A DNA stretch of 63,656 nt from a virus, in IMG/VR virus record IMGVR_UViG_3300036859_000369, positions 1 to 63,656 of that record; one strand, 5' to 3'. The translations under genes were made by a program, and so were the position numbers. Position 1 is the stretch's first letter. Each line of letters begins with the position of its first letter. The notes under the pieces were generated by a model that made no database searches, had not been told where the DNA came from, and saw only the letters and a program-made list of their open reading frames with translations. Shown here in pieces: positions 1 through 63,656 of the stretch.

Positions 1-179
1 GCTGTCACAATCAACCCCTCGCACTGCATAAATGGTTTTCTATCCCTCAGACATGCTAGACACGTTTTCTTACCGGGCACTCTGGCTCTTTCGCTCGTCA
101 ACTTGAAACCGACAATCAAGTACCAGTGCCCATTCCGGCAGATATCAGATTTTGTCTGCCCCCTTTCTACGCGATCCCT
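1..179. repeat. Terminal direct repeat (circular overlap), left copy
   Basis: Bases 1-179 match 63478-63656 with one difference: T at 127 versus G at 63604. A reading frame continues uninterrupted across the join, which supports a circular or circularly permuted genome assembled with an overlap rather than a true short terminal repeat. The mismatch is either strain variation or an assembly error. Confidence 0.93.
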
Positions 180-530
180 CGCATTATCTAATGCCGTACC
201 CGGTTCAATATGACTCGGACGCACACACCCTATGCGCCCGTTATCACATTTATGGCGAGTATGATGTTTCCTGCCTTTGGGTTGCGGCCCATAATACAAC
301 CGACAGACAAACTGATGGGCGTATATCCGTTCCCTATGAACACTAAAAACTCCGTACCCGCGTCCGTTTGTTCCCGCTGTCCATATCCAGCACGGCCCGA
401 GATCCGGCCGAAGTGTCGGCAGCGGTCCATCCTTACGAACCTTGGACCAGAATAACGGGATGATCTGGTCATCCGGAATTCTCCGTCTGGAATACCCCAT
501 TAGCGCCGGGTCGCCCTTCCTACTTACCAT
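1..530 (-). CDS. HNH endonuclease, N-terminal part (gene continues across the contig ends)
   Basis: The frame opens at ATG 528-530, runs to base 1 and continues at 63477 down to a stop at 63399, giving 202 residues when the ends are joined. By translation it has an early CWIWTAG motif (about residue 47), a YAHQF segment, HTRHKCDN, then CVRPSHIEPGTALDNARDR, the usual HNH homing-endonuclease core, followed by CRNGHW and CLACLR zinc-ribbon halves. The ATG overlaps the preceding TGA (TGATG), so translation is probably coupled to the SWIM gene. Each half looks like a fragment only because the contig was opened inside the gene. Likely role: free-standing DNA-cutting mobile gene or packaging-associated HNH. 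Confidence 0.85.
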   Translation of the reverse strand, partial: MVSRKGDPALMGYSRRRIPDDQIIPLFWSKVRKDGPLPTLRPDLGPCWIWTAGTNGRGYGVFSVHRERIYAHQFVCRLYYGPQPKGRKHHTRHKCDNGRIGCVRPSHIEPGTALDNARDRVERGQTKSDICRNGHWYLIVGFKLTSERARVPGKKTCLACLRDRKPFMQCEGLIVT

Positions 531-859
531 CAGAATGCATCCGTGAGCGAATGCTGATTCTTTGGCTCCGATGCCTTGCGTGCCATCTTACGTCGTTCTT
601 GTGCTATTTCCATTTGGACCGATAGCCAGTGCGAGCACACGCCACCGTGATACTCGAATCCGGGGCAGCTACACCACGTCTCCATGGTCTGGTAGACGAG
701 TGGGCGCCCTTCTGCATCCTTTTTGCTCGACGCGAACGTAATCACGTACCGGGTCGGACGGCCAGCGACCCGCACGTGCAACCGTACCCAGGTGGCCCGT
801 TCTTCGTAATGCTTCAGCGCGGATGCCAGCATCGATGGGGTGTAGGTCCGCTTCGCCAT
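530..859 (-). CDS. SWIM-type zinc finger protein
   Basis: A 109-residue protein starting at MAKRTYTP. Its C-terminal half has CSCPGF, nine residues later C, then H (CSHWL), the CxC...CxH pattern of SWIM zinc fingers, which bind DNA or proteins. The start at 857-859 overlaps the TGA of the upstream gene (TGATG); longer in-frame starts lie inside that gene and were rejected. Its partner is unknown. It is the third gene of a four-gene operon ending in the HNH gene. Confidence 0.8.
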   Translation of the reverse strand: MAKRTYTPSMLASALKHYEERATWVRLHVRVAGRPTRYVITFASSKKDAEGRPLVYQTMETWCSCPGFEYHGGVCSHWLSVQMEIAQERRKMARKASEPKNQHSLTDAF

Positions 860-1125
860 CAGTCCGGCCCCCAGTTGATATCTTCGTACCGGAGCAGTGG
901 TTTCGGCAGTCGCACGCGGTTGACCTTGCCGACCTTGACGCGCGACAGATGCGATTTCTCCTGGCCCGGCACGTGGGGGTACCCGAGATCGCAAGTGTCC
1001 GCGCCCGTGCATCCTGTCTTGACCACAACAATCGTTTTGTTGGGCAGCTCGTGGACAGTACCGCGCCGGATACCAATGCCGTCTATCACAACGTCTACTT
1101 CGTCGCCTACACTCAATTTCGCCAT
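859..1125 (-). CDS. Small beta-rich (SH3/KOW-like) protein, unknown function
   Basis: 88 residues from MAKLSVGDEVDV. The alternating Val/Gly beta pattern (VGDEVDVVIDG..IRRGTV) resembles small SH3-like barrels, but no family is recognised. An AGGGGGGC ribosome site precedes the ATG. Both ends overlap neighbours as TGATG, so it is translationally coupled in the operon driven by the promoter at 1493-1521. Confidence 0.72.
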   Translation of the reverse strand: MAKLSVGDEVDVVIDGIGIRRGTVHELPNKTIVVVKTGCTGADTCDLGYPHVPGQEKSHLSRVKVGKVNRVRLPKPLLRYEDINWGPD

Positions 1126-1457
1126 CACTCGTGCCCCCCTAGACACTTGCCCATCCCGTGACACCGACCAGCACAGCGACAGTCACAGGACCGCTTGCCG
1201 CTCGTGCAGGCGCCGCCACATGCCTTTGGCGCCACGCCGTACCCGTTGCGCTTGACCAGTTGAATCGTCCGCACGTTGGACAGGACCGTCTTGACAAACG
1301 ATGGCATCCCGTCTGGCCGCGTTCGCTTCGTCTTGCAGCAGATCCCGCAGACCGTCGCGGCGGACCCGTCGTCCAGGTTTGTCCGGAATGTCTGTTCGAT
1401 CGCCTGACCGTGAATCGGGCAGTCCCCGAACGTCTTGTAACCGGTCGTCGTTGCCAT
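1125..1457 (-). CDS. Cysteine-rich zinc-binding protein
   Basis: 110 residues starting MATTTGYKTFG. It has two cysteine clusters: CPIHG plus CGICC near the N-terminus, and a dense C-terminal cluster with CGGACTSGKRSCDCRC and GRCHG. Short modules of this CGG-CTSGKR-CDCxCxGRCHG type occur in phage and actinobacterial proteins of unknown function (recalled, not searched). It is the first gene after the operator-bearing promoter at 1493-1521; a GGGGGGCACGCAG leader supplies the ribosome site. Confidence 0.75.
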   Translation of the reverse strand: MATTTGYKTFGDCPIHGQAIEQTFRTNLDDGSAATVCGICCKTKRTRPDGMPSFVKTVLSNVRTIQLVKRNGYGVAPKACGGACTSGKRSCDCRCAGRCHGMGKCLGGHE

Positions 1458-1492
1458 CTGCGTGCCCCCGTGCGGTGTTCCTGTCTGATATG

Positions 1493-1521
1493 AATATACC
1501 ACGGTGGTATTGATCTGTCAA
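1493..1521 (-). promoter_or_regulatory. Operator-bearing sigma70 promoter P1
   Basis: Read on the minus strand: TTGACA (1516-1521), 17-bp spacer, TATATT (1493-1498). A 15-bp near-palindrome (1496-1510) overlaps the -10 and spacer, so a bound repressor would block RNA polymerase. Upstream is a short inverted repeat, GGGGGAATTT/AATTCCCCC. It drives the operon 1457 to 1 and across the junction. Confidence 0.85.
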
Positions 1522-1564
1522 GGGGTTTCCGGGGGAATTTCCAGAATTCCCCCGGATTCGTCAG

Positions 1565-2143
1565 TCAGAAGGCGAGCTCAGGATTGAGGAATGCTGTATC
1601 CTGGTCACTCTGTTGGGTGTCTGCGATATCGTCCAGCAACATGTCGCCGTAGCACCCGGGGTGCCGCGCGCCATCACCGTAAGCGATCGTCTTGCCCTTC
1701 GAGATATCGCCGGCGCAGTAGCGGCAGGAACCGTTATAGGCGCTCGTCATGATCTTGGGGGCACGACGACTCATCGGGGGAATCTGGCAGCCGATCCCGG
1801 CCAGGATGCGGGACTCTTCGTCCAGTCGTGTGGCTGCTTCCTTTTCCTGACGCGCTTGCTTCCGTACAGCATCTCTCTCGCGTGCGACGGCCCGCTTCGC
1901 TTCCTGCGCGGCGACTTCATCAGGTGTCCCGGGCACAGCGACCATACCGGCCCCCATGCACCCGTAGCACTTATCCATATCCATCAAGTTGAAGGAATAC
2001 CGACCACATCCGCCGCAACGTCCACAGGTCCGGAGGGTATATGTCTGGCCGTTGCTTGTGAAGAATTCTCGCCCGGCCTGTTCACACTGTCGGACCGTTG
2101 CTGCCGTAACGAGCTTTGCGCCACGCACCCCTGTCGTTGCCAT
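1565..2143 (-). CDS. Zinc-finger protein with DnaJ-like cysteine motifs
   Basis: 192 residues from MATTGVRGAKLV; GGAGG lies 7 bases upstream. The N-terminal half carries CGRCGGCG and CYGCMGAG, the CxxCxGxG type seen in DnaJ zinc centres. A charged helical linker rich in Ala/Arg/Glu follows, then a second CRYC...HPGCYG site. It is alone in its transcript between promoter P2 (2177-2205) and P1. Function unknown; nucleic-acid or protein binding is likely from the fingers. Confidence 0.78.
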   Translation of the reverse strand: MATTGVRGAKLVTAATVRQCEQAGREFFTSNGQTYTLRTCGRCGGCGRYSFNLMDMDKCYGCMGAGMVAVPGTPDEVAAQEAKRAVARERDAVRKQARQEKEAATRLDEESRILAGIGCQIPPMSRRAPKIMTSAYNGSCRYCAGDISKGKTIAYGDGARHPGCYGDMLLDDIADTQQSDQDTAFLNPELAF

Positions 2144-2176
2144 GTCATTGCCTCCGTAGTGATGTGCTGTACCTAG

Positions 2177-2205
2177 AATATACCACCATGGTATGTAGGT
2201 GTCAA
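2177..2205 (-). promoter_or_regulatory. Operator-bearing sigma70 promoter P2
   Basis: TTGACA (2200-2205), 17-bp spacer, TATATT (2177-2182) on the minus strand: a near-consensus promoter. The 15-bp operator ATACCACCATGGTAT (2180-2194) overlaps the -10. It lies about 40 bp downstream of a GTCATT-N4-AATGAC repeat and the bidirectional terminator at 2261-2298. Confidence 0.88.
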
Positions 2206-2244
2206 GGGTTTTTCGCGGCAATGTCTGGAATTCACCACAATCGG

Positions 2245-2260
2245 GTCATTCTGAAATGAC
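2245..2260. repeat. 16-bp dispersed inverted repeat
   Basis: GTCATTCTGAAATGAC, one of 19 dispersed copies, directly abutting the terminator palindrome at 2261 and lying about 40 bp upstream of the P2 -35. Confidence 0.85.
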
Positions 2261-2298
2261 AGAAACCCCCCATCAGGTGCACCTGATGGGGGGTTTCT
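2261..2298. terminator. Bidirectional intrinsic terminator at the end of the structural operon
   Basis: A perfect 38-nt palindrome with arms GAAACCCCCCATCAGGTG. In both directions a GC-rich stem ends in GGGGGGTTTCT, so it can terminate transcripts of either strand. It lies between the last late gene (2590) and early promoter P2, insulating the two units. Confidence 0.85.
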
Positions 2299-2589
2299 CA
2301 ACAATGGGGGTGTCCTGTGGAAGTGTCGGGCCGGCAGGGGATTTCAGCCCGCGTCATCCGCCGAAGCGGCGCTCTCGTCTGAACTACAACCCGACCTTGT
2401 CAGTATAGCAGCGGCCCCCGCATTCTGCAATACGGGGGCCGGCGTTCCATGGTCTGGATGGCTGGTAGCTGTTACTGTCGTCTACCCCGGCGCATGGCCG
2501 TTGTCACCCCCTCTGCACTCTCAGCCAACGACCTGTTGGCATGGCGTCTCTGGGAGACTCTTGTAGTCTAGCACGAGCCGCCCATGTCG
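2299..2589. other. Non-coding gap with a GC-rich hairpin
   Basis: No open frame with a ribosome site is seen on either strand. A hairpin at 2413-2440 (arms GGCCCCCG/CGGGGGCC) has no T tract. Two weaker stems (near 2523 and 2550) are also present. No tRNA fold could be made. It probably holds the 3' end of the late transcript. Confidence 0.5.
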
Positions 2590-2724
2590 TCAACGGGGTG
2601 TACGCAGATACCGCCAGATGGACGCGAGTCCGCACAGAAACAAGCAGGGTATCGCAATCGCCAGGGCTGCCAGGATCTCGGCATCGGTATCATCGATCCA
2701 TGGTCGCCGTTCCCGTGTCGCCAT
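2590..2724 (-). CDS. Small single-span membrane protein (possible lysis accessory)
   Basis: 44 residues: a charged N-terminus (MATRERRPWIDD), one hydrophobic stretch (ILAALAIAIPCLFLCGLASI, about residues 17-36) and a basic tail. GGGGGAT precedes the ATG. It sits 12 bp after the endolysin gene and is the last gene before the terminator at 2261. This place and single-span topology suit a holin-like or spanin-like accessory, which is inference only. Confidence 0.7.
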   Translation of the reverse strand: MATRERRPWIDDTDAEILAALAIAIPCLFLCGLASIWRYLRTPR

Positions 2725-2736
2725 CCGATCCCCCCG

Positions 2737-3363
2737 TCAGGCAGCTTGCAGTGCGTGAATCGACATGATGTAATCGTCCCACCCGGTCAATCCGCCATTG
2801 ACGAGGATGCGGGTATTCTCCCAATCCCCCAGCCGGGCCGCATCCGGGATGCCATAACCTGACTGGTACCGGTGATGTTGGAAGTACAACGCCAGTACGG
2901 CCGCCGATACGTCGTTCAGCAGTGCGTCATCAGGCCGGGCGATCAAGTCCACGCCCCGACCCAGGAGCGCGCTCGTCATCTCGCCGTATGTCCGGTAGTT
3001 ACCCGCATGGGTCAATTGGATCAGTCCTCGCCCGAACCACGGCCAGTACCAGAGGTTATTCCGTCGCCAGGTTTCGGCTGGCTCCGGTTCTCCCAGGTAG
3101 TACGCCTCACGGACAGGCCAGAATGCCCCGGCTTCAACGCCAATCGTCGCTAGTGCGGCAATCTGCACCGGTCGATCCGCGATCCCCAATCCGTGCAACG
3201 CGGATACCACGAGCGGCCACTGTATCTCGACGTTGACAAGGGGCGATCCGAGAATCCGGCTGATGGTCCGGGCATCCCAGAATTCCCATGGATTGCCGAT
3301 CGGATCGGGTGGAACGAGTTGCAGTCGTCGTCGTTGCTGTTGGATGATAGCCGCACGCATCAC
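2737..3363 (-). CDS. Endolysin, GH19 chitinase/lysozyme-like
   Basis: 208 residues. The segment GRGLIQLTHAGNY, followed by a Gly-x-Asp-Leu step and a proline-rich P-D-D motif, is the signature core of GH19-type endolysins, which hydrolyse the glycan strands of peptidoglycan. An upstream Glu in GVEAGAFWPVRE is a plausible catalytic acid. There is no signal peptide, so export would need a holin. It is coupled (TGATG) to a 35-residue ORF upstream and lies with a small membrane protein at the end of the late operon, as expected for a lysis cassette. Confidence 0.85.
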   Translation of the reverse strand: MMRAAIIQQQRRRLQLVPPDPIGNPWEFWDARTISRILGSPLVNVEIQWPLVVSALHGLGIADRPVQIAALATIGVEAGAFWPVREAYYLGEPEPAETWRRNNLWYWPWFGRGLIQLTHAGNYRTYGEMTSALLGRGVDLIARPDDALLNDVSAAVLALYFQHHRYQSGYGIPDAARLGDWENTRILVNGGLTGWDDYIMSIHALQAA

Positions 3364-3467
3364 CAGGTACCCCTGGTTGCCCCTGTGCGCAACATAGGAC
3401 GCTCCGGACGACTGTCAGGCTGTTCTGATGCACCCGGCTGTTTCAGGCCGTTTCTCGTCAATCTCAT
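3360..3467 (-). CDS. 35-residue coupled ORF, unknown
   Basis: A very short frame beginning MRLTRNGLKQPGAS and ending in GTRGTW-like basic residues. Its ATG overlaps the stop of the upstream hydrolase (ATGA) and its TGA overlaps the endolysin start (TGATG), so it exactly fills the gap between two real genes. That tight coupling is the main evidence; it may act mainly as a translation relay. No family recognised. Confidence 0.5.
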   Translation of the reverse strand: MRLTRNGLKQPGASEQPDSRPERPMLRTGATRGTW

Positions 3468-4558
3468 GCCAGTCGTTCCACGGCCGTCCCGTTCCACCGG
3501 AGCATGGCCGACGCAAACGCCTGACGGGTCGGACCACCCCCTTCCGGGATCTCGTGGCCGAGTGGGCTGCCGATCTCGGCGTAGTGCTCGCGCCAATAGG
3601 TCGGTATCGCCCAGGTGTGAATGGTAGCGTTGTACTCCAGGGTTGGCGCAATCGCGGTCCATGCTTGCCGCCACATCTCCAGCTCGGCCGCTTCGGGAGT
3701 CTCGGGCACCTTCGGCGGCTCCGGGATTTCGCCACCACCATCAGGAGTCGGCAACGGCACCGGGATAGCGAGTGTGGACGCGAAGGCGTACGCATCGGCC
3801 GATGGCTTCGGGCTACCATCGTTGCGATACAGCCCGAAGCCATCCACCATGTCGTCAGTCATGCAGAACCACTGCACGGCGATGATGTCGGTCCGCCGGG
3901 CCATCGCGTTGCACATCCGCTCGACATACTGCCCCTGGAACGCTTCGTCAACTTCCTGCGTCGAGAGTCCGATCTCTGTCACCATGATCGGCTTGCCATA
4001 GGCGGCGTAACCGTCGATCAGATCTCCGATATACCCAGTACCCCAGGTGGGTGACGGCCAGTTTGGTTCTGGTCGCTTTCCATACGGATGGACACCTACA
4101 ACGCTCATCCACGAGAGATCCTGGCCGTCTAGCCAGGATGGTTGCCCCGAGACCAGTCCGCCGCAGATGATCGTTTTCCCTGGCAGTCCCGCACGGGCTG
4201 CCTTGCCCATCGTCTGGAAATCCGCTTTGCTCATGCTCCAGGACGACGGGGACACATGGTCCGGCTCGTTCCCCACGATCCACGCGACCGCGTAGCGGTC
4301 ATACCTGGTGGCGTAGACGGTGATCGCTCGACCGGTTGATGCCGCGATATGCGCCGAATCGACCGGTCCGAACGCCTCGATGCTCAGACGATCCAAGAGC
4401 AGTAACGGATAGATATCATGCGCGAGATAGTCCGCCAATGTGCCGCCAACGTCCTCGTCACGACGGGCAACAACGATCGCCCACCGTGCCCCGATATGCG
4501 CTAGCGATGCACCGGTTGTTCCGCCATCTTCGCGGACATTCATACCAAGGGTTGCCAT
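3464..4558 (-). CDS. Glycoside hydrolase-like (TIM-barrel) tail-associated protein
   Basis: 364 residues. The first ~260 read as a (beta/alpha)8 hydrolase: AWIVGNEPDH carries the N-E pair typical of the acid/base in clan GH-A enzymes, and MVTEIGLST supplies the second Glu (nucleophile). A Pro/Glu-rich hinge (PTPDGGGEIPEPP) joins a C-terminal ~80-residue region with Trp/Tyr. It lies between fibre genes and the endolysin, so it may degrade surface glycans during adsorption or assist lysis. Family assignment below clan level is uncertain. Confidence 0.72.
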   Translation of the reverse strand: MATLGMNVREDGGTTGASLAHIGARWAIVVARRDEDVGGTLADYLAHDIYPLLLLDRLSIEAFGPVDSAHIAASTGRAITVYATRYDRYAVAWIVGNEPDHVSPSSWSMSKADFQTMGKAARAGLPGKTIICGGLVSGQPSWLDGQDLSWMSVVGVHPYGKRPEPNWPSPTWGTGYIGDLIDGYAAYGKPIMVTEIGLSTQEVDEAFQGQYVERMCNAMARRTDIIAVQWFCMTDDMVDGFGLYRNDGSPKPSADAYAFASTLAIPVPLPTPDGGGEIPEPPKVPETPEAAELEMWRQAWTAIAPTLEYNATIHTWAIPTYWREHYAEIGSPLGHEIPEGGGPTRQAFASAMLRWNGTAVERLA

Positions 4559-4603
4559 CAGATACCCCCATACACCGATCCTGCACAGTCTACCATATCG
4601 ATC

Positions 4604-4619
4604 GTCATTTCAGAATGAC
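4604..4619. repeat. 16-bp dispersed inverted repeat
   Basis: GTCATTTCAGAATGAC in the 86-bp gap between the fibre gene stop (4645) and the hydrolase start (4558). Confidence 0.85.
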
Positions 4620-4644
4620 GTGTCGTCAGATCGGGGTGCCCGTA

Positions 4645-5451
4645 TCAGCCAAACGCGACATATCCGTACGTGATGCCGGATGTATTCGTATCGTCTGAGG
4701 CACCGACAACAAATCCAGCAGCATCACAGGCGGCAACCAGGGCCGGTGTATTGATGCCCGGAGAGCCCTGTATATGCACCATGTTATTAGCCGCCGTTGT
4801 ACTGGTGAGTATGGCGTGTTTGAGGAGTCCGCCACTGGTCCAATAGAGAGCAACGAATTTACACACAAATCCGGGGCTGATCGCGCGTGACCCGGCATTA
4901 TTCCCCGCGTAACTACTCGATACATATTTAGGGTAACTGGCGATAGCTACCCCGCCGATTGACGTCGTCACGTTCCCGGCGTTCGTAGCCGTCGTCGCGC
5001 TCGTCGCACTGTCCGCCGTGGATGCGTGGCCGGCCGTTGTGGCGTTGACCGCGTTTGTGGCCGTTGTGGCGTTGACCGCGTTTGTGGCCGTTGTGGCGTT
5101 GACCGCCGATGCAACCGACAGTGTGGCCGGGTTCAGCCAGGCGAGTGCGGCGCCGGCCATCCCCAAGAGATACCCGGCTGTTCCGACACCAGGACTCAAC
5201 TTGCCAGCCGTCACGCCCAGGTCAGCAAGCAGAACGGTGGTGATCGCACCCGGCGCTATCGCATCGGAAGGGACTTTCTGCCAGGATGTGCCGGTGGTGG
5301 ATGTAGAAACGACGACGTAGCTTGACCCCGGTGGATCAGCGTTGCCTGTCAAAATGCGTAACCACCGGATCGGGTCTAGCAGATTCGTGACCGCATAGGC
5401 GACGGTGATAACCGTGCCCCCAACGGGGTCAGCCGGTGTACCGTAGGCCAT
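4645..5451 (-). CDS. Tail fibre protein with short Ala/Thr/Asn repeats
   Basis: 268 residues. The N-terminal part is a fibre-like region; residues ~115-160 are a low-complexity stalk of repeated NATTATNAV units, common in fibre shafts. The C-terminal ~100 residues are Ser/Gly/Thr-rich with hydrophobic strands, a probable receptor-facing tip. The repeat exists at DNA level (5036-5107), so copy number may vary by slippage. It is preceded and followed by other fibre or collar genes. Confidence 0.72.
   Translation of the reverse strand: MAYGTPADPVGGTVITVAYAVTNLLDPIRWLRILTGNADPPGSSYVVVSTSTTGTSWQKVPSDAIAPGAITTVLLADLGVTAGKLSPGVGTAGYLLGMAGAALAWLNPATLSVASAVNATTATNAVNATTATNAVNATTAGHASTADSATSATTATNAGNVTTSIGGVAIASYPKYVSSSYAGNNAGSRAISPGFVCKFVALYWTSGGLLKHAILTSTTAANNMVHIQGSPGINTPALVAACDAAGFVVGASDDTNTSGITYGYVAFG
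5036..5107 (-). repeat. 27-bp tandem repeat in the fibre gene
   Basis: Two full and one partial identical 27-bp units (5036-5062, 5063-5089, 5090-5107), each coding nine residues. The length is a multiple of three, so expansion or contraction keeps the frame. Confidence 0.9.
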
Positions 5452-5453
5452 TG

Positions 5454-6032
5454 CTACACTCCCAGCATGCGGCGGAATCGGTTGAGGGTATCCCGTGGCG
5501 CCGCCCGACCGTGGATCACGGCTGATGGCGGGAATGGCGCGACGCCTTCATCCAGGAACGGCCCATGCACCGGACCCAGACGGACACCGTCCAGGTCCGG
5601 GACCGGATCGCCATGAGCCCAATTCTCGGCCATCAGCATCTCAACTGTTTCGCCCGGTGACCAGTTGCGATCGGCTGGATTGCCTCGACACGACAAGACC
5701 GCTTCGATCTCTCGACGCTCTCCTTCGCCTGGCACGACGATCCAGCGCCAGCCGCCGCCCCAGGCCCGGTTGCCGCACCGGACGCACCAGCCGAGCGGGC
5801 TGTCCAGGAAGACGACGCAGCCGGGCGTTGGAAGGCCCTTCGCGCCGCACGAGCACGAGGCGATCCACATGCCGTGATTGACGCGGGCCACCAGCGGGGC
5901 GGCCGTCAGGACGACGTGGTCCATCGGCGGGATCTCGGCCTTCGGGTAGCAGGTCAGCAGGTAGGCCCTGAGATCGTCGACCGGCGTGGTCAGGCTGGTC
6001 GCCGCGATGGCCCGCCCGTCCTGGATCATCAT
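5454..6032 (-). CDS. Tail-region protein with a zinc-ribbon, unknown
   Basis: 192 residues starting MMIQDGRAIAA; the ATG overlaps the stop of the previous gene. Residues ~65-110 contain CSCGAKG and, after a spacer, CVRCGN, a four-cysteine ribbon. Long upstream extension of this frame is antisense-like noise over the neighbouring gene and was not used. Role unknown; position suggests tail fibre assembly or an adaptor. Confidence 0.7.
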   Translation of the reverse strand: MMIQDGRAIAATSLTTPVDDLRAYLLTCYPKAEIPPMDHVVLTAAPLVARVNHGMWIASCSCGAKGLPTPGCVVFLDSPLGWCVRCGNRAWGGGWRWIVVPGEGERREIEAVLSCRGNPADRNWSPGETVEMLMAENWAHGDPVPDLDGVRLGPVHGPFLDEGVAPFPPSAVIHGRAAPRDTLNRFRRMLGV

Positions 6033-6619
6033 GACAGCCCCGATGGTCGGATGCGGATGTACTCGCCCGAGAGCATCCAATCGATCTCGCGGCTGGCCAG
6101 CCCGGTCACGGTGATGACGATGTCGTTGCCGCTCGCCGTGAGCGCGAAGGCCGTGGCCGCCACCGGAGACCCCGCCCCAGACGCGATGTTGCCGATCACG
6201 GTCTGTCCGATCACGCTGGCTCCCCCGTTCAGGCGCTGGACGACTGCCACCACCCAGACCGTCCGCTGGGCGCCGTTGTCGAGCGCGATGCCAGACGCAA
6301 CCATGCTGACGTTGAACTGCGACTGCGTCGGGAGCGTGGCACGGAACATCTCGGCCGACGTCGCCCCGCTGGTATGTGCGTCGCCACCAAGCAATCCTCT
6401 GGCCTGCTTCAGCACGACGGGCTGAGGCGCCGGCAGGGCCGCGATGGTCCCGTCTGCTGCGAGCGTGACGCCGCCGTTCGGCTGCGCAAGCGCGGCCCGA
6501 ATCGCCGTCGCCTGAGCGTCTTCGAGGTCGACGATCACACAGCCGTCGCGCTCGCCGAGTCCCTGGCCGGATTGGAGGACCAGGCGGTCGGAGGTCTGTA
6601 CCTGTGCCTGCATGCCCAT
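6029..6619 (-). CDS. Tail/fibre-associated protein, unknown
   Basis: 196 residues beginning MGMQAQVQTSDRLVL. Ala/Val/Thr-rich beta pattern (for example VWVVAVVQRLNGG, NDIVITVTGLASRE) with no cysteines, typical of phage tail structural proteins. Placed between a fibre-like gene and a zinc-ribbon gene with a 3-bp gap upstream. No family recognised. Confidence 0.68.
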   Translation of the reverse strand: MGMQAQVQTSDRLVLQSGQGLGERDGCVIVDLEDAQATAIRAALAQPNGGVTLAADGTIAALPAPQPVVLKQARGLLGGDAHTSGATSAEMFRATLPTQSQFNVSMVASGIALDNGAQRTVWVVAVVQRLNGGASVIGQTVIGNIASGAGSPVAATAFALTASGNDIVITVTGLASREIDWMLSGEYIRIRPSGLS

Positions 6620-6622
6620 CTC

Positions 6623-7225
6623 CTACCCGATCCGGATAGCCCTCATGTGGCTGGCGTTGTTGCCCTGGCTGGCCGTCGGCGTCGCAGCCAGGATCTTGCC
6701 GCTGGCCGACGTGAAACCCCGACAACTGATTTTGTAGGTGGTGGTTGTCCCCGGACTGACAACGCCGGCCAGGGTGATCGTCTCGTTGTAGTTCGCGCCG
6801 CCTATGGTCACCTGATCCGAGCTCTCCACAGTCGTGCCATCCCAGAGCTTCGCGATGACGCCGGCAAGGCCCGCAGTGTCCGTGACTAGCACCGTCCCCA
6901 CGATGAGCCACGTGCCGGCCGCCAGAGACACGCTCGGCCCGTCGAAGAAATTGGCGATGTTGTTCAGCGCGACGTCGGCCGCGAGATCCGCCTTGGCGGT
7001 CGAGAGGATGGGGTAGCCGAAGATCGTCGCCCCGGCTCCAGTGACCCGCAGGACGTGGCCGACCGTCGTGGGCACACTGGCGCCGATCCCGAGCTTCGTC
7101 TCCAGCGCCTCCGCAATGTCGTTGAGGGTCGAAATAACCACGTCAAGGAAGAGGCCAGTATCGTCGGTGAACGAGTCCTCACCCGGATTCGTCAGGCTGT
7201 CGAGGGCTCCCGGAAAATTGACCAC
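6623..7225 (-). CDS. Tail fibre/collar-like protein
   Basis: 200 residues. The start MVNFPGALDSLTNP and the following helix (STLNDIAEALETKLG) are typical of short phage fibre anchors; the rest is a beta-rich Thr/Gly region ending in residues like SHMRAIRIG. It is the last gene before the inserted plus-strand HNH gene, and probably joins fibres to the tail tip. Confidence 0.65.
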   Translation of the reverse strand: MVNFPGALDSLTNPGEDSFTDDTGLFLDVVISTLNDIAEALETKLGIGASVPTTVGHVLRVTGAGATIFGYPILSTAKADLAADVALNNIANFFDGPSVSLAAGTWLIVGTVLVTDTAGLAGVIAKLWDGTTVESSDQVTIGGANYNETITLAGVVSPGTTTTYKISCRGFTSASGKILAATPTASQGNNASHMRAIRIG

Positions 7226-7334
7226 GTGTCACCCCTCCCTATACGCCCGCAACAGGTATACTGCGCAAATAAACACCCGGCGCCGCTAGAGACGGCCTGG
7301 GCTCGTCATCAGGGATACCTGGAGGATCTCCCCA

Positions 7335-7958
7335 ATGCCATCGAATCATACCACGCTCCTGTGCCGCTGTGGCTGTGGCGTGCGTGCACACACTGACACT
7401 GGGCTTGCTCGCGGCAAGAATCCATGCCTCGGCACCTTGTCGCAGCAGTTTATCGCCCGGACCCATAAGACTGCTGCGTGTTAGGGGTGGGTCGGGTCGC
7501 TGAAAGAACGCGGCAGTTACGGCCGATTCCTGGTCAATGGGCACTGGGTCCGCGCTCACCGCTATGCATGGACGCTGGCAACCGGCCAACCTGTCCCCGC
7601 CGGTTTTGATGTGCTGCATACGTGCGATGTGCGTCATTGTGTACGGAATGACAATCCTGGTATCTATGTCGTTCGCGGCATCGCTCGTCCCAGATTCGGT
7701 CACCTGTGGCTCGGCACGCACGCCGATAATATGGCTGACATGCATGCCAAAGGAAGAAACAGTCGGTATCGTGATCTGATCCCCCGCCCTGCAATCATCC
7801 CGAAGGTTGTCGGCAAGTTGACCCCAGATGATGTATGGGAAATCCGCCGACTGCTCACCGACAACGTCCCACACAGAAAAATCGTTGCGATATTCGGAGT
7901 TTCTAAAGGGCCAATCACCGCTATCTCTCGTGGGATAGTTTATAAGGATTGCACCTAA
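7335..7958 (+). pseudogene. HNH endonuclease interrupted by an in-frame amber codon
   Basis: On the plus strand, GGAGG (7321-7325) precedes ATG 7335. The frame gives an N-terminal CRCGCG segment, then TAG at 7482-7484, and stays open to 7958. After the stop comes GRFLVNGHWVRAHRYAW, HTCDVRHCVRND, RPRFGHLWLGT and MADMHAKGR, a complete HNH core plus a C-terminal helix-turn-helix (EIRRLLTDN..RKIVAIFGVS). TAG sits where relatives have Trp (C-W-x-W), so a single TGG to TAG change explains it. It fills the gap between two minus-strand tail genes. Either dead, or expressed only by suppression. Confidence 0.85.
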
Positions 7959-7968
7959 TATTTGCATC

Positions 7969-9588
7969 CTATACACCCCAGAGTGTCGACAGGCCATCCC
8001 AGAGAGCTGTCACGTCGTCCCAGATGGCACCGGTGAGGCTGTCTGCTTGCTCACACGAATACCGAGCGGTCACCGTGCGCCCTTGCGCATCCTGTACGCG
8101 TCGGTCTATGGCATTGATCCAGACATCCCCGCTCAATCCGCTATTCGCCTCGATGAGCGTTATCCGGTCGGATGGCCTGCGCCGTAGGATCTGCTCCAGG
8201 TTCTCGGCATCTCCATTCTGGACCGTGAACGACACCACCGGACGGGGGTACTGCTGCCGCAACACCCAGGAGTCACACACGGCAATGGCCTGCACCGGGT
8301 CGATCTCGGACCAGCCCTGCACCGGATAGGTCAGGGGGATACTCTGCCCAGGAATGGGCGAGAATGCCGCGATGGACAATGACGCGTCTACAGAATTCTC
8401 GACGGTCGTTTCCGAGACCACGGCAATGGATTTTGCCCGCAGTTGCATACCGGTGATGGTTGCGCCGGACCCGCCGGCCGTTATCCGAATGATCGCCAGG
8501 AACCCGGACGTATAGGTCAGCGTGACGGTGGCCGACCCGGCCGACACAGTGTAATCTGTTGCCGCAACCGGCGACACGGCATCGGTAAACAGATCGGTCG
8601 GACGCACAAACAGTGTCCGCACCTGGCCGGCCGTCAGCGTGATGTCAGCGCCATAGGCCCAGATGACCACCACCGATCCGGCCGCCGCGCGCCGACGCGT
8701 CGTGTAGGTTGCCCGGTTGTACACCGACCGGAAGCCTGGGTCATACTGGAAGTCCGACAGGGTCAGGCTCGACGTGCGGCCACGATACAACCGGTGCGCC
8801 CGGTACAGCACATGGTCTCGGTACCGGGTCCGGTTGCCAAACTGTCGATCCCAGAATGACGCCTGACTGGTATTCGATCGTGCTTGTGTGATGCGATAGT
8901 TGCGATTCTCCCAGCGGAACACCCCGTCACGATCGACGTAGAATGTGCCCGGCCCTTCGGATACCGTGAGCTCCAGAAGGGCCGCCCACGGATCGCGCTC
9001 ATCGCACCACCAGTACAGCAGTGTCGTGTCTGAAACCGAGATGTCCCGCATATCTGTCGGCCACGACACCGCATCCAGGATCGCGGACACGCACTGATCG
9101 ATACGCGGCGCTGTCATCAATGGCACCGTCACCGGTGTCCGACTGAGAACAACCTCATAGCCGATGGTGTCCATGCGGACGTTACGATTGCCGATCGCCG
9201 TGGTCTGGCTGATCTCTCGGATCACGTGCCGTCCGAATTGCCAGACGCTTTTGCCACGATAATACACATGATCGCGGTAGCCAGTGTGCGACCGGTAGGG
9301 CCGTCGTTCGCCGTGGGCCACTTCGTACAGGACCGGCCGACCAGGAATAACCCGCTGATAGACCGGACTGGACGGATTCTCCTGGGAATACTTGCCGCGT
9401 TCGTTGCGGAGCGGGAATTCCCCCTCCTGAATCTTGGGGGGATTCAACTGCTGGGCGCCATCTCGCCCCTCGGTAACCGTAAATCCCTCGCGGACATCGG
9501 GGGTCACGCGGTCGAATTCACCGTCAAAATCGCCTGACCCGCCCCACGAGACGTACACTTCTGGTTCGACCGTGCGCGGCAGCGTCAT
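7969..9588 (-). CDS. Minor tail / tail-tip protein
   Basis: 539 residues from MTLPRTVEPEVYV, coupled to the tape measure stop by TGATG. The N-terminus (EVYVSWGGSGDFDG) and repeated R-Y-R-D-H-V-L-Y-R-type segments are beta-rich. Its place straight after the tape measure is that of distal tail or baseplate hub proteins in siphoviruses. It ends DDVTALWDGLSTLWGV. Function is by position; I recognise no enzymatic motif. Confidence 0.75.
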   Translation of the reverse strand: MTLPRTVEPEVYVSWGGSGDFDGEFDRVTPDVREGFTVTEGRDGAQQLNPPKIQEGEFPLRNERGKYSQENPSSPVYQRVIPGRPVLYEVAHGERRPYRSHTGYRDHVYYRGKSVWQFGRHVIREISQTTAIGNRNVRMDTIGYEVVLSRTPVTVPLMTAPRIDQCVSAILDAVSWPTDMRDISVSDTTLLYWWCDERDPWAALLELTVSEGPGTFYVDRDGVFRWENRNYRITQARSNTSQASFWDRQFGNRTRYRDHVLYRAHRLYRGRTSSLTLSDFQYDPGFRSVYNRATYTTRRRAAAGSVVVIWAYGADITLTAGQVRTLFVRPTDLFTDAVSPVAATDYTVSAGSATVTLTYTSGFLAIIRITAGGSGATITGMQLRAKSIAVVSETTVENSVDASLSIAAFSPIPGQSIPLTYPVQGWSEIDPVQAIAVCDSWVLRQQYPRPVVSFTVQNGDAENLEQILRRRPSDRITLIEANSGLSGDVWINAIDRRVQDAQGRTVTARYSCEQADSLTGAIWDDVTALWDGLSTLWGV

Positions 9589-12500
9589 CAGATGGTCCCC
9601 AGCGGCGCCCGGCGCGTCTCTACGGCCACGTCCCGCCCACGGATGTACCATTCGGCCAGAACGCGCCCGGACGGATCTCTGAGGACGAATTCATGCCGTT
9701 GTAACGGAGCCGGCTGTCGTCCCTGATTGCCGACGTTCATCCAGTCAGGTAGTGGGGCTACAACTTCCCGGTGTGTCCCCTCGCCCACGCGGACAACGGT
9801 ACCGCCCGGAGTCGGACTGATGATGCCGCCGTTCTGTAGCCCCAGGATGTCCCGCAGATAGGTCCGTGTCTCGCCCGGCAGGTCACCCAGGTTGCCCGAC
9901 CACGAACGGACGTTGCCTGGCCCCCAGTTGTACGCGGCCAACATCCGGACAACATCGCCACGAAACATAGTCAGCATCTGTCGATCGTAATGAGCCGCGC
10001 CGCGTAACTGGTTGGCTGGATTGCCCATCAGTGCGGCCACAGACATGCCAAGCTGACGGGCGATCTCAACGGCCGTCCCCGGCATGAACTGTCCGAGTCC
10101 GGCCGCGCCGGATCTCGGGTTGACCGCTGTGGGATCGAAATTCGACTCGCGCTTGATCTGACGGACAAAGATGTCCGGATCGATGCCGTACTCACCGGCC
10201 ATCATCCGGGCAATATCCACCAGTGCGCCGGTCGGCATCGAAATCGCTCCTGGCCCGCCAATGGTGCCGAATAATCCCTGTGCCGCTGCCAGCAGCTCGC
10301 CAGACTTGCTCTGCATACCGCCAATCAGTCCCGCGATCAGATTCGATCCGATTTCGTGAAACACCGTCGACGGGCTATGGATACCGAGCAGTTTTTGCAT
10401 CCATTCGGGCAGCTTTTTCCCGATGTTGTCCGTGATCCACTGCTGGAGACTGCCCCAGTTATCGGACAGCCCCTTCTGTATCCCTGTGAGCATGCCGGCC
10501 CCAAGAGCGGCCGCCTTCCCAACAATACCATCAGCATTCGATGGGTTGACCTGATTGGCAATCCACGTACCGATCTCCAGGGTGATCAGCACCAGTTTCG
10601 CCACAAGATGCGGGACAACATCCGTCGCGATCCACCCGAGAAATGCCAGTCCCCACTTTCCGAGTGCTTGCGCAAACCCGTTCGGATTCGTCACGTCTGC
10701 CTGTTGAGTAATCCAGAGCTTGATACTGTCGGACAGCTCGCCCAGTTTCAGCAGTAAGCGCGCCCAAACCGGCACGACCCACTGGACAAACTCAACGGCC
10801 CATTGTGCCAGTTGCGTGACGATGGCCGGCAACGCGTCCGTAACGATCCAGTTGCCAACCGACAGGAGTAGCTTGCCGAGCTCAGTCAGCAACGGCTGGA
10901 TGCGCGGGCCGACCCAATCTACGATCGCGCTGCCCCATTCCAGGAGCTTACCTGCAATGGCCGGCAACGCATCCTTGATCACCCAGTCCGTCAACGACAC
11001 CAGGAGTCGCCCGAGCGCGGCCAGCAGTGGCGGAATCTTTGGCCCAACCCAGTTGACGAATTCAACCGCCCATCTGCCGATCGCATCCAGCAATTCGCCG
11101 GTGTGCTGGCCCATCCATTCGACCGTACGGGCGATCAGTTTGCCGAATTCGGTGAGTAATTTCGGAATGACCGGTCCAACCCAGGTGATAAATTCGGTTG
11201 CCCATTCCAACAGTTTGCCGGCCAGTTTCGTTGCGTTCGCGCCGATCCAATTGAGTACATCGCCGGCGAGGGCGGCCAGCTTGCTCAACAGATCCAGGCC
11301 GGCAGTTCCGATCCACTGCACAAAGGCAATCTGCCACGCAACCAGTTTTTGACCGATCGGGCCGGCGTTTGTCTCAATCCAGCGGTACACACCATCAATG
11401 ATCGCCTGTAGTCCATTGAAGAACGGCGGGGCAGCGTTACGAACCCAGTCCAGCAACACCGTTGACCATTGCGTCAGGAGTCCGCCGATACGCGGGGCAG
11501 CCTCGCCCAGTGTGCGCAGAACCGCTGTCACGATCCCGCCGAAACCGTCCTCGTTGAACGCGCGCCGGATCTCCATAAACCGAGTGGCTACGGCGGTCAT
11601 GATCGGTTGACCGATGATCGCTTCTATTTTGGCCTGCAACTGACCGGCCAGTTGTCCAACCGCGATACCGCCGATGGCCGCCCCGATGCCGGCTCCGAGT
11701 ATGCCGCCGATGGCTGTACCGATCACCGGAACGACTGACCCCAACGACGCGCCAATCGCGGCCCCCCGGCCGGCTCCGAACAACATGCCGGCCAGGGTCG
11801 CTCCGGTGACGATCGGATTTGCCGTGATCCACTCGACAAACCCATCACGCAACTGACCGGCCAGGCGGGCACCATTCTCTTTTGCTTTGGCAATCGCCTG
11901 TTCGGCTATGGCGTCGGGAGTGAATGACTTATCGGTGGGCGCCTTCGGAGCCGCGTCTCGCGCTTCTTTCGCGGCCTTTGCGGCTGCTTTCGTTGCCGAT
12001 TCGGCATCCCGGATGGCCGATGCCTGTGCCTGAATCTCGGCCTTGATCTCCTGTTGTACCTGTTTCTGTTCGGTCAGGGTCGATTTCTGGCGCGTCAGAC
12101 TGTCGAGCTGCTCCTGGAGTGGCGCCAGTCGGTCCTTTTCCTCCTGTTTGATCGCTTCGATTTGCTGTTTGATCGGCAAGGCCGCCATGTCGCGACGCAG
12201 TTTGTCCTCTCTTTGCGCCGTGTCCAGGATGTCCTTACGCTCTTTCAGCTCGGCTTGCGCATCCTTGATGGCAGCCAACCTGGGCTTATCGACCAGGTTC
12301 GCTTTCTGTTGGTTGAGATCCAGGATTTCGCGATCGATACCGGCTAACACCTGTTGCCGCTTCGCTTCGGCCATCTGCGCCTGACGCTTTTCGTCACGCA
12401 CGACCCGTTCGGCATCATCGATTTCTTTCTGTCGGGACCGTTGTGTGTCCTGATCTTTCTGCTTTTCGGCCGCGATCTGCTTTTCTAGCTTCGCTGCCTT

Positions 12501-14675
12501 ATCCTTACGTTGCTCCTCTTTCTTATCGTCGTCCTCTTTTTCCTGGCGGACCTGCTTCTCTAATGCGGCGATGGCCTGTTGCCGCCTGACTTCGTCGGCC
12601 GCGTCCTGTTTCTTCTGGGCATACTCTTTGATGGAAAGGGCTAATTGCGCTTCATCAATACCGAGCTGTTGCAAGTCGAACGAGACATCCTCGCCCTTGC
12701 GCTGCCGGTCTAGCAGTTTCTGGCGCTTTTCCTGGAGCGATAGGCGAGCCTCCTGGACCCGTAGCCCTTCCTTTTCGTCGTCCAGGGCCGCGCTCCCTGA
12801 TCCGCCCGAGCGGCCGGCGCTCCGGATCTCTTCTAGCCGCCGTTCCGCTTCAGACTTCCCCCTGGACCGACTTCCGCCCCTGACGGACTCCAGTTGCTTC
12901 TCTAGCGCTTTGACGCGGTCCGAGTCGCCCCCACCACGGGTGTCCTTCTGGCGGTCTCGCAAGCGTTCCAGGCGGTCCTCAGCGGCCGACCGTTCGCCCC
13001 GGGCTTTTTTGTCAAGCTCGTCGCGCTTCTGGGCCTGTTCAATGCCCTTTTTCTGGAGATTCAGCTCTTCGATCTGATCGTCTATCCGAGCGCGTATCTC
13101 GCGGCTACCCTGGGCCGCGTTCTCGGCCCGCTTCAGTTCGCTCTCTTCAAGCTGCAACAGAAGCGATTGTTCCTCGTATTCGTAGTCCTTGCGTTGGGTA
13201 ATCACGTCTAATTGCTGCTGGAGTGGCTCTAACTGATCCTTATAGCCCTCTTTGAGATCATCAATGCTGAATTTGACATCCTTCGTGATGGCGTCAATGT
13301 CGTGAATCGCCTTGCCGATGTCGCGGATAGACTCGTCAACACCACGGGCGGCTGTCTTGAGATCCTGGAGTCCGCCGGCCACTTTGGCAACAGCCGGCTT
13401 GACCGCTTCGTCTGCTGCATCAGCCGCGCCCTTCCCCCATGCCTGGATCGTGTTGGCTCCGCCCTGTTCAATCTGGGCCAATGGTCCGGCTGACGGCGGG
13501 CTGTTGCCGATAAAGAACGACGCGATCAGATTAGCGACCGTATCAATGGCCGCCTGCAACACACCGTTCGCCCCGTTGAGGATGCCGGTCGCGAATTCCC
13601 CGACGATGTTCTCGCCGGCCCCGACCATCCGAGACGCAAACGCCGTCACACCGTCCATCATACCCATGAGCACGGTGGTAAACGTCCGCCCAATCAACTG
13701 GAATCCGGCTGCGAAATTCCCCTCGGTAAAGAATCCGAACGCTGCGCTTATCGCGGCCCCTATCGGGGCCAATGATTCCATGCCGCCCTTGATGGCCGAG
13801 ACCAGCCCGGAAACCGCAACAACCCCGGCTTGCACCCAGGTCTGGAATTGCTCGGACGACAGCAGTTTCGCTAACTGATTGGCGCCCTCGGTTGCCAGTT
13901 CATAGATCGACCGGCCCATCTCGGCAAACGCTTGCGTACCCACATCGCGGATAGTGGACAGCGCTCCGGTCAATGACTTGCTCGCCTGTTCCATCAGGCC
14001 GGCATGCTCATACGACGACCGCAACGCCTTGACCATCGTTTCGCCCGCAATCAGCCCTTGCTCGGACATTTTGCGGACTTGCGCCTCGGTGACCCCTACC
14101 TCTTTAGCTAGAATCTGCCAGGCGTTCGTGACGCCACCTTCAATCAACTGGTTCATTTCTTCAGCAGACACTTTGCCCTTACCGATCATCTGCTGAATGG
14201 CAAGTCCGATGCGTCCGAGCGCTTCCTGCGAGAGCGACCCTGATGCTGATGCCGCATTCCCGATCGCTTTGATGGTCGGGATGATGTCGTTTGCGGCAAT
14301 ACCGACCGATTGCAACCGGACAGACAACGACGAAAGATCCTTGAATTCAAACGGTGTTTCGGCTGCGAAGCGTTTGAGACTGTTGAGGAACGCATCCGCA
14401 ACCTTCGTATTGCCTTCGAAGTACCTGGTAAAGATGTTCCGCGACATATCCAGCTGCTGGTTGAAATCGATAACCGATGCTTTGAGTGCCCCGATCCCAT
14501 CTCCGATAACTTTGAGGCCGGCCCCGAACGCAGCAACACCAGCCCCGATGCCCAACCCTTCGGAGAATTGCTTGCCGAACGCCGATACCCGCTGATCCAG
14601 GGCAGATAGCCCTTTATCAGCGGGTGATGTATCAACATCCACGACTCCGCGTAGGCGGAACGCTTCACCTGGCAT
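9588..14675 (-). CDS. Tape measure protein with lytic transglycosylase domain
   Basis: 1,695 residues; it sets tail length and likely forms a channel or opens the wall at injection. Residues ~1-420 are an Ala/Gly-rich tape measure N-domain; ~430-920 are a long Lys/Glu/Gln coiled coil; ~960-1010 hold glycine-rich hydrophobic spans; ~1050-1370 show ~40-residue repeats built on W-V-G-P-x-I-x-P-L-L and D-W-I/V; ~1485-1590 form an SLT domain (RESNFDP with the catalytic Glu, GLGQFMPGTA, AYNWGPGNV). A siphovirus tail is implied. GTCATT-N4-AATGAC lies 3 bp before the ATG. Confidence 0.93.
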   Translation of the reverse strand: MPGEAFRLRGVVDVDTSPADKGLSALDQRVSAFGKQFSEGLGIGAGVAAFGAGLKVIGDGIGALKASVIDFNQQLDMSRNIFTRYFEGNTKVADAFLNSLKRFAAETPFEFKDLSSLSVRLQSVGIAANDIIPTIKAIGNAASASGSLSQEALGRIGLAIQQMIGKGKVSAEEMNQLIEGGVTNAWQILAKEVGVTEAQVRKMSEQGLIAGETMVKALRSSYEHAGLMEQASKSLTGALSTIRDVGTQAFAEMGRSIYELATEGANQLAKLLSSEQFQTWVQAGVVAVSGLVSAIKGGMESLAPIGAAISAAFGFFTEGNFAAGFQLIGRTFTTVLMGMMDGVTAFASRMVGAGENIVGEFATGILNGANGVLQAAIDTVANLIASFFIGNSPPSAGPLAQIEQGGANTIQAWGKGAADAADEAVKPAVAKVAGGLQDLKTAARGVDESIRDIGKAIHDIDAITKDVKFSIDDLKEGYKDQLEPLQQQLDVITQRKDYEYEEQSLLLQLEESELKRAENAAQGSREIRARIDDQIEELNLQKKGIEQAQKRDELDKKARGERSAAEDRLERLRDRQKDTRGGGDSDRVKALEKQLESVRGGSRSRGKSEAERRLEEIRSAGRSGGSGSAALDDEKEGLRVQEARLSLQEKRQKLLDRQRKGEDVSFDLQQLGIDEAQLALSIKEYAQKKQDAADEVRRQQAIAALEKQVRQEKEDDDKKEEQRKDKAAKLEKQIAAEKQKDQDTQRSRQKEIDDAERVVRDEKRQAQMAEAKRQQVLAGIDREILDLNQQKANLVDKPRLAAIKDAQAELKERKDILDTAQREDKLRRDMAALPIKQQIEAIKQEEKDRLAPLQEQLDSLTRQKSTLTEQKQVQQEIKAEIQAQASAIRDAESATKAAAKAAKEARDAAPKAPTDKSFTPDAIAEQAIAKAKENGARLAGQLRDGFVEWITANPIVTGATLAGMLFGAGRGAAIGASLGSVVPVIGTAIGGILGAGIGAAIGGIAVGQLAGQLQAKIEAIIGQPIMTAVATRFMEIRRAFNEDGFGGIVTAVLRTLGEAAPRIGGLLTQWSTVLLDWVRNAAPPFFNGLQAIIDGVYRWIETNAGPIGQKLVAWQIAFVQWIGTAGLDLLSKLAALAGDVLNWIGANATKLAGKLLEWATEFITWVGPVIPKLLTEFGKLIARTVEWMGQHTGELLDAIGRWAVEFVNWVGPKIPPLLAALGRLLVSLTDWVIKDALPAIAGKLLEWGSAIVDWVGPRIQPLLTELGKLLLSVGNWIVTDALPAIVTQLAQWAVEFVQWVVPVWARLLLKLGELSDSIKLWITQQADVTNPNGFAQALGKWGLAFLGWIATDVVPHLVAKLVLITLEIGTWIANQVNPSNADGIVGKAAALGAGMLTGIQKGLSDNWGSLQQWITDNIGKKLPEWMQKLLGIHSPSTVFHEIGSNLIAGLIGGMQSKSGELLAAAQGLFGTIGGPGAISMPTGALVDIARMMAGEYGIDPDIFVRQIKRESNFDPTAVNPRSGAAGLGQFMPGTAVEIARQLGMSVAALMGNPANQLRGAAHYDRQMLTMFRGDVVRMLAAYNWGPGNVRSWSGNLGDLPGETRTYLRDILGLQNGGIISPTPGGTVVRVGEGTHREVVAPLPDWMNVGNQGRQPAPLQRHEFVLRDPSGRVLAEWYIRGRDVAVETRRAPLGTI

Positions 14676-14677
14676 CG

Positions 14678-14693
14678 GTCATTCCGAAATGAC
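14678..14693. repeat. 16-bp dispersed inverted repeat
   Basis: GTCATTCCGAAATGAC, immediately before the tape measure start codon and after the chaperone extension, so it lies within the ribosome-entry region of that gene. Confidence 0.85.
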
Positions 14694-14707
14694 GCACGAC
14701 GGCCCCG

Positions 14708-14878
14708 TCAGGCGTTCCGCCGTGCGTCGCGTGCCGCCCGTGCATCCTCGAAGGTTTTGGCATTCCGCTTCCATTCGGCACGCGCCCGGGTGATCGCATC
14801 GGTGTAATCATCCAGCCAGTACCGCCAGATCGGACATCGGCCCCATTCCGGGTGTCCTAGATAGTCCCACGGGAGATA
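14708..14878 (-). CDS. Tail assembly chaperone, -1 frameshift extension
   Basis: Between the chaperone stop (14857) and the tape measure start no independent gene with a good start exists, but the -1 frame is open and protein-like: YLPWDYLGHPEWG, CPIWRYWLDDY, then a charged helix to a stop at 14708. It overlaps the zero frame upstream. This is the classic G/GT arrangement, where a small share of ribosomes slip -1. A GCG-GGG-AAT stretch just upstream is a candidate slip site, not a textbook heptamer. Confidence 0.7.
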   Translation of the reverse strand, partial: YLPWDYLGHPEWGRCPIWRYWLDDYTDAITRARAEWKRNAKTFEDARAARDARRNA

Positions 14879-15465
14879 CCCGCCAGATTCCCCGCCTGCC
14901 CGTTCTGCTCGGAGGCAGGCGTCTGCCCAGTCCGGCCATTCTCCGTCGTCGCCCCCGAGAAGACTTTCGAGGAGATCATCCGGTTTGGGCGGTCAAGGTA
15001 GTCCGCCATGATGGCCAGCACGATCGCGACTCGCAAGCCCGGTTCCATGTTCGCGACGATCGCCTCGCGCGTAATCGGCATCGGCTCGCCGGACAGCCGG
15101 ACGTCCCACGCCTTGACAAGCCTGACAATATAGTCGGCATAGGCGGCCCGACTGTTCTCCTGGGCAACCTGTGGGGGGACGGCATCGGCCCGCCGGGCCT
15201 GTCGGTCTCTGGCTCGACGTTGCGCCCGATTCTCTTCAGGCGGTACTGCCGGCAAGTCCGGAATGCGTTTCAGGTCAATCAGCCGGGCCGTTTCGATCTG
15301 AGAGAGGAATTCGACATCCTCATCAGACAAGGCGGCCGGCGTATACGCCACGCGCGCCGTAAAATTCGGTGGCGCTTCATAGTCGTCCGGGGCGTTATTG
15401 TCTGGCTCTTGCGCATATTCAACCTTGATCCAGACGAGTGCGCTTCGGAAGTCAGATAGGTCCAC
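14857..15465 (-). CDS. Tail assembly chaperone (zero-frame product)
   Basis: 202 residues, beginning MDLSDFRSALVWIKVE. It lies between major tail protein and tape measure, the invariant place of tail assembly chaperones. These bind the tape measure during tail polymerisation and are not in the virion. The acidic N-domain, Arg-rich middle (ENRAQRRARDRQARR) and helical C-region fit. A longer product is expected by -1 frameshift. Confidence 0.8.
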   Translation of the reverse strand: MDLSDFRSALVWIKVEYAQEPDNNAPDDYEAPPNFTARVAYTPAALSDEDVEFLSQIETARLIDLKRIPDLPAVPPEENRAQRRARDRQARRADAVPPQVAQENSRAAYADYIVRLVKAWDVRLSGEPMPITREAIVANMEPGLRVAIVLAIMADYLDRPNRMISSKVFSGATTENGRTGQTPASEQNGQAGNLAGISRGTI

Positions 15466-15548
15466 GGTACTGCCTCCGGAGGGCTACAGGGCCATCCGTT
15501 GCTCGCGGGTGACCCTGTTGGCGTCCTGTGGGTTTCGTGACCCCTGTT

Positions 15549-15573
15549 GGCCCTGTGGGGACCTCTGGGGGCC
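15549..15573 (-). other. Conserved intergenic hairpin (copy 1)
   Basis: Stem GGCCC/GGGCC around a ~15-nt loop, in the gap between major tail protein and chaperone. A second copy with a changed but still paired stem and near-identical loop lies at 26738-26761. Without a T tract, it is more likely an RNA processing or stability element than a terminator. Confidence 0.5.
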
Positions 15574-15580
15574 TGTTCCG

Positions 15581-16900
15581 CTACATGCTAGTGAGGATGT
15601 TACGCAGGACAGCCGAGAATCCGCCGGAGAACACCGTACTGTCCGAGATGATCGTGAGTGGGAACGGCATCGTCTCCGAACCGCCCTCATCCCCGAATTG
15701 CCCGACGTTCTCCGATGCCTGCACGGCGCAATCCACGCGTAGCAGATACCGCAACGTCCCCTCACCGGTCAGTGGGCCGACTGCTTCGTACCGGACCAGA
15801 TACGTGTCACCTTCCATCAGATCGGCGTAAACCTGACGGGCTGTCGCGTCGTTCCGCATGACGACGTTGAGACTCAGGTCCGGCACCTGGAGCACGTCGT
15901 CGTCATACGATTCGGTCGCCGCATCGATCACCCAGTCCGGATTCACCAGACCGTCAAAGGCGAATTCGCCCGTATAGGGGCGCACCTTCGTGGTCCCGAT
16001 CGTGCCGCCAGATGTCAGGTTGTCCATGTACATGGTCCACTGCGGCGCTTCAACAGCTTCCACCGGGATGGTCGTGATGCCACCTGCCTGGAGCACGGTG
16101 TAGACGACCGACCCGCCGGTCAACCCGGCGCTGTTGATGGACAACGCGGCGACATCGGTATTCGCCAATGTGCCGCCGCTCACGGTGATCGTGGCACTCT
16201 GGGCCGGCAACGTGCCGCCGGTCAACGTCAGATTCGCCGTACCGCCAGCCCCCAGGGCTGTGTTGACAGCCGTCAACAGTGACCCGTTCGTGGCGTTGAA
16301 TACCACATTGACGGTGCCGGCCGCCCCGGTCACAACGAATGTACCCGCTGTGATGGACCCGGGCGGCGTCGGTGCGAGGGTAAACGATTCGTTGACCCCG
16401 AGCGTCGCCGCGAAATCGAGATCCCGCGCGTATCCGCTGCCGGAGATCCCCGGACTTGCCGTCCGGCTGAATGTAAACCCGAACGACTGGAATACCGTGC
16501 GGATCGCCTCTTCGGCTGTCCCGTTGCGGTAGCCCTGGGCGATGGTGAACGTGGGCCGGGTGTTCAGCCCATCCGAACTGTAGGTGTAGGTGTGGTCGTG
16601 GGTGACCGTGCCACCTGATGGGACCGTCGTCGTCGGCACACCCATCAGGGCCGACAGCAGATAGATCACCGAATTGAAATCCAGATACGACCCGTCGCCC
16701 AGGGTGAACGTCGACCAGTTCTGAATCAACGGTCGGGCGGTCCGCATGGTCGATCCGCTGGGGCGGACTTCGGACCGGGTGCTATTCGGGGTCAGTCGAA
16801 AATTGAGACCCTCCAGGAATTTGTTCGGGGGCTGTCGTGTCCCTGAAACATCTTCCCTGGCAATATACACACGTTTGGAAACGATGCTTGCTACAGGCAC
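15581..16900 (-). CDS. Major tail protein (tail tube)
   Basis: 439 residues from MPVASIVSKRVYIARED. Beta-rich, with an internal Ig-like segment (about residues 190-260, Thr/Ala/Gly-rich strands such as GTFVVTGAAGTVNVVF) of the kind often inserted into tube proteins. Position between completion proteins and chaperone supports the call. It polymerises as the tail tube around the tape measure. Confidence 0.8.
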   Translation of the reverse strand: MPVASIVSKRVYIAREDVSGTRQPPNKFLEGLNFRLTPNSTRSEVRPSGSTMRTARPLIQNWSTFTLGDGSYLDFNSVIYLLSALMGVPTTTVPSGGTVTHDHTYTYSSDGLNTRPTFTIAQGYRNGTAEEAIRTVFQSFGFTFSRTASPGISGSGYARDLDFAATLGVNESFTLAPTPPGSITAGTFVVTGAAGTVNVVFNATNGSLLTAVNTALGAGGTANLTLTGGTLPAQSATITVSGGTLANTDVAALSINSAGLTGGSVVYTVLQAGGITTIPVEAVEAPQWTMYMDNLTSGGTIGTTKVRPYTGEFAFDGLVNPDWVIDAATESYDDDVLQVPDLSLNVVMRNDATARQVYADLMEGDTYLVRYEAVGPLTGEGTLRYLLRVDCAVQASENVGQFGDEGGSETMPFPLTIISDSTVFSGGFSAVLRNILTSM

Positions 16901-16940
16901 AATGATGCAACCTTTCCAGCGCGCACCGTTGGGCTTGCGC

Positions 16941-16946
16941 TATAAT
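16941..16946 (+). promoter_or_regulatory. Possible -10 element for the plus-strand HNH gene
   Basis: A perfect TATAAT on the plus strand 76 bp before the HNH start. No convincing -35 at 16-18 bp was found, so this is only a candidate. Confidence 0.35.
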
Positions 16947-17022
16947 CACGGCGCAAAGAGTCCCCGCAAGTGCTGAGAACACTCCGGGGACTGAGACATC
17001 GAGACACATGGGAGTTACGTCG

Positions 17023-17592
17023 ATGCCTACCAGTGTTTATACACGAACGCACGCCCCGATTGACGTCCAATTCTGGTCCCGCGTTGACCGAAATGGACCG
17101 ACACACCCGACGCTGCCGGACCCTGGTGTCTGCTGGGAATGGACCGGACCCCTGGAATGTGGCGGCTACGGGGCATTCCGCAGTCGGAAGTACGGGCGGT
17201 ATCAGGCGCACCGTCTGGCATGGAAAATGGCTACTGGAGACAGCACGGCTATCGCCATCTTCCATTCTTGTGACAACCGGCGATGCGTCCGCAATGACTC
17301 GGAAGGTTGCTACACAGTCAACGGGATTGCGCTCCCGAGACGAGGGCACCTTTTCCGTGGGGATCGCACCATCAATGCCCACGACAAGATCGCTAAGGGG
17401 AGAGGACGATACGGAGTCGTGCGGGGTAGTCGAGTCGGCACATCCAAGGTTACCGAGTCTGACATTCCCGCCATCATTGAAATGGTTGATAGCGGTATTC
17501 CACGTAAGGTCATTGGCGCACAGTTCGGCATCACCGACACAATGGTCGGGTACATCTATAACCGCAAGTGCTGGCAGCACGTCAAGGTCTAG
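17023..17592 (+). CDS. HNH homing endonuclease
   Basis: 189 residues from MPTSVYT; GGGAG lies 8-9 bp upstream, preferred over the ATG at 17008. The core is complete: CWEWTG, GGYGAFRSRKYGRYQAHRLAW, HSCDNRRCVRND, PRRGHLF and AHDKIAKGRGR. A C-terminal helix-turn-helix (IPRKVIGAQFGITDTMVGYI) probably aids target binding. It is encoded against the flow of the late operon, inserted between major tail and completion genes, as expected of a mobile gene targeting the uninserted intergenic site. Confidence 0.92.
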   Translation: MPTSVYTRTHAPIDVQFWSRVDRNGPTHPTLPDPGVCWEWTGPLECGGYGAFRSRKYGRYQAHRLAWKMATGDSTAIAIFHSCDNRRCVRNDSEGCYTVNGIALPRRGHLFRGDRTINAHDKIAKGRGRYGVVRGSRVGTSKVTESDIPAIIEMVDSGIPRKVIGAQFGITDTMVGYIYNRKCWQHVKV

Positions 17593-17728
17593 ATGGAATC
17601 CATATCCCCGATACGGACTCGATGCAACTGGCAAGGTCGTACCCTCCTACCGAATCGGAGCGAGCACGGCTTACCGTGGGGGCTCATCGAGCGCGTTCTA
17701 TGGGCGATGTCCAGGTGACGGTATTGTA
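17593..17728. other. Gap after the HNH gene
   Basis: 136 bp between convergent genes. No good ORF, promoter or T-tailed hairpin seen. Confidence 0.4.
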
Positions 17729-17926
17729 CTACACCTGGGGTGACGATTCACGTGGGATAATCTGTACGTCAAGGGTGTGCGTTGCGCCGGGGACCGACCG
17801 GTGAATTGACGCCACAATGGACAACACGGCCCGGCGCAAGTCCGTCCAGTGTTTCATCTCCCACTCGTTGGAATCGACCAGGCCATTTGATCGGTCGTCT
17901 GTTCCGGGATTCGCCTGTTGGTTCAT
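17729..17926 (-). CDS. Small protein after the tail completion gene
   Basis: 65 residues (MNQQANPGTDD..). Its ATG overlaps the upstream stop (ATGA), which favours a real coupled gene. There are no cysteines or membrane segments and no recognised family. Confidence 0.5.
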   Translation of the reverse strand: MNQQANPGTDDRSNGLVDSNEWEMKHWTDLRRAVLSIVASIHRSVPGATHTLDVQIIPRESSPQV

Positions 17927-18369
17927 GCCGGTTCCGCCTCGGTTTCCCAGCGTAATTGCCGATACTGGTACCGCTGGCCATTCACGTATTCGGATGGACG
18001 CGGGATCACTTCCACAGGGCGTAGTCTATGGATGTAGACGCCACTGACCGTCACGTCGCCATACTGATCCAGCCGGGCGATCAAGCGACTGTTGATCGCG
18101 ATGACACTGGCGTAGCTTTGACTCCGATCGGTCACAGTGGTCAATATCTGGACATCCTGCCAGACGTGCTCGCGATTGGCCGTCATCAAGTTGGGGGCTG
18201 CCAGGACCGATACCGTCACCATCGGATAGACCGGTGTCTCGTTGGGCGCAACATCCTGATAGATCCGGCCAGATACCAACGTATTGACACCACCGGCTAC
18301 GGTGTCTGCCTTCAAGTAGGCAATCACCGCGTCCGTGACGCCATCAGCTTCGTTGACCGTGAGTGTCAC
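17923..18369 (-). CDS. Tail completion/terminator-like protein
   Basis: 148 residues: an N-terminal helix (VTDAVIAYLKAD) and a beta domain with PMVTVSVLAAPN and VWQDVQILTTV, the layout of DUF3168/gp17-like tail terminators that cap the tube and join it to the head. It lies directly after the gp10-like neck gene (ATGA overlap) and before the major tail protein. Confidence 0.72.
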   Translation of the reverse strand: MTLTVNEADGVTDAVIAYLKADTVAGGVNTLVSGRIYQDVAPNETPVYPMVTVSVLAAPNLMTANREHVWQDVQILTTVTDRSQSYASVIAINSRLIARLDQYGDVTVSGVYIHRLRPVEVIPRPSEYVNGQRYQYRQLRWETEAEPA

Positions 18370-18803
18370 TGGCCCAACGTCCTCAGTCGCTTTTCGGTGT
18401 TGTCCTTGAACGGCCCGCTTGCCATGGCCCCGGCCGGTGTCATGAACGGACGGGGCGCAAGATTCCGGGCCGGCGCTCCGTATTCCAGTGGGGCCGCTGC
18501 TTCGTGATCCGTGTGCACGATGCCAACCGGCCCGGTCGGGGTCATGGCGACGCCTACCTCTATCGACGCCATCAGTCCGCCGGTCTCGGCGGCTGGCGCC
18601 TGCCCTGGAGCTGATGCCTGATGCATCAGCCCGTTGTGCACGTAGATCCGCCCTCGGCCTGGCTCATGCACCCTCCGGAGAATGTCAACGTGGATGTCAT
18701 CCATGGTCTCGCGTGTTGCATCGAACGCCAGCCCACGTAATTGACCCTGGAGTGCTCCCAGGTTGTTTGAGACCACCTGAAACTTGACGCCGCTATCTGC
18801 CAT
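18366..18803 (-). CDS. HK97 gp10-like neck protein
   Basis: 145 residues. The start SGVKFQVVSNNLGALQGQL and the C-terminal YGAPARNLAPRPFMTPA motif are characteristic of gp10-like head-tail proteins (G-x-x-A-x-PFMxPA). ATGA overlap with the following gene. It probably sits at the head-tail interface. Confidence 0.82.
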   Translation of the reverse strand: MADSGVKFQVVSNNLGALQGQLRGLAFDATRETMDDIHVDILRRVHEPGRGRIYVHNGLMHQASAPGQAPAAETGGLMASIEVGVAMTPTGPVGIVHTDHEAAAPLEYGAPARNLAPRPFMTPAGAMASGPFKDNTEKRLRTLGQ

Positions 18804-18814
18804 CGGTCTCCCCC

Positions 18815-18830
18815 ATCATTCTGAAATGAC
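18815..18830. repeat. 16-bp dispersed inverted repeat (one mismatch)
   Basis: ATCATTCTGAAATGAC, filling the 26-bp gap between a membrane-protein stop (18830) and the gp10-like start. Confidence 0.8.
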
Positions 18831-19036
18831 TACCAGAGCCCCACGTTGATATCGAACACCTTGATAACCGCGAGTATCCAGAGCAGTCCCCCGATACACC
18901 AGACAAACCATTCCCAATCGCCGGTGCCGCCAAAGAATTTCCGCATTATGCGGATGATGATGTAGCACACCAGCGCAATCAGTCCGGCTGCGAAGAGTAG
19001 GGCAATGATACCCTTGACGAGTGTGGCGAGATCCAT
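18830..19036 (-). CDS. Small two-span membrane protein (holin-like)
   Basis: 68 residues with two hydrophobic segments: IIALLFAAGLIALVCYIIIR (about 10-29) and WFVWCIGGLLWILAVIKVF (about 43-61), joined by a short basic loop. Size and topology suit a class II holin, but it lies in a cluster of four membrane proteins in the structural operon, away from the endolysin, so the role is uncertain. Confidence 0.7.
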   Translation of the reverse strand: MDLATLVKGIIALLFAAGLIALVCYIIIRIMRKFFGGTGDWEWFVWCIGGLLWILAVIKVFDINVGLW

Positions 19037-19077
19037 GTTGTCCCTCCGGATGCCTCTGAGGCGTTCTGGGCGCCCCG

Positions 19078-19536
19078 CTAGAGGGCTGTTTCGGTCGGTC
19101 GGGTCGTCTGACCCATCCGCGCCCGTTCCATGCCTCTGACGATGTTTTCGTGGGGGGCATCCTGTACACCGATGGTCTCTTGTTCGCGTATCCGTTCCTG
19201 GATCTCGTCAACGATGGCCGTCGCCGTCGTCGTATCGGTTGACGGATTCGTCCGAGACTGCAACGCCGTAGATCCAATGGCAATGGCTGTGCCGATGATC
19301 GCCAGCAGGACGCCCTGTGCAACCAGTTGCATGGTCGCCGGGATACCGAGCGCCAGCATCACCAGCAGAATCAGAACGGTGGTCGATCCGAAGCAAATGG
19401 CCGGTGGCGCCCACTTCGGCAACGTAGCTGCCGTCCGGAGCCAGTCAATCCCCATCTTGCTCATCAGGATGATCCATCCGAGCACGGCGGCCAGGCGTGG
19501 ATCGAACTGGCTGACAATACTACTGATGTCGTTCAT
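19078..19536 (-). CDS. Membrane protein, holin-like
   Basis: 152 residues. Hydrophobic segments near 18-32 (LGWIILMSKMG), 48-66 (FGSTTVLILLVMLALGI) and 69-91 (QLVAQGVLLAIIGTAIAIGS); the C-terminal ~60 residues are soluble and charged. Holins with two or three spans and a charged tail look like this. Overlaps the next upstream gene by 17 bp. Confidence 0.65.
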   Translation of the reverse strand: MNDISSIVSQFDPRLAAVLGWIILMSKMGIDWLRTAATLPKWAPPAICFGSTTVLILLVMLALGIPATMQLVAQGVLLAIIGTAIAIGSTALQSRTNPSTDTTTATAIVDEIQERIREQETIGVQDAPHENIVRGMERARMGQTTRPTETAL

Positions 19537-20143
19537 GGCTCCTATCCTCCCGCAAGAGCTCGATATCTGCGGTCTGGCTCCGGATCAACGCGTGGGCCGC
19601 ATCCTGCATCTTCGCTGTCTCAATCAAGACCGCAATTGATTGCCCGATCTGTTCGCGAGTCATAAACGACATACCTGTGTCTTGTAATGACAGCTCTAAT
19701 GTACCCACGACCACACCCATACTGGTGTGGATGTCGTGCAGGATATCCCTGGCATCAAGTGACGCCTGTACCACCGTCTGGTCCGAATCAGGTTGCAATG
19801 GTGTCCGTCCAACAACCGCCTCCGTCCCAACCCAACCTATCGAAAACATCACGATCAACAACATCAAGTCAAGCATCACGACCATCATAACGTAACTGAC
19901 CGCCATGCCGGCAGCCGTAATCACTGGCGGATCGGGTACTAACGCTGCCGAAACCGTCTGACCGCCAATAGCCAGAAAGATGACCAGATACCCATACATC
20001 TGGACGCGCCGACGCCAGACCATGCGCGGGCGTATTGGGGACGCGAACACCATAGAACCGTTATGCGCAGAAATCGCTGCGTACGCAGACAGCAGAATGC
20101 CGCATCCAGCCAGAACCAGCCGGATACCTTCCAGGTTGCTCAT
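19520..20143 (-). CDS. Multi-span membrane protein
   Basis: 207 residues from MSNLEGIRLVLAG. About four membrane spans (residues ~6-24, 46-66, 78-96, 98-112), then a ~90-residue helical cytoplasmic tail with regular heptads (IHTSMGVVVGTLELSLQD, IGQSIAVLIETAK). No family recognised; it is part of a membrane cluster that may form a pore or superinfection block. Confidence 0.65.
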   Translation of the reverse strand: MSNLEGIRLVLAGCGILLSAYAAISAHNGSMVFASPIRPRMVWRRRVQMYGYLVIFLAIGGQTVSAALVPDPPVITAAGMAVSYVMMVVMLDLMLLIVMFSIGWVGTEAVVGRTPLQPDSDQTVVQASLDARDILHDIHTSMGVVVGTLELSLQDTGMSFMTREQIGQSIAVLIETAKMQDAAHALIRSQTADIELLREDRSHERHQ

Positions 20144-20162
20144 GGTCCCGTGTGTCAGCATA

Positions 20163-20558
20163 TCAGCGCCCCCCCCGGCGTATTCTCTGTCGTCCGGTCA
20201 TGCCCCAGAGCCGCGCATCCGTCGACAGGTCCAGGAGGCTGAATACCGTAAACACCAGTCCGACAAGCAATCGTAACCACATCGCCGTAACCGCGTATGG
20301 TGACCCCGAGTCTGGTAACGACATCGCCCAGATGCCGAGTCCTAATGACGACACGTGATAGATGATCCGCCCGGCTTCGCAACGAATGTGCCGCCAGCCT
20401 GCCATGATCTCGCGTCCGGTCGGGAACCGCGACGGCTGGGCATGCACCGCGCGCAACCGTCGCACCGTAAAGTACAGCATGGCCCCGGCTGCGACGATGC
20501 CGATCACATTGATGATCGACGCCAGGATCTCCAGAAGGCTGGCGGTCTGGTCTGTCAT
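20163..20558 (-). CDS. Multi-span membrane protein
   Basis: 131 residues with spans at about 8-29 (EILASIINVIGIVAAGAMLY), 63-82 (IIYHVSSLGLGIWAMSL) and 92-112 (WLRLLVGLVFTVFSLLDL); arginine-rich loops lie on one side. ATGA overlap with the upstream 57-residue gene. Function unknown. Confidence 0.65.
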   Translation of the reverse strand: MTDQTASLLEILASIINVIGIVAAGAMLYFTVRRLRAVHAQPSRFPTGREIMAGWRHIRCEAGRIIYHVSSLGLGIWAMSLPDSGSPYAVTAMWLRLLVGLVFTVFSLLDLSTDARLWGMTGRQRIRRGGR

Positions 20559-20728
20559 CGGTCCGCACGGTCCAGGTTGGTATCAATACCCAACATGTCC
20601 GCCTCGCGTCGTAACGCTTCGATCTGCCGCCGTTGCCACCGGATATCCTCCGGCGTGGACATCGGCCGGTTCGGTGTGGGCGGGGGCGGGGCGAGTCGCG
20701 CAACGATGCTCGCAAATATGTCTGACAA
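20555..20728 (-). CDS. 57-residue helical protein with a TTG start
   Basis: A frame too short for usual cut-offs: TTG start at 20726-20728 preceded by GGGGGAG, proline-rich start (LAPPPPTPNRP), then a charged helix (EDIRWQRRQIEALRREADML). Its TGA overlaps the ATG of the next membrane protein. The good ribosome site and coupling support it. Confidence 0.65.
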   Translation of the reverse strand: MSDIFASIVARLAPPPPTPNRPMSTPEDIRWQRRQIEALRREADMLGIDTNLDRADR

Positions 20729-20730
20729 TC

Positions 20731-20976
20731 TCAACTCCCCCGCCTTCCGGTGTGCTCTCGTGGCACTTTTTTGAGTGCCCCGCCCGCAATCCCCACGGAT
20801 TCTCGATTCAGCTCTGTCAGATCGGCGTTGACATCCTGTGCGTACTGAATGTGTGCATCTTTACCCTTGACAACCTGCCAGAACAGCGTCCCGAACCCGG
20901 CTGCAATCGCCCCACCGAGACCGGACGCCAACACAACGAACGACGCGTTGAGTGTGATGACCGTACACCCTTCCAC
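20731..20976 (-). CDS. Small single-span membrane protein
   Basis: 81 residues with a GTG start overlapping the upstream TAG (TAGTG). One hydrophobic segment (FVVLASGLGGAIAAGFGTLF, about 13-32), then a soluble helix. Resembles short phage membrane anchors or holins; role not established. Confidence 0.62.
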   Translation of the reverse strand: MEGCTVITLNASFVVLASGLGGAIAAGFGTLFWQVVKGKDAHIQYAQDVNADLTELNRESVGIAGGALKKVPREHTGRRGS

Positions 20977-21341
20977 TAGGATATCGCCCGACAGATCACG
21001 CGCCGTCTGGATTCATACGATCGTGGTGGTGCAACGCCGACCACTTCGTACTGTTGTGACCCGACGAAAATCAGATCCGTGTTTTTCACATCGGTACCTC
21101 GCGGGACAGTGATCGTTACGCCAACATACCCCTGCAACGCATCGGCAACCGACCGTTCTACCGGTTCCTCAATCGACCCGACGCCACACGCAACTGTCGC
21201 GATCGTCACCCACTGTTCAACCTGTCCGCCGTGCCCGTCATCCACCGGGCCGGTGTCACGGCTGATCACCGCCACGTTGGGCGACGATTCCGCCACCAGT
21301 GCGTCGAATTCCGCTATGTCGAGCGCATCGAACATCGTCAC
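20976..21341 (-). CDS. Head closure / head-tail joining protein
   Basis: 121 residues, beta-barrel pattern: SPNVAVISRDTGPVDDGHGG, WVTIATVACGV, TITVPRGTDVKNTDLIFVGSQQYEVVGV. This mixture of short strands is typical of head-completion (gp16/SPP1-like) proteins. It follows the connector and precedes the neck cluster. Confidence 0.72.
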   Translation of the reverse strand: MTMFDALDIAEFDALVAESSPNVAVISRDTGPVDDGHGGQVEQWVTIATVACGVGSIEEPVERSVADALQGYVGVTITVPRGTDVKNTDLIFVGSQQYEVVGVAPPRSYESRRRVICRAIS

Positions 21342-21787
21342 GCGTCGTCCTCGGTTTCGGTATCAATGAGTGGACTATCTGAATACTCCATGCTATCGCG
21401 ACGGAAAAACGGCTGGATCATCGTGTCATCGTCGGCCCGTGTGTCGCGATCCGCTGTGTAGACACCGCCCACGAACAGGGCCGGCACGATCGCACCATCC
21501 ACGGCCGATGATGCCTGGGTATCCAGTTCTTTGGCCCGGTCGGCATACGCCTTTGCTCTGTCGGACAGGTCCTTGCGCAAGTCGTCCCGGGCCTGTGTGA
21601 CCTGACGACTGTACTTCGCTGCCAGGTGCCGACAGACAGCAGCCGCCGTACGAAACACATTGCCAAACATGAGCAGCATGCCGGAGATTTCCTCGTCTGA
21701 AATCTGCTGGTCTGCTGTCAGGACATCACCAGACAAGAGCCTGACCTTATCCTTGTCCGTGGAAAGACTTGTGTTATAACTCCACAC
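21338..21787 (-). CDS. Head-tail connector protein
   Basis: 149 residues from a GTG start (VWSYNTSLSTDKDKVR) with GTGGGGGA upstream. The opening, STDKDKVRLLSGDVLTADQQISDEEI, then a helix with Ala/Tyr/Arg, is the usual gp6-like connector pattern (first helix 'DKVRLLIGD'). A longer ATG start would run into the HNH promoter region and was rejected. Confidence 0.78.
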   Translation of the reverse strand: MWSYNTSLSTDKDKVRLLSGDVLTADQQISDEEISGMLLMFGNVFRTAAAVCRHLAAKYSRQVTQARDDLRKDLSDRAKAYADRAKELDTQASSAVDGAIVPALFVGGVYTADRDTRADDDTMIQPFFRRDSMEYSDSPLIDTETEDDA

Positions 21788-21815
21788 GTCACATCCCCCA
21801 CTCAAAGGAATCGGT

Positions 21816-22649
21816 ATGCCTGTCTCCCAGGCTTGCGCCCAGTGCGATCGTCCATTCATGGCCCGTACCGCTGCCGTCGAGGCCGGGCGCGGACTGTTCT
21901 GCGGACGAACCTGCTACGCCATCTCGCGCCAGAATAGAATAACCGCTGCATGTGCCCTGTGCTGTCGGCAATATACGCGTCCTAAGTCCCAGGTCGGCGC
22001 GTTTTGTAGCCAGCGGTGTGCCGATACATCGAGATCCGTACAGATGATCGTGCAGTGCCAGGCATGCACTACTGAGTTTGCAGCCAATCCGAACCAAAAG
22101 AGGAAGTTTTGTAGTGTCTCCTGTGCTCGTATGGCAGCCACGAAAGAAGATATCCCGTGGCTGTTGTGGCGTAACGTTGACAAAACAGATACTTGCTGGT
22201 TGTGGAAGAAGCGCCCGGGGGCTCATGGGTACGGCTCGCTGTCGTACGGTAATGATACTGCGCGACTGCTGGTACACCGCATCAGCCTTGAATTGGCTAT
22301 AGGGCGCCCACTGCTGAAACACGAACGAGCCTGCCATGTCTGCGATATCCGTCTGTGCGTCCGCAATGATGGTGTCGGCACCTACGCTGTGAGCGGCATC
22401 GACTATCCGCGATACGGTCACTTGTGGTTGGGCACTGATGCCGCCAACCTTGCCGATATGGTCGCTAAGGGGCGATCTGCAAAGGGTAGCGCACATAGCC
22501 AAAGCCGATTGACCGAATCTGACGTTATCCATATGCGCGCCATCGCAGAGCAAAGCGACATCAATCAACGACAGATTGCTGATATGTTTCACATCAGCCC
22601 GTCTGCCGTAAGTGTCATCTTGGGCCGCAAACGCTGGGCACATATCTAA
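21816..22649 (+). CDS. HNH homing endonuclease with N-terminal zinc fingers
   Basis: 277 residues. Three CxxC-type fingers occupy residues ~7-110 (CAQCDRPF, CALCCRQY, CQACTTEF, each paired with FCxxxC). The HNH core follows: CWLWKK, HGYGSLSYG, HRISLELAIG, HVCDIRLCVRND, PRYGHLWLGT and LADMVAKGRS. A C-terminal helix-turn-helix ends the protein. AAAGGA precedes the ATG. Divergent from the connector gene, on the plus strand inside the head module: a selfish insertion. Confidence 0.92.
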   Translation: MPVSQACAQCDRPFMARTAAVEAGRGLFCGRTCYAISRQNRITAACALCCRQYTRPKSQVGAFCSQRCADTSRSVQMIVQCQACTTEFAANPNQKRKFCSVSCARMAATKEDIPWLLWRNVDKTDTCWLWKKRPGAHGYGSLSYGNDTARLLVHRISLELAIGRPLLKHERACHVCDIRLCVRNDGVGTYAVSGIDYPRYGHLWLGTDAANLADMVAKGRSAKGSAHSQSRLTESDVIHMRAIAEQSDINQRQIADMFHISPSAVSVILGRKRWAHI

Positions 22650-22672
22650 GCGTCCGACCACGTCATGATCGA

Positions 22673-22822
22673 CTAGTCCCCCGGAGATACGAGGTTACGG
22701 TGCCAGGCATCCGGCTGTTGCCTGTGCCGCCGGGCCTGTCGTTGACCTTCCCGGACCCACTCCAGGATCAAGATACCGAGCGCCAGAACGGCGAACAGCA
22801 CCGCGCCACCACGCTTACCCAT
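22673..22822 (-). CDS. 49-residue membrane protein
   Basis: MGKRGG start, hydrophobic segment AVLFAVLALGILILEWV (about 7-23), then a basic Arg/Gln/His tail. GAGGGTGAAC gives a ribosome site. It sits 21 bp after the glycosyltransferase stop and before the HNH insertion. Topology suggests N-out, one span. Confidence 0.6.
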   Translation of the reverse strand: MGKRGGAVLFAVLALGILILEWVREGQRQARRHRQQPDAWHRNLVSPGD

Positions 22823-22842
22823 GTTCACCCTCGCGGTGTTGC

Positions 22843-22858
22843 GTCATTTCGGAATGAC
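22843..22858. repeat. 16-bp dispersed inverted repeat at a gene end
   Basis: GTCATTTCGGAATGAC with arms extending to TGC/GCA. Read on the minus strand it encodes the last residues V-I-P-K and the TGA of the glycosyltransferase. Confidence 0.88.
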
Positions 22859-23830
22859 GCAGTCGGCCGGGGCTACAACGGCGTACGCTTCGGCCACCTT
22901 TCTATCCACGAATCCACCAGTTTCCGTGCGGTAATTCGGCTGGAAATACTGACGGGCCATCAGGTAACGCAGCGTATCAACCATGCCCGGTGTCCACTCC
23001 GCGATATCCCAGAGTCGCGAACCGATCAGCCGCGATCGGGCCGGCTCTTCCAGGTGCATCACGAACTGTGCTGCCTGCGTCATGATGTCTCTGCGCCAAT
23101 CCCGATCTAGCACCGTCCTTGACGCGCTACCATCATGGACACGGACCCATCCGAACGCATTCGGGGTGTAGACCGCGCCGTACCGACAGGCGGCAATGTG
23201 CCAGGTCAGCGTCTCCGAGTACGGCCAGAATGCCGGATCCCAGCCACCATGCTGGTCCCATGCTCGCTGGCTGATAACACACCCGGCCGCATGAATGATG
23301 CCACGCACACCCAGCAGTCTAGCTACAGCATCGGGCGACAGATAGCGCGGGGCCATCGTCACGCCGTCAACCTGGTTGTTCGACTCTGGTCCCCAACCGA
23401 GATGGATGCCAGCCACGTCGCCCACAATCACATCAATCTGCCTGTCCGGCAAGCTGCTCTGTCGTGGGTGAAATGCTTCGATCGCCTCGAAGATGGACGC
23501 GATTGCGCGCGGCTCCATGACATCGTTGGCGCTCGCAATGTAGAAATAATCACCCCTGGCGATCCGGGCGCCTTCGTTCGTCGCTTTCGCGCACCCCTGG
23601 TTGCCATCCGCCGACACCACAATCTGCATCGATGGCATCATATTGCGCCGGAATGCACACGCAATGTCAAACGTTGTATCCGTCGATCCGTCGTCCATGA
23701 CGATGACTTCTACGTCCGATTCATAGCGGGACGTACAGACCTGTCGCGCGATGCTGCGCAACTGTTCCGGCAGGTGCCGCTGCTCGTTATAGGCGGCAAT
23801 GATGATGCTAAGTCGCGGCGACATGGACAT
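22844..23830 (-). CDS. Glycosyltransferase family 2
   Basis: 328 residues. The GT-A fold start LSIIIAAYNEQ, then VIVMDDGSTDTT with the nucleotide-sugar DDGS, and GNQGCAKATNEGARIARGDY, mark an inverting GT2 transferase. A D-V-M-x-P metal-binding analogue of DxD follows (ASANDVMEP). It transfers sugar from a nucleotide donor to an unknown acceptor, likely a virion protein or DNA. Part of a four-gene sugar cassette with a SAM methyltransferase, an SDR-like protein and a GT4 enzyme. Confidence 0.9.
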   Translation of the reverse strand: MSMSPRLSIIIAAYNEQRHLPEQLRSIARQVCTSRYESDVEVIVMDDGSTDTTFDIACAFRRNMMPSMQIVVSADGNQGCAKATNEGARIARGDYFYIASANDVMEPRAIASIFEAIEAFHPRQSSLPDRQIDVIVGDVAGIHLGWGPESNNQVDGVTMAPRYLSPDAVARLLGVRGIIHAAGCVISQRAWDQHGGWDPAFWPYSETLTWHIAACRYGAVYTPNAFGWVRVHDGSASRTVLDRDWRRDIMTQAAQFVMHLEEPARSRLIGSRLWDIAEWTPGMVDTLRYLMARQYFQPNYRTETGGFVDRKVAEAYAVVAPADCVIPK

Positions 23831-24176
23831 CTCCCGATCGCACCATCAGATCTGGGATTGGAAACCACGCGCGTTTCCAATCATCCCCCGATAGGATGAT
23901 GCCCGTATGCCGCGCCATGGCTTCCCGCACGACCGGCAGATACCGCGCCGGTGCGCAGTGAATAACTGCCCGGATAGGATCGTCAGACGGCGACAGGTTG
24001 CCGAGTGCATACGCGTACCGTTCGTTCGACAGATCCATGCAATGCCACGTGTACCGCTCGTGATCGATGTCGGCCGGAGTCCGCGAGATCCCGACCACGG
24101 TGTGCCCCTGACCCAGTAATTCCGAAATGACCCTGTCACCCTCGAAGCTGCTGGCACCTGTCACCAGGACTCTCAT
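23808..24176 (-). CDS. Short SDR / epimerase-like protein
   Basis: 122 residues from MRVLVTGASSFEGDRVI: a Rossmann start with a G-A-S-x-F-x-G nucleotide loop like NAD-dependent epimerases (TGxxGFxG). At ~120 residues it lacks the YxxxK region of a full enzyme (usual length ~300), so it is a truncated or minimal form, perhaps regulatory or degenerate. It overlaps both neighbours. Confidence 0.7.
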   Translation of the reverse strand: MRVLVTGASSFEGDRVISELLGQGHTVVGISRTPADIDHERYTWHCMDLSNERYAYALGNLSPSDDPIRAVIHCAPARYLPVVREAMARHTGIILSGDDWKRAWFPIPDLMVRSGDVHVAAT

Positions 24177-24769
24177 GGTCCGGCCTCCGGCCTCGGTGCT
24201 TTCTGCATCACGACACAGATGTCTCCGAGATGCGGCCATCTCGGATCGGCGTTGCCGCGCTCGACGGTCTGGAGATTGAACCACGGGCCATCCGGAAAAT
24301 AGATCCGGCCATAGTCCTGATACAACGGATGCAACGGCCAGAAGTAACAGAACGTCTCTTCGTGAAACACTCGACGGTGGGTCGGATCGCGGAACGACAC
24401 CGGGTTATTCCAGGCTGCCACCCGAATGACCAGTTGTCCGTCGTCCGTCAGGATGCGCCAGCATTCGCGCAACCAGACATCCACGTCTGCCCGCAAGTGC
24501 TCGAACACATCAAGTGCCACAATCTTCTGAAATCGGCCGTCTGGAATCGGCCAGTTCAGATGCCGATTGCCACCGACCACGTCGAGATCAATCACGATAT
24601 CCACATAATCGGCATGCTTGCGGATATCGTGATTGACGGCCCCTTCTATCGGTCGATTGCCGCACCCGAGATGCAACACTTTCCGGTTGGCCAGCGCTTC
24701 GAGTTGTTCGGCCACGATCGCCCCGGACACCGTCATAGGCTTCGTGATGTACTCTGTGACCTTATCCAC
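24173..24769 (-). CDS. SAM-dependent methyltransferase
   Basis: 198 residues from a GTG start with AGGAGG 6 bp upstream. Motif I is KVLHLGCGNRPIEG; a D-x-D acidic strand (VDIVIDLDVVGG) and KIVALDVFEHL follow, as in class I methyltransferases acting on small molecules or sugars. Position within glycosyltransferases suggests it methylates a glycan. Confidence 0.85.
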   Translation of the reverse strand: MDKVTEYITKPMTVSGAIVAEQLEALANRKVLHLGCGNRPIEGAVNHDIRKHADYVDIVIDLDVVGGNRHLNWPIPDGRFQKIVALDVFEHLRADVDVWLRECWRILTDDGQLVIRVAAWNNPVSFRDPTHRRVFHEETFCYFWPLHPLYQDYGRIYFPDGPWFNLQTVERGNADPRWPHLGDICVVMQKAPRPEAGP

Positions 24770-25976
24770 GGATAGCCTCCTCAAAGCGGCTGACAGGCTT
24801 CTGGGAACGTTCTAGCCGTCCTTCTATCTCGGTCAGTGCCGGTGCCCAGAATTCCCGGGTCACGGTGTCCGCATCGTACGACATTGCGCCACTGCGACTG
24901 TCAAAAGATCGATCGCTGTACCGCCCATGGCCGGTCAAGTACGCTTCCCGCATGCGCTGGTAGATAGCGTCCTCGTGGCCCCACCACTGATACGCGGCTA
25001 GCGGGTTGTGGTACCGGGTTGCCTCATCCTTCGAGACTTTCCAACCGGCGAAACAGAGCTCGGACATCGCCGTCCAATCGCCCACGATCGACGGGATACC
25101 ACAGGCGGCTGCCTCCAGGATCGGGATACCGAATCCCTCGCCCATGCTGACCGATGTCAGGACGTTGAAGCTGCAATACAACGCCCGCATCTCTTCAGCT
25201 TCTAGCCCGAAGTGATAGGCGTCCGGCTGGGTCCAGGAAACGGCATCCCCAACGCCCAGTTGCTCGACGTACTCGGCCAGGTTCTCGCCGCCGATGTTGC
25301 GTAGCCCGGATGTGTCGGCCCGGGTATGCAGGTACATCCGTGTATCGGGGTGCTCTTTGTGCAGACGGGCGAATGCTGCAAGCTGGGGTTTGAACGCCTT
25401 ACGGGATGGCGTGCCAACGTTGGCAGCGACCATCCCGATGATAAAGTCGTCTCGCGGGAGACCGATCAGTGCGCGGGCCTCCTGTCGATCCATTGGCGTG
25501 TACGCGTTCGTGTCCACACCATGCGGAATGTACAGCGGCTCAATGCCGGCATCCCGACACATCCGCTCAGCGAACCGTGAAAACACCATCGGCACAACGA
25601 CCGGCAGGATATTCGGATTCGTCAATCGCATCTTGATGCAATTTGGCAATGGCTCCGAATCAACCGGGAACCATGGGGCGATCGATATACCGCCAGTGAC
25701 ACCCTGGGGTAACGCCCAGATATCCATCAGACTGATGATCACATCGGCGTTGTGATGCTTCGCCGGTACCGCCATCGATTCGTAATCGATGCCACCGGAT
25801 GCCGCCGCCGGATAGATCGTGATGCCGTCCGATTCGACGCGTCCGCCCTGGATGCCCCAGTACGCGGCTATCGCGATGTCATGGCCGAGATCCCGGATAC
25901 GCTTGACAAACAGCTCGGTTTGATTGCCGTATCCAGATCCCGCGTGTGGGGCGTTGGAATACCAGAGGATGCGCAC
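24762..25976 (-). CDS. Glycosyltransferase family 4 (GT-B)
   Basis: 404 residues. N-domain start MRILWYSNAPHAGSGYG; C-domain has FIIGMVAANVGTPSRKA and the retaining GT4 motif MGEGFGIPILEAAACGIPSI (E-x7-E). It should add a hexose-type sugar from a nucleotide donor. First gene of the sugar cassette in transcription order. Confidence 0.9.
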   Translation of the reverse strand: MRILWYSNAPHAGSGYGNQTELFVKRIRDLGHDIAIAAYWGIQGGRVESDGITIYPAAASGGIDYESMAVPAKHHNADVIISLMDIWALPQGVTGGISIAPWFPVDSEPLPNCIKMRLTNPNILPVVVPMVFSRFAERMCRDAGIEPLYIPHGVDTNAYTPMDRQEARALIGLPRDDFIIGMVAANVGTPSRKAFKPQLAAFARLHKEHPDTRMYLHTRADTSGLRNIGGENLAEYVEQLGVGDAVSWTQPDAYHFGLEAEEMRALYCSFNVLTSVSMGEGFGIPILEAAACGIPSIVGDWTAMSELCFAGWKVSKDEATRYHNPLAAYQWWGHEDAIYQRMREAYLTGHGRYSDRSFDSRSGAMSYDADTVTREFWAPALTEIEGRLERSQKPVSRFEEAIRG

Positions 25977-26024
25977 GGATGATGTCCTTTCGTGGGCCGA
26001 ATGAATCGGGAGACGATTCGGGCG

Positions 26025-26354
26025 CTAGAGATCCCCTCCAGTATATCCGTAGTGGATGGTGCCGGCAGTCCCGATGGTCTGCATATTGAGTGTGCCACCG
26101 GACGGTGTGACTCCGAGCCTGTGCGTCATATTGGGCGCGAGCGGAATGCCGACGAGTGTGCCGTCCGTCGCTTCACCGACCGCGACACGATGGGGGACTG
26201 TCGAATATGTCCACAATGTCGTCGCGTAGGCCGGAATAGTGCCGGCTGCTGCATTGGACCCGGCGTTCGCGTGCACAAGCTGATTGCCACCCTGCATCCC
26301 CGATGCTAAGACGGCCGTGGTGTCAGCCACGATGCGCTGATTCCGCGTGGTCAT
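26025..26354 (-). CDS. Small head structural protein
   Basis: 109 residues, Thr/Ala/Gly-rich beta pattern (ATTLWTYSTVPHRVAVGEATDG..VGIPLAP). Just downstream of the head genes, so probably a head fibre or decoration protein. No family identified. Confidence 0.6.
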   Translation of the reverse strand: MTTRNQRIVADTTAVLASGMQGGNQLVHANAGSNAAAGTIPAYATTLWTYSTVPHRVAVGEATDGTLVGIPLAPNMTHRLGVTPSGGTLNMQTIGTAGTIHYGYTGGDL

Positions 26355-26362
26355 GGCGGCGC

Positions 26363-26707
26363 CTACGCAGTCAGGTCAAGATGTGCATACGTCATCGAAA
26401 ACGTACCCGGCTGCACCGTGCCACTGGTCGGGTTGGTCAGGTAGGCGGTCAGGGTGCCGGCCCCCGGCTTGACCCCGGTCAGTACCAGGCCGGCTGTCGG
26501 TGTCAGGATGTTCGGTGTGACGATGTCGGTTGCGGCAACACCGGCAAGCGCGGTATTGACGGTCCCGATACCCCCCGGTAGGATCGTCCCGTGCACGGCG
26601 TTGAGAGTGCCATAATTGACACCCCGCATGGTCGCACCGGACCCGATCTGTAATTGCGTCGTGGCAAGGACGCCAAAGAGCCCTTTGCCTTTCGTCAGTC
26701 GGTTCAT
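26363..26707 (-). CDS. Small virion protein, unknown
   Basis: 114 residues from MNRLTKGKGLFGV. Repetitive Thr/Gly/Leu strands (TPTAGLVLTGVKPGAGTLTAYLT). Nine bases separate it from the next gene. Likely structural. Upstream extension of the frame has no ribosome site and was rejected. Confidence 0.6.
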   Translation of the reverse strand: MNRLTKGKGLFGVLATTQLQIGSGATMRGVNYGTLNAVHGTILPGGIGTVNTALAGVAATDIVTPNILTPTAGLVLTGVKPGAGTLTAYLTNPTSGTVQPGTFSMTYAHLDLTA

Positions 26708-26737
26708 AGTGCCTCTCGCCCTTTCTCGCCGTCTGTT

Positions 26738-26761
26738 GCCCCTGTGGGAACGTCTGGGGGC
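26738..26761 (-). other. Conserved intergenic hairpin (copy 2)
   Basis: Stem GCCCC/GGGGC around a loop nearly identical to that at 15549-15573; the second and fourth stem pairs differ compensatorily between the copies. It lies 31 bp upstream of the 114-residue gene. Confidence 0.5.
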
Positions 26762-26806
26762 TATCTGACGGGGCCACCGTCCCGGCAAGGACGATGCAGG
26801 AGGGGG

Positions 26807-27190
26807 TTACGTGGTCGGTACGCGGATGCGCTTGCCGCCCGCGATCTGACGGGATGCCTTGCTGTTCTCGACAAAGAGCGGCGCTTCCTGTTCTAGCCGT
26901 CGCTCTCGCCGTTCGGCCCGTTCGTCCTCAGACAGCGGGTTATCGTCGCGTTCGCGATGTCGTTCTGATCCGTGGGCTGCCCGTTCGGCATCTCCGACGA
27001 ATCGGGCCGGACACTCGCCGCAATCGGCTACGTCTGCCCTGGCGTCCAGTTTCATCAAATAGCCCAGCCGGACCAGTTTCTCGTCGTTCTGGACGCCCAA
27101 CAACGGGACAACCTGTCCACGATCCAGGTTGCCGTGCCGACCATAGCCGAACGGTCGCCGCGCGTAATAGAGATCAGCCGCGCCTGCCAT
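26807..27190 (-). CDS. Head-region protein with a C2H2-like finger
   Basis: 127 residues. The middle holds CGECPARF and, after ~11 residues, HGSERH, a compact CxxC...HxxxxH zinc site. The C-terminal half is Arg/Glu-rich and helical, ending KRIRVPTT. It follows the major capsid gene by 8 bp. Function unknown; adaptor-like. Confidence 0.65.
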   Translation of the reverse strand: MAGAADLYYARRPFGYGRHGNLDRGQVVPLLGVQNDEKLVRLGYLMKLDARADVADCGECPARFVGDAERAAHGSERHRERDDNPLSEDERAERRERRLEQEAPLFVENSKASRQIAGGKRIRVPTT

Positions 27191-27198
27191 CGTACCCC

Positions 27199-28158
27199 CT
27201 ACTGTACCGCCGAACTGAGGAAGGTTCCGGCGCGCGTGGCAGTGGCGGCCTGATCAAAATAGGTGTTGCCCTCGATGATGTCAACCTCGCGCTCTTCGTC
27301 CCGCATCCGCTTGATGTACTGGAGCGCGTTCGGGACCACCTGCCAGACGAACGTGTAACCAGCCGCCGGCTGCTTCAAGCTCGGCCGCTCCGGCACGTAC
27401 AGGAACAACGCGTTCTTTCCCCAGATCCGGGTATAGGTGACGGACCCTTCGGCCGTCCCCTCTGGATCGGTCGTATAGATCGCCCGGCCAATCAGCAGCT
27501 TCGGAACCTCGAAGAGGCTGGCCGCCAGATCGATCGACATCACGCCGCGTTGTGTGTACTTGATAGTGTCGATCAGGTCCGGATGCCATTTGAGGGAATT
27601 CCAGACCTGTTTGCCGAGCACGACGGTGTTGGGCGCACGGCCGATCCGCGACTCGATTTCATCTTCGTAGGTTGTGAAGTCGGTCAACGGACTACTGCTA
27701 GCGTAGTCGTCCCAGCGGGTGAAATCGGTCCCGCCGGCCTCGTCGTCGCCCCAGACGCCCGTTTTGAAAAAGTCGGTCGCAAAGGCGATTTCGCGCCTCA
27801 TGGCGACCTTGTCTGAGACGAAATCGACGGCATCCGCCTCCAGGTTCTGGAACGGGCCGTCTGCGTTCTTCCGCTCCTCGTCCGAGATTTCGTCTCGGAA
27901 TGAGTAGCGGGGGCAGTAGTAGGTCTGCGTCTTGTCGATCGACCAGCCGCCCCCCTCTGACTTCGATCGCGGCAACCGCAACCGGGCGCCGTCACGGAAC
28001 CAGTGGCTCTGGTCGTACTTCGGGACGATGTCCGACTGCTTGTTCACCATCAAGATCGGGAAAATCTGGTCCGCGATGTAGTTGAGATTGGAATAGCCAA
28101 TGCTCATGTTCGTGAGCATGGCGTCAACATGCAGATCACTCGCCAACGGTCCGGGCAT
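27199..28158 (-). CDS. Major capsid protein
   Basis: 319 residues. Features of a major capsid subunit: an N-terminal LHVDAMLTNMSIGY lead, a central long helix region (EEISD..NLEADAVDFVSDKVAM), and NTVVLGKQVWNSLKWHPDLID, VPKLLIGRAIYTT near the C-terminus, the last two being widely seen in phage coat proteins of the HK97 fold. It lies after the protease/scaffold and decoration genes, as usual. Confidence 0.82.
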   Translation of the reverse strand: MPGPLASDLHVDAMLTNMSIGYSNLNYIADQIFPILMVNKQSDIVPKYDQSHWFRDGARLRLPRSKSEGGGWSIDKTQTYYCPRYSFRDEISDEERKNADGPFQNLEADAVDFVSDKVAMRREIAFATDFFKTGVWGDDEAGGTDFTRWDDYASSSPLTDFTTYEDEIESRIGRAPNTVVLGKQVWNSLKWHPDLIDTIKYTQRGVMSIDLAASLFEVPKLLIGRAIYTTDPEGTAEGSVTYTRIWGKNALFLYVPERPSLKQPAAGYTFVWQVVPNALQYIKRMRDEEREVDIIEGNTYFDQAATATRAGTFLSSAVQ

Positions 28159-28186
28159 TACGTGACCCCCTCTCTATGGATGTGGG

Positions 28187-28585
28187 CTAGAATGCCCGCT
28201 TTGGCGCACCGGTCGCATCGATGTCCACAGTACCGATCAGGTCGGCCACGTTGACACCTTCTTCCACGAAACAGACCGGGTACGCTGCCGTGCCGCCGAC
28301 ACCAACCGCATGTACCGTGCCTTTGCCGGCGCCATCGGTGCCGACCATATTCGTGCCGGTCGCGATCGATCCGCCGAAAATCAAACGGCTGACCCCGGCC
28401 CGCATCACGAGCGCGGGCTGGAGACTGCCCGGGGCGTTCTGGAGAATGCCGTACGGGACATCCGTGGTCGCTGCACACAGGACAGCCTGACCGCTGCTGT
28501 TCAGCTTGACAAACTTGTACTTGTGTGTGGACAGATCAGCCCCAGCCTGCCGCGTCACGCTGTACCGGTCCTTTTCAAACGCCAT
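28187..28585 (-). CDS. Capsid decoration protein (DUF2190-like)
   Basis: 132 residues. A start with YKFVKLNSSGQAVLCAATTDVPYGILQNAPG is the recurrent pattern of DUF2190-type decoration proteins (K-x-V-x-L-x-x-G...GVLQN). It trims the assembled capsid surface. Located between scaffold/protease and major capsid. Confidence 0.78.
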   Translation of the reverse strand: MAFEKDRYSVTRQAGADLSTHKYKFVKLNSSGQAVLCAATTDVPYGILQNAPGSLQPALVMRAGVSRLIFGGSIATGTNMVGTDGAGKGTVHAVGVGGTAAYPVCFVEEGVNVADLIGTVDIDATGAPKRAF

Positions 28586-28640
28586 GACCTGACCCTCCTG
28601 TCCCGAACAACGGAGCCTTCCTGGCTACGCCGTCCTTTGT

Positions 28641-28656
28641 GTCATTCTGAAAGGAC
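28641..28656. repeat. 16-bp dispersed inverted repeat (degenerate)
   Basis: GTCATTCTGAAAGGAC, one base off in the right arm, in the 78-bp gap between protease/scaffold stop and decoration gene. Confidence 0.7.
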
Positions 28657-28663
28657 GAGACTG

Positions 28664-30739
28664 CTAGACCTTGACGCGGGCAGCCTCGCCGGCTCGCTTT
28701 GCCAGGTCCGGATGCTCCGATGCAATCTGACGCTGGGCCTCGCCAATACCGATACCCTTTTCAGCGGCGCGCTTCGTGGCCAGGGCCGTAATCTGTTCCT
28801 GGGGATCAGCGCTCGTCTCGGCGGATGACGTGCCGGCCTCCCCGAACAGGTTCGACGTACGCAACTGCTCGGCCAGCGCTCGCTGCTGGGCGACATAGCC
28901 AGTGAAGAGCTCGTGGTCCTCGCCCACCGTGGATGACAGGTGTTCCAGGTGCGCAACATGGGCGGCCGGCTCACCGAACCAACGCGGCCCGCCGCTTTCA
29001 GCCTTGCCGGTTACTTCCTCAGTAAACCGCTTGCGCCGGGCATCGCGCTCCATGGTCTGGACGCGCTCAGCCAGTTGTGTCGCCTGTGTGGCGGACTGCT
29101 CGGCCGTCGCCTTGCTGGCTTCAAGCTCGGCCGCGATCCGCTTGTTTTCGGATTCCAGCTCGCTCATGCGCCGCGACTGTTCCTCAGTCATCGCAACCGG
29201 GGTGCTCTCCGGCTTCGGGTTGGGACTGGCCATCGGACTCGCCTCCTCTGTGCTGTGTGGCGCATCTTCCGATGCCGCCAGGGATCGCAGCGCCGCTGGC
29301 TTGAAAAACGGGCGCGTGGTCAACGCTGCGCCCATCAAGATGTTTTCATGCGTCTCACCGTTGATCGGGTCTCGCCATTCGTCATACCAGGCCGGACTGA
29401 TGTAGAAGAACCGATCATCGCGCAAGGCGTCGGCCCCGCGCTCGTTCCATTCCACAACCGCGTCAACCGACCCGTCCGTATTCGTTACGAGATCCGTAAT
29501 CCACCCGGCTGCCCCACCCAGCAACGTCTCGTGCTCCAGGTCAATTGGCAGCCGGTCCTGGTACACGTGGTCCTGGAAATTCTGCACGAACGACGCGATC
29601 CGATCCGGGCTCATATCGATCTTGCCGTAAGCCGGATGCGCGTACGACCCCGGGACCGGCAAGATCGGAATGGTCGCCGGCGGTTCTATGTACTGCCGTT
29701 CAGACATCACGAGCGGCATGTCTCGGTACGGCACACCCCGGAGCGCGAACGTCTCGCGACCAGCCTCGTCCCGGCTGGACGATACCGTCAGGTTGTCCAG
29801 TGGGACCGTCACATCCGGTAGCGCCACTGTCATGGCGCGCCCCGGTTCAACGTAGGCGAGTGTCACGTGCGGGGTAAACGCATGATCGGATCGCGGCGAC
29901 AGGCCGGCTTCATACAGGGCCATGCACAGGCGCCAGCGAAAATCCTGGAGTCCTCCACAGTCCACGACCGCATAGATGACGTCCTTACCGTCGCTGCCAT
30001 GCTCCGCGCTAAACCGACTCACGCCACACAGGCGCAGCTCGATCGGCTGCACCGTCAGTGCGAACGCCTGTACCGCGATCCGTAGCCGCTCAGTGGCATC
30101 GCCCGGCAACTCGTCTGACTTGCCGAGATAGGCGAGTGTCAGGTGCAAGTCGCCGGGCAGCTCGCCTCCGGGAATGGCGATCTCGTTTGCCACATCGGAC
30201 GGCAGCCAGAATCCGACCCACAGGCTATCGCCTTCGGCTGCCGTGAATGCTTCGGCGGTTACGCGGTTGCGGGCTTTCGCCACGCCGCCTGCATAGCCGG
30301 CCGCCGCTCTGATGATCGCTTTGAGATCCGCATCCGACAAGTCGCCGTCCTTGATCTTGGACTTGATCAGGTCGCGCAGTTTGCCCAGATAGTCGGCATT
30401 CGGCTCGGCCAGGTACTCCGGCTTGATGGCCTGCATCGCCAGTCGTTGCGCCAGATCCGTCACACCATCCGCGCGTTGATCATCCGGCCAGCCGATCTCG
30501 TCCAGGCACAAGTCCGCGATATCCTGGGTCGTCACGCCTTCCAACATGGTCGGCATGGATTCGGTGCCCATGACGACGCCATTGGCCTGCGCGAATGCGG
30601 CCGACTCGGCATCCTTGTCGGACTTGCCGTCCTTTTTGGCTCGTGCATATGCCGAATTCCACACAGCAACCCATTTGCGCTGGTCCTTTTTGTCCAGCTT
30701 CTTGACGGCATCGGGCACCGTGGCTAATGTGTACGGCAT
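28664..30739 (-). CDS. ChaB-like / 2H phosphoesterase-like / prohead protease / scaffold fusion
   Basis: 691 residues from MPYTLATVPD. Residues 1-55 resemble ChaB. Residues ~160-300 form a 2H (LigT-type) domain with paired HLTLAY (199-204) and HVTLAY (291-296) motifs. Residues ~350-490 match Mu I-type proteases (DRLPIDLEHETLLGGAAGWI, FFYISPAW). Residues 500-691 are a charged, Ala-rich coiled coil typical of scaffold. The protease would mature the prohead and remove scaffold; the 2H domain suggests RNA or cyclic-nucleotide cleavage. Such a four-part chain is unusual. ATG 18 bp after a terminator hairpin. Confidence 0.85.
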   Translation of the reverse strand: MPYTLATVPDAVKKLDKKDQRKWVAVWNSAYARAKKDGKSDKDAESAAFAQANGVVMGTESMPTMLEGVTTQDIADLCLDEIGWPDDQRADGVTDLAQRLAMQAIKPEYLAEPNADYLGKLRDLIKSKIKDGDLSDADLKAIIRAAAGYAGGVAKARNRVTAEAFTAAEGDSLWVGFWLPSDVANEIAIPGGELPGDLHLTLAYLGKSDELPGDATERLRIAVQAFALTVQPIELRLCGVSRFSAEHGSDGKDVIYAVVDCGGLQDFRWRLCMALYEAGLSPRSDHAFTPHVTLAYVEPGRAMTVALPDVTVPLDNLTVSSSRDEAGRETFALRGVPYRDMPLVMSERQYIEPPATIPILPVPGSYAHPAYGKIDMSPDRIASFVQNFQDHVYQDRLPIDLEHETLLGGAAGWITDLVTNTDGSVDAVVEWNERGADALRDDRFFYISPAWYDEWRDPINGETHENILMGAALTTRPFFKPAALRSLAASEDAPHSTEEASPMASPNPKPESTPVAMTEEQSRRMSELESENKRIAAELEASKATAEQSATQATQLAERVQTMERDARRKRFTEEVTGKAESGGPRWFGEPAAHVAHLEHLSSTVGEDHELFTGYVAQQRALAEQLRTSNLFGEAGTSSAETSADPQEQITALATKRAAEKGIGIGEAQRQIASEHPDLAKRAGEAARVKV

Positions 30740-30756
30740 CTGCTCGCCTATGCAAA

Positions 30757-30792
30757 AGGGCGGCCCCGGTGCACGTGCACCGGGGCCGCCCT
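30757..30792 (-). terminator. Terminator/attenuator hairpin before the head operon
   Basis: A perfect 36-nt palindrome (arms GGGCGGCCCCGGTGCAC), followed on the minus strand by TTTT and only 18 bp before the protease/scaffold ATG. As a T-tailed GC hairpin it should stop transcription immediately before the structural genes unless overridden. Confidence 0.8.
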
Positions 30793-30795
30793 GCG

Positions 30796-31006
30796 TTCCT
30801 CGGACGGGAGAGCGTATAAGGGTGGGCCGGTTGGCGAACCTACTCGGGCAACGGGTCCGCGCGTCCCGTACGGTCCTTTTCACATTCGCCAACGAGCCCA
30901 GGAAAGCGGATTGGCGGTGTCCCAAGATATAAGGCCGGCGCCGGCCCCTTGTTCGACCACCGTTCCGCTATCAGTCAGTGTACTCTAGTTCTCTCCAGGT
31001 TGTCAA
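30796..31006 (-). promoter_or_regulatory. Candidate promoter and structured leader RNA of the head operon
   Basis: On the minus strand TTGACA (31001-31006) lies 18 bp from TACACT (30977-30982). The leader then carries a 14-bp palindrome (30933-30946), a 9-bp long-range stem (30885-30893 with 30830-30838) enclosing an ACGGG/CCCGT hairpin, and finally the terminator. No ORF with a ribosome site occupies it. It looks like an attenuator or put-like antitermination leader; promoter strength uncertain. Confidence 0.5.
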
Positions 31007-31052
31007 AGCGTCGGTATCGGTCACAAACAATGGAACCTCTTCTGTTCTCCGT

Positions 31053-31068
31053 GTCATTTCGGAATGAC
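31053..31068. repeat. 16-bp dispersed inverted repeat at a gene end
   Basis: GTCATTTCGGAATGAC; encodes V-I-P-K-stop of the 59-residue gene and lies ~47 bp upstream of the TTGACA at 31001. Confidence 0.88.
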
Positions 31069-31233
31069 GCCATTTGATGCTACCTGTATGGACATCTTGA
31101 CTTGCTTGACCTGACCGGCCGCGTCAAGTTGTACGGTGAACTGCACCGACCCGCCGGCCGACTGATCGATCAGTGTTCGACGCGCTGCGATCTCCTGGGC
31201 TATTCGGTCTGACAATCGGTCGGCTATGTTCAT
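31054..31233 (-). CDS. 59-residue protein, unknown
   Basis: From MNIADRLSDRIAQEI: an N-terminal helix, then two strands (GSVQFTVQLDAAGQVKQV). Ends with the V-I-P-K tail supplied by the dispersed repeat. Divergent from the ribbon-helix-helix gene. Function unknown. Confidence 0.6.
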   Translation of the reverse strand: MNIADRLSDRIAQEIAARRTLIDQSAGGSVQFTVQLDAAGQVKQVKMSIQVASNGVIPK

Positions 31234-31274
31234 GGTCCACGCCTTGCTGTAGAATTGTCTCGGAGGTATCGACC

Positions 31275-31652
31275 ATGCCCGATCAGCGAAAGCCATCCGA
31301 GACCGACCACGCCCCCGTCACGCGCACTGCGCACCAGTCCGACAAGGACGCAGAACCGGACAACCCGGCCGACAATCCCGACCATCCCGTGCAGCCAGCC
31401 GGCCAGGCAACCTCGCCCGCGTCGGATGCCGACGCGAAAGAGCATCAGCGGACCGGTGAGCCCGGTGTGGACCCCAACGAGAGCGGCGACGACGCAAGCG
31501 ACACTCAGCGGATAGCGTTGACCTTGCCCCGTTCGACCGTCGATCGCATTCGCGCACACGCTGACGCCAACGGCATGAACCAGTCCGACGCCGCTGCCGA
31601 CTTGCTCAAAGCGCCGGCTGGTGGTGGTCCCGGCTTCCACCAGAACTACTGA
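31275..31652 (+). CDS. Ribbon-helix-helix DNA-binding protein
   Basis: 125 residues on the plus strand, CGGAGGT 9 bp before ATG. Residues 1-80 are acidic, disordered (Asp/Glu/Pro/Thr-rich). Residues ~82-118 fit a ribbon-helix-helix: a strand QRIALTLPRSTVDRI, helix AHADANGMN, then SDAAADLLKA. It ends at a T-tailed terminator (31669), making an independent monocistronic unit opposing the main operon. Candidate repressor for one of the palindromic site families; not proven. Confidence 0.75.
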   Translation: MPDQRKPSETDHAPVTRTAHQSDKDAEPDNPADNPDHPVQPAGQATSPASDADAKEHQRTGEPGVDPNESGDDASDTQRIALTLPRSTVDRIRAHADANGMNQSDAAADLLKAPAGGGPGFHQNY

Positions 31653-31668
31653 TCGGAACGCGCGTTCA

Positions 31669-31696
31669 GCCGGTGGCATGCATGCCACCGGCTTTT
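31669..31696 (+). terminator. Intrinsic terminator of the ribbon-helix-helix gene
   Basis: A 24-nt perfect palindrome (arms GCCGGTGGCATG) followed by TTTT on the plus strand, 16 bp after the stop codon. Confidence 0.9.
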
Positions 31697-31705
31697 CTGT
31701 GTTCA

Positions 31706-31819
31706 TCACATCGTCAACCGAAACCAGAAACACCGCAGCAGATCCCGCCACCGATCATGCACCCATCCATCGCTCGCGCCGGAACGGTGCATGTGCCCTC
31801 CACAGCATGCACAGGTCAT
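31706..31819 (-). CDS. 37-residue cysteine-containing coupled ORF
   Basis: Starts MTCACCGGHMHRSG; ATG overlaps the MuF-like stop (ATGA). The CxCC...H cluster suggests metal binding; the rest is Trp/Arg-rich. Short, no family; kept because of the coupling. Confidence 0.45.
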   Translation of the reverse strand: MTCACCGGHMHRSGASDGWVHDRWRDLLRCFWFRLTM

Positions 31820-32433
31820 GCAGCATCCTTCCGGTTGCCGCGCATCTCCAGTGTGCATCGGCACCGCGACAGGCATTGACGCGCACCGATCGGCACCATG
31901 TCGTCGGGGTCGACCCAACCTCTCGCCGTAATCCCCTTACACTGCTCGCAGCTCTCCTGTGCATGCAGGATGTTGCGAACCTGCGTGATGCCCCGTCGTT
32001 TGCCCTCGCGCAATCGGATCATTTCGTATGTCGTTCGACCGGCTTCGGCATACATCGCAACCCGTACATCAATCCGGCCGTTCAGCGCTTGCTTACCACT
32101 GATGATATCGGTCAGGAATCCACGCATATACTGGTACTGCTCTTTGATCAGATGTCCGGTGTACCCGTATCGTTCGGGTGTCATGGCGTTCTTGCCGCCA
32201 TAGGCTGCTAACGCCGATGCGATGTGGACGTCCTTGATAACACGGAACATGCCATCTCGGAATGCGTCGATACCGATCTTCCCCTCTCGGAGATCCTGGG
32301 CTAGACTGACCGCGCGTGCCGATGCCGCGTTGACGGTTGCGTCTACGCCGTCACGGACGCTCGCTTCCGGCACAAACCGGCCGCGCCCATCACGGAAACG
32401 GCCGGCCGACTCTGACCAGGAAAAATCAGCCAC
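31816..32433 (-). CDS. MuF-like head morphogenesis protein
   Basis: 205 residues. Helical N-domain, then YAEAGRTTYEMIRLREGKRRG and a C-terminal CEQCKGITARGW, RQCLSRCRCTLE zinc site, the recurrent end of Mu F-like minor head proteins (often 'CxxC...G...CRC'). It probably sits near the portal and is injected or required for head assembly. Lies between the portal operon and protease/scaffold. Confidence 0.82.
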   Translation of the reverse strand: MADFSWSESAGRFRDGRGRFVPEASVRDGVDATVNAASARAVSLAQDLREGKIGIDAFRDGMFRVIKDVHIASALAAYGGKNAMTPERYGYTGHLIKEQYQYMRGFLTDIISGKQALNGRIDVRVAMYAEAGRTTYEMIRLREGKRRGITQVRNILHAQESCEQCKGITARGWVDPDDMVPIGARQCLSRCRCTLEMRGNRKDAA

Positions 32434-32444
32434 GATCGTCCATC

Positions 32445-32460
32445 ATCATTTCATAATGAC
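32445..32460. repeat. 16-bp dispersed inverted repeat (one mismatch)
   Basis: ATCATTTCATAATGAC between the stop of the finger/wHTH gene (32461) and the MuF-like start. Confidence 0.8.
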
Positions 32461-32871
32461 TCATGCGCTCACTGCCACCGTGCCGGCCTGTTCTATCAGT
32501 CGGTACGCCTGCGTTTTCCCACGACAGACCGGAGCCGACCAGGGTGCATCCCGGACCGCAGGCACATACCCCAGAACGCGCAGACGATGGATCATCATGC
32601 GGATCGCATGCGTCTCGGCCGCATCATCATACCCGTAGACCCAGATAGCGAGATCAGATATCGTCATCCACCAGCCGGTGTTGCCCCGGAGTATCGCTAA
32701 CACCTGGTGAGCGCGCGGAATCATCCGTGGCTTTGTGATGCGTCTCGATAGACCCCAACACCTGATAGAACAGAATCGCGTACGCTTGCACGGTTTCAGT
32801 TGCACCCGCGTCAATGGTGTGCTGCACTGCGCGCAGTCGCGCGGTACACGTGCGATCCAACGGTTTGCCAT
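32461..32871 (-). CDS. Zinc-finger plus winged-helix DNA-binding protein
   Basis: 136 residues from MANRWIARVPRD, with AGGGGT upstream. A CAQC...FCSIRC finger (about 13-39) precedes a winged-helix domain (about 55-120: MTISDLAIWVYGYDDAAETH, MMIHRLRVLGYV). Small finger domains like this also precede HNH enzymes, but no HNH core is present. Probable regulator or remnant of a mobile gene. Confidence 0.7.
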   Translation of the reverse strand: MANRWIARVPRDCAQCSTPLTRVQLKPCKRTRFCSIRCWGLSRRITKPRMIPRAHQVLAILRGNTGWWMTISDLAIWVYGYDDAAETHAIRMMIHRLRVLGYVPAVRDAPWSAPVCRGKTQAYRLIEQAGTVAVSA

Positions 32872-32897
32872 CGGTCTACCCCTGCCATGGTTCCAAC

Positions 32898-33479
32898 CTA
32901 CGGCCGGCAACACGCCGGACACTGTCCGTTGCACAGGCCAACGTTCATACAATCGTGAGGATCACTCACCTGTTCGCCGCAATCCGCACAACGGTACCGT
33001 TCAATATCAACATAGTCACCACCGTCTACCCGTGATGACGGACGCCTGCCGGATGACGGTTTCGGCACGCCCAATACCCTCGAAACACCCTCACGAAAGT
33101 CAGATGCCGTGGGTTTATCCTTCCCAGATCTGACTTCAGCAGCCGTTTTCCGCAACACTGCCGGATTATGCTTCAGTGGTGACAAGGCGCGTGCGTGGGA
33201 CTCTTTGAGGGGTGATGGTATAGCCGGTGTAGATGCGTCCGGTAGCATGAGAATAGCGTTTATCTTCGCTCCTTCGAGCAGTTGGTAGGCTCGCACCCGA
33301 GTGATTCCTAATTCTTTCTGCATGCACGCATGGAAAGAATCATACCCGAGAGCCTTCCACCCCTCACGGTCATGCAATGCAAGAACCAGGGCCGCAATTT
33401 CTTCGGCATCTTTCATCACGGTATCAATCGCCTTACGCGCCTCTTCCATGGTCATCAGAACTGTTACTATCGCTGACAT
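32898..33479 (-). CDS. ParB-like helix-turn-helix protein with C-terminal zinc site
   Basis: 193 residues from MSAIVTVLMTMEEARK, GGAGGG upstream. Helices with WKALGYDSFHACMQKELG and ITRVRAYQLLEGAKI form a helix-turn-helix; the second half (LKESHARALSPLKHNPAVLRK) resembles ParB/Spo0J-type centromere-binding regions. The C-terminus has CADCG...CNGQCPACC. It has its own promoter bearing two copies of a repeated site, implying autoregulation. Candidate binder of dispersed palindromes. Confidence 0.72.
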   Translation of the reverse strand: MSAIVTVLMTMEEARKAIDTVMKDAEEIAALVLALHDREGWKALGYDSFHACMQKELGITRVRAYQLLEGAKINAILMLPDASTPAIPSPLKESHARALSPLKHNPAVLRKTAAEVRSGKDKPTASDFREGVSRVLGVPKPSSGRRPSSRVDGGDYVDIERYRCADCGEQVSDPHDCMNVGLCNGQCPACCRP

Positions 33480-33492
33480 GACCGCCCTCCAG

Positions 33493-33513
33493 TGTAGCAA
33501 TTTTATACACCTA
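33493..33513. repeat. Operator-like direct repeat, copy 1
   Basis: TGTAGCAATTTTATACACCTA, covering the -10 of the promoter at 33502. A second copy with a few changes lies 59 bp upstream (33552-33572). Confidence 0.6.
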
Positions 33514-33529
33514 TAACGGTGCCTGTCAA
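33502..33529 (-). promoter_or_regulatory. Promoter of the ParB-like gene
   Basis: TTGACA (33524-33529), 16-bp spacer, TATAAA (33502-33507). The transcript would start within ~20 bp of the ATG. It lacks the ATACCAC-type operator, so it is controlled differently from the early promoters. Confidence 0.75.
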
Positions 33530-33551
33530 TCTGGTAGGGGCGCATCCGTCA

Positions 33552-33572
33552 TGTAGCAAATTTTGACACATA
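33552..33572. repeat. Operator-like direct repeat, copy 2
   Basis: TGTAGCAAATTTTGACACATA, similar to the copy at 33493. A second promoter-like pair (TTGATT-17-CAAAAT) overlaps it. Confidence 0.55.
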
Positions 33573-33584
33573 GCGCAGCAGCAA

Positions 33585-33848
33585 TCAACCGCCTTGCACC
33601 CGGGCATCCAGTAATCCGTCTAATCCGGTTTCGGCATCCTTCTGCGCATCATCCCACGTCTTGACAGCTGCCGCGATGTCGTCGTCGGTGATTTCGGACA
33701 GCCCGTCCAGCGCGCTCACCGGTGGAACCGTACGGGCCGCAAACAGGCGAGACAGCCTGTTGACCGCCTTCTGGAGTGCGATGCCCCTCACGTCGTCCTC
33801 AGACGCCCTGGGAAGCTGTTCTGGTTGCTTGCGTCGACGGATTCTCAT
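33585..33848 (-). CDS. Small acidic protein, unknown
   Basis: 87 residues: a basic start MRIRRRKQPEQLPRAS, then a helical acidic body (LSEITDDDIAAAVKTWDDAQKDA). ATGA overlap upstream. Follows a chain of small genes after the portal. Could be a scaffold-like or virion accessory protein. Confidence 0.62.
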   Translation of the reverse strand: MRIRRRKQPEQLPRASEDDVRGIALQKAVNRLSRLFAARTVPPVSALDGLSEITDDDIAAAVKTWDDAQKDAETGLDGLLDARVQGG

Positions 33849-34021
33849 GGCGTCGGGTCCGGATCAACGTCAAGATCGAAAACCTCGATGTCGTAGCTCA
33901 GTCCGTCCTCGTCGCTGTTGTAGTAGATCCAGGCGCCCACCTTTGTTTTGTCGGTATACACAGCGACCGTATCCCCCTTGACACCATCGTAGTAGGCCAC
34001 CAGCGCATACACCTGTGTCAT
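33845..34021 (-). CDS. 58-residue protein, unknown
   Basis: From MTQVYALVAYYDGVKGDT: beta strands with aromatic residues and a very acidic C-terminus (VFDLDVDPDPTP). Overlaps both neighbours as ATGA. A small phage protein with 'VAYYDGVKGDTVAVYTDK' pattern; no family recognised. Confidence 0.62.
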   Translation of the reverse strand: MTQVYALVAYYDGVKGDTVAVYTDKTKVGAWIYYNSDEDGLSYDIEVFDLDVDPDPTP

Positions 34022-34257
34022 GGGACGACCTTGCACGCGGTATCCTCGCACGCTTTCACGTCGATATAGGTCACACTCTTGTCGGTTGACGTGATGTTCC
34101 AGCCGGTCGCCCCGACCGGTGTTGCCGCCCACTTGAACGCCTGTGCGCCTCGGAGCCAGACGTTCATCATGTTGCGCGCTCGCGCCCGGGTCGGATAGAC
34201 GCACAACGCGGCATCGTCAGGGGACAGTGACTCGTTCACCGCGTGCCAATGTGTCAT
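34018..34257 (-). CDS. 79-residue protein, unknown
   Basis: MTHWHAVNESLSPDDAALCV; mixed alpha/beta. Contains ARARNMMNVWLRGAQAFKWA, plausibly a helix hairpin. Coupled ATGA at both ends. Confidence 0.62.
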   Translation of the reverse strand: MTHWHAVNESLSPDDAALCVYPTRARARNMMNVWLRGAQAFKWAATPVGATGWNITSTDKSVTYIDVKACEDTACKVVP

Positions 34258-34577
34258 GGCGCCCTCCCGCGTTTCGCCGCGCGCTCATTCCATTTCAACG
34301 TACCAACGCGATCCCGCTCTCTCATCTCGATGTCGGCATAGTTGCCGAGTTTCACGGCGCGGATGCTGTAGCGCGCACGTGTCCCGTGTGGCAGTCGTCT
34401 CCGTGGGACCACGCGCCTGATATCTCGCACCCAGTAGACCGTACCCCCGCCGTTACCGCGTGTGGTCAGTGTGCGCAGGTATCGGATAGGCCGCATCGGG
34501 TCGTCGGGCAATGCATCATCCGATCGCCAGTCATACGGACTGATCGTCACGACATCACCCACGGCTGCGCGTTTCAT
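34254..34577 (-). CDS. 107-residue basic protein, unknown
   Basis: MKRAAVGDVVTISPYDWRSDD: an SH3-like start, arginine-rich centre (DIRRVVPRRRLPHGTRARYSI) and basic end. Coupled to the portal stop. A small nucleic-acid-binding or head accessory role is possible. Confidence 0.62.
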   Translation of the reverse strand: MKRAAVGDVVTISPYDWRSDDALPDDPMRPIRYLRTLTTRGNGGGTVYWVRDIRRVVPRRRLPHGTRARYSIRAVKLGNYADIEMRERDRVGTLKWNERAAKRGRAP

Positions 34578-37042
34578 GGCGCCGTCACGTCCTCTAGTGG
34601 GGGCAGCTCCATCGTCTCACGGATGGCGTTCTCTAGTCCGTTATCCGGGGTCAAGCCGCCGGCCGTTAGCAGTTTGGATACCGAGTCCGAAAATTCCCGG
34701 ACGTCCTTGCTACTGATGTCCTCATGGGCGAGGGTCGGATTGAGATCCGGCGCCATGCCATTCAGACGGATCAATCGGGGGATACCGTGTGTATTGACCA
34801 CGTCGCAGATCCCGTCAACCCAGGCTCCGAGTGCCACGGCAAACAGATCGGTTTTATCCGAGCTCAATGCCCATGACCCATGCTGTTGCGCGCCCAACAG
34901 CATAAAATCAGCCAGCACAGACATCAACATCCGCTGGTCGTACCGCGTGATGATCGCGCCGGTATCAAACTGACGCGTTCCGCCGGTTGAAAGCAGGGTC
35001 ACGTCAAACAGCTTGTTGCCATTGGCATCATACGCCTGTGGCATGACCGCGCCCTCCCACTCATCCCGGCGCATCGCGGTCACCATCTTTTTGGCGTATT
35101 CGTAGACGGCCGTCTGCCCGGCTGTTGCGGTTGAGGCGTCCATGTAGGACGGGGGTAGCCAGGCAACCGGATAGCCGACAAGGTCACGTTCGACACCGAT
35201 CGCCTCGATGTTCTCAATTCTGGACTTATACCGCCAGGGTCGGTACGCCGTTCTCAGAATCGAAAGTCCCTCCGGGTTACCTCGGTTGCTCTCTGTCCGG
35301 AACAGCAACGCCTTTTCAATCGGGATAATCCTGGTTGTGTAGTCAGGTGGGGCACTCTGAACAAACGCCTGTGTCCCGCCGTTTTCGTCAAACTGCCATT
35401 CCCAGAGCGTATCTTGTGAGCGGATCGGCCATTTCCGCCAGCCAATCCGTCCATCCGTGAATCTCGACCGGTGCGACGGATCGCGGCTGTCGCCATCCCG
35501 GATCTTGTAGACGGTCTCGTGATACGAATTCGAGACGACCACCGGCCCGGCGCAGAACGTGTGATCCTGCTCTATTTCCAGATCATAGACCGTGCCCGTA
35601 TACTCCTCGTGATCCACACTCTGGATAACGTGCTCGACTGCACCGTCACGCACATGGCACTGCAACCCATGTGGTGAAACACTTCGCTCCCGGAATAGCC
35701 ATGACCGTACGGCCGCAATGGTCACGCCGTACTTTTCGGCGATCATACGCCACGGCTTACCGTCTGCCCGCATAGACCGTGCATCATCTCGCTGCTCCTG
35801 CGAAACCCTCAGCGGGTGCGTAACAAATCGCTCCGGCACTGCCCCTACTTGCCAGTAACTCGGCCCGGTGATCTCTCGCCCCTTCAGCACTGACGTATAA
35901 CCACCCTTACGCCATACAAGCGGAGACGGGTACCCCAGCGCGCCCCCTATCAACTGCATCTGGTGAGCCAGGGTACGACTGACTGTTGCCGCCGACGCAA
36001 CCCGATAATCTCGGCCGGCGCGTGTAATCGTCGCCTCATGACCGTCGCCCCAGATCCACCCTTCCCAGATCCCCCGTGCAAATTCTGACGAATCCGGCAT
36101 TTTCCGTAAGTGCTTATTCGTCGCACGATCGCCGCCCACCCATTCCTCGATCATCTGACGGATGTGAGGGCTGGAGACGGTCACCGACCCTCCGTTAGGC
36201 TTTCGTATCGCCGTCCGTGCACGGGGGGTTTCCCCATATCGGTTGATGAGTTGATTGGCCTCGGAGAATCGGTCAATCTCAGCGGCCAAGATGTCCAGCT
36301 CCTTACGATGCACGGCAAAATGAACCAGGTGGCGTTTATCCTTCGGGAGATGCCCCTCGGCAAGGTACACCCCCACGATCCACCCGGCATCGTAGTCCCC
36401 ATCCGGTAGCATTTTGGGCCGTGGGCGCAACAATGTGTCTCCCACCGACAGATCCCCTGCCTGTTTCCACCCGTCCAACGTCGGAACACGATGCTCCGGT
36501 GTCATACGAACAGGATGCGGATAGCCTCGCATTTTTAGTGTGACCATCGAACCGGCATGTCGTCTTGTAAATACATGGGACACACGTCGCGCTCGCCCCC
36601 TGCCAGTCAGAACCAGGTCGCCAACGGAGATGTCTGCTATTGGCCTCGGTTCGCCGTTCCCCATAAGCACCAACTGGTCTGGGGGCAAGCAGTATCCGTA
36701 CCATAGAAACGACACGATGTCCGATATCGTTTCTTTCCAGGACATGGACATATCATGGAACATCGCGCCGTCGATAAACTCGGCTATCTCTAGCGCTGCG
36801 TTGTCCTGAGATGCGGGATCGATGCGGAATTTCATCTGTCGAATGAGCATTTTGAATGCAAAGGTCAGTGCGCCAATCACCGGATCATTCTGCGTCATTT
36901 GTTTGATAACGTTGATCTTATTGCGACCACGTAATTCCGGGAGCTGCTCGTCGTCAACCTGGCCGGCCGACCGGACGATACCGGTCACGCCGATCTCTTC
37001 TAACGGCGCGGTTGTGTGTCGGCCGGTCCCGTTGACAACCAT
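34574..37042 (-). CDS. Portal protein containing an intein
   Basis: 822-residue precursor. Residues 1-117 and 506-822 are portal exteins, meeting at WYGY|SYHETVYKIRDG, the conserved portal core. Residues 118-505 are an intein (see separate entry). The mature 434-residue portal would form the dodecameric vertex that threads DNA and binds terminase. C-extein features include QDTLWEWQFDENGG, LGAQQHGSWALSSDKTD. Splicing depends on Cys118 and Ser506. Next to terminase, as usual. Confidence 0.93.
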   Translation of the reverse strand: MVVNGTGRHTTAPLEEIGVTGIVRSAGQVDDEQLPELRGRNKINVIKQMTQNDPVIGALTFAFKMLIRQMKFRIDPASQDNAALEIAEFIDGAMFHDMSMSWKETISDIVSFLWYGYCLPPDQLVLMGNGEPRPIADISVGDLVLTGRGRARRVSHVFTRRHAGSMVTLKMRGYPHPVRMTPEHRVPTLDGWKQAGDLSVGDTLLRPRPKMLPDGDYDAGWIVGVYLAEGHLPKDKRHLVHFAVHRKELDILAAEIDRFSEANQLINRYGETPRARTAIRKPNGGSVTVSSPHIRQMIEEWVGGDRATNKHLRKMPDSSEFARGIWEGWIWGDGHEATITRAGRDYRVASAATVSRTLAHQMQLIGGALGYPSPLVWRKGGYTSVLKGREITGPSYWQVGAVPERFVTHPLRVSQEQRDDARSMRADGKPWRMIAEKYGVTIAAVRSWLFRERSVSPHGLQCHVRDGAVEHVIQSVDHEEYTGTVYDLEIEQDHTFCAGPVVVSNSYHETVYKIRDGDSRDPSHRSRFTDGRIGWRKWPIRSQDTLWEWQFDENGGTQAFVQSAPPDYTTRIIPIEKALLFRTESNRGNPEGLSILRTAYRPWRYKSRIENIEAIGVERDLVGYPVAWLPPSYMDASTATAGQTAVYEYAKKMVTAMRRDEWEGAVMPQAYDANGNKLFDVTLLSTGGTRQFDTGAIITRYDQRMLMSVLADFMLLGAQQHGSWALSSDKTDLFAVALGAWVDGICDVVNTHGIPRLIRLNGMAPDLNPTLAHEDISSKDVREFSDSVSKLLTAGGLTPDNGLENAIRETMELPPLEDVTAP
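35528..36691 (-). mobile_element. Intein in the portal gene with LAGLIDADG endonuclease and a helix-turn-helix insert
   Basis: 388 residues, 118-505 of the portal. Block A begins CLPPDQLVLMGNG; block B has TPEHRVPT with the conserved T-x-x-H; LAGLIDADG helices are AGWIVGVYLAEGH (219-231) and ARGIWEGWIWGDGH (322-335); block F is VYDLEIEQDHTF; the end is VVVSN followed by Ser. The usual penultimate His is Ser504. Residues ~416-452 (MRADGKPWRMIAEKYGV..) read as a helix-turn-helix between endonuclease and block F, uncommon in inteins. Confidence 0.92.
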
Positions 37043-37089
37043 GGTGCTACCCCTGTGTCCGGAATGTCATCAGTATACCACGAACCGAT

Positions 37090-37563
37090 TTACTCATCTG
37101 ACCAGTACCATGACGTTACCCGTAAAATAGACTGTCCGGGGCGAAATACAACGAGCACTGACGGAAATGGTGCCGGGGCTCCAGCCCCCACGTACACAAC
37201 CCGGCGCGATATAAACCGTATCTCGTGCGCACGCATAACGAAATCGTGCCACCATCGCGTATCTGTCCTCGCTGGCAGCAGACAGACGACCGTTGCGCCT
37301 GACTGTGCCTGTCGGTACGCTTTGGCAACCCAACGCCAGATCGTTGCGCCAAACGGCGGATTCATCCAACATATACCACGCCAACACACGCCACTCGATA
37401 AACTGTCGTTGTCCTCTCCTAAAAACTCCCTGACCTTCCTGTTGGAAGCATTGGCACACACATCCAAAGTGAATTGGAATTCATCATTGATGGATTCAAA
37501 CAGCGCAGCCGGCGTTTCCCAGTCTGCTTTCTTTGACATGAACAGCACATTCGTTGTCGGCAT
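37090..37563 (-). CDS. Phage DNA N6-adenine methyltransferase (Dam-type)
   Basis: About 157 residues. SKKADWETPAALFESINDE and FTLDVCA match the start of phage Dam (PF05869-type), and CWMNPPFG is the NPPF/Y catalytic motif (IV). The SAM site is in LDVCANASN. Should methylate adenines, protecting phage DNA from restriction. The start is uncertain: ATG 37561-37563 has AGGA nearby; ATG 37537-37539 (MSKKADWE) is closer to homologues. Overlaps the previous gene. Confidence 0.85.
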   Translation of the reverse strand: MPTTNVLFMSKKADWETPAALFESINDEFQFTLDVCANASNRKVREFLGEDNDSLSSGVCWRGICWMNPPFGATIWRWVAKAYRQAQSGATVVCLLPARTDTRWWHDFVMRAHEIRFISRRVVYVGAGAPAPFPSVLVVFRPGQSILRVTSWYWSDE

Positions 37564-37768
37564 GCTCCTCATCCTGCACCACGACGAATATCACGGGCCA
37601 TTCGGTCAACCCGTGCCGTTCCATCAACCATGCTCGATGTGATCGCAAGTCCGCCGTACTATCGGGATACGGCTGCGTCTCACACCGGCGGATCATCGCG
37701 TCTAACTGCGCCACCAGTACCTCCGGTGGTGTCGGTCCCTCGGTCAGCACACCCCGTCGTCTCGTCAT
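37496..37768 (-). CDS. Small protein, unknown, starting inside a dispersed repeat
   Basis: 90 residues MTRRRGVLTEGPTPPEVLV, with a helical centre and IFVVVQDEEHADNE strand. Its ATG is part of the GTCATT-N4-AATGAC repeat (37764-37779), so the repeat overlaps the initiation region. Follows terminase by 13 bp. Confidence 0.62.
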   Translation of the reverse strand: MTRRRGVLTEGPTPPEVLVAQLDAMIRRCETQPYPDSTADLRSHRAWLMERHGLTEWPVIFVVVQDEEHADNECAVHVKESRLGNAGCAV

Positions 37769-37779
37769 TCTGAAATGAC
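37764..37779. repeat. 16-bp dispersed inverted repeat covering a start codon
   Basis: GTCATTCTGAAATGAC between large terminase stop and the next gene; the right arm on the minus strand supplies that gene's ATG. Confidence 0.85.
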
Positions 37780-37781
37780 CC

Positions 37782-39395
37782 TCACCGCATCCATGGCTCA
37801 TCCGATCGCGGAATACCTGTCGGTGTCGGGATCTCTACCTCACGGTCGGCTGGCTCCCAGAATGCCTGTATGACGCTGTCACCATCATCGGTCGACCGCC
37901 CGAGTCGTTCTGGTTTCCGCAGTTCATCCTTTGACTCGACCTTGATTTTCCCGGTCCCCTGCACCCGATATTTCGGGGCAGTCAGGTCGCCTGTCAAGGT
38001 GTCGTCAGGTGGCAGCGCGATGTTCTCCCCGTACGTTGGGTCCAAGAGCTCTCTCAAGTGCCACCACGCTGCGCTCCGGGTGTCTGCCGCTCCGAGCTCA
38101 CCAGACCGGTCCCGCCAGTCCTCGCCGGTTGGTTGCTTCGGACTGGCACCCGCGATGAACGCGTAGACGTTGCGGACCTTTTCTTCACGGAGTCGATGCA
38201 ACGTGCCAGCCCCGATGCCGATCGCGTCAATCATCGCCCGTCCGCCATGGGCGTCCAGTATCCCCTTGATGCGACCGGCCGTCTCCATCGTGTCGGCCCG
38301 CTGGAATCGGCGGATCTCCGAGATGATGTGCATCTGCCGGAGCGCGAATGTTGTTTTGTCGGCCCGGTCGGACCCGCTACCCACGTCGACACCCAGCGCG
38401 GTAAAGGGCGGCCAGATGTACTCTGGGTCATCCATGATCTCGCGCCAGCGGTCCTGGGCCGCTTCCACCCACGCCAGCGGTATCACGCTGTCCTCGTCAG
38501 ATGCCGCGAATTCTCCGAGTACGCGATTCTGATAGACCGCGCTCCCGGTCCCCCACTGCTTTGCCCGTTGCTCGGCCCACTCACGAGACATCCGTCCGGC
38601 CACTATCGCCTCTTCCATAGTCACATGCCGGACGTACCAGTCCTCGGTACCGGGGGCTCGACGGTGGATCTCATAAAACCGGCCAACCGGTTCCCCCGGG
38701 GTACTGCCGGCCATGGCAAACGCTTCCCCCTGGCCAGACAGTGCCCCTTCGAGCGCATCAAACGTTTCGGCCGGGATCGTTTTCGACTCATCGAACAGGG
38801 CCAGCAGTCGGTCCGCGTGCGCCCCTTCCATGTTCTCGGGGGTGTCTGACGCCATTGCGAACGCCTCGCCCGTCCGCAGTTTGAGTGAATGCATGAGCAG
38901 CTCGGTGCGCCGGTCGAACGGGTCGCGACCGATCTTATCCCAACGCAGCCGTCGTGCCCATTTCCGTATCTCGGGCCAGAGGTATTTCGTCAACTGGCGC
39001 CAGGCTGATGCCGTGGTCGGGATCTTCCAGTCCTCACCATCCCGGGTCAACGCGTACCATAAGGTGACCCACGCCATCATCGCCGTTTTCCCCATGGTAT
39101 GCGGCCCACGAAATGAGACGCGCTTATGGACCGGGACCGCCGCCATGATCTCGTCTTGATACCCGGCCGGCCCCTCACCGTCGCGCCAGTCGATCATGTC
39201 GTGAACCCAGGCAACCGGATCGTCCTTATAGATCCGCCAGACAGTTGACTGTTGCCGGGCCTGTTCCTGGGTGCGCTGATCTTCAGTCAGCCGGGCGATC
39301 CGCTCGCGTTCGCGTTCTGCTTCCTGCGTCGCTTCCCATTCGAGCTCGGCCAGGAACGCGACTTCTGGTGTGTACGGTGCCCGTCGTACCATCAA
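37782..39395 (-). CDS. terL: Terminase large subunit
   Basis: 537 residues. ATPase: Walker A-like RGPHTMGKTA (about 95-104) and Walker B ALFDESK with the catalytic Glu. Nuclease: GVDVGSGSDRAD begins the RNase H-like domain and AMIDAIGIGAG supplies its second acidic residue. It pumps DNA into proheads and cuts concatemers. Coupled by ATGA to the ABA-sandwich gene upstream, with portal downstream. Confidence 0.94.
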   Translation of the reverse strand: MMVRRAPYTPEVAFLAELEWEATQEAERERERIARLTEDQRTQEQARQQSTVWRIYKDDPVAWVHDMIDWRDGEGPAGYQDEIMAAVPVHKRVSFRGPHTMGKTAMMAWVTLWYALTRDGEDWKIPTTASAWRQLTKYLWPEIRKWARRLRWDKIGRDPFDRRTELLMHSLKLRTGEAFAMASDTPENMEGAHADRLLALFDESKTIPAETFDALEGALSGQGEAFAMAGSTPGEPVGRFYEIHRRAPGTEDWYVRHVTMEEAIVAGRMSREWAEQRAKQWGTGSAVYQNRVLGEFAASDEDSVIPLAWVEAAQDRWREIMDDPEYIWPPFTALGVDVGSGSDRADKTTFALRQMHIISEIRRFQRADTMETAGRIKGILDAHGGRAMIDAIGIGAGTLHRLREEKVRNVYAFIAGASPKQPTGEDWRDRSGELGAADTRSAAWWHLRELLDPTYGENIALPPDDTLTGDLTAPKYRVQGTGKIKVESKDELRKPERLGRSTDDGDSVIQAFWEPADREVEIPTPTGIPRSDEPWMR

Positions 39396-39847
39396 CGTTC
39401 CTGTTGCTCGATATATGACAGGGCTGCCCGACAGATCGCTTCGGCCGGGTGGCCGGCCCGTGCTTCGTGGAATGGGCTGAATACCTCACCCGGCTTCGGG
39501 ACCGGTGCCCACCCGAAGAAACAGTAATATACCCCGTGCGACATGCTGTACAGGCTGACCGTGGTCCGATCCCGCGTGAACATCTCGTCAACGATCGTCC
39601 ACGCCGCTGCAATGTCAGCGCTGTAGTGCGGCAACCTGCCCGCCGTTGCGCTGTGCCAGTCTGACTGCCCGCGCTGCCAGAATGATGCGGCGTCCGGTGG
39701 TCCCATGAATCGTCGCACATCCTCCGGACTGTGAAGCACTGACCGCCCATACATCTCAGACGGTCCCACGAATGTCAACCATTCCCAGCCCATGACCCGC
39801 GTGGCGACCTCAATATCCAGGGACCGGTCGTCTGCCTGATCGTCCAT
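39392..39847 (-). CDS. Phage ABA sandwich domain protein
   Basis: 151 residues. EVATRVMGWEWLTF near the start and PHYSADIAAAWTIVDEM in the centre are the typical halves of the phage ABA sandwich fold (small proteins of unknown role found in many phages). TGA/ATG overlaps both neighbours. Confidence 0.8.
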   Translation of the reverse strand: MDDQADDRSLDIEVATRVMGWEWLTFVGPSEMYGRSVLHSPEDVRRFMGPPDAASFWQRGQSDWHSATAGRLPHYSADIAAAWTIVDEMFTRDRTTVSLYSMSHGVYYCFFGWAPVPKPGEVFSPFHEARAGHPAEAICRAALSYIEQQER

Positions 39848-40056
39848 CAGTGATCCTGATTCTCTGCGTGAATCTTCTTACCGATCGCATGCAGGTCGGA
39901 TGCTGCCGTCCCGCTCACCGGTTCCAGCATGCCGTCGTGTCGGAACACATAGGCCGGTGCCTGATTGCGCACACCCCCGTCATAGTTAGCTACCGGTGTC
40001 CGGGTGATCCGCTGGCCACACACGCCGCACGGTCCTTCGTACGCTATCAAGCTCAT
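39847..40056 (-). CDS. Zinc-ribbon protein, small
   Basis: 69 residues from MSLIAYEGPCGVCGQRI. Only one CxxC is present, so a metal site would need dimerisation or His residues (HDGM, LHAIGKKIH). Between terminase subunits; adaptor-like. Confidence 0.6.
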   Translation of the reverse strand: MSLIAYEGPCGVCGQRITRTPVANYDGGVRNQAPAYVFRHDGMLEPVSGTAASDLHAIGKKIHAENQDH

Positions 40057-40280
40057 CGTACCCTCCTGATGGCCGGTTGTGTCCGCCCCGTCCTCGGTTT
40101 CGCCCGGATAGTCGCCTCCCGCAATGCCGCCTGTGCGTCTGTGCACGGGTCCGAACATGGAAACCACCGGGAATTCACCCGGGCATTACGGCAGGAATCC
40201 AGGTGCCGCGTTCCGTTGGCTCGGGGCATCATCGCTCGATGCAACGCCAGTCGATACCGCTCCCACGCCAGATCGGTCAT
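40053..40280 (-). CDS. 75-residue basic protein, unknown
   Basis: MTDLAWERYRLALHRAMM; contains HLDSCRNARVNSRWFPCSDPC, resembling an HNH-like or zinc knuckle, and a basic tail. ATGA overlaps at both ends. Confidence 0.58.
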   Translation of the reverse strand: MTDLAWERYRLALHRAMMPRANGTRHLDSCRNARVNSRWFPCSDPCTDAQAALREATIRAKPRTGRTQPAIRRVR

Positions 40281-40738
40281 ACCTTCACCCGCTTGACTGA
40301 TGCCTGTGTCTGGCCGGTCCGTTCGACCGTCTCCGCTGTACTCTCAATGACCACACCGTCCACCATCTGCCGAGCAGACAGCATCCGCGACCGTTCGCGT
40401 ATCCAGGCCAACGGCGCACCGGTCCGGGCCGCGATATCCTGGATCGCCTGTTCGTACTGAATTTCTACGGTTTGCTGGGGCATCCCTTCGAGATACTTCC
40501 AGATCAATTCGATCATCTTGATAGACTCCTTTGGCTCCGCGTTCAGTGCAATATCAAACATTCGCCTGACCAGTGCGACCCTATGTGTCTCGCGTCCGCC
40601 GCGCTTGACCATCAGGTCTAATTGCACCATCACGGCACTGGTGATAGGCTTGCGTCGCGGGCGCCCATTCGGATTGCCGGTCTGGCCCGGCTTCCAGGCT
40701 GTTGACGGGAGTCTGCGCGTTTCTGTGTGTTGCGCCAT
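40277..40738 (-). CDS. Terminase small subunit-like (DUF5681) protein
   Basis: 153 residues. WKPGQTGNPNGRPRRK is the DUF5681 signature, usual in phage small terminase-type proteins just before the large subunit. The rest is helical (IKMIELIWKYLEGM). Likely DNA recognition for packaging; the exact family is inferred. Confidence 0.75.
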   Translation of the reverse strand: MAQHTETRRLPSTAWKPGQTGNPNGRPRRKPITSAVMVQLDLMVKRGGRETHRVALVRRMFDIALNAEPKESIKMIELIWKYLEGMPQQTVEIQYEQAIQDIAARTGAPLAWIRERSRMLSARQMVDGVVIESTAETVERTGQTQASVKRVKV

Positions 40739-40754
40739 CTGATATCACGCTATC

Positions 40755-41150
40755 TCAGAACGGCAGGGAATTGTCCGGAATATCGCCGTAATCCTTGCCG
40801 TAGGTATCCGAGTCATCGTCCTCACGTCGTCTGACCGTCATCATCTCGACACTGTCCGCGATGACTTCGAGTCCGGCCCGTGGGTTGTTGCCCCGGTCCG
40901 TCCATGGCCTGACTGCCAGTCTACCGTCAACGTAGACCCGCATGCCTTTCTCCAGGATCTCCTGGAGTGATTCGGCCCGTTTGCCAAACAACACCACTGA
41001 TATCCACTCGGTTGTATGCTCCCAGGTGCCCTCACGGTCTCGGACGCCAAACTGGGCCGCCACGCTGAACCGCAGCACCGGATCGCCGTTCGGGGTGAAT
41101 CGCAGCTCCGGGGCGCCGCCCAGATTGCCGATGAACGCTAGCCGTAGCAT
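40755..41150 (-). CDS. ssb: Single-stranded DNA-binding protein
   Basis: 131 residues, OB-fold start LAFIGNLGGAPELRFTPNGD, then FSVAA and WISVVLFGKRAESL; LEKGMRVYVDGRLAVRPW. The C-terminus is acidic and ends DIPDNSLPF, the partner-binding tip of bacterial SSBs. Coats ssDNA during replication and recombination. Preceded by a palindrome and the 41345-41650 tract. Confidence 0.93.
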   Translation of the reverse strand: MLRLAFIGNLGGAPELRFTPNGDPVLRFSVAAQFGVRDREGTWEHTTEWISVVLFGKRAESLQEILEKGMRVYVDGRLAVRPWTDRGNNPRAGLEVIADSVEMMTVRRREDDDSDTYGKDYGDIPDNSLPF

Positions 41151-41288
41151 GTCGTTTCCTCATCCGGCGCTCATGATTCCAGAGCGCCCGCTGTGTGCGG
41201 TGGTCTCGGTTACAGCACTGGCAGACAAGTGGGATATACATGGATACCTCCGGGGGTCACGAACGGTGGAGCCTCTTGCATTCTCCAC

Positions 41289-41305
41289 GTCATTTCAGAA
41301 ATGAC
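41289..41305. repeat. Dispersed inverted repeat, 17-nt variant
   Basis: GTCATTTCAGAA plus ATGAC: arms of 8 around a single base. It is the usual palindrome between a G-phased tract and the SSB gene, though without the long stem of the other three. Confidence 0.75.
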
Positions 41306-41344
41306 CCCCGGAGCATACCACACTGGACGTGTGCGCGGGTGGCT

Positions 41345-41650
41345 GTTTGCATGAACGATCGTTCGTCCGTACGCATGCTGTGAGCGTGAGCGCGGCTGTA
41401 CGCTGGTACGCTAGCGGGTGAGAATGTCTGTCGGTTCGGCTGCGTTGACCGCATGTCTGTTCGGAGAGTGTTCGTCCGGTTGCTGGTACGGGTGTCGGTA
41501 CGCATGCGTGAATGTGTGGGTGGTTGTGGGCCGGCGGGTGGGTACGTTGGACCGTTGGCCTGGATGTGGGTGAATCTGGATGTACGAACGTCGGTAGGCA
41601 TGCGGGATGGGCTGTACGCATGAATGATGGTTGGTATGGATGTTCGGGTG
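41345..41650. repeat. G-phased tetranucleotide tract 1
   Basis: Non-coding. On the plus strand G recurs every fourth base. From 41470 to 41650 there are 45 G in 46 in-phase positions (exception 41574); from 41345 to 41380 all nine tetramers start with G, with a few phase changes between. It sits between a gene stop (41664) and SSB. Confidence 0.85.
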
Positions 41651-41663
41651 ATCTGACCGACTG

Positions 41664-42005
41664 TTAGACTGACGGATCGTCTGCCTCAATCGTGTATGGG
41701 ATCGGGTAGTCATCCGAATGCTCGTCATTCTGAAATGACGCGTACCTGGGCTCCGGTCGCCCTATCGCCTGCATGTCCGCCTGGGTTGCGCGTCGTTCAG
41801 TCAATGGCAAGTACACGCACCGTTCCGGGTGACTGGCCGATAGTAAGCAGGTCCGGATGGTCCATGCCCCGAACCTGATCGACGTTCGCCCACAGATCTC
41901 CTGATCGATGCCAGCCCGGAATGCATGTCGTCCGAAATGTGGTTTCGCACGTGTACACCGCTCCGGGGTGCCTTCAGTCAGATCGATCACGTCGCAACGG
42001 TTCAT
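41664..42005 (-). CDS. 113-residue protein, unknown
   Basis: MNRCDVIDLTEGTPERC start with ATGA overlap to the nuclease gene. Contains CTRAKPHFGRHAF and CVYLPLTERRATQA. The dispersed repeat at 41724 lies within its C-terminal codons (F-Q-N-D). Acidic tail. No family. Confidence 0.6.
   Translation of the reverse strand: MNRCDVIDLTEGTPERCTRAKPHFGRHAFRAGIDQEICGRTSIRFGAWTIRTCLLSASHPERCVYLPLTERRATQADMQAIGRPEPRYASFQNDEHSDDYPIPYTIEADDPSV
41724..41739. repeat. 16-bp dispersed inverted repeat inside a gene
   Basis: GTCATTCTGAAATGAC, read in the coding frame as part of ASFQNDEH, so this copy has been absorbed into a coding sequence. Confidence 0.85.
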
Positions 42006-42778
42006 GCCATAAACCCCCGTACTTTCGCCCGTTTGATGGTCTGCACCACCCGTCCGCCACGCCCCCGGATGATCAGGGTCGCGTTGTCCCGATCGATCAT
42101 ACACCGCAAACAGACCGGCACCAGACACCACTGATGCAGGAGATCCACGACCCCCCAGGTGTGCAGGCTGTTGCCGGCGAAGGTATTCCAGAGCGCATCC
42201 CGATCGGATGGGCGCGGGACGTACACTTCGATGGCAGACACGCCCGCATCGCGCAGCATCGCCCAATGGTCCAGCCATGCGATTTGATCCCAGGTCAGGA
42301 CGCCGTCCTCTTTCTTCGCTTCCAGAAACAACGTCCGTCCGTTCGGGTGGGCGAAAACATCATCCGGCCAGCCGGGGTCACTATGGTCTGATCGGTTCGT
42401 GTGATACTGCAACCGAAACCCGCACTCAAAGGCATAGGTCCGGATCTGTCTGCGCCAGGTGTTCTCAGTCAACCCTCGGTTGGCGATGTCGTCCCACTGT
42501 TCGCGGGTGATCTCGCCCCGGTCGTTCGTCACGACAGGGCGCCTGTTTGTGGCCGGACGTGGTTCTGGTCGGGTTATGGGTTTGTCGCCCCGGATTCGAC
42601 GCTCCGGGCCTTTGGGGGGCATCTGTGTCGGCAGCATCGACCAGTAATCCTCGCACCGGCACCGACTGATGGTACAGGGCCGCCTGCGCCGGCGCGACAC
42701 CGGCAAGGTGTGGGACGCTTCGGCGTGCCCACAATGGCACTCCGGATGCGGCTTGACACGACGGACCGGCTGCACCAT
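42002..42778 (-). CDS. VRR-NUC-type nuclease
   Basis: 258 residues. Cysteine/His-rich N-domain (HPECHCGH, CRCEDYW), linker, then a nuclease fold: DPGWPDDVF (Asp), LFLEAKKEDGVL (E-x-K) and WDQIAWLDHW, which fit VRR-NUC/PD-(D/E)XK enzymes such as phage Holliday-junction resolvases. Near SSB, so replication or recombination is likely. Longer start lies inside the next gene. Confidence 0.82.
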   Translation of the reverse strand: MVQPVRRVKPHPECHCGHAEASHTLPVSRRRRRPCTISRCRCEDYWSMLPTQMPPKGPERRIRGDKPITRPEPRPATNRRPVVTNDRGEITREQWDDIANRGLTENTWRRQIRTYAFECGFRLQYHTNRSDHSDPGWPDDVFAHPNGRTLFLEAKKEDGVLTWDQIAWLDHWAMLRDAGVSAIEVYVPRPSDRDALWNTFAGNSLHTWGVVDLLHQWCLVPVCLRCMIDRDNATLIIRGRGGRVVQTIKRAKVRGFMA

Positions 42779-42981
42779 TACTCCGTGCGCTTCAGTTGCA
42801 GGATCGTCCGACCGCCGGCCTGTTCGGCAGCCTGTTGCGCCGCTTCCTCGTTCGGATAGACCGGCAAGTAGCCAACCATGTGATCCTCGCGGGTGCTCGA
42901 TGAAATGTCCCACGGTCTGACGGCCAGGATTGCCCATAGGTGCCCGTTCGCATCTGTTTCGATGTCGAGATCACTACTCAT
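42778..42981 (-). CDS. 67-residue protein, unknown
   Basis: MSSDLDIETDANGHLWAI; beta-strand start, then a helical NEEAAQQAAEQAGGRT. Its stop overlaps the nuclease start (TGATG). No family. Confidence 0.6.
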   Translation of the reverse strand: MSSDLDIETDANGHLWAILAVRPWDISSSTREDHMVGYLPVYPNEEAAQQAAEQAGGRTILQLKRTE

Positions 42982-42983
42982 CG

Positions 42984-43409
42984 TTACTCCGGGAGTGGCC
43001 GTTGTTCGATCGGATCGGACCACGGCCAGCGCCAGCCGCAACCAGTAGCCAGTGTCGTCGGTCCCCAGTCGATCGGGCAATGATACACGTAGTTGCCGTC
43101 CCCGAGAATCATCTGTATCCGGATGCGTGGTCCGCCGCAGTTCGGGCACCCGGACGGGTGTGGGTGTTTCGCTGTGTTGGCTTCCATCCGGGCCATCAGT
43201 GCACGGACAGACGGCTGCATCCACCAGGAGACTTCGGGTGATGTTCTGACGTGCGGCGGTTCAGGTCCAGGTGCTGTGCGTCGAACGGCTGTCTGTGTCT
43301 GGCCGGTCGCCCGTTGATTGTGCGCGGACAATTTCTTCAGTTCGTCGGCGCGCTGCTTTGCGATCTGTTTGTCACGTGCTCGCCGGTAGGCGGCTCCCCC
43401 GTCTGCCAT
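42984..43409 (-). CDS. Zinc-ribbon protein, unknown
   Basis: 141 residues. N-terminal charged helix (YRRARDKQIAKQRADELKK); middle GCPNCGGP and later YHCPIDWGP / GCGWRW give a C4-like ribbon. Probably a DNA- or RNA-binding accessory. CGGAGG precedes ATG; the upstream hairpin at 43421 lies 11 bp away. Confidence 0.65.
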   Translation of the reverse strand: MADGGAAYRRARDKQIAKQRADELKKLSAHNQRATGQTQTAVRRTAPGPEPPHVRTSPEVSWWMQPSVRALMARMEANTAKHPHPSGCPNCGGPRIRIQMILGDGNYVYHCPIDWGPTTLATGCGWRWPWSDPIEQRPLPE

Positions 43410-43420
43410 GCTGTCCTCCG

Positions 43421-43456
43421 CGCCCGCCCGGTCATTCTAGAATGACCGGGCGGGCG
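43421..43456. repeat. Extended 36-nt palindrome containing the dispersed repeat
   Basis: Perfect palindrome with core GTCATTCTAGAATGAC (43431-43446) flanked by CCCGCCCG-type arms. On the minus strand it precedes CGGAGGACAGC-ATG of the zinc-ribbon gene, i.e. a 5' hairpin; no T tract. Confidence 0.9.
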
Positions 43457-43920
43457 GTTGTCTGTACGGCCGGTTGTGCGTTCGTCCGGATGGTCGCATG
43501 CGCGCCGGTCTGGTGGTCCGGAAGATCGGATGTTCGTTTGTTCGCACGATTGGTTGCAGGTTCGGCCGGCGGTTCGGCTGATCGTATGGCCGAACGTATG
43601 GGCGCATGTACGATCGGTGGGCCGAAGGTGTGCCCGGAGGGTGGGGTTGATCGCCGGTCGGTGCGGGCTGTCTGGCTGTCCGGTTGCCTGATGGTCGGTA
43701 CGCTCGCCGGTGCGAGTGAATGGGCAGGTTGATCGTGCGGCTGCCTGTGGGGCTCGCTGGTTGGTGTGGTCGTTTGAACGACTCGCCTGCACGCATGCGC
43801 GAGGGAATGTCGGAGCGGATGTCCGCCGGAATGCGGGGTCGATCGAATGTCGGTATGAGGGGCAGAACGTCTGTACGTGCGGGTGATCGGCTGTGCGCAG
43901 GTACGTGTGAGCGCGGGCTA
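43456..43920. repeat. G-phased tetranucleotide tract 2 (longest run)
   Basis: From 43456 to 43647, 48 consecutive tetranucleotides begin with G (for example GTTC, GATC, GTAC, GGCC). A middle part has shifted phase, then 34 consecutive G-first tetramers fill 43785-43920. No ribosome-site gene is present; frames crossing it are low-complexity. The last tetramer overlaps the next gene's stop by three bases. Confidence 0.9.
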
Positions 43921-44433
43921 TGACGCTTGTTCGTTGACCTGGACAGACCGCCGGCCCTCGGTGATGCCGCCTCGGACCGCGTCGCCCACCGCTTCGGCTG
44001 CCTGACGGGCTACGAGCTCGCCGTCTATCGTTGGGTCCAACGCCGCCAGCAGTTGCGCCTGACTCCGGTAGGCGGCTGGCCCCTCCATGTTCATGAACCG
44101 TTGGATTGACCGGATCGCCTCGCGCCGGTTCACGTCGTCCAGTTCTGCGATACGTCGGGCCGTGCGGTTGATCCGACCGCCCCGGCGATCGGGCGCAAAC
44201 TGTCGGATGCCATCCTCAGTCCGGGCGCGAGCCGTGTACGCCTGAAGTCCGGCCCGGACGGCCATACGTTGCAGCGCGTCTCCGTCCGGCTCGATGCGGA
44301 TCAGGCCGGCCCGTTGGGCTGCCAGAAGACGGCTCATCATGTCGTCAATCGATTCGTACCCATCCTCTCCGAGAGACAACGCCTGATCGATGGGTATCAC
44401 GTCGTTCGTGGTGGTATCGATGATTCGGAGCAT
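43918..44433 (-). CDS. 171-residue helical protein, unknown
   Basis: MLRIIDTTTNDVIPIDQALSL; helical, Arg-rich centre (RRGGRINRTARRIAELDDVN), ending NEQAS. A lone gene between two hairpin/tract units. No family. Confidence 0.65.
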   Translation of the reverse strand: MLRIIDTTTNDVIPIDQALSLGEDGYESIDDMMSRLLAAQRAGLIRIEPDGDALQRMAVRAGLQAYTARARTEDGIRQFAPDRRGGRINRTARRIAELDDVNRREAIRSIQRFMNMEGPAAYRSQAQLLAALDPTIDGELVARQAAEAVGDAVRGGITEGRRSVQVNEQAS

Positions 44434-44453
44434 CGGTGCCCCTTTCGGGTTGG

Positions 44454-44489
44454 GGTGCCCGGGGTCATTCTGGAATGACCCCGGGCACC
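44454..44489. repeat. Extended 36-nt hairpin containing the dispersed repeat
   Basis: Perfect 17-bp arms (GGTGCCCGGGGTCATTC) with a TG loop. The core 16-mer is 44464-44479. On the minus strand it lies 20 bp upstream of the ATG, followed by AAAGGGGCACCG. Confidence 0.9.
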
Positions 44490-44515
44490 TGATGGTGTGC
44501 GTTGACCGCTAAGCC

Positions 44516-44822
44516 GTCTGTACGAATGTACGTGCGGCCGGTGGAATGCCGGGACTGTGTGCCGGCTCGGCTGCGTGTCTGGCCGTTCGTCTGCGAGACG
44601 GATGGAATGCTCGTTTGAGGGTCAGCCCGGGTGTCCGGTCGTATGCCTGTCTGTCCGCCTGCTTGTTTATCTGTACGGCTGAGCGCTTGCGGGAAGGCTC
44701 GGTTAGACCGTCCGCTGGCATGTGCGGTTGTTCGTAGGAATGGTCGCCTGTGCGGTTAGGATGGGGGAATGAACGATCGGATGCGCGGTTAGGCGCGTTC
44801 GTGAGTCCGATCGTGGGATCGG
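44516..44822. repeat. G-phased tetranucleotide tract 3
   Basis: G at every fourth base on the plus strand with a few phase shifts; from 44557 to 44701 there are 36 G at 37 in-phase positions. Non-coding between the 379-residue gene and the hairpin at 44454. Confidence 0.85.
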
Positions 44823-45962
44823 TCAGCGCTGGCCGTTGGCGCCCTGCACGGTCCGGATGGTCTCGGGCTTGACGCGGTCGCGTGGGTCGTCGTCGTCGTT
44901 GTTCATCGGCAGGTCCATCGGCTCGGGCGGCATCGGCACGTGCTCGCCGTTCGACATGGTCACCCAGGACTCGCCCGTAGACGTTGACACAAGCACAGCG
45001 TCGGCCGGTGCCTCGTTCGGGGCAGATGCGTACTTCTGGGCCTTCGTGACGGTGTCCGCATGGCCCGGCCAGACCTGTCGGCCATTGATTAGCAGACTGC
45101 TGACCACGCCGACTCCCCAGATGCCGCCCTTGCCGGTGCCGGCGCTGCTGATCCCGACATCCTGCACCTGCTCAAACAGGTTGATCAGGTAGCCCTCGGA
45201 AAAGTGGGACAGCGGGAAGTTTGCCCGGATGGTGATCTGGGTCCCGCCCGGCAGCGCTTCGTGCACGATCTCGCCAATCGCCTGTCCCCGGATGTTCGTC
45301 GGCCGGCGGGATGCCCGGATCAACACCTGATCCACCGGCATCAGGATGGTGCCGACCCGGACCCGGTGCCAGGCCACATCCGGCAGAACCCGGCGCACAC
45401 CGGCCGCGTCAATCGTGACGGTCGGGTCGCCCTTTTTCGCTGCCTTCTGAAACGCCGTCAGAATCCAGCCGCCCAGGAGCGCCACCCGGCCCGGCGTGAT
45501 GATGTGCCGCTCGTTGGCGACTTCGGTGATCCGCTTGCCACCACGCCCGGTCCGTTCGATCGTCCGCTCCCGCATCTCGAACGTTTCGCCCACCCGGGGG
45601 AACCGTGAGATGCCGACGCCACCCGGATCGGTGAAACAACCCAGGGTCGGGGTGAGGAACGTCCAGACCGCTTCCACCGGCGCCCACGTACTGTACGGCG
45701 CGATGTAGCGGGCTTCCATCTTGGACCGCAGACCGTCAAGGGCGGACCGCCCGGTCGCCGTGATCTGGTAGCCGGAATCGCTGTTCTGCCGGGTGATCGT
45801 GCCGGCCCGGTCCAGCTTCGTGATCATCTTCCGGATCGCGGACTCTTCTGCTTCGTCGTCCTGCTCCTGGACAGCCAGGATGATCTCGTCGTCCTTGAGC
45901 TCGCCACCATCGGCCACAGCGGCGAAAATCGCCAGTTCAATCGCCTGATTCTTCCCTGCCAT
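44823..45962 (-). CDS. Winged-helix-containing phage protein, unknown
   Basis: 379 residues. N-terminal ~70 residues read as a winged helix (IELAIFAAVADGG, AIRKMITKLDRAG). The body is beta-rich; FSEGYLINLFEQVQDVGISS and a following glycine-rich segment recall ferredoxin-like phage domains with a 'GxGRF' end, but no assignment. Sits in the recombination block, so perhaps a recombination or regulatory protein. Confidence 0.68.
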   Translation of the reverse strand: MAGKNQAIELAIFAAVADGGELKDDEIILAVQEQDDEAEESAIRKMITKLDRAGTITRQNSDSGYQITATGRSALDGLRSKMEARYIAPYSTWAPVEAVWTFLTPTLGCFTDPGGVGISRFPRVGETFEMRERTIERTGRGGKRITEVANERHIITPGRVALLGGWILTAFQKAAKKGDPTVTIDAAGVRRVLPDVAWHRVRVGTILMPVDQVLIRASRRPTNIRGQAIGEIVHEALPGGTQITIRANFPLSHFSEGYLINLFEQVQDVGISSAGTGKGGIWGVGVVSSLLINGRQVWPGHADTVTKAQKYASAPNEAPADAVLVSTSTGESWVTMSNGEHVPMPPEPMDLPMNNDDDDPRDRVKPETIRTVQGANGQR

Positions 45963-45985
45963 CGAAAACCCCTTTCGTGTCGGTG

Positions 45986-46186
45986 CTACAGGATGTGGGT
46001 GCGCTGCAATCGTCGAATGACGCCTTGCAACCGCTTGACAGCGGTCCGTCCGACCGCGTCACGTTGTGTGCGGGTCAGGTGGTTTTTGTAGATCCGCTCC
46101 CCTTCCTTGAATGCACGGCTGATGATCTGTTGCTGGCGCTCGTCGTACCCGTCCAGCAGGTCGTCAATCGTCGCCGCCGCTGCCAT
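45986..46186 (-). CDS. 66-residue helical protein, unknown
   Basis: MAAAATIDDLLDGYDERQQQ; two predicted helices, basic C-terminus (VKRLQGVIRRLQRTHIL). GGAGGGGGAG ribosome site directly after the 46199 hairpin. Confidence 0.65.
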   Translation of the reverse strand: MAAAATIDDLLDGYDERQQQIISRAFKEGERIYKNHLTRTQRDAVGRTAVKRLQGVIRRLQRTHIL

Positions 46187-46198
46187 CTCCCCCTCCGG

Positions 46199-46230
46199 CC
46201 GGGTGGGTCATTTGGGAATGACCCACCCGG
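46199..46230. repeat. Hairpin containing the dispersed repeat
   Basis: Perfect 14-bp arms (CCGGGTGGGTCATT) with a TGGG loop; core 46207-46222. On the minus strand it is 12 bp upstream of ATG 46186. Confidence 0.9.
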
Positions 46231-46441
46231 AATGTATGCACGATCGCTCTCGTGGTCGCTGGTTCGCCTGGCTGAATGCCTGCCGGTACGGGTGTCCCGG
46301 TGAATGACTGTTCGCTTGCGTGCGGGTGTGGATGCCCGACTGCTCGTGGGTACGATCGCCCGGATGCTCGATGGGCGGTGTGAGGGTCTGTACGTACGGA
46401 CGTTCGATCGTCCGCCGGCCCGGTCGATCGGTGGTCAGTCC
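46230..46441. repeat. G-phased tetranucleotide tract 4 (single phase)
   Basis: 212 bp made of 53 tetranucleotides in one continuous phase, of which 51 begin with G (exceptions at 46250 and 46298). It starts at the hairpin and overlaps the stop codon of the 392-residue gene by about seven bases. Confidence 0.9.
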
Positions 46442-47613
46442 TCGGTCGCGGCCGTTGCTGCTGCTTTGTCGCGCTTGCTGGGCCGACCGCGCTTTTTACC
46501 GGCCGGCTTCGGCACCGGCATCAGTGGCTTACCGGCCGGCTTCGGGAGGCTGTCCACGACCTTGCCCAGCCATTCGTACAAGGCGACCGTCCGGGTTACC
46601 GTCAGTCCGGACAGGTTGCTCGCCACCAGGTGGGCGTCAAGGTTGACCAGGTATGGCACGGTACCGAGCACATCCGCGAATGACAGCCCATGTGGTGCCG
46701 TTGTATCGCCTTCGTCCTCCTCATCCGGAGCTACATCCTGGTCAGCCGGTGTAATCACGGTGCCCGACACGGCTGCCGGATCGGCCAGCGTCTCGCCTGC
46801 CTGCTCGGGGCAGTGCGGGCAGGCATCCAGGTCCGGCGAGAAATGGGCGCCACAGTCCAGGCAGTGCTCGACCGGCTCCAGGAATCCCACGTCGGCGCAA
46901 CTGCCGTTCGGGCACTCGTAATACTCGGTACCGGCCGGGATGTCCTCCAGCGCCACCGGCTGCACCCCGACCGGCTCGGACGGCACCGTGGTTGCCCGGC
47001 GTGATCCACTGATCGGCGTCGGTTCGTCGTCATCCTCCTGGGCTGGTCCCTCCAGGTACTCCCGGACGGCTGCCCGCACATCGGCAACCGCCCAGTTTTC
47101 GCGCTCGGCCTGATTGAGGATGTCCTCCGCGACGTCGGCGTGGTCCGGCATCAGTGGGGCGACTGCGACGTGATGCGTAAAGGTCAACTTTTCGCGGCGC
47201 TGCTCAGGCGCAAATTTGCCGCAGATGGACATCAGGTTCTTCAATGAACCGTAGTTCTCGCCTTCGAGAAACTGGCTGTACTTCTGTTCGTACTTCTCGT
47301 TGTCCATGGCAAAGCGCAACAGGTCGCCCCGCCACCACTTGGACATGTCCGCGATGTTGTTGGCCCCGGCGAACGACCTGGACCAGCCGTCCCAGGAGAG
47401 ATTCTCCGGGATGATCGCGGCCGTGGGGGTAAACGTCGTCCGGATGCCCGGCAGACGAATCGGCCCACGGACCAGCGCGCGCCCGGTGCTGTCTGACTGC
47501 TCGGTACCGTCGTCCTGGCCGTCCTGATCGTCTGGTGTGTCGTTCTGGTCGTCCGGCGCCTCCGGGGTGCCCTGTGCCTCTTCGAGCTCGGTCGTATCGA
47601 TTGCCACGATCAT
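46435..47613 (-). CDS. 392-residue phage DNA-binding-type protein with zinc ribbons
   Basis: From MIVAIDTTELEE, GGAGGA upstream. An acidic start; residues ~70-200 form a helical domain (LSWDGWSRSFAGANNIADM, YSQFLEGENYGSLKNLMSI, APEQRREKLTFTHHVAVAPL) seen in phage proteins near replication genes. Then CPNGSCADVG, CLDCGAHF and CPHCPEQ make two ribbons. The C-terminal end is basic (GKKRGRPSKRDK), AT-hook-like. Likely DNA-binding regulator. Confidence 0.7.
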   Translation of the reverse strand: MIVAIDTTELEEAQGTPEAPDDQNDTPDDQDGQDDGTEQSDSTGRALVRGPIRLPGIRTTFTPTAAIIPENLSWDGWSRSFAGANNIADMSKWWRGDLLRFAMDNEKYEQKYSQFLEGENYGSLKNLMSICGKFAPEQRREKLTFTHHVAVAPLMPDHADVAEDILNQAERENWAVADVRAAVREYLEGPAQEDDDEPTPISGSRRATTVPSEPVGVQPVALEDIPAGTEYYECPNGSCADVGFLEPVEHCLDCGAHFSPDLDACPHCPEQAGETLADPAAVSGTVITPADQDVAPDEEDEGDTTAPHGLSFADVLGTVPYLVNLDAHLVASNLSGLTVTRTVALYEWLGKVVDSLPKPAGKPLMPVPKPAGKKRGRPSKRDKAAATAATED

Positions 47614-47639
47614 TCCTCCGTTGTGCTGCGTGCCGCGAC

Positions 47640-47668
47640 ACCATACCACGGATGGCATCGCGGCACAA
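47640..47668 (-). promoter_or_regulatory. Degenerate operator promoter P3
   Basis: TTGTGC (47663-47668), 17-bp spacer, TATGGT (47640-47645). The operator is diverged: only the GTGGTAT half is conserved. Drives the 392-residue gene. Confidence 0.6.
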
Positions 47669-47675
47669 TCGCCAA

Positions 47676-47897
47676 TTAGTTGCCGGACTGCCTGCGTGCG
47701 GCGATGTCCGATGACATCCGATCCTGTGTCGTGGTCCGCAAACGCCGCAACTGCGTCAGGATCGCATCAAGCTCGACGGCCGAATCGTCATGCCCGAATC
47801 GCTTCAGATCCATGTAGGCCAGCGACAGGACGTCTCTAGCCATCGTCATTCGCGCTTCGATCTGTCCGAGCTCGCGAGCCGTTGCCTTGTCTGCCAT
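47676..47897 (-). CDS. 73-residue helical protein, unknown
   Basis: MADKATARELGQIEARMTMA; long helix with AVELDAILTQLRRLRTTTQDRM, coiled-coil-like. Follows the 53-residue ribbon gene by 17 bp. Confidence 0.62.
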   Translation of the reverse strand: MADKATARELGQIEARMTMARDVLSLAYMDLKRFGHDDSAVELDAILTQLRRLRTTTQDRMSSDIAARRQSGN

Positions 47898-47914
47898 CTG
47901 TCCGCCCCTTCGTT

Positions 47915-48076
47915 CTAGTTCGCGCCGCGCGGGCAATCGTCGTTGTGATCCTCCGGCGAACTGACTTCCATCGGCCCCTCGGTGTCCAGGTCAATCGTGA
48001 CGGTTGCGCCACAGTCGGTACATTCGACATTCTCGTATCGGGACCGGATCGAAATCGGTCGGATCTGCCTTGCCAT
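47915..48076 (-). CDS. 53-residue zinc-ribbon protein
   Basis: From MARQIRPISIRSRYENV with AAGGGG upstream. CTDCG and, near the C-terminus, H-N-D-D-C form a partial ribbon. First gene after promoter P4; too short for common cut-offs. Confidence 0.68.
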   Translation of the reverse strand: MARQIRPISIRSRYENVECTDCGATVTIDLDTEGPMEVSSPEDHNDDCPRGAN

Positions 48077-48117
48077 CTCGTTACCCCTTCGGCGCCTGCC
48101 GTTCGTGTTCTGTGTCT

Positions 48118-48146
48118 ACCATACCACGGTGGTATGCAGGTGTCAA
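48118..48146 (-). promoter_or_regulatory. Operator-bearing promoter P4
   Basis: TTGACA (48141-48146), 17-bp spacer, TATGGT (48118-48123), operator ATACCACGGTGGTAT (48121-48135). The dispersed repeat is ~46 bp upstream. Confidence 0.82.
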
Positions 48147-48191
48147 GGAGTTTTCGAGGCAATTTCTGGCAATCTGCGAAATCCGTGTCCG

Positions 48192-48207
48192 GTCATTCCA
48201 GAATGAC
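48192..48207. repeat. 16-bp dispersed inverted repeat at a gene end
   Basis: GTCATTCCAGAATGAC; encodes V-I-L-E-stop of the 187-residue gene. Confidence 0.88.
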
Positions 48208-48756
48208 GCGGGCGCCTCGGTTCGCCATTGCCACAAGGTACTGGATCGCGGCGCAGTTCTCGCGCCAGTTACGCGGACTCAGTACAGGCACGCCGTTGGC
48301 GTCAAGGATATTCCCGTAAAAACCCGCGTCCTCCGGCCATGGCTGCCGATCGGCCGGACTTGACCACGGCAACGGCGGCAGATCCGGACTGGTCAACAGT
48401 GGGTGTGGTGCCATCCCCCGATCGATGCTCTCGTGCAAGCGGTTGATATCGTCCAGCAGCACCGGCACGAATCCGGCGATATGTGTCACCGGGTCGCCTT
48501 CCGTCAATGCGTCCGGGTGTGTTCTCCGTACGGCGTTCGTGCTGCACCACTCGCGCATGGACGCGCGGTCACTCCCAGTCAGGAAAACGCGCGATCGATA
48601 CGCCTGCACGATCTCGTTGCGAACGTCGGCACCAGTGTACACCGGTGCGTCCGCGTCGAATACCATCCGGTCCAGAATCGCGCTCGTTGCCTTGAAACCT
48701 TCGGGTGTTTCCGACCACGCGCGGATATGGTCCGCTTCGCTGTCTGTGCCTGCCAT
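48193..48756 (-). CDS. 187-residue protein, unknown
   Basis: MAGTDSEADHIRAWSET start; mixed helical and Pro/Trp-rich C-half (LPPLPWSSPADRQPWPED). AAGGGGTACACCG lies upstream. Follows the DnaC-like gene by 12 bp; perhaps a replication accessory. No family. Confidence 0.62.
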   Translation of the reverse strand: MAGTDSEADHIRAWSETPEGFKATSAILDRMVFDADAPVYTGADVRNEIVQAYRSRVFLTGSDRASMREWCSTNAVRRTHPDALTEGDPVTHIAGFVPVLLDDINRLHESIDRGMAPHPLLTSPDLPPLPWSSPADRQPWPEDAGFYGNILDANGVPVLSPRNWRENCAAIQYLVAMANRGARVILE

Positions 48757-48768
48757 CGGTGTACCCCT

Positions 48769-49587
48769 TCAGTGTGCGTGCGGGATATCCCGGAGATCCG
48801 GACCGTCCATCTCAATCGGTTCAGCCATCCGCTTGACCCGGCCCCAGATGCGCGGCCCGAAATACTCGGCCATTTCGGCGTGTCCGTGCTCGTCTACGGT
48901 CGCCAGGTTGCTCGTAATGATGGTCGGCAGATGGTGGTCGTGCCGGTACCCCAGGATTTCGTACAGGAATTCGCCAACCCAATCCTTTGGCACTTCTGTG
49001 CCCATGTCGTCCAGGAACAACCAGCGCACGGCTCGCAGTGACTTACGCAACGCTTCCTGTTCCTCGGAATTGCCAAACGTCGCCCGCACATCCGCCAGCA
49101 ACGACGGCACCGTCCGGAACAGAACGGACTCGCCGCGCTCGGCCAGTTCGGCCGCCATGCCGCCGGCCAGGGTGGTTTTCCCTCTCCCGCTCGGACCATA
49201 CAGCAACAGCCAGTGATGACTGTCGTGGTCCACCTTCGGATCGTCAAGCCAGCGGACCGCTCGTCTGACGGCCGCATGGTCCGGATGCTCTCGCCACGGA
49301 TAGGTCCGGTACTCCGGCGGCAGTTGCGCCTCTCCGAACCTCCGGCGGATCGCTCGCTGCACCCGCTCCTGGCCAGCCGGGCACGCGCATTCGACGGTCT
49401 GCCCGAATCGGTCGTCCGTGGGTGGCACATCCAGCCGGAGTAGCCCGACCCCGAGACACCGGATGCATGTCGCTTCGTCCGGCTGGTAGTCATCATCGGG
49501 CCGGGGGTTGATCGTGACATACCGGGCAACCCAGTCGGCCGCCTGATCCGGTGTCAGCTTCGAAATGACCGCCCCGACCTTCCTCAT
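48769..49587 (-). CDS. DnaC-like helicase loader (AAA+ ATPase)
   Basis: 272 residues. An N-terminal CIRCLG...CACPAGQ zinc site (about 41-72) like DnaC/DnaI-type loaders; Walker A GPSGRGKTTLAG (about 133); Walker B WLFLDDMGTE; sensor-1 TIITSNLATVD. It should deposit the host replicative helicase at the phage origin in cooperation with the O-like initiator just upstream (ATGA overlap). Confidence 0.9.
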   Translation of the reverse strand: MRKVGAVISKLTPDQAADWVARYVTINPRPDDDYQPDEATCIRCLGVGLLRLDVPPTDDRFGQTVECACPAGQERVQRAIRRRFGEAQLPPEYRTYPWREHPDHAAVRRAVRWLDDPKVDHDSHHWLLLYGPSGRGKTTLAGGMAAELAERGESVLFRTVPSLLADVRATFGNSEEQEALRKSLRAVRWLFLDDMGTEVPKDWVGEFLYEILGYRHDHHLPTIITSNLATVDEHGHAEMAEYFGPRIWGRVKRMAEPIEMDGPDLRDIPHAH

Positions 49588-50999
49588 ATCCCGCGCTCCC
49601 GGCCCTCTGCTTCGATCTCAGCCAGAATCTCGGCTTTGATCGCCTGTTCCCGCGCTTTCATCCGCTTGATGTTCTCGTATTCGGACGGGGCGAGCTGTCC
49701 GCCCATCCGGAATCGGTCGCCTGGCCGCCCCTGTTGCGTGCCCCCACGTGCAGGTGCACCCGCGTGCCCGTTCGTCTGTTTCGGCCGACCTTGCACGACC
49801 CATGCCGTGTAATCGTTGATCCGATCACAGATATACCACACAGAGAGATTGCCCTGCACGCCATTGCCGCCCCACTCACGTCGGTATGCGGCAATGTAGG
49901 CGGCTGCGATCGCCTCGGCATCGGCCCCGCATTTCTTCACAGCACCCGCGTCCCGGGCTGATGGGGTGTACGGCACATCGGCCGCGCGGATACCGTCGAT
50001 CACAGCGGCATATTTGTTGGGTGTCTTTTCGGGGGGTGCTGCGCGTCGATTCTGGACGCCTGATTTCGTGGGGGGTGTACTTTGACGCAACCGGGGCACC
50101 GGACGCGCCTGACGCGCCGCTCCGGGGCTCTGGAGGGCACTCCTGACCTTCCGTGTCAACCACGGTTTGGCCGGGTCTGGCCCCGGGGTGGCTAATTGAG
50201 ACTGATTCTCACGTGGACTAGCCAGAGGTCCTGACGGTTCTTTCACTAAGGCAGGTGGTGTGTCGGTCGCCGGTTCGATCAGTTGTTTGGCATATGGACC
50301 CAGGATGATGTCAGACCACGCGGCTAAACTGTTTTCTTCGGTTTTGACCGATGGCGTCCGATCCGGAATGAGCGTAGCGAATGTAGGATCGGAACGGGGG
50401 TCCGGGGGCAGCGCCCCCGAAGTACCTTCTACTTTTTCTTGTAATACTATTCTTTGTGACCGTACAGTTTTGCTGGTCCCCCCTCCGTACAGTTTTGCTG
50501 GTCCCCCCTCCTGGTCATTTTCGGGGGGGACCGTACCGTTTTGCTGGTCCGGGTAGGCAAAACTTTCCGGAGCATCGGAAACATGCAAACTGTATCGAGT
50601 CGGAAGGCTCCCGCCATCGGGCGCCGTCATGGTCGTGGCGCGAATCATGCCCATGGATCTCAGGTCGCGAATGGCTTGCAACAGCGACCGCTCAGACAGG
50701 CCAGTCCCGTGGTCTAATCGAGTGCCGTCCCTCCGAGTGATGCCGTGCATCAGTTGATCTAAACTGATGGTGTCGCCGTCAGGCTGTCCGAATCCGTAGG
50801 TGCGCCGTGTGATGTAGAGAATCACGCGCAATTGAGACAGCGTAAGCGATACCATCCACTGATCGATGATCGTGTTTGGGACCGGCGTCGTATTCGGCGC
50901 GGTCAACCATTTCGGCGCACCATCCGTCTCACCCGTCACGTATTCCGGCGATTCTTCGCGGACACGGCGCGGCGCGGATGTGCTAAACTGTCTACGCAT
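49584..50999 (-). CDS. Replication initiator, phage O-like
   Basis: 471 residues from MRRQFSTSAPRRVRE, GGGAGG upstream. Residues ~30-150 form an O-type winged-helix (PNTIIDQWMVSLTLSQLRVI, ITRRTYGFGQPDGDTISLDQ, LSERSLLQAIRDLRSMGMI). The linker (about 150-330) is low complexity and contains DNA repeats (50460-50550) coding P-x-K-L-Y-G-G-G. A C-domain (AEAIAAAYIAAYRREWGGN) likely contacts the loader. As in lambda, the origin may lie in this gene. Confidence 0.85.
   Translation of the reverse strand: MRRQFSTSAPRRVREESPEYVTGETDGAPKWLTAPNTTPVPNTIIDQWMVSLTLSQLRVILYITRRTYGFGQPDGDTISLDQLMHGITRRDGTRLDHGTGLSERSLLQAIRDLRSMGMIRATTMTAPDGGSLPTRYSLHVSDAPESFAYPDQQNGTVPPENDQEGGPAKLYGGGTSKTVRSQRIVLQEKVEGTSGALPPDPRSDPTFATLIPDRTPSVKTEENSLAAWSDIILGPYAKQLIEPATDTPPALVKEPSGPLASPRENQSQLATPGPDPAKPWLTRKVRSALQSPGAARQARPVPRLRQSTPPTKSGVQNRRAAPPEKTPNKYAAVIDGIRAADVPYTPSARDAGAVKKCGADAEAIAAAYIAAYRREWGGNGVQGNLSVWYICDRINDYTAWVVQGRPKQTNGHAGAPARGGTQQGRPGDRFRMGGQLAPSEYENIKRMKAREQAIKAEILAEIEAEGRERGI
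50460..50550. repeat. Iterons in the initiator gene: candidate replication origin
   Basis: Two tandem identical 25-bp units (50460-50484, 50485-50509), each beginning CCGTACAGTTTTGCTGGTCC, and a third partial copy at 50531-50550. Beside them an A/T-rich stretch (50429-50459) could melt, and a GGGGGC/GCCCCC hairpin lies at ~50403-50419. Iterons plus AT-rich DNA inside an O-like gene copy the lambda origin layout. Confidence 0.65.
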
Positions 51000-51092
51000 C
51001 GAGCCAACCTCCCAGATAATCTCGATGCCGTGCCCAGAACGTTGACAGCGTTGCTGGGCATTTTCTATGGCATCGCGGCAGTATAGCACGGT

Positions 51093-51656
51093 CTAGCGCG
51101 TCACCTTCCGTGTTGTCATCGTTCGGCACGGTAACAGCGATTGCGGCATATCGGCCGGGTGCATCTGCACAGCTACGAGCCCGGCTTTCGTCCGGCTCTG
51201 ACATGCGGCACAGTCCGGCAATATCAGGTCTATACCTGCGTGCATAGGGCAGTATGCCGGTTCGAATCCAGCACGGTAGTAGCACCTGCCGGGGTCGCGC
51301 TTGCGCCGCGTCTTTGTGGTGTCGATGAACGTAACGAGCCCCAGGTCCGGCGGATGGGGCCAGATTGATCGCGTCACGGCTATGGCATCACGGACCAGCG
51401 TGGATGACAGGATATCGGATTCGTTCCGAAACAGTGAATTGACCCACGCGCCGGCCCATGCGTGGCGAACGTAGGCGGCAAACGGCCACGACGTAACCCA
51501 GAGCGCCCGGCCGTCGCGCGACAGCAGTGTGACACAGCGCCCCGGTGGTACAAACCTCTGACTACCGACTTTCTGTCGGTTGTAGTGACGATCCGCAATC
51601 GCCCGCGCGTCCGCCGCGCTAGAATGCGAGAGTGTCCAGTATCTCGACTCTGTCAC
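51093..51656 (-). CDS. GNAT-like phage protein
   Basis: 187 residues. YWTLSHSSAADARAIADRHY, FVPPGRCVTLLSRDG, ALWVTSWPFAAYVRHAWAGA, SLFRNESDILSSTLVRDAI and LGLVTFIDTTK are recurrent blocks of a phage family with acetyltransferase-like fold (recalled). Some members accompany base modification, but substrate is unknown. Last gene before the initiator. Confidence 0.72.
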   Translation of the reverse strand: MTESRYWTLSHSSAADARAIADRHYNRQKVGSQRFVPPGRCVTLLSRDGRALWVTSWPFAAYVRHAWAGAWVNSLFRNESDILSSTLVRDAIAVTRSIWPHPPDLGLVTFIDTTKTRRKRDPGRCYYRAGFEPAYCPMHAGIDLILPDCAACQSRTKAGLVAVQMHPADMPQSLLPCRTMTTRKVTR

Positions 51657-51850
51657 TGTGGAGTCACCCAGACGGACGCATTATTCGGATCGGTCGGCAC
51701 GATCACACCGGCCGTATTGAGTGCGCACAGGATGGACGGAGAAATCATACGAGCGGCGACGCCGTCGTCTAGGTAGGCTTCGCCGTGCCAGCAGTAGATG
51801 GCAGCGTCCGGATTACTTCGGAGAATCTTGCGGACCTGTGCCTGCGTCAT
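51653..51850 (-). CDS. 65-residue protein, unknown
   Basis: MTQAQVRKILRSNPDAAIYC; winged-helix-like or a beta/alpha protein (LNTAGVIVPTDPNNASVWVT). Directly downstream of promoter P5 with AAGGGGGTACCGAG. ATGA overlap with the GNAT-like gene. Confidence 0.68.
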   Translation of the reverse strand: MTQAQVRKILRSNPDAAIYCWHGEAYLDDGVAARMISPSILCALNTAGVIVPTDPNNASVWVTPQ

Positions 51851-51881
51851 CTCGGTACCCCCTTGCGTGTGATCTATGGTC

Positions 51882-51910
51882 ACTATACCACCGTGGTATA
51901 GTGCTGTCAA
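51882..51910 (-). promoter_or_regulatory. Operator-bearing promoter P5
   Basis: TTGACA (51905-51910), 17-bp spacer, TATAGT (51882-51887), perfect operator ATACCACCGTGGTAT (51885-51899). Dispersed repeat ~32 bp upstream. Drives the replication genes. Confidence 0.87.
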
Positions 51911-51941
51911 GGGGTTTCCGGGGCAATTTCCAAAAGTCGTG

Positions 51942-51957
51942 GTCATTCCAAAATGAC
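51942..51957. repeat. 16-bp dispersed inverted repeat at a gene end
   Basis: GTCATTCCAAAATGAC (centre changed); supplies V-I-L-E-stop of the 79-residue gene. Confidence 0.85.
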
Positions 51958-52182
51958 CGGTGGAACGTACCGATCCGCCCGCCAGCGTCCGAGCGCCCGT
52001 TGCGCCAGCCCCATAGCGTACGCGCTGGTTGGGGCGCCTGCCAGGATCTCTAGCGCGGCGGCGCATTCTCTCAGAATGTCGATCGATCGCTCCGGATTGT
52101 CCCAATGCTGGTCGCATGCCTCGGTTGCCACGACCGTCAGTCCGTTATCAGTCAACTGCCCGCAGAATCGGCACGGACTCAT
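51943..52182 (-). CDS. 79-residue zinc-site protein, unknown
   Basis: MSPCRFCGQLTDNGL..: CxxC near start, C-x-x-H (ACDQHW), then two helices. Ends V-I-L-E from the dispersed repeat. ATGA overlap upstream. Confidence 0.65.
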   Translation of the reverse strand: MSPCRFCGQLTDNGLTVVATEACDQHWDNPERSIDILRECAAALEILAGAPTSAYAMGLAQRALGRWRADRYVPPVILE

Positions 52183-52283
52183 GAGTGTGCCCGTATCTGC
52201 CAGTGGATCAATACGGTTTGACCGACAATTACGACCAGCAGAATGATGATCGTCAGAATAGCAAGCATGCGACTCTCACTCAT
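52179..52283 (-). CDS. 34-residue membrane peptide
   Basis: MSESRMLAILTIIILLVVIV then a short polar end: one membrane span. Both ends overlap neighbours (ATGA), so it exactly fills the gap. Function unknown. Confidence 0.6.
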   Translation of the reverse strand: MSESRMLAILTIIILLVVIVGQTVLIHWQIRAHS

Positions 52284-52768
52284 CGCCGATTGCCTCCATT
52301 CGGAAACTGGATGTGCACGTGCACCTGTTTCCATGCCTGCCGGGCCAGTCTGACCGTCTGCCAGGTGCCTGACCGCAACGACTTGCCAGCATGCTCCGGG
52401 AATTCGGGCACCGCGAACAGGTCACACGTCGCCAGTACCACGATACGGGCGTTCCGGTCTGGGTACGTCGTTCCGGGCGGCATCTCTTCGTAGGTCGTGC
52501 AGTGCTCGCGCCAGTGCGGGTCAACGCGGCTCCGGTCGGCCGGCAGGATGGTATGGACGTGTAGTCCGAGTGCATGCGCCTTTTTGGCCACGTAGGCATC
52601 CGTGCCGACACATCCGCCCGTAATAATCCAGACGGCCGAGTGCAGCTTTTCTAGCGCGGCGTCGACGTGGCGTTTCGCGTCGTCGGTGATGCGACGCGAT
52701 CCCGTCCAACCAACACCGGTCCAACCCTGCCCGGTCGGTCGGATCATCGCCGGTGCGTTCGCCATCAT
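52280..52768 (-). CDS. SLOG-fold (DprA/YspA-like) protein
   Basis: 162 residues. GVGWTGSRRITDD and SAVWIITGGCVGTDAYVAKKA form the Rossmann-like nucleotide-binding core of SLOG proteins; later HTILPADRSRVDP. May bind nucleotides in a signalling or DNA role. Coupled to the membrane peptide. Confidence 0.78.
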   Translation of the reverse strand: MMANAPAMIRPTGQGWTGVGWTGSRRITDDAKRHVDAALEKLHSAVWIITGGCVGTDAYVAKKAHALGLHVHTILPADRSRVDPHWREHCTTYEEMPPGTTYPDRNARIVVLATCDLFAVPEFPEHAGKSLRSGTWQTVRLARQAWKQVHVHIQFPNGGNRR

Positions 52769-52769
52769 G

Positions 52770-53774
52770 TCACCCGGTCCATATCAGCCAGCTCTGGAAG
52801 GGATCGACCATCAGGAGTCCGCCAGAACGGGTGTCGATCTCTCTTCCTGTGAATCGGTCCCACAGTCGGCCATACCCGGCCCAGTTGTAGAGTCCATGTC
52901 CGTTGCCGGTGTTGACGACGATGAGCCCGCGAGCGAAATGCCGCACCCAGACGGTGTCGTTGATCCGCTGGTATGTGCCCAATGGCGGGCCGAGCTCACG
53001 AACGTTATGCCAGTCATCCTCCCAATGCACCAGGAGGTTTAGTGGCTCGGTATACACGTCCCAGGCATAGTACGGAACGAACGGATGCAATCCATAATGC
53101 GTGTATGGTGGTTCCATAGCAAGCAGGTACACGCCGAAATGGAATCGGTGATCGTCTATGATCGCCTGTGGACTTGATTCGTTCGGTGGTGGATCACCGG
53201 TCAGAATAGCCGTTCTCGGCAACACGAACCAGTGGACCTCTCGCCGCTTCGTCGTGACGGCTGTTACCGCATCGAGCGCGTTCTGCAAGTAGACAGGATT
53301 CGCCTTGCACCGGTGCGGCATCTCAAACAACATGCCGGAAGCATACTCGGCTGCATTGACCCGGGCATACCCCAGCGCCCCATGCATCTCTCCGGGGGCA
53401 ATGCCGTTGACGATGTAGGTAAAGCCTTCCTCTTCCAGTCGGTAGCGGATCGAGTCGGTTGACGTGGTCAACGCCTCCTCCCACCACGCAGTTGTGTGGG
53501 CCGGACCCTCTCGGCAACCGATATCTGGATTCCCGTACCACTCCTGACCCATGTTTCGGACGTGGGATGCCCACTCGTTCGGCGCGAACGAGTCTGCCGC
53601 TATGCCGTGCCAGCCTTTGGTACGCAGGAATTCTGCATACCGGTCGGCCAGATCCCATACAACCGTCTTGCTCATGTGATTGATGAGCTTGCCAGGATCG
53701 GGTTTCTCGACGGGGCGGCCGTCCGGGAAGTGCAACTGAAAGTCATCTCGAATCCATGGGTAGGCCATGTCCAT
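52770..53774 (-). CDS. Glycoside hydrolase-like (GHL15-type) C-terminal part
   Basis: 334 residues as an ORF from ATG 53772-53774. Together with the ORF upstream it reads as a putative GHL15-type TIM barrel: DLADRYAEFLRTKGWHGIAADSF near the expected acidic barrel end, RVNAAEYASGMLFEMPH, and a C-terminal beta domain (WVRHFARGLIVVNTGNG). ACG-ATG separates it from an in-frame TGA at 53778, so both ORFs lie in one frame. Could be secreted or virion-bound; no signal peptide is seen. Confidence 0.65.
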   Translation of the reverse strand: MDMAYPWIRDDFQLHFPDGRPVEKPDPGKLINHMSKTVVWDLADRYAEFLRTKGWHGIAADSFAPNEWASHVRNMGQEWYGNPDIGCREGPAHTTAWWEEALTTSTDSIRYRLEEEGFTYIVNGIAPGEMHGALGYARVNAAEYASGMLFEMPHRCKANPVYLQNALDAVTAVTTKRREVHWFVLPRTAILTGDPPPNESSPQAIIDDHRFHFGVYLLAMEPPYTHYGLHPFVPYYAWDVYTEPLNLLVHWEDDWHNVRELGPPLGTYQRINDTVWVRHFARGLIVVNTGNGHGLYNWAGYGRLWDRFTGREIDTRSGGLLMVDPFQSWLIWTG

Positions 53775-53777
53775 CGT

Positions 53778-54011
53778 TCACTGGGCGGCTACTCCGCCCA
53801 TGAACCAGCCGGTTTTGTGATTCGGATTGATACTCCTGAGACGATTCGACAGCGTCACGAACGCTGCATAATCAACACTCCCATCAGGCAGAAACGGTCC
53901 ATTTGGGGAGCTCAGGTAGCCCCAATCGTACCGGGCTGCATTGGCGGCCTGAGCATCCGATAAGACGTGATGCGCGACCGGAACCCAGAGCAGAAACATC
54001 GTCTGTGTCAC
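53778..54011 (-). CDS. Glycoside hydrolase-like N-terminal part (same frame, ends at TGA)
   Basis: 77 residues MTQTMFLLWVPVAHHVLSDA..: first beta strand, then YDWGYLSSPNGPFLPDGSVD and RLRSINPNHKTGWFMGG, which match the start of GHL15-type barrels. The stop TGA (53778-53780) is followed in the same frame by ACG and ATG. Probably one gene with a nonsense change, or reinitiation giving two subunits. Confidence 0.6.
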   Translation of the reverse strand: MTQTMFLLWVPVAHHVLSDAQAANAARYDWGYLSSPNGPFLPDGSVDYAAFVTLSNRLRSINPNHKTGWFMGGVAAQ

Positions 54012-54029
54012 GGGGGAATCTCCTGTGGC

Positions 54030-54485
54030 TCAGTCGTCGTCGGTCAGGTCGTTCGCGATCAACACCTGTTGATGGGTAGACGACAGGAAGTCCGCCAACC
54101 CCTCTAAGGCCGCCTCGCGGGTCGGGTAGGTGTCCTCGGATTCGTAACAGATATACGCGAATGTCCAGACGCCCTCATCGGCATCGTACTCTACCGACCA
54201 TGCCCGGTCAGATACGTTCGGGTGCGGCACCCGTAGCCATGGGTCCAGTTCTTCGTCTGTCCCACGGGCCACGATCGGGCCGGGCGGCCCCTGCCTCGGT
54301 TCGTCTTGATTGCACGTCCGGACCTTCCAGGTGTCGGATGGGCTAAATCCGATCGACATCACATCAGATGGCATCTCACACAGCATGCCGAGTAGCCGAA
54401 TTCGAGCATTGCCGGCCGCTCCCTGCGGCGTATCACCATGCGCGACAAGCTCGATCCCGTTCCCCATGTGGACCAGGTATCGCAT
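54030..54485 (-). CDS. 151-residue acidic protein, unknown
   Basis: MRYLVHMGNGIELVAHGDTP..; alpha/beta, acidic end (ANDLTDDD). Two bases after the XRE-type gene. No recognised family. Confidence 0.62.
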   Translation of the reverse strand: MRYLVHMGNGIELVAHGDTPQGAAGNARIRLLGMLCEMPSDVMSIGFSPSDTWKVRTCNQDEPRQGPPGPIVARGTDEELDPWLRVPHPNVSDRAWSVEYDADEGVWTFAYICYESEDTYPTREAALEGLADFLSSTHQQVLIANDLTDDD

Positions 54486-54487
54486 GG

Positions 54488-54700
54488 CTACCCTGCCTTC
54501 CTGGGGCCGGCCGCTCGCCCCTCCAGTGAACGCAAGCGCGTGTCCAGCCATTCCGATCGCGCTTGCGTGATGCGGATACTGTCGTTCTCCCAGCGGGCGA
54601 TATGCGCCTGCCGGGCCGGATCGTTCCAGAGTCGCTCGGCTAACTCTGTCTGCGTCATTCCGAGCGCCACGCGTCGCCGGCGTAGTTCTTTTCCGGTCAT
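54488..54700 (-). CDS. XRE-type HTH protein (repressor-like)
   Basis: 70 residues. MTGKELRRRRVALGMTQTELAERLW is the XRE/Cro helix-turn-helix; IARWENDSIRITQARSEWLD completes it. Too short for a full repressor with multimerisation domain, so Cro- or excisionase-like. Candidate binder of the 15-bp operators, but not shown. ATGA overlap upstream. Confidence 0.85.
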   Translation of the reverse strand: MTGKELRRRRVALGMTQTELAERLWNDPARQAHIARWENDSIRITQARSEWLDTRLRSLEGRAAGPRKAG

Positions 54701-54897
54701 GTATCACCCCCTGTCGTCAATAGGCACTCTGCCGCCGCGAGTACGGCATCGTTGGCCGCTTCCATGTCGTTCGCCGCCTCGATGTACGCCTGAGACGAAT
54801 AGTCAAGGTCCGGAGCAGCGATAAGCGCGTTATACACCCGTACTCGCTGGGCGTATACCTTCCACGCTTTTAGTGCCGCCTTTTCGTGGTCGTTCAT
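54697..54897 (-). CDS. 66-residue helical protein, unknown
   Basis: MNDHEKAALKAWKVYAQRVR; helical, with EAANDMEAANDAVLAAAEC. Coupled to the XRE-type gene by ATGA. Confidence 0.62.
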   Translation of the reverse strand: MNDHEKAALKAWKVYAQRVRVYNALIAAPDLDYSSQAYIEAANDMEAANDAVLAAAECLLTTGGDT

Positions 54898-54902
54898 GAC
54901 AC

Positions 54903-55154
54903 CTACGGTTCATCGCAATACAACGATTCCTGATACGATTCGGTTGCCGATCGTTCCATCCGCTCGACATCATCAGGGCTGAACGTGTGCCCCTCGGAGC
55001 ATTGCTGATCGTCGGCACTCATCATGAGATAGATCCAGGTCTGGTATGACCCATCCGCATACGGGCCGTTCTCGCCCTCTTCAGTGAAATAAGTGACTTC
55101 GCCTTCGCATTCATCCACCGGACAGTCCCGTTGGATCTCTTCCTGCCTATACAT
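54903..55154 (-). CDS. 83-residue acidic zinc-site protein
   Basis: MYRQEEIQRDCPVDECEGEVT with CAGGAGG upstream; four cysteines (CPVDEC, CSEGH, YCDEP) give a possible zinc site; strongly acidic. Function unknown. Confidence 0.65.
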   Translation of the reverse strand: MYRQEEIQRDCPVDECEGEVTYFTEEGENGPYADGSYQTWIYLMMSADDQQCSEGHTFSPDDVERMERSATESYQESLYCDEP

Positions 55155-55186
55155 GCTGGCCTCCTGAGTGGCCGACATAGAACCAG

Positions 55187-55321
55187 TTATCTAACTCGCC
55201 CGGTGAGTCGGCGGAACCACCATTCGTGGGTCCAGTAGTGCCGCCAGTAACGTAGCCACGTCCCCAGTCTGGAGCTGTCCCCCAGGAAGAGGTAGCACAC
55301 TCCACAGTACAGGTCGTACAT
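55187..55321 (-). CDS. 44-residue aromatic protein, unknown
   Basis: MYDLYCGVCYLFLGDSSRLG; GGAGG 4 bp upstream. Trp/Tyr/Arg-rich (LRYWRHYWTHEWWFRRL). Short but with a good ribosome site. Confidence 0.6.
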   Translation of the reverse strand: MYDLYCGVCYLFLGDSSRLGTWLRYWRHYWTHEWWFRRLTGRVR

Positions 55322-55368
55322 CAGTCCTCCAGTGGCGAACATTCGGGTGCTTATGTCGGTCGCCCCGC

Positions 55369-55674
55369 CTATCGACCTGTCTGCCACAGTCGCCGCACGA
55401 CTGCATCCACATCGACATCCGGAACATGCTCGACCGTTGCTTCCGTGTAGATATCGGCGCACATACCCTGCCGGCCGATAAACACGGAACAGCCGTCGCC
55501 TGTGCGCTTGACTACCAGGTAGCACCGTCCGGTGTCACTGACGAACGGCGGCCGGTTGACCTGCCACTGCACGCGATCACCAGTCAAGGTGTACCGGTCT
55601 TTACCGCGCGCCCCGATCAGTCGTACCGTTTCGGATGACACCAGATCGGCCACCGGTGCCTGTGTCGTTTCCAT
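55369..55674 (-). CDS. 101-residue protein, unknown
   Basis: METTQAPVADLVSSETV..; beta-rich (RYTLTGDRVQWQVNRPPFVS), helical tail. No domain recognised. Confidence 0.62.
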   Translation of the reverse strand: METTQAPVADLVSSETVRLIGARGKDRYTLTGDRVQWQVNRPPFVSDTGRCYLVVKRTGDGCSVFIGRQGMCADIYTEATVEHVPDVDVDAVVRRLWQTGR

Positions 55675-55723
55675 TTTCGTACTCCTGTGTGTGATGGGGG
55701 CCGAGTTATCAGCCCCCACGGTG

Positions 55724-55927
55724 TTAGCGGACTGGTCGGCACAAAGCCGGGTCCGCGCGCCGGGTCCCGGCGTCCAGCTTTGCCCCGATTTCTCGGAGCT
55801 GGACGCCGCGCTCGGGATCGATGTCGAGAACGCGGGTGATTGCCCCGAAATCCTCGACTATGTCCCCGACCTTCGGCGACCAGTCAGCCAGGACCGTGTA
55901 GTCAGGGAGTGCGAGCGGTGTATACAT
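55724..55927 (-). CDS. 67-residue protein, unknown
   Basis: MYTPLALPDYTVLADWSPK; an SH3-like beta start (VGDIVEDFGAITRVLDIDPE). First gene of the transcript from P6, with AAAGGGGTACCGAG leader. Confidence 0.65.
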   Translation of the reverse strand: MYTPLALPDYTVLADWSPKVGDIVEDFGAITRVLDIDPERGVQLREIGAKLDAGTRRADPALCRPVR

Positions 55928-55968
55928 CTCGGTACCCCTTTTGGCGAGACTGTCCGCCCCGCACCCAG

Positions 55969-55997
55969 ACTATACCACGGTGGTATTAGACTGCCAA
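55969..55997 (-). promoter_or_regulatory. Operator-bearing promoter P6
   Basis: TTGGCA (55992-55997), 17-bp spacer, TATAGT (55969-55974), operator ATACCACGGTGGTAT (55972-55986). Dispersed repeat 33 bp upstream. Confidence 0.82.
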
Positions 55998-56029
55998 GGG
56001 GGTTTTCGGGTGAATATCAGAAAGTCGCG

Positions 56030-56045
56030 GTCATTTCGGAATGAC
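56030..56045. repeat. 16-bp dispersed inverted repeat at a gene end
   Basis: GTCATTTCGGAATGAC; supplies V-I-P-K-stop of the 160-residue gene. Confidence 0.88.
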
Positions 56046-56513
56046 TCGGACAGCCATGCCGGTGATACCACTCATCATCATCTGGAGACCCTGTGCACCG
56101 GTCGGGTACGGCACGATCTCGACGCCCAACGCGTCCAGGTGGGCAACCCAGTCGGCCAGTTGCAGGATGGCTGCATCGTACGCCGCCTGCACCGGCCGGC
56201 CAGTCGTGTCGTCGCGCTCGCCCTGCACAAGGACGGCAATACACTCATCCTTGTGGTAGGCGTCCGTCACGCTATCGGGCGGATAGACGCGATCATCCTC
56301 GAAACCCGGTATCCGGACGATATCCGAGATGTTGATGTCGAACGGCGACGCGTACACGTACCGCGTCGGCCGGTAAGCGATGTGGTGATCACCATGTCGC
56401 AACCCGACGCATGGTCGCATGATACCGATCTCGCCCTGATCCTCGAATACGATCCTATGCGCCTGTGCGAACGCCTCGATGCGTTGCCGTGCGAGCGCTA
56501 CTATTACTGCCAT
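56031..56513 (-). CDS. 160-residue protein, unknown
   Basis: MAVIVALARQRIEAFAQAH with AAAGGGG; alpha/beta mixture, His-rich RHGDHHIAYRP. Follows the DNA methyltransferase by 20 bp. No family. Confidence 0.62.
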   Translation of the reverse strand: MAVIVALARQRIEAFAQAHRIVFEDQGEIGIMRPCVGLRHGDHHIAYRPTRYVYASPFDINISDIVRIPGFEDDRVYPPDSVTDAYHKDECIAVLVQGERDDTTGRPVQAAYDAAILQLADWVAHLDALGVEIVPYPTGAQGLQMMMSGITGMAVRVIPK

Positions 56514-56533
56514 GGGGCACCCCTTTCTATGCG

Positions 56534-57757
56534 TCAGTCGTGGACGCAGACGATACACGGACACGTCGGACCGCCAAATGCTTCATGCCAAAGATATCTC
56601 AAGGCAATTTCAGCTTGGGCAGGTACGACCGCGTTCCCCGCTTGCCGGAGGCGGTCAGTGCGTGGGCAGTTGCACCCCGGCACGTCCAGCCGATGCCATT
56701 GTTCCGAAACATCAGCCAATCCGTAAACCACGGATTCAGGCGTAGCAGGCGCCAGCCATGGGCTAGATCCGATGATGTCGCGCCATCTGTCAGGGTCGCC
56801 GGGTCCGGGCGGCCAATCAGGTCCGGGGTTGCTCGAACTGCCTGCCGTCCGAGCAACCCGTTCGTCGGTACGTTCACGTCCTGACAGGCGCCGTCCTTCC
56901 AGTCCCGTGACGTTGCCGTCATCCAGTGGCGAGCCTGCGATGACAGGTCCACCTGCCGCTTGCCACGATCCGTCATCCCCTTTGCTGCTACGTCCCGCGC
57001 GTTCATCAGGCGGCCGCCGTTCGGTACATTGGCCGTCATCCATAGGCGTTGTGACACTTCCTGTGCCACGATCCCCAACGGCCCCTGACCGACCCGTCCT
57101 GTGTGGTGCATGTTGCGCGCATGCCATCCGTCCGGATGTTCCGACTGATTGAACAGACCGGCGTCCGGTGTGGGCCATGTCTGGCCGCCATCCGAATATG
57201 AAGAGTCGGATCCGGCGGTGTGGCGCGCCTGCGTCAGACGCTTTGACCACCGCGCACGTAAACCGGTAGCCCAGCGCTTGAAGATCCTGGCCGATTCTTC
57301 CGAGTCCGTCCGGGTGTCCGATGAGGTTGCTAACGTTCTCAATGAACACCAGGGGAGGGCGCATTTCTCCCAGGACGCGGGCCGTCTGTGCCCACAGATC
57401 CCGCGTATCAGCGGCACCGGCCTGTCGCCCTGCCACTGAGTACGGCTGGCATGGAATTCCGCCGACCAGTAGGTCAGCACGGCCGCGCAACGGTCGTCCG
57501 TCGAACGTGCGAAGGTCGCTCCAAACAGGTGCCGCAGGTAGGCGTCCGCTTTCCATATGCGACGCCAGGACGACGACGTTTGTAAGCTCGATTTCCACAT
57601 ACACGAGCGGGACAATGCCACGGATAACCCGGTGAATGGCGAGATCAAGTCCACCGACCCCGCTACAGACGCTAACGACGGTTGCAGGACGGTTTCGGGC
57701 ACATAGACGAACATCGGTGCACGGACCCCCTCTGACGGCTCGCTCAGACCGTCTCAT
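56534..57757 (-). CDS. Cytosine-C5 DNA methyltransferase
   Basis: 407 residues from MRRSERAVRGG. Motif I SVCSGVGGLDLA; motif IV GGIPCQPYSVAG with the catalytic Cys; motif VI FIENVSNL; motif VIII GAPHRRIRLFIF; motif X QAGNAVVPAQAE. The target-recognition region is long (about 210-340) and low-complexity. The N- and C-parts read in this frame. The same strand in another frame (56599-57714) also gives protein-like W-x-T-P-x-A... and LNPWFTDWLMF segments. Protects phage DNA from restriction. Confidence 0.9.
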   Translation of the reverse strand: MRRSERAVRGGPCTDVRLCARNRPATVVSVCSGVGGLDLAIHRVIRGIVPLVYVEIELTNVVVLASHMESGRLPAAPVWSDLRTFDGRPLRGRADLLVGGIPCQPYSVAGRQAGAADTRDLWAQTARVLGEMRPPLVFIENVSNLIGHPDGLGRIGQDLQALGYRFTCAVVKASDAGAPHRRIRLFIFGWRPDMAHTGRRSVQSVGTSGRMACAQHAPHRTGRSGAVGDRGTGSVTTPMDDGQCTERRPPDERAGRSSKGDDGSWQAAGGPVIAGSPLDDGNVTGLEGRRLSGRERTDERVARTAGSSSNPGPDWPPGPGDPDRWRDIIGSSPWLAPATPESVVYGLADVSEQWHRLDVPGCNCPRTDRLRQAGNAVVPAQAEIALRYLWHEAFGGPTCPCIVCVHD

Positions 57758-58440
57758 GATCTGTCCTGGGCGGGCTTGTGTCGCCAGATGCAGCCCGTAC
57801 AACGACCGTGGCTAGCGTACGCATAGTCCGTCGTTCCGCAATCCTCACAGACCGTGTAAAATCGCGACCAGCGCGGGGTTGGTGCGTCGATCCGGTAGGT
57901 ATCTGTCGCCGGACGCGCTACCAGTCGATACCCAACACCCGAGCACGACAGGAACAGATCGCCACATGGATGCAACCGTCTACGCACACGCGACATATGC
58001 GAACGCAGGAACGCAAAGATCCCGTTTTTTGGTACACGGTCAACGGGATCGTCGCGCCCCCATACGGCAGCAACTATGTCCCCGACTGGCACGGCTGCAT
58101 CCAGATGCTCAGCCAGATACAACACAGTCCGGATCTCTAGCGGCCCCAGGTGAATGTCCCGTCCATTGACCAGCACGGTTGCCCGTGTCGGATCGATCAC
58201 CAGTCCGCCGGTCCGGACCACCTGTCCGCGTTGTGGGCCGGGGGACAGGGACATGCCGTATTCTTCGTGGGTAAGCGGATCGTGCAGCACCACATACCGC
58301 GAAAATACCTGCCCGATAATGAGTACCCGGACTCGCCGGCACGTCTCGCCGCAACCCGCTCCGCGCCATTCCCGGTCTGTCAGCGCGTCGCCCGGATCGG
58401 TCCCGCGTGTGCTATACTGATCGTGCTGCTGACCTGCCAT
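57754..58440 (-). CDS. OmpR/PhoB-type winged-helix protein with C-terminal zinc ribbon
   Basis: 228 residues from MAGQQHDQYS. Residues ~75-175 match a trans_reg_C domain: LVIDPTRATVLVNGRDIHLG, LEIRTVLYLAEH, VWGRDDPVDRVPKNGIFAFL, GVGYRLVA. There is no receiver domain. The C-terminus has CEDCGTTDYAYASHGRCTGCIW, a ribbon. Probable transcription regulator with unusual ribbon tail; ATGA overlaps the methyltransferase. Confidence 0.83.
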   Translation of the reverse strand: MAGQQHDQYSTRGTDPGDALTDREWRGAGCGETCRRVRVLIIGQVFSRYVVLHDPLTHEEYGMSLSPGPQRGQVVRTGGLVIDPTRATVLVNGRDIHLGPLEIRTVLYLAEHLDAAVPVGDIVAAVWGRDDPVDRVPKNGIFAFLRSHMSRVRRRLHPCGDLFLSCSGVGYRLVARPATDTYRIDAPTPRWSRFYTVCEDCGTTDYAYASHGRCTGCIWRHKPAQDRS

Positions 58441-58456
58441 CGGCAGTACCCCTTTG

Positions 58457-58491
58457 ACAACGCCCGGACGGATGGTGTGTCCGGGCGTTGT
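58457..58491. other. Strong intergenic hairpin
   Basis: 13-bp perfect stem ACAACGCCCGGAC around a 9-nt loop, followed on the minus strand by CAAAGGGG and the winged-helix gene ATG. No T tract: a 5' hairpin rather than a terminator. Confidence 0.8.
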
Positions 58492-58502
58492 TGTGTTCGC
58501 CG

Positions 58503-58724
58503 TCATAGCGTCGGCATCGCATTGACGGCTCGTTCCAGTCGGTCGGCCGCCTCAGACATCACGTCGCCGGTTGCGCTCGCCCGCAACACCATCACCGCGT
58601 GCTGGGCTGCCTCTCGGAGCTCTTTCCACTGTCGAATGCGGGCTGTGCGGCCCAGGTCGCCAGCCATCTCCGGTAGCACCATCTGGCCCGTCTTCGTGCG
58701 CCTGACCGATCGTTGTGCAGCCAT
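58503..58724 (-). CDS. 73-residue helical protein, unknown
   Basis: MAAQRSVRRTKTGQMVLPE; one long helix (QWKELREAAQHAVMVLRAS, EAADRLERAVNAM). No family. Confidence 0.62.
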   Translation of the reverse strand: MAAQRSVRRTKTGQMVLPEMAGDLGRTARIRQWKELREAAQHAVMVLRASATGDVMSEAADRLERAVNAMPTL

Positions 58725-58725
58725 G

Positions 58726-58881
58726 CTAGAGCTGTCCGTTGGCCCGCATGCCCAGAATGGTGGATACGATCAACGCAACCGTATAGACCCAGAACATAAA
58801 CGTCATACCTCGGACAAACGGACTGACTTCGGCTGCTGTCAACGGGAACGCCCGGCGGATCGACTCCAGGATCGGCCGCAC
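58726..58881 (-). CDS. 51-residue single-span membrane protein
   Basis: GTG start at 58879-58881; hydrophobic MTFMFWVYTVALIVSTILGM (about residues 26-45). Follows the 54-residue zinc gene by 7 bp. Longer in-frame extension is antisense to that gene's real frame and was rejected. Confidence 0.52.
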   Translation of the reverse strand: MRPILESIRRAFPLTAAEVSPFVRGMTFMFWVYTVALIVSTILGMRANGQL

Positions 58882-58888
58882 AATCGCC

Positions 58889-59053
58889 CTACGGGAAGAT
58901 GCATTCGCAGTCAGTCCGGGGTTTTCGACAATTCCAACACGCCCGGCCCAGCCATGCGCGCGCCTCCGGAGGCAAGCTGCTGATGTCGATCGCCCCGTCT
59001 CGATTGAAAGCATCGGCCATTGCTTGAATCTCCTGGTTGGTTGGTTCATCCAT
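58889..59053 (-). CDS. 54-residue zinc-site protein
   Basis: MDEPTNQEIQAMADAFNRDG then CWNCRKP, TDCECIFP: four cysteines. GGGGGATTG ribosome site; ATG overlaps the upstream TGA (TGATG). Protein-like, missed by common length cut-offs. Confidence 0.65.
   Translation of the reverse strand: MDEPTNQEIQAMADAFNRDGAIDISSLPPEARAWLGRACWNCRKPRTDCECIFP

Positions 59054-63656: not shown

Follow-up and report, generated by a model that had tools for sequence, protein, structure and literature searches.

Entry into the prohead is obligatory for prohead proteases, which afterwards break down the scaffold and themselves, as in HK97, T4, lambda and Mu. Maturation removes most of the protease in HK97 and T4. 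The gpI/Z product of phage Mu is a protease with a Mu-like_Pro domain, a His/Ser pair and an in-frame nested start for the scaffold, and Mu gpI is not known to have a 2H domain. Enzyme domains on head proteins have been described in other systems. According to the available text of Iyer et al. (2017; PMC5512222), 2H phosphoesterase domains are fused to MuF and portal proteins in polyvalent phage proteins, and were predicted to be packaged and injected and to act as RNases or as degraders of defence nucleotides. The same text describes assemblin-like (prohead-type) peptidases in polyvalent proteins, which are stated to be always C-terminal. Moreover, Nudix domains of the NudE type are fused to MuF, to portal and to a capsid-processing serine peptidase in the accessible sections of PMC9503650, where packaging was proposed. 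These arrangements, namely 2H–MuF and 2H–portal fusions, polyvalent assemblin-like peptidases and Nudix on a prohead peptidase, are already published.

A fusion of 2H with a prohead protease is not named in the available text of PMC5512222, the images of whose Figures 4A and 5B may show one, and the open-access literature, in its text as distinct from its figures, yielded none that names it. In the Arthrobacter/Microbacterium phages Kovu, Edmundo, Ottawa and ValentiniPuff, a 2H domain lies ahead of Peptidase_S78_2 (XkdF), near portal/MuF genes; the protease family differs from the Mu I type found here. Public records label such 2H–XkdF fusions either 'RNA ligase' or simply 'capsid maturation protease', and the whole fusion is named neither in the records nor in the available text of PMC5513430 or PMC7302621. 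Virion proteomics was not found in these portions of PMC5513430, and those of PMC7302621 contain one SDS-PAGE, of another phage.

Architecture of the fusion protein and its head operon

The window, i.e., the whole stretch of viral DNA that was analysed (63,656 nucleotides, IMG/VR record IMGVR_UViG_3300036859_000369), encodes a protein of 691 residues in which a 2H domain is followed by a Mu I-type protease and a scaffold (Table 1). The ATG at 30739 is a putative start codon, since the reading frame stays open upstream to a TTG at 30925; the protein of a relative, L035, likewise starts with MPY.

Table 1. Positions of the fusion gene, its parts and the neighbouring head genes in the window.
Feature	Position	Strand	Remark
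Fusion ORF, 691 aa	28664..30739	-	ChaB-like, helical module, 2H phosphoesterase, Mu I-type prohead protease, scaffold
ChaB-like N-terminal helices, aa 1-56	30572..30739	-	divergent, under the Pfam cut-off
Helical module, aa 114-162	30254..30400	-	terminates in an AGG.xKAxxR-type stretch; present in 2H-less protease relatives too
2H phosphoesterase domain, aa 172-332	29744..30226	-	17.4 kDa, in the cargo slot
Catalytic motif 1, H199-x-T201	30137..30145	-	
Catalytic motif 2, H291-x-T293	29861..29869	-	
Linker, aa 333-355	29675..29743	-	pLDDT <50 at 336-351; candidate self-cleavage place
Mu I-type protease domain, aa 356-480	29300..29674	-	His403 and Ser448
Scaffold, aa 503-691	28664..29233	-	nested in the same frame; internal ATG preceded by AGGAGG
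Terminase large subunit	37782..39395	-	PHROG
Portal protein split by an intein	34574..37042	-	Pfam, PHROG
MuF-like minor head protein	31816..32433	-	no Pfam match; own reading
Head protein next in the operon	28187..28585	-	phrog_673, head scaffolding
Major capsid protein	27199..28158	-	Pfam, PHROG

The protease part was matched by Pfam Mu-like_Pro at residues 379–564 (E 4e-12, 46.9 bits, cut-off 25.2) and by the PHROG head maturation protease phrog_328 at residues 385–644 (6e-15), and its His403 and Ser448 were invariant in 5/5 aligned Mu I-type relatives. With a score above the cut-off and both residues present, the domain is assigned by its sequence to the Mu I-type prohead proteases (PF10123). 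The scaffold part was coiled-coil/helical in the full-length model and opened with an in-frame ATG (M503) located 8 nt downstream of AGGAGG. The internal ATG with its Shine–Dalgarno sequence was present in 4/4 inspected proteins (window, L011, L035 and L040), and the major capsid gene lay downstream of the protease in the window and in 4/4 Mu I-type relatives. In the Mu-like_Pro domain, the His/Ser pair and the in-frame scaffold start, the window protein resembles Mu gpI/Z. The first-pass annotation had placed the 2H domain within a capsid maturation protein, ahead of a Mu I-type protease and scaffold, and the Pfam and PHROG matches and the nested ATG confirmed this arrangement. The ChaB-like domain also claimed there is the weakest part of the architecture. 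At the level of a profile, five N-terminal sequences together matched the ChaB structure 1sg7 at 1.6e-8, a value that may be driven by one clear ChaB row (L176); the N-terminus alone (residues 1–58) scored 17.8 bits against Pfam ChaB (PF06150), below the cut-off of 27. The likeness was clearer via the relatives L035, L172 and L176.

The full-length model had a mean pLDDT of 66.7 and showed low-confidence linkers on both sides of the 2H domain, at residues 150–170 and 336–351; because it was built on an alignment of only n=5 sequences, these linkers may be just poorly predicted. None of the 35 matching phage-collection records covered 80% of the window protein at one place (by our count of the matched ranges, 19 fell in the 2H part and 16 in the protease part), 14 kb of window DNA gave no DNA match in the same collection, and patterns from the single protein retrieved no relative for the whole protein and one for the 2H domain.

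Along the minus strand, the head operon runs from the terminase through the portal with its intein, small genes, the MuF-like protein, the fusion protein and a small head protein to the major capsid protein. Over 159 residues, the MuF-like protein shared 25% identity with the N-terminal region of L172, where by our own reading a MuF-like Cys cluster is present. The portal intein was marked by Pfam Intein_splicing at residues 152–505 and by Hint-type matches, and the portal relative in L040 aligned only over residues 2–118 and 466–818. The two ends of the record carry a direct repeat (1–179 versus 63478–63656, 178/179 bases identical). Hence, the record appears terminally redundant and is probably complete.

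Fold and catalytic motifs of the 2H domain

The domain is a member of the 2H phosphoesterase superfamily: it has two HxT motifs, a Pfam score above the cut-off and structural matches with Z up to 17.8. Pfam 2_5_RNA_ligase2 matched residues 198–310 (E 5e-12, 46.5 bits, cut-off 27), LigT_PEase scored 26.1 bits (cut-off 23.3), and PHROG phrog_14859, 'RNA ligase', matched residues 166–318 (1e-17). The motifs HLT (199–201) and HVT (291–293) start 92 residues apart, and this pair, on which the 2H assignment had first been proposed, was upheld by the Pfam score and by H199 and H291. Viral contigs were scanned for further 2H domains; 252 loci were confirmed, and the best 80 gave 61 nonredundant ORFs, or 62 with the window (the best-80 set). 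H199, T201 and H291 were present in 62/62 aligned domains of this set and T293 in 58/62, the remainder being 2 Ser and 2 Cys. Since the loci came from motif patterns, each motif was checked solely in rows found via the other one: rows found via motif 1 only had the motif 2 His in 28/28 and Thr in 24/28 (2 Ser, 2 Cys), and rows found via motif 2 only had the first HxT in 25/25. A chance match or a dead domain was rejected on the basis of the Pfam and PHROG scores, the model with pLDDT 94 and the kept catalytic motifs.

The 2H domain was modelled from the alignment of the 62 nonredundant phage domains, with a mean pLDDT of 94.1 and a pTM of 0.88. Its best solved matches were 5h7e (Z 17.8), 1iuh (Z 16.8) and 1vdx (Z 16.1), with E. 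coli LigT at Z about 16; Usb1 (Z near 14) and the rotavirus VP3 2'-5' phosphodiesterase (Z 13.6) ranked lower. The Foldseek ranking was similar, and a sequence profile of 8 phage 2H domains retrieved the same LigT-type structures, whereas phmmer with the single 2H sequence reached only E 0.98 as its best value against solved structures. The LigT/ThpR enzymes (5h7e, 1iuh, 5ldi/5ldm, 1vdx) were thus closest in fold and profile. The window domain scored 30 bits against the ThpR/LigT equivalog TIGR02258, under the NCBI cut-off of 65.7, although the closest fold was nevertheless LigT/ThpR. These are cellular single-domain enzymes, and the window 2H stood apart from the 15 chromosomal sequences of this kind in the tree described below.

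According to the available text of PMC9117128, Acb1 (T4 gp57B) is a phage enzyme against nucleotide signals that shares the 2H fold and the HxT/HxT tetrad with the window domain. Acb1 is small and stand-alone, whereas the window 2H is a domain of a fusion, was negative for Pfam Acb1 (PF23474; no match on the window protein at E <= 0.1 nor up to E 10) and matched Acb1 structures at Z 9.7–10.1 only (7t26, 10.1), compared with 16–18 for the LigT types. From the Z ranking and the profile matches, the domain is LigT-like by fold and not close to Acb1, and membership of the Acb1 family was rejected. A stand-alone Gordonia relative (P0008) had a sub-threshold Acb1 match (E 0.009). The suggestion of the first-pass annotation that the enzyme destroys host cyclic-oligonucleotide signals as anti-CBASS phage 2H proteins do was therefore not sustained as stated, given the missing Pfam Acb1 match and a model nearer LigT/ThpR.

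The chemistry is likely a metal-free hydrolysis of a phosphodiester or cyclic phosphate, and the substrate type nearest by fold, judged from the model, would be an RNA 2',3'-cyclic phosphate, as for LigT/ThpR. RNA repair could be read from this likeness, with the 2H domain opening the 2',3'-cyclic phosphates that anticodon nucleases leave at RNA ends and letting the cut tRNA be sealed. The closest solved structures are indeed RNA 2',3'-cyclic phosphodiesterases, and a host ligase could still serve. However, RNA ligase (PF09414), RtcB, KptA/Tpt1, an AAA_33 kinase and a tRNA gene were all absent from the terminally repeated record of 63.7 kb. Moreover, such 2H domains are stated never to occur with RNA ligases in the available text of Iyer et al. 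(2017; PMC5512222). Because repair genes and tRNA are missing from a record whose terminal repeats fit a complete genome, a self-contained repair pathway is unlikely, and RNA repair as the function of this domain is considered distinctly improbable.

The exchangeable slot of the protease and the head partners of 2H domains

Viral contigs were also scanned with the protease domain alone, which gave 20 loci, 18 of them nonredundant. Of these protease relatives, 3/18 had the 2H domain, namely L011 and those on the L035 and L040 contigs, whereas 15/18 lacked it, and the helical module that precedes 2H was also found in relatives without it. About 15 residues separated the helical module from the protease in L171 and L174 (protease identity 53% and 46%). 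A different domain of about 90 residues filled the place in L170 and L172 (55% and 50%), and in L011 the 2H domain was followed by a stretch aligning to that 90-residue domain. L011, L035 and L040 were 35–41% identical to the window protein in 2H and 54–57% in the protease, and the relation was reversed between L086 and the same three proteins (2H 31–41%, protease 21–27%). Since the slot is empty or otherwise filled in close relatives, the position of 2H appears exchangeable and 2H dispensable for maturation. Hence, judged from these alignments, the domain behaves as an exchangeable passenger of the protease. This slot evidence is the new part with respect to the published theme of 2H domains in polyvalent proteins. 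In L172 (3462–6101), the MuF-like part, the ChaB-like part, the helical module, the domain of 90 residues and the Mu I protease all belong to one protein of 880 residues.

The slot bears on a structural or assembly role, in which the 2H fold would bind RNA, DNA or a head protein and catalysis would be incidental. Assembly proteins often gain extra domains, and the 2H domain belongs to the maturation protein, as such a role would have it. By contrast, close relatives without 2H retain all else, almost every member has intact catalytic residues, and 2H is found on dissimilar partners; a structural role is thus very improbable. Structural necessity of the domain is weakened by the relatives with an empty slot.

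The partners of 2H were surveyed in the best-80 set (62 proteins from the best 80 of 252 loci and the window). Pfam found XkdF-type protease in 18, S78 in 7, Mu I in 5, portal families in 8 + 2 + 2 and MuF in 6, and other enzymes among these proteins were histidine phosphatase, UDG, ART-PolyVal, Nudix, zeta toxin and DNA ligase. With per-member profiles, the counts in the same 62 were XkdF/S78_2 18, S78 6, Mu I 5, portal 12, MuF without portal 1 and capsid protein 1. Prohead proteases of three families were accordingly the commonest partner in the best-80 set (29/62). When the window was excluded, a head-protein match lay within the 2H ORF in 42/61 of the set, and the other 19 had a head gene at the fetched locus in 11 cases and none detected in 8; because the scan started from four 2H domains of head proteins, head-linked 2H may be over-represented in these counts. 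The 2H domain was placed ahead of Mu I and XkdF proteases and behind S78 and portal.

Among the loci from bacterial genome contigs, the best 20 had a phage-type look, 14/20 having a head-protein match within the 2H ORF, and the 60 weaker loci were mostly short ThpR-like ORFs with no head gene nearby in 57/60. In a quick tree of 104 rows, one branch (SH-aLRT 89) split 89 phage-type from 15 chromosomal ThpR-like sequences, and the head partner had to change at least 16 times. Support within the phage group was poor, with 47/101 inner branches unsupported, so single groupings are not reliable; the starred branches alone still force several changes. According to these sequence comparisons, the 2H–protease fusion is not an isolated case, and the same 2H clade is found on several inner-head proteins. 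On a Deinococcus gobiensis plasmid (P2; L189, 2714–4495), the window 2H matched inside a Mu-type portal gene (DUF935), with a separate phage protease adjoining it.

From the gene content, the locus has a polyvalent-type context: among late genes, an effector-type domain is attached to head proteins or adjoins them. The window protein shares with the polyvalent proteins in the available text of PMC5512222 a 2H domain on virion-head proteins. In contrast to the C-terminal peptidase stated there, the window protease precedes the scaffold, and the S78-type protease precedes 2H. Likewise, an enzyme sits on a prohead protease both here and in the accessible sections of PMC9503650, with Nudix there and 2H here. 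Large proteins pairing 2H with effector-type domains were also seen (L012, 5965–10623; L028, L042, L015, L016, L071, L070 and L026), the domains being DNA ligase, uracil-DNA glycosylase, histidine phosphatase, PI3/4-kinase-like, zeta toxin, and ART or Nudix. The XkdF protease is present in five of these multi-domain proteins (L012, L015, L016, L028 and L042).

Candidate function in the prohead and in the host

The preferred function of the 2H domain, which we hold to be moderately probable, is that of a cargo enzyme brought into the prohead by the protease, maybe freed there and delivered with the DNA. The 2H relatives on many inner-capsid proteins suggest loading into the particle and delivery with DNA, and packaging is the favoured course, since portals and MuF proteins, both components of the virion, also bear this clade. 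That the enzyme might be packaged and injected had been put forward in the first-pass annotation, and this idea gained from the repeated fusion to prohead proteases, portals and MuF and from the empty-slot relatives. In the prohead, the protease with its attached 2H would assemble together with the scaffold and the capsid protein and would then digest the scaffold and itself. The linkers flanking 2H may be cut at this stage, residues 150–170 and 336–351 being possible release places, and the freed compact 17 kDa domain would remain inside during DNA packaging. Retention is not automatic, given the loss of the protease in HK97 and T4. The domain would leave the particle together with the DNA when the next host is infected, and in that host it may hydrolyse 2',3'-cyclic phosphate RNA ends, or 2'-5'-linked or cyclic oligonucleotide signals. 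Such hydrolysis would blunt an RNA- or nucleotide-based defence.

The enzyme might instead work in the producing cell. According to a review (PMC12409349, available text), the prohead protease of Bas13 interacts with a CBASS sensor, which leads to growth arrest. If a phage prohead protease engages the CBASS sensor, a protease-tethered phosphodiesterase is by analogy an attractive idea: tethered to the CBASS-triggering protease, the 2H domain would destroy the cyclic nucleotide signal on the spot, without delivery. The share of prohead proteases among the partners in the best-80 set points in this direction, as does Acb1, a 2H enzyme with the same tetrad (PMC9117128, available text). However, portals and MuF proteins bear the clade as well, and the portions of the literature covered do not name them as CBASS triggers, the fold is closer to LigT than to Acb1, and the CBASS evidence comes from other phages. 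Action of this kind in the producing cell is therefore judged unlikely, and an anti-CBASS target of the window 2H is speculation. A 2024 paper and a 2026 preprint reportedly, by their titles, point to a link between prohead protease and CBASS.

Beyond the delivery of a single cargo enzyme, the hypervariable cargo slot might be a general loading system, in which the protease frees an exchangeable enzyme and arms the virion, and in which the 2H domain here may remove the CBASS signal that the protease itself provokes. This wider proposal is tentative and rather doubtful. If delivery of the cargo enzyme is true, a simple route of capsid loading would consist of fusing an enzyme to a protein that is obliged to enter the prohead and then cuts itself, and a family widely deposited as 'RNA ligase' would be tied to virion-delivered counter-defence. 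Forms of one protease with an empty slot, with 2H or with another domain would offer a natural comparison.

Several further features of the record were observed. A cytosine-5 DNA methylase lies at 56534–57802 and a replication O/IstB-like pair at 48769–51089, both on the minus strand. The glycosyltransferase at 24762–25976 (minus strand) has a relative that adjoins the 2H gene in L021/L022. Furthermore, a 55-base element occurs in six copies genome-wide (1495, 2179, 48120, 51884, 55971 and 62068); it has a palindromic start (like TATACCACGGTGGTATA) followed by a CTGTCAAGGGGTTTTC-like stretch, and it could be a repressor or promoter site.

Follow-up and report, generated by a model that had tools for sequence, protein, structure and literature searches.

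The closest described system is VIPR (Viral Interference Programmable Repeat), reported from Escherichia phage SUSP1 and a Pseudomonas fulva prophage (PMC13142463). In this system, described in a 2026 preprint and proposed there to be the probable source from which CRISPR RAMPs arose, the Cas7-like RAMP protein Vipr is guided by vrRNAs composed of (GGY NN)n repeats, of which the NN bases are read against DNA with a one-base skip, and a role in phage–phage conflict is ascribed to the system (PMC13142463). The vrRNAs contain 9–16 repeats and a structured 3' tail, and an accessory gene, vap, adjoins vipr (PMC13142463).

The backbones of class 1 CRISPR systems likewise consist of repeated RAMP subunits, Cas7 or Csm3, that set a fixed nucleotide step on the guide; this step is 6 nt and no guide base is fixed. 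Periodic RNA is also found in the targets of TRAP, the trp RNA-binding attenuation protein, which contain (G/U)AG repeats 2–3 nt apart. TRAP targets have a period of 5–6 nt, 11 repeats, and three fixed bases, and the spacing of their G-containing triplets can stretch but cannot shrink. Our literature searches on four-base periodicity returned nothing relevant.

The window, by which we mean the whole stretch of DNA analyzed, is a virus record of 63,656 nt (IMGVR_UViG_3300036859_000369:1-63656) whose terminase, portal, and head protease genes indicate a phage origin. Four intergenic tracts in which G recurs at every fourth base occupy almost all of the gaps that separate a series of minus-strand genes. 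The tracts, the hairpins at their ends, and the neighboring genes are as follows.

41248–41259 and 41302–41313: outer arms of a nested hairpin that precedes tract 1
41325–41686, plus strand: tract 1, G at each fourth base, 88 units
42984–43409, minus strand: orphan gene, 141 aa, left of tract 2
43421–43456, unstranded: perfect palindrome with arms of 18 bp and GTCATTCTAGAATGAC as its core, at the left edge of tract 2
43440–43957, plus strand: tract 2, 125 units, starting within the 3' arm of the hairpin at 43421–43456
43918–44433, minus strand: orphan gene, 171 aa, between tracts 2 and 3, no family match
44454–44489, unstranded: palindrome with arms of 17 bp and GTCATTCTGGAATGAC as its core, at the left edge of tract 3
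About 44491–44824, plus strand: tract 3, about 80 units, from the hairpin at 44454–44489 to the 3' end of the gene for the 379-aa protein
44823–45962, minus strand: candidate RAMP-like partner protein, 379 aa (P0001), between tracts 3 and 4; match not significant
45986–46186, minus strand: orphan gene, 66 aa, left of tract 4
46199–46230, unstranded: palindrome with arms of 14 bp and GTCATTTGGGAATGAC as its core, at the left edge of tract 4
46230–46441, plus strand: tract 4, 50 units, beginning where the hairpin at 46199–46230 ends

Our analyses confirm the description of four noncoding tracts given in the initial annotation and extend their limits, because phase breaks were followed by dynamic programming. 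When the four tracts are split into complete tetramers, G is in phase in 48/48, 51/53, 45/45, and 36/36 of them. The best 160-base windows reach a phase score of 40 of 40, whereas 50 first-order Markov sequences with the same dinucleotide content reach a maximum of 28 and a mean of 23. The period of four belongs to G only, with no comparable signal for A, C, or T in a scan of the window; G has no comparable signal at periods of 5 or 7 in the window and no period-5 chain in the tracts. In the window, successive in-phase G residues lie 4 nt apart in 316 cases, 5 nt apart in 12, and 3 nt apart in one. Tract 2 illustrates the breaks, with five +1 steps (GCCCG, GTGCG, GAATG, GTGGG, and GACTC) and longer steps toward its end. 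A phase of four excludes protein coding in the tracts, as had been claimed, and C at every fourth base explains why the C strand is short of stop codons. A comma code, in which the three bases that follow each G would be read as codons, was also considered and dropped, given that stop-like triplets are present and no ORF logic is apparent. An assembly artefact, named in the initial annotation as a possible refutation, is an unlikely source of the tracts because tracts of the same kind occur in independent contigs from other metagenomes.

Within the units of the window, positions 2 and 3 use the four bases almost uniformly and independently of each other, and position 4 rarely holds A (4%), being otherwise C, T, or G. 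The order of the units retains no trace of duplication: words of 8–14 nt do not clearly recur more often than they do once the units are shuffled, and the tracts do not show direct repeats with unique spacers. The best self-match of the tracts at any lag is approximately 0.54, compared with roughly 0.8–0.9 for most matches to simple repeats, which bears out the earlier statement that these are not simple microsatellites. The RNA folding energy of the tracts equals that of shuffled controls, with no additional structure.

Structure is instead found at the tract ends, where hairpins with the core GTCATT..AATGAC abut three tracts and the nested hairpin adjoins the fourth, in each case on the 5' side as read along the G strand. 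The core occurs at 20 sites in the window, and its arms are longer by 8–10 bp only beside tracts 2–4. The palindrome at 43421–43456, 12 nt from the ATG of a minus-strand gene, lies 5' of tract 2 on the G strand and 3' of it on the C strand. Read on the C strand, the hairpin would form a 3' tail in the manner of vrRNAs; read on the G strand, it would form a 5' cap, as in contig G001 described below. The G strand of the window is antisense to the adjacent genes, and we found no sigma-70-like promoter for the window tracts.

At least four further phages, all uncultured, carry complex tracts with G at every fourth base; they are represented by IMG/VR contigs G001 (equivalent to L136; 126 kb), L302 (99 kb), L288 (69 kb), and L287 (4.3 kb). 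A plain (GNNN)x28 pattern recovers mostly simple repeats from viral contigs, and patterns with aperiodic W/S constraints were required. The G strand is the sense strand in G001, L287, and L302 and the antisense strand in L288 and the window. Two of the G001 tracts form 5' leaders in which, read by eye, a promoter-like element (TTGACC-N17-TAAGGT / TAGGGT) is followed by a hairpin and then by GNNN units up to the ATG. The unit of L288 and L287 is GM+NN, with position 2 being C in 64% and A in 29% of the units in L288 and A in 71% and C in 18% in L287. The bias in the window is [C/T/G]G+NN, which places the constrained neighbor on the other side of G than in L287 and L288; this arrangement may leave two variable bases per unit in all three, as in VIPR. 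When the five phages are pooled, +1 breaks outnumber –1 breaks (25 vs. 3, p 2.7e-5).

Beyond these contigs, the scan of genomes for tracts returned mostly simple or coding repeats and a few complex runs (e.g., L206) near the level expected by chance, and a pattern combining the palindrome and a tract had no match. No such tract is present in the scanned portions of the phages with the nearest terminases, phiAsp2 (50 of 58.6 kb) and TurkishDelight, and five related loci match nothing in Rfam.

L287 provides the link between four-base tracts and an identifiable protein family. Its gene order is terminase, an oxidoreductase-like gene, gene A (2119–2799), a tract, gene B (3251–3769), and a second tract, so that gene B, taken as the accessory gene, is flanked by tracts. 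Gene A belongs to phrog_4652 (E 1.5e-10) and gene B to phrog_15946 (E 1.3e-11); both families are annotated as being of unknown function, and the pair is also found in G001. The SUSP1 gene that is flanked by vrRNA-like gaps matches phrog_4652 with E 1.4e-96 and the profile of gene A with 5e-14 (hhalign 96.5%), and on these sequence matches we assign phrog_4652 as the family of Vipr of phage SUSP1. An AlphaFold model of the gene A protein (pLDDT 84) resembles Csm3/Cas7 RAMPs (Foldseek 3e-5; Z 11 over about 150 residues), so that the product is predicted to be a Vipr-family protein with a Csm3/Cas7-like fold.

The gene neighborhoods of phrog_4652 members are otherwise characterized by a five-base register. 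A period-5 G chain (score of at least 20, within 1.2–1.5 kb) is found at 75 of the 80 loci fetched, compared with 7 of 68 control stretches. In Mycobacterium phage Saal, whose pair is gp51-52, the gap preceding gene A is a textbook (GGCNN)n tract; (GGCNN)n also accompanies the gene A/B pair in Brocalys, Quico, ODay, UmaThurman, Pipp, and Cyanophage Cy-LDV1, and tracts of this kind adjoin the pair in Gordonia phages. L287 is the sole locus with a strong period-4 signal and no period-5 chain (period-4 score 50.7, period-5 score 7.2). Its four-base tract retains GGCAGG punctuation every 49–92 nt, and GGCAGGC punctuates the five-base tracts mostly at 39–74 nt; no punctuation of this type was seen in the window tracts. 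Given the period-4 signal without a period-5 chain, the retained punctuation, and the adjoining Vipr-family gene of L287, we consider the existence of a VIPR guide RNA variant with a four-base register highly probable. The same locus lends support to the initial suggestion of a protein or RNA scaffold with a 4-nt register. The accompanying statement that no element had been described this way is almost correct: the main text of the preprint, which allows "a related consensus", does not name a 4-nt form (PMC13142463), and the 5-nt relative, the vrRNA, was published only in 2026.

The window tracts resemble VIPR in being phage-encoded and intergenic, with a strictly periodic scaffold, hypervariable bases between the fixed positions, a register kept with occasional steps, and an adjoining structured element, and the four-base tracts of L287 share the partner family of VIPR, phrog_4652. 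They differ from VIPR in that the register is 4 nt with one invariant G rather than GGY/NN in 5 nt, the tracts (50–125 units) far exceed a vrRNA of 9–16 repeats, the G strand is antisense to the genes whereas it is sense in VIPR, and the window encodes no significant homologue of Vipr. The window also has no CRISPR array or cas genes; the protein beside the four-base tracts of L287 has the Csm3/Cas7 fold in its model. On balance, we favor the interpretation that the window tracts belong to the four-base-register kind of vrRNA. Its resemblance and the link by way of L287 place the element most likely with the VIPR kind; it is not a proven member of VIPR, since the GGY/NN pentamer is absent and the only partner protein that the window offers is a candidate.

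Under this interpretation, the tracts would be transcribed into long RNAs of the vrRNA kind with a four-base register, along which a Cas7-like RAMP protein would polymerize. Each 4-nt unit would contribute an invariant scaffold G, with its partly constrained neighbor, held by one RAMP subunit, and the remaining bases, being variable, would jointly constitute a gapped guide against the DNA of competing phages. The excess of +1 over –1 breaks fits a minimum span per bound subunit. The register, the free positions, the minimum step, and the family link by way of L287 are supported by direct observation; for the window, transcription, binding by a RAMP (the 379-aa protein being the candidate), and use as a guide are inferred. 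Decoding of the putative guides against 4 Mb of DNA yielded matches at chance level only, which carries little weight with regard to the actual host and its other phages.

If this interpretation is correct, evolution can alter the nucleotide step that RAMPs impose on their guides, with 4, 5, and 6 nt represented; such systems are more widespread than protein homology reveals; and a signature purely at the nucleotide level is available for their detection. The unit reported for VIPR has five bases; in L287, a four-base unit adjoins a bona fide member of the Vipr family, and long four-base tracts also occur in phages without a recognizable Vipr. The number of bases read per RAMP subunit once the RNA step is shortened thereby becomes a testable question.

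Several other explanations of the tracts were weighed against the guide interpretation. The same register, tolerance of +1 steps, and free positions would be accounted for equally well by a scaffold that is not a guide, in which a TRAP-like, SSB-like, or regulatory protein coats RNA or ssDNA by binding one base per 4 nt, whether to control transcription or to protect the nucleic acid; the remaining bases would vary freely because nothing reads them. The SSB gene that adjoins tract 1, the lack of a Vipr detectable by sequence in the window, and the occurrence of both orientations relative to genes are in keeping with such a scaffold. However, the sole locus with an identifiable partner, L287, has a Vipr-family RAMP beside its tracts, and no TRAP or TRAP-like gene was seen; we regard a non-guide scaffold as unlikely, though likelier than the other alternatives. 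A polymer on dsDNA serving partition, compaction, or packaging could similarly read one G per 4 bp, and the presence of tracts on either strand relative to transcription would suit it. This is an improbable explanation, considering that a one-base insertion shifts the helical phase by ~34 degrees and yet is repeatedly tolerated, and that the family of known mechanism carries its periodic sequence as RNA (PMC13142463).

The two remaining explanations, both proposed in the initial annotation, are very improbable. Expansion of tetranucleotide units by slippage followed by drift has precedents in the many viral contigs with G-phased 4-nt simple repeats and in the intermediate tracts of L307 and L138, which resemble decayed repeats. 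Nevertheless, the degenerate microsatellite is largely refuted: repeated words are no more common in the tracts than when the units are shuffled, and drift would not spare one column, leaving G near 100% while positions 2 and 3 become nearly uniform. A rut-like or anti-rut leader, whose composition tunes Rho termination in untranslated RNA (C-rich promoting and G-rich preventing it), would agree with the location of the tracts in untranslated leaders and gaps, with the C-rich transcribed strand of the window, and with the G-rich leader of G001. That proposal fares poorly, as Rho requires no strict 4-nt phase and the base skews are opposite among phages, several having G and not C on the sense strand.

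An HMM search detects no Vipr homologue in the window. The best candidate, the 379-aa protein, ranks second of the window ORFs and seventh of 990 ORFs against the Vipr profile, which is within noise. Its C-terminal ITIRANFPLSHFSEGYLINLFEQVQDVGISSAGTGKGGIWGVGVV is aligned by hhalign with the strand–helix region that precedes the glycine loop of Vipr (P 0.03, not significant), its N-terminus has a weak match of the winged-helix type, and its single-sequence model (pLDDT 37) is unusable. Searches of viral contigs, phages, plasmids, and about 800 bacterial genomes returned only spurious matches to this protein. A 366-aa protein of comparable layout adjoins the L302 tract and has no homologue among the phages searched. 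The two proteins have in common a short motif, E(A/T)LP.GT.I, in an alignment that extends to the motif level only, and a relationship between them is suggestive only. A second form of the guide hypothesis is possible but doubtful: the window, and perhaps L302, L288, and G001, would encode a distinct four-base system whose guides are carried by a divergent RAMP joined to a winged helix that binds DNA, namely the 379-aa protein in the window and its 366-aa counterpart in L302, with a reading rule unlike the NN-plus-one-skip of VIPR. None of the three orphan genes of the window that were scanned matches phrog_15946 or phrog_5926, and the gene at 43918–44433 possibly occupies the position of an accessory gene. 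If the 379-aa protein is a RAMP, the order around tract 3 is like the RAMP–tract–gene–tract order of L287 and Cy-LDV1.

Period-4 and period-5 registers coexist within a single phage, represented by the 126-kb IMG/VR contig G001. Its period-5 region (L159:13600-14300) immediately follows the genes for Vipr, a Cas7-like RAMP, and its neighbor gene B, and holds a 77-nt element in four copies at a spacing of 94–121 nt; we interpret this four-copy region as a probable array of vrRNA, the VIPR guide, with tails. Many period-4 tracts are found elsewhere in G001, apart from the period-5 region. Two related phage loci carry annotated proteins:

L374:4688-5011, UmaThurman gp40
L370:4719-4988, Pipp gp43

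Both sequences read as a non-coding (GGCNN)n tract positioned between Vipr and gene B; the two gene calls are likely spurious. No strong period-5 tract adjoins three Vipr-family loci (L449, L431, and L385), which may reflect contig ends or a guide located differently.

Alternating G-phased 4-nt tracts of a GYRY kind (GTGC GCGT GTAC...) occur in viral contigs L138, L329, L340, L346, and L103; these are lower in complexity than the tracts of the window and may form a class of their own or be repeats that have decayed. The G-every-fourth-base tract of the 99-kb contig L302 adjoins one protein:

L302:82-1182, minus strand, 366-aa protein

A search for a phage homolog of this protein found none; it is similar in size and layout to the 379-aa candidate RAMP-like partner encoded in the window, and a short motif is common to both.

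The window also contains 20 copies of a 16-bp palindrome, GTCATTYNRRAATGAC, against 0.4 expected, spanning 2245-62151 and located at gene boundaries. Example sites are:

14678, GTCATTYNRRAATGAC
31053, GTCATTYNRRAATGAC
56030, GTCATTYNRRAATGAC

Several copies are directly followed by TTGACA-type promoters with ATACCACGGTGGTAT-like operators. Among the 20 sites, long hairpin arms are present only at copies adjoining period-4 tracts 2–4.

Three other window genes are noted:

34574-37042, minus strand, portal protein
28664-30925, minus strand, head protease
56534-57802, minus strand, phage-encoded C5 cytosine DNA methylase

Homologs of the portal protein align at its two ends only, leaving a large gap mid-protein, and the head protease contains an "RNA ligase"-type match; both head genes probably contain inteins.
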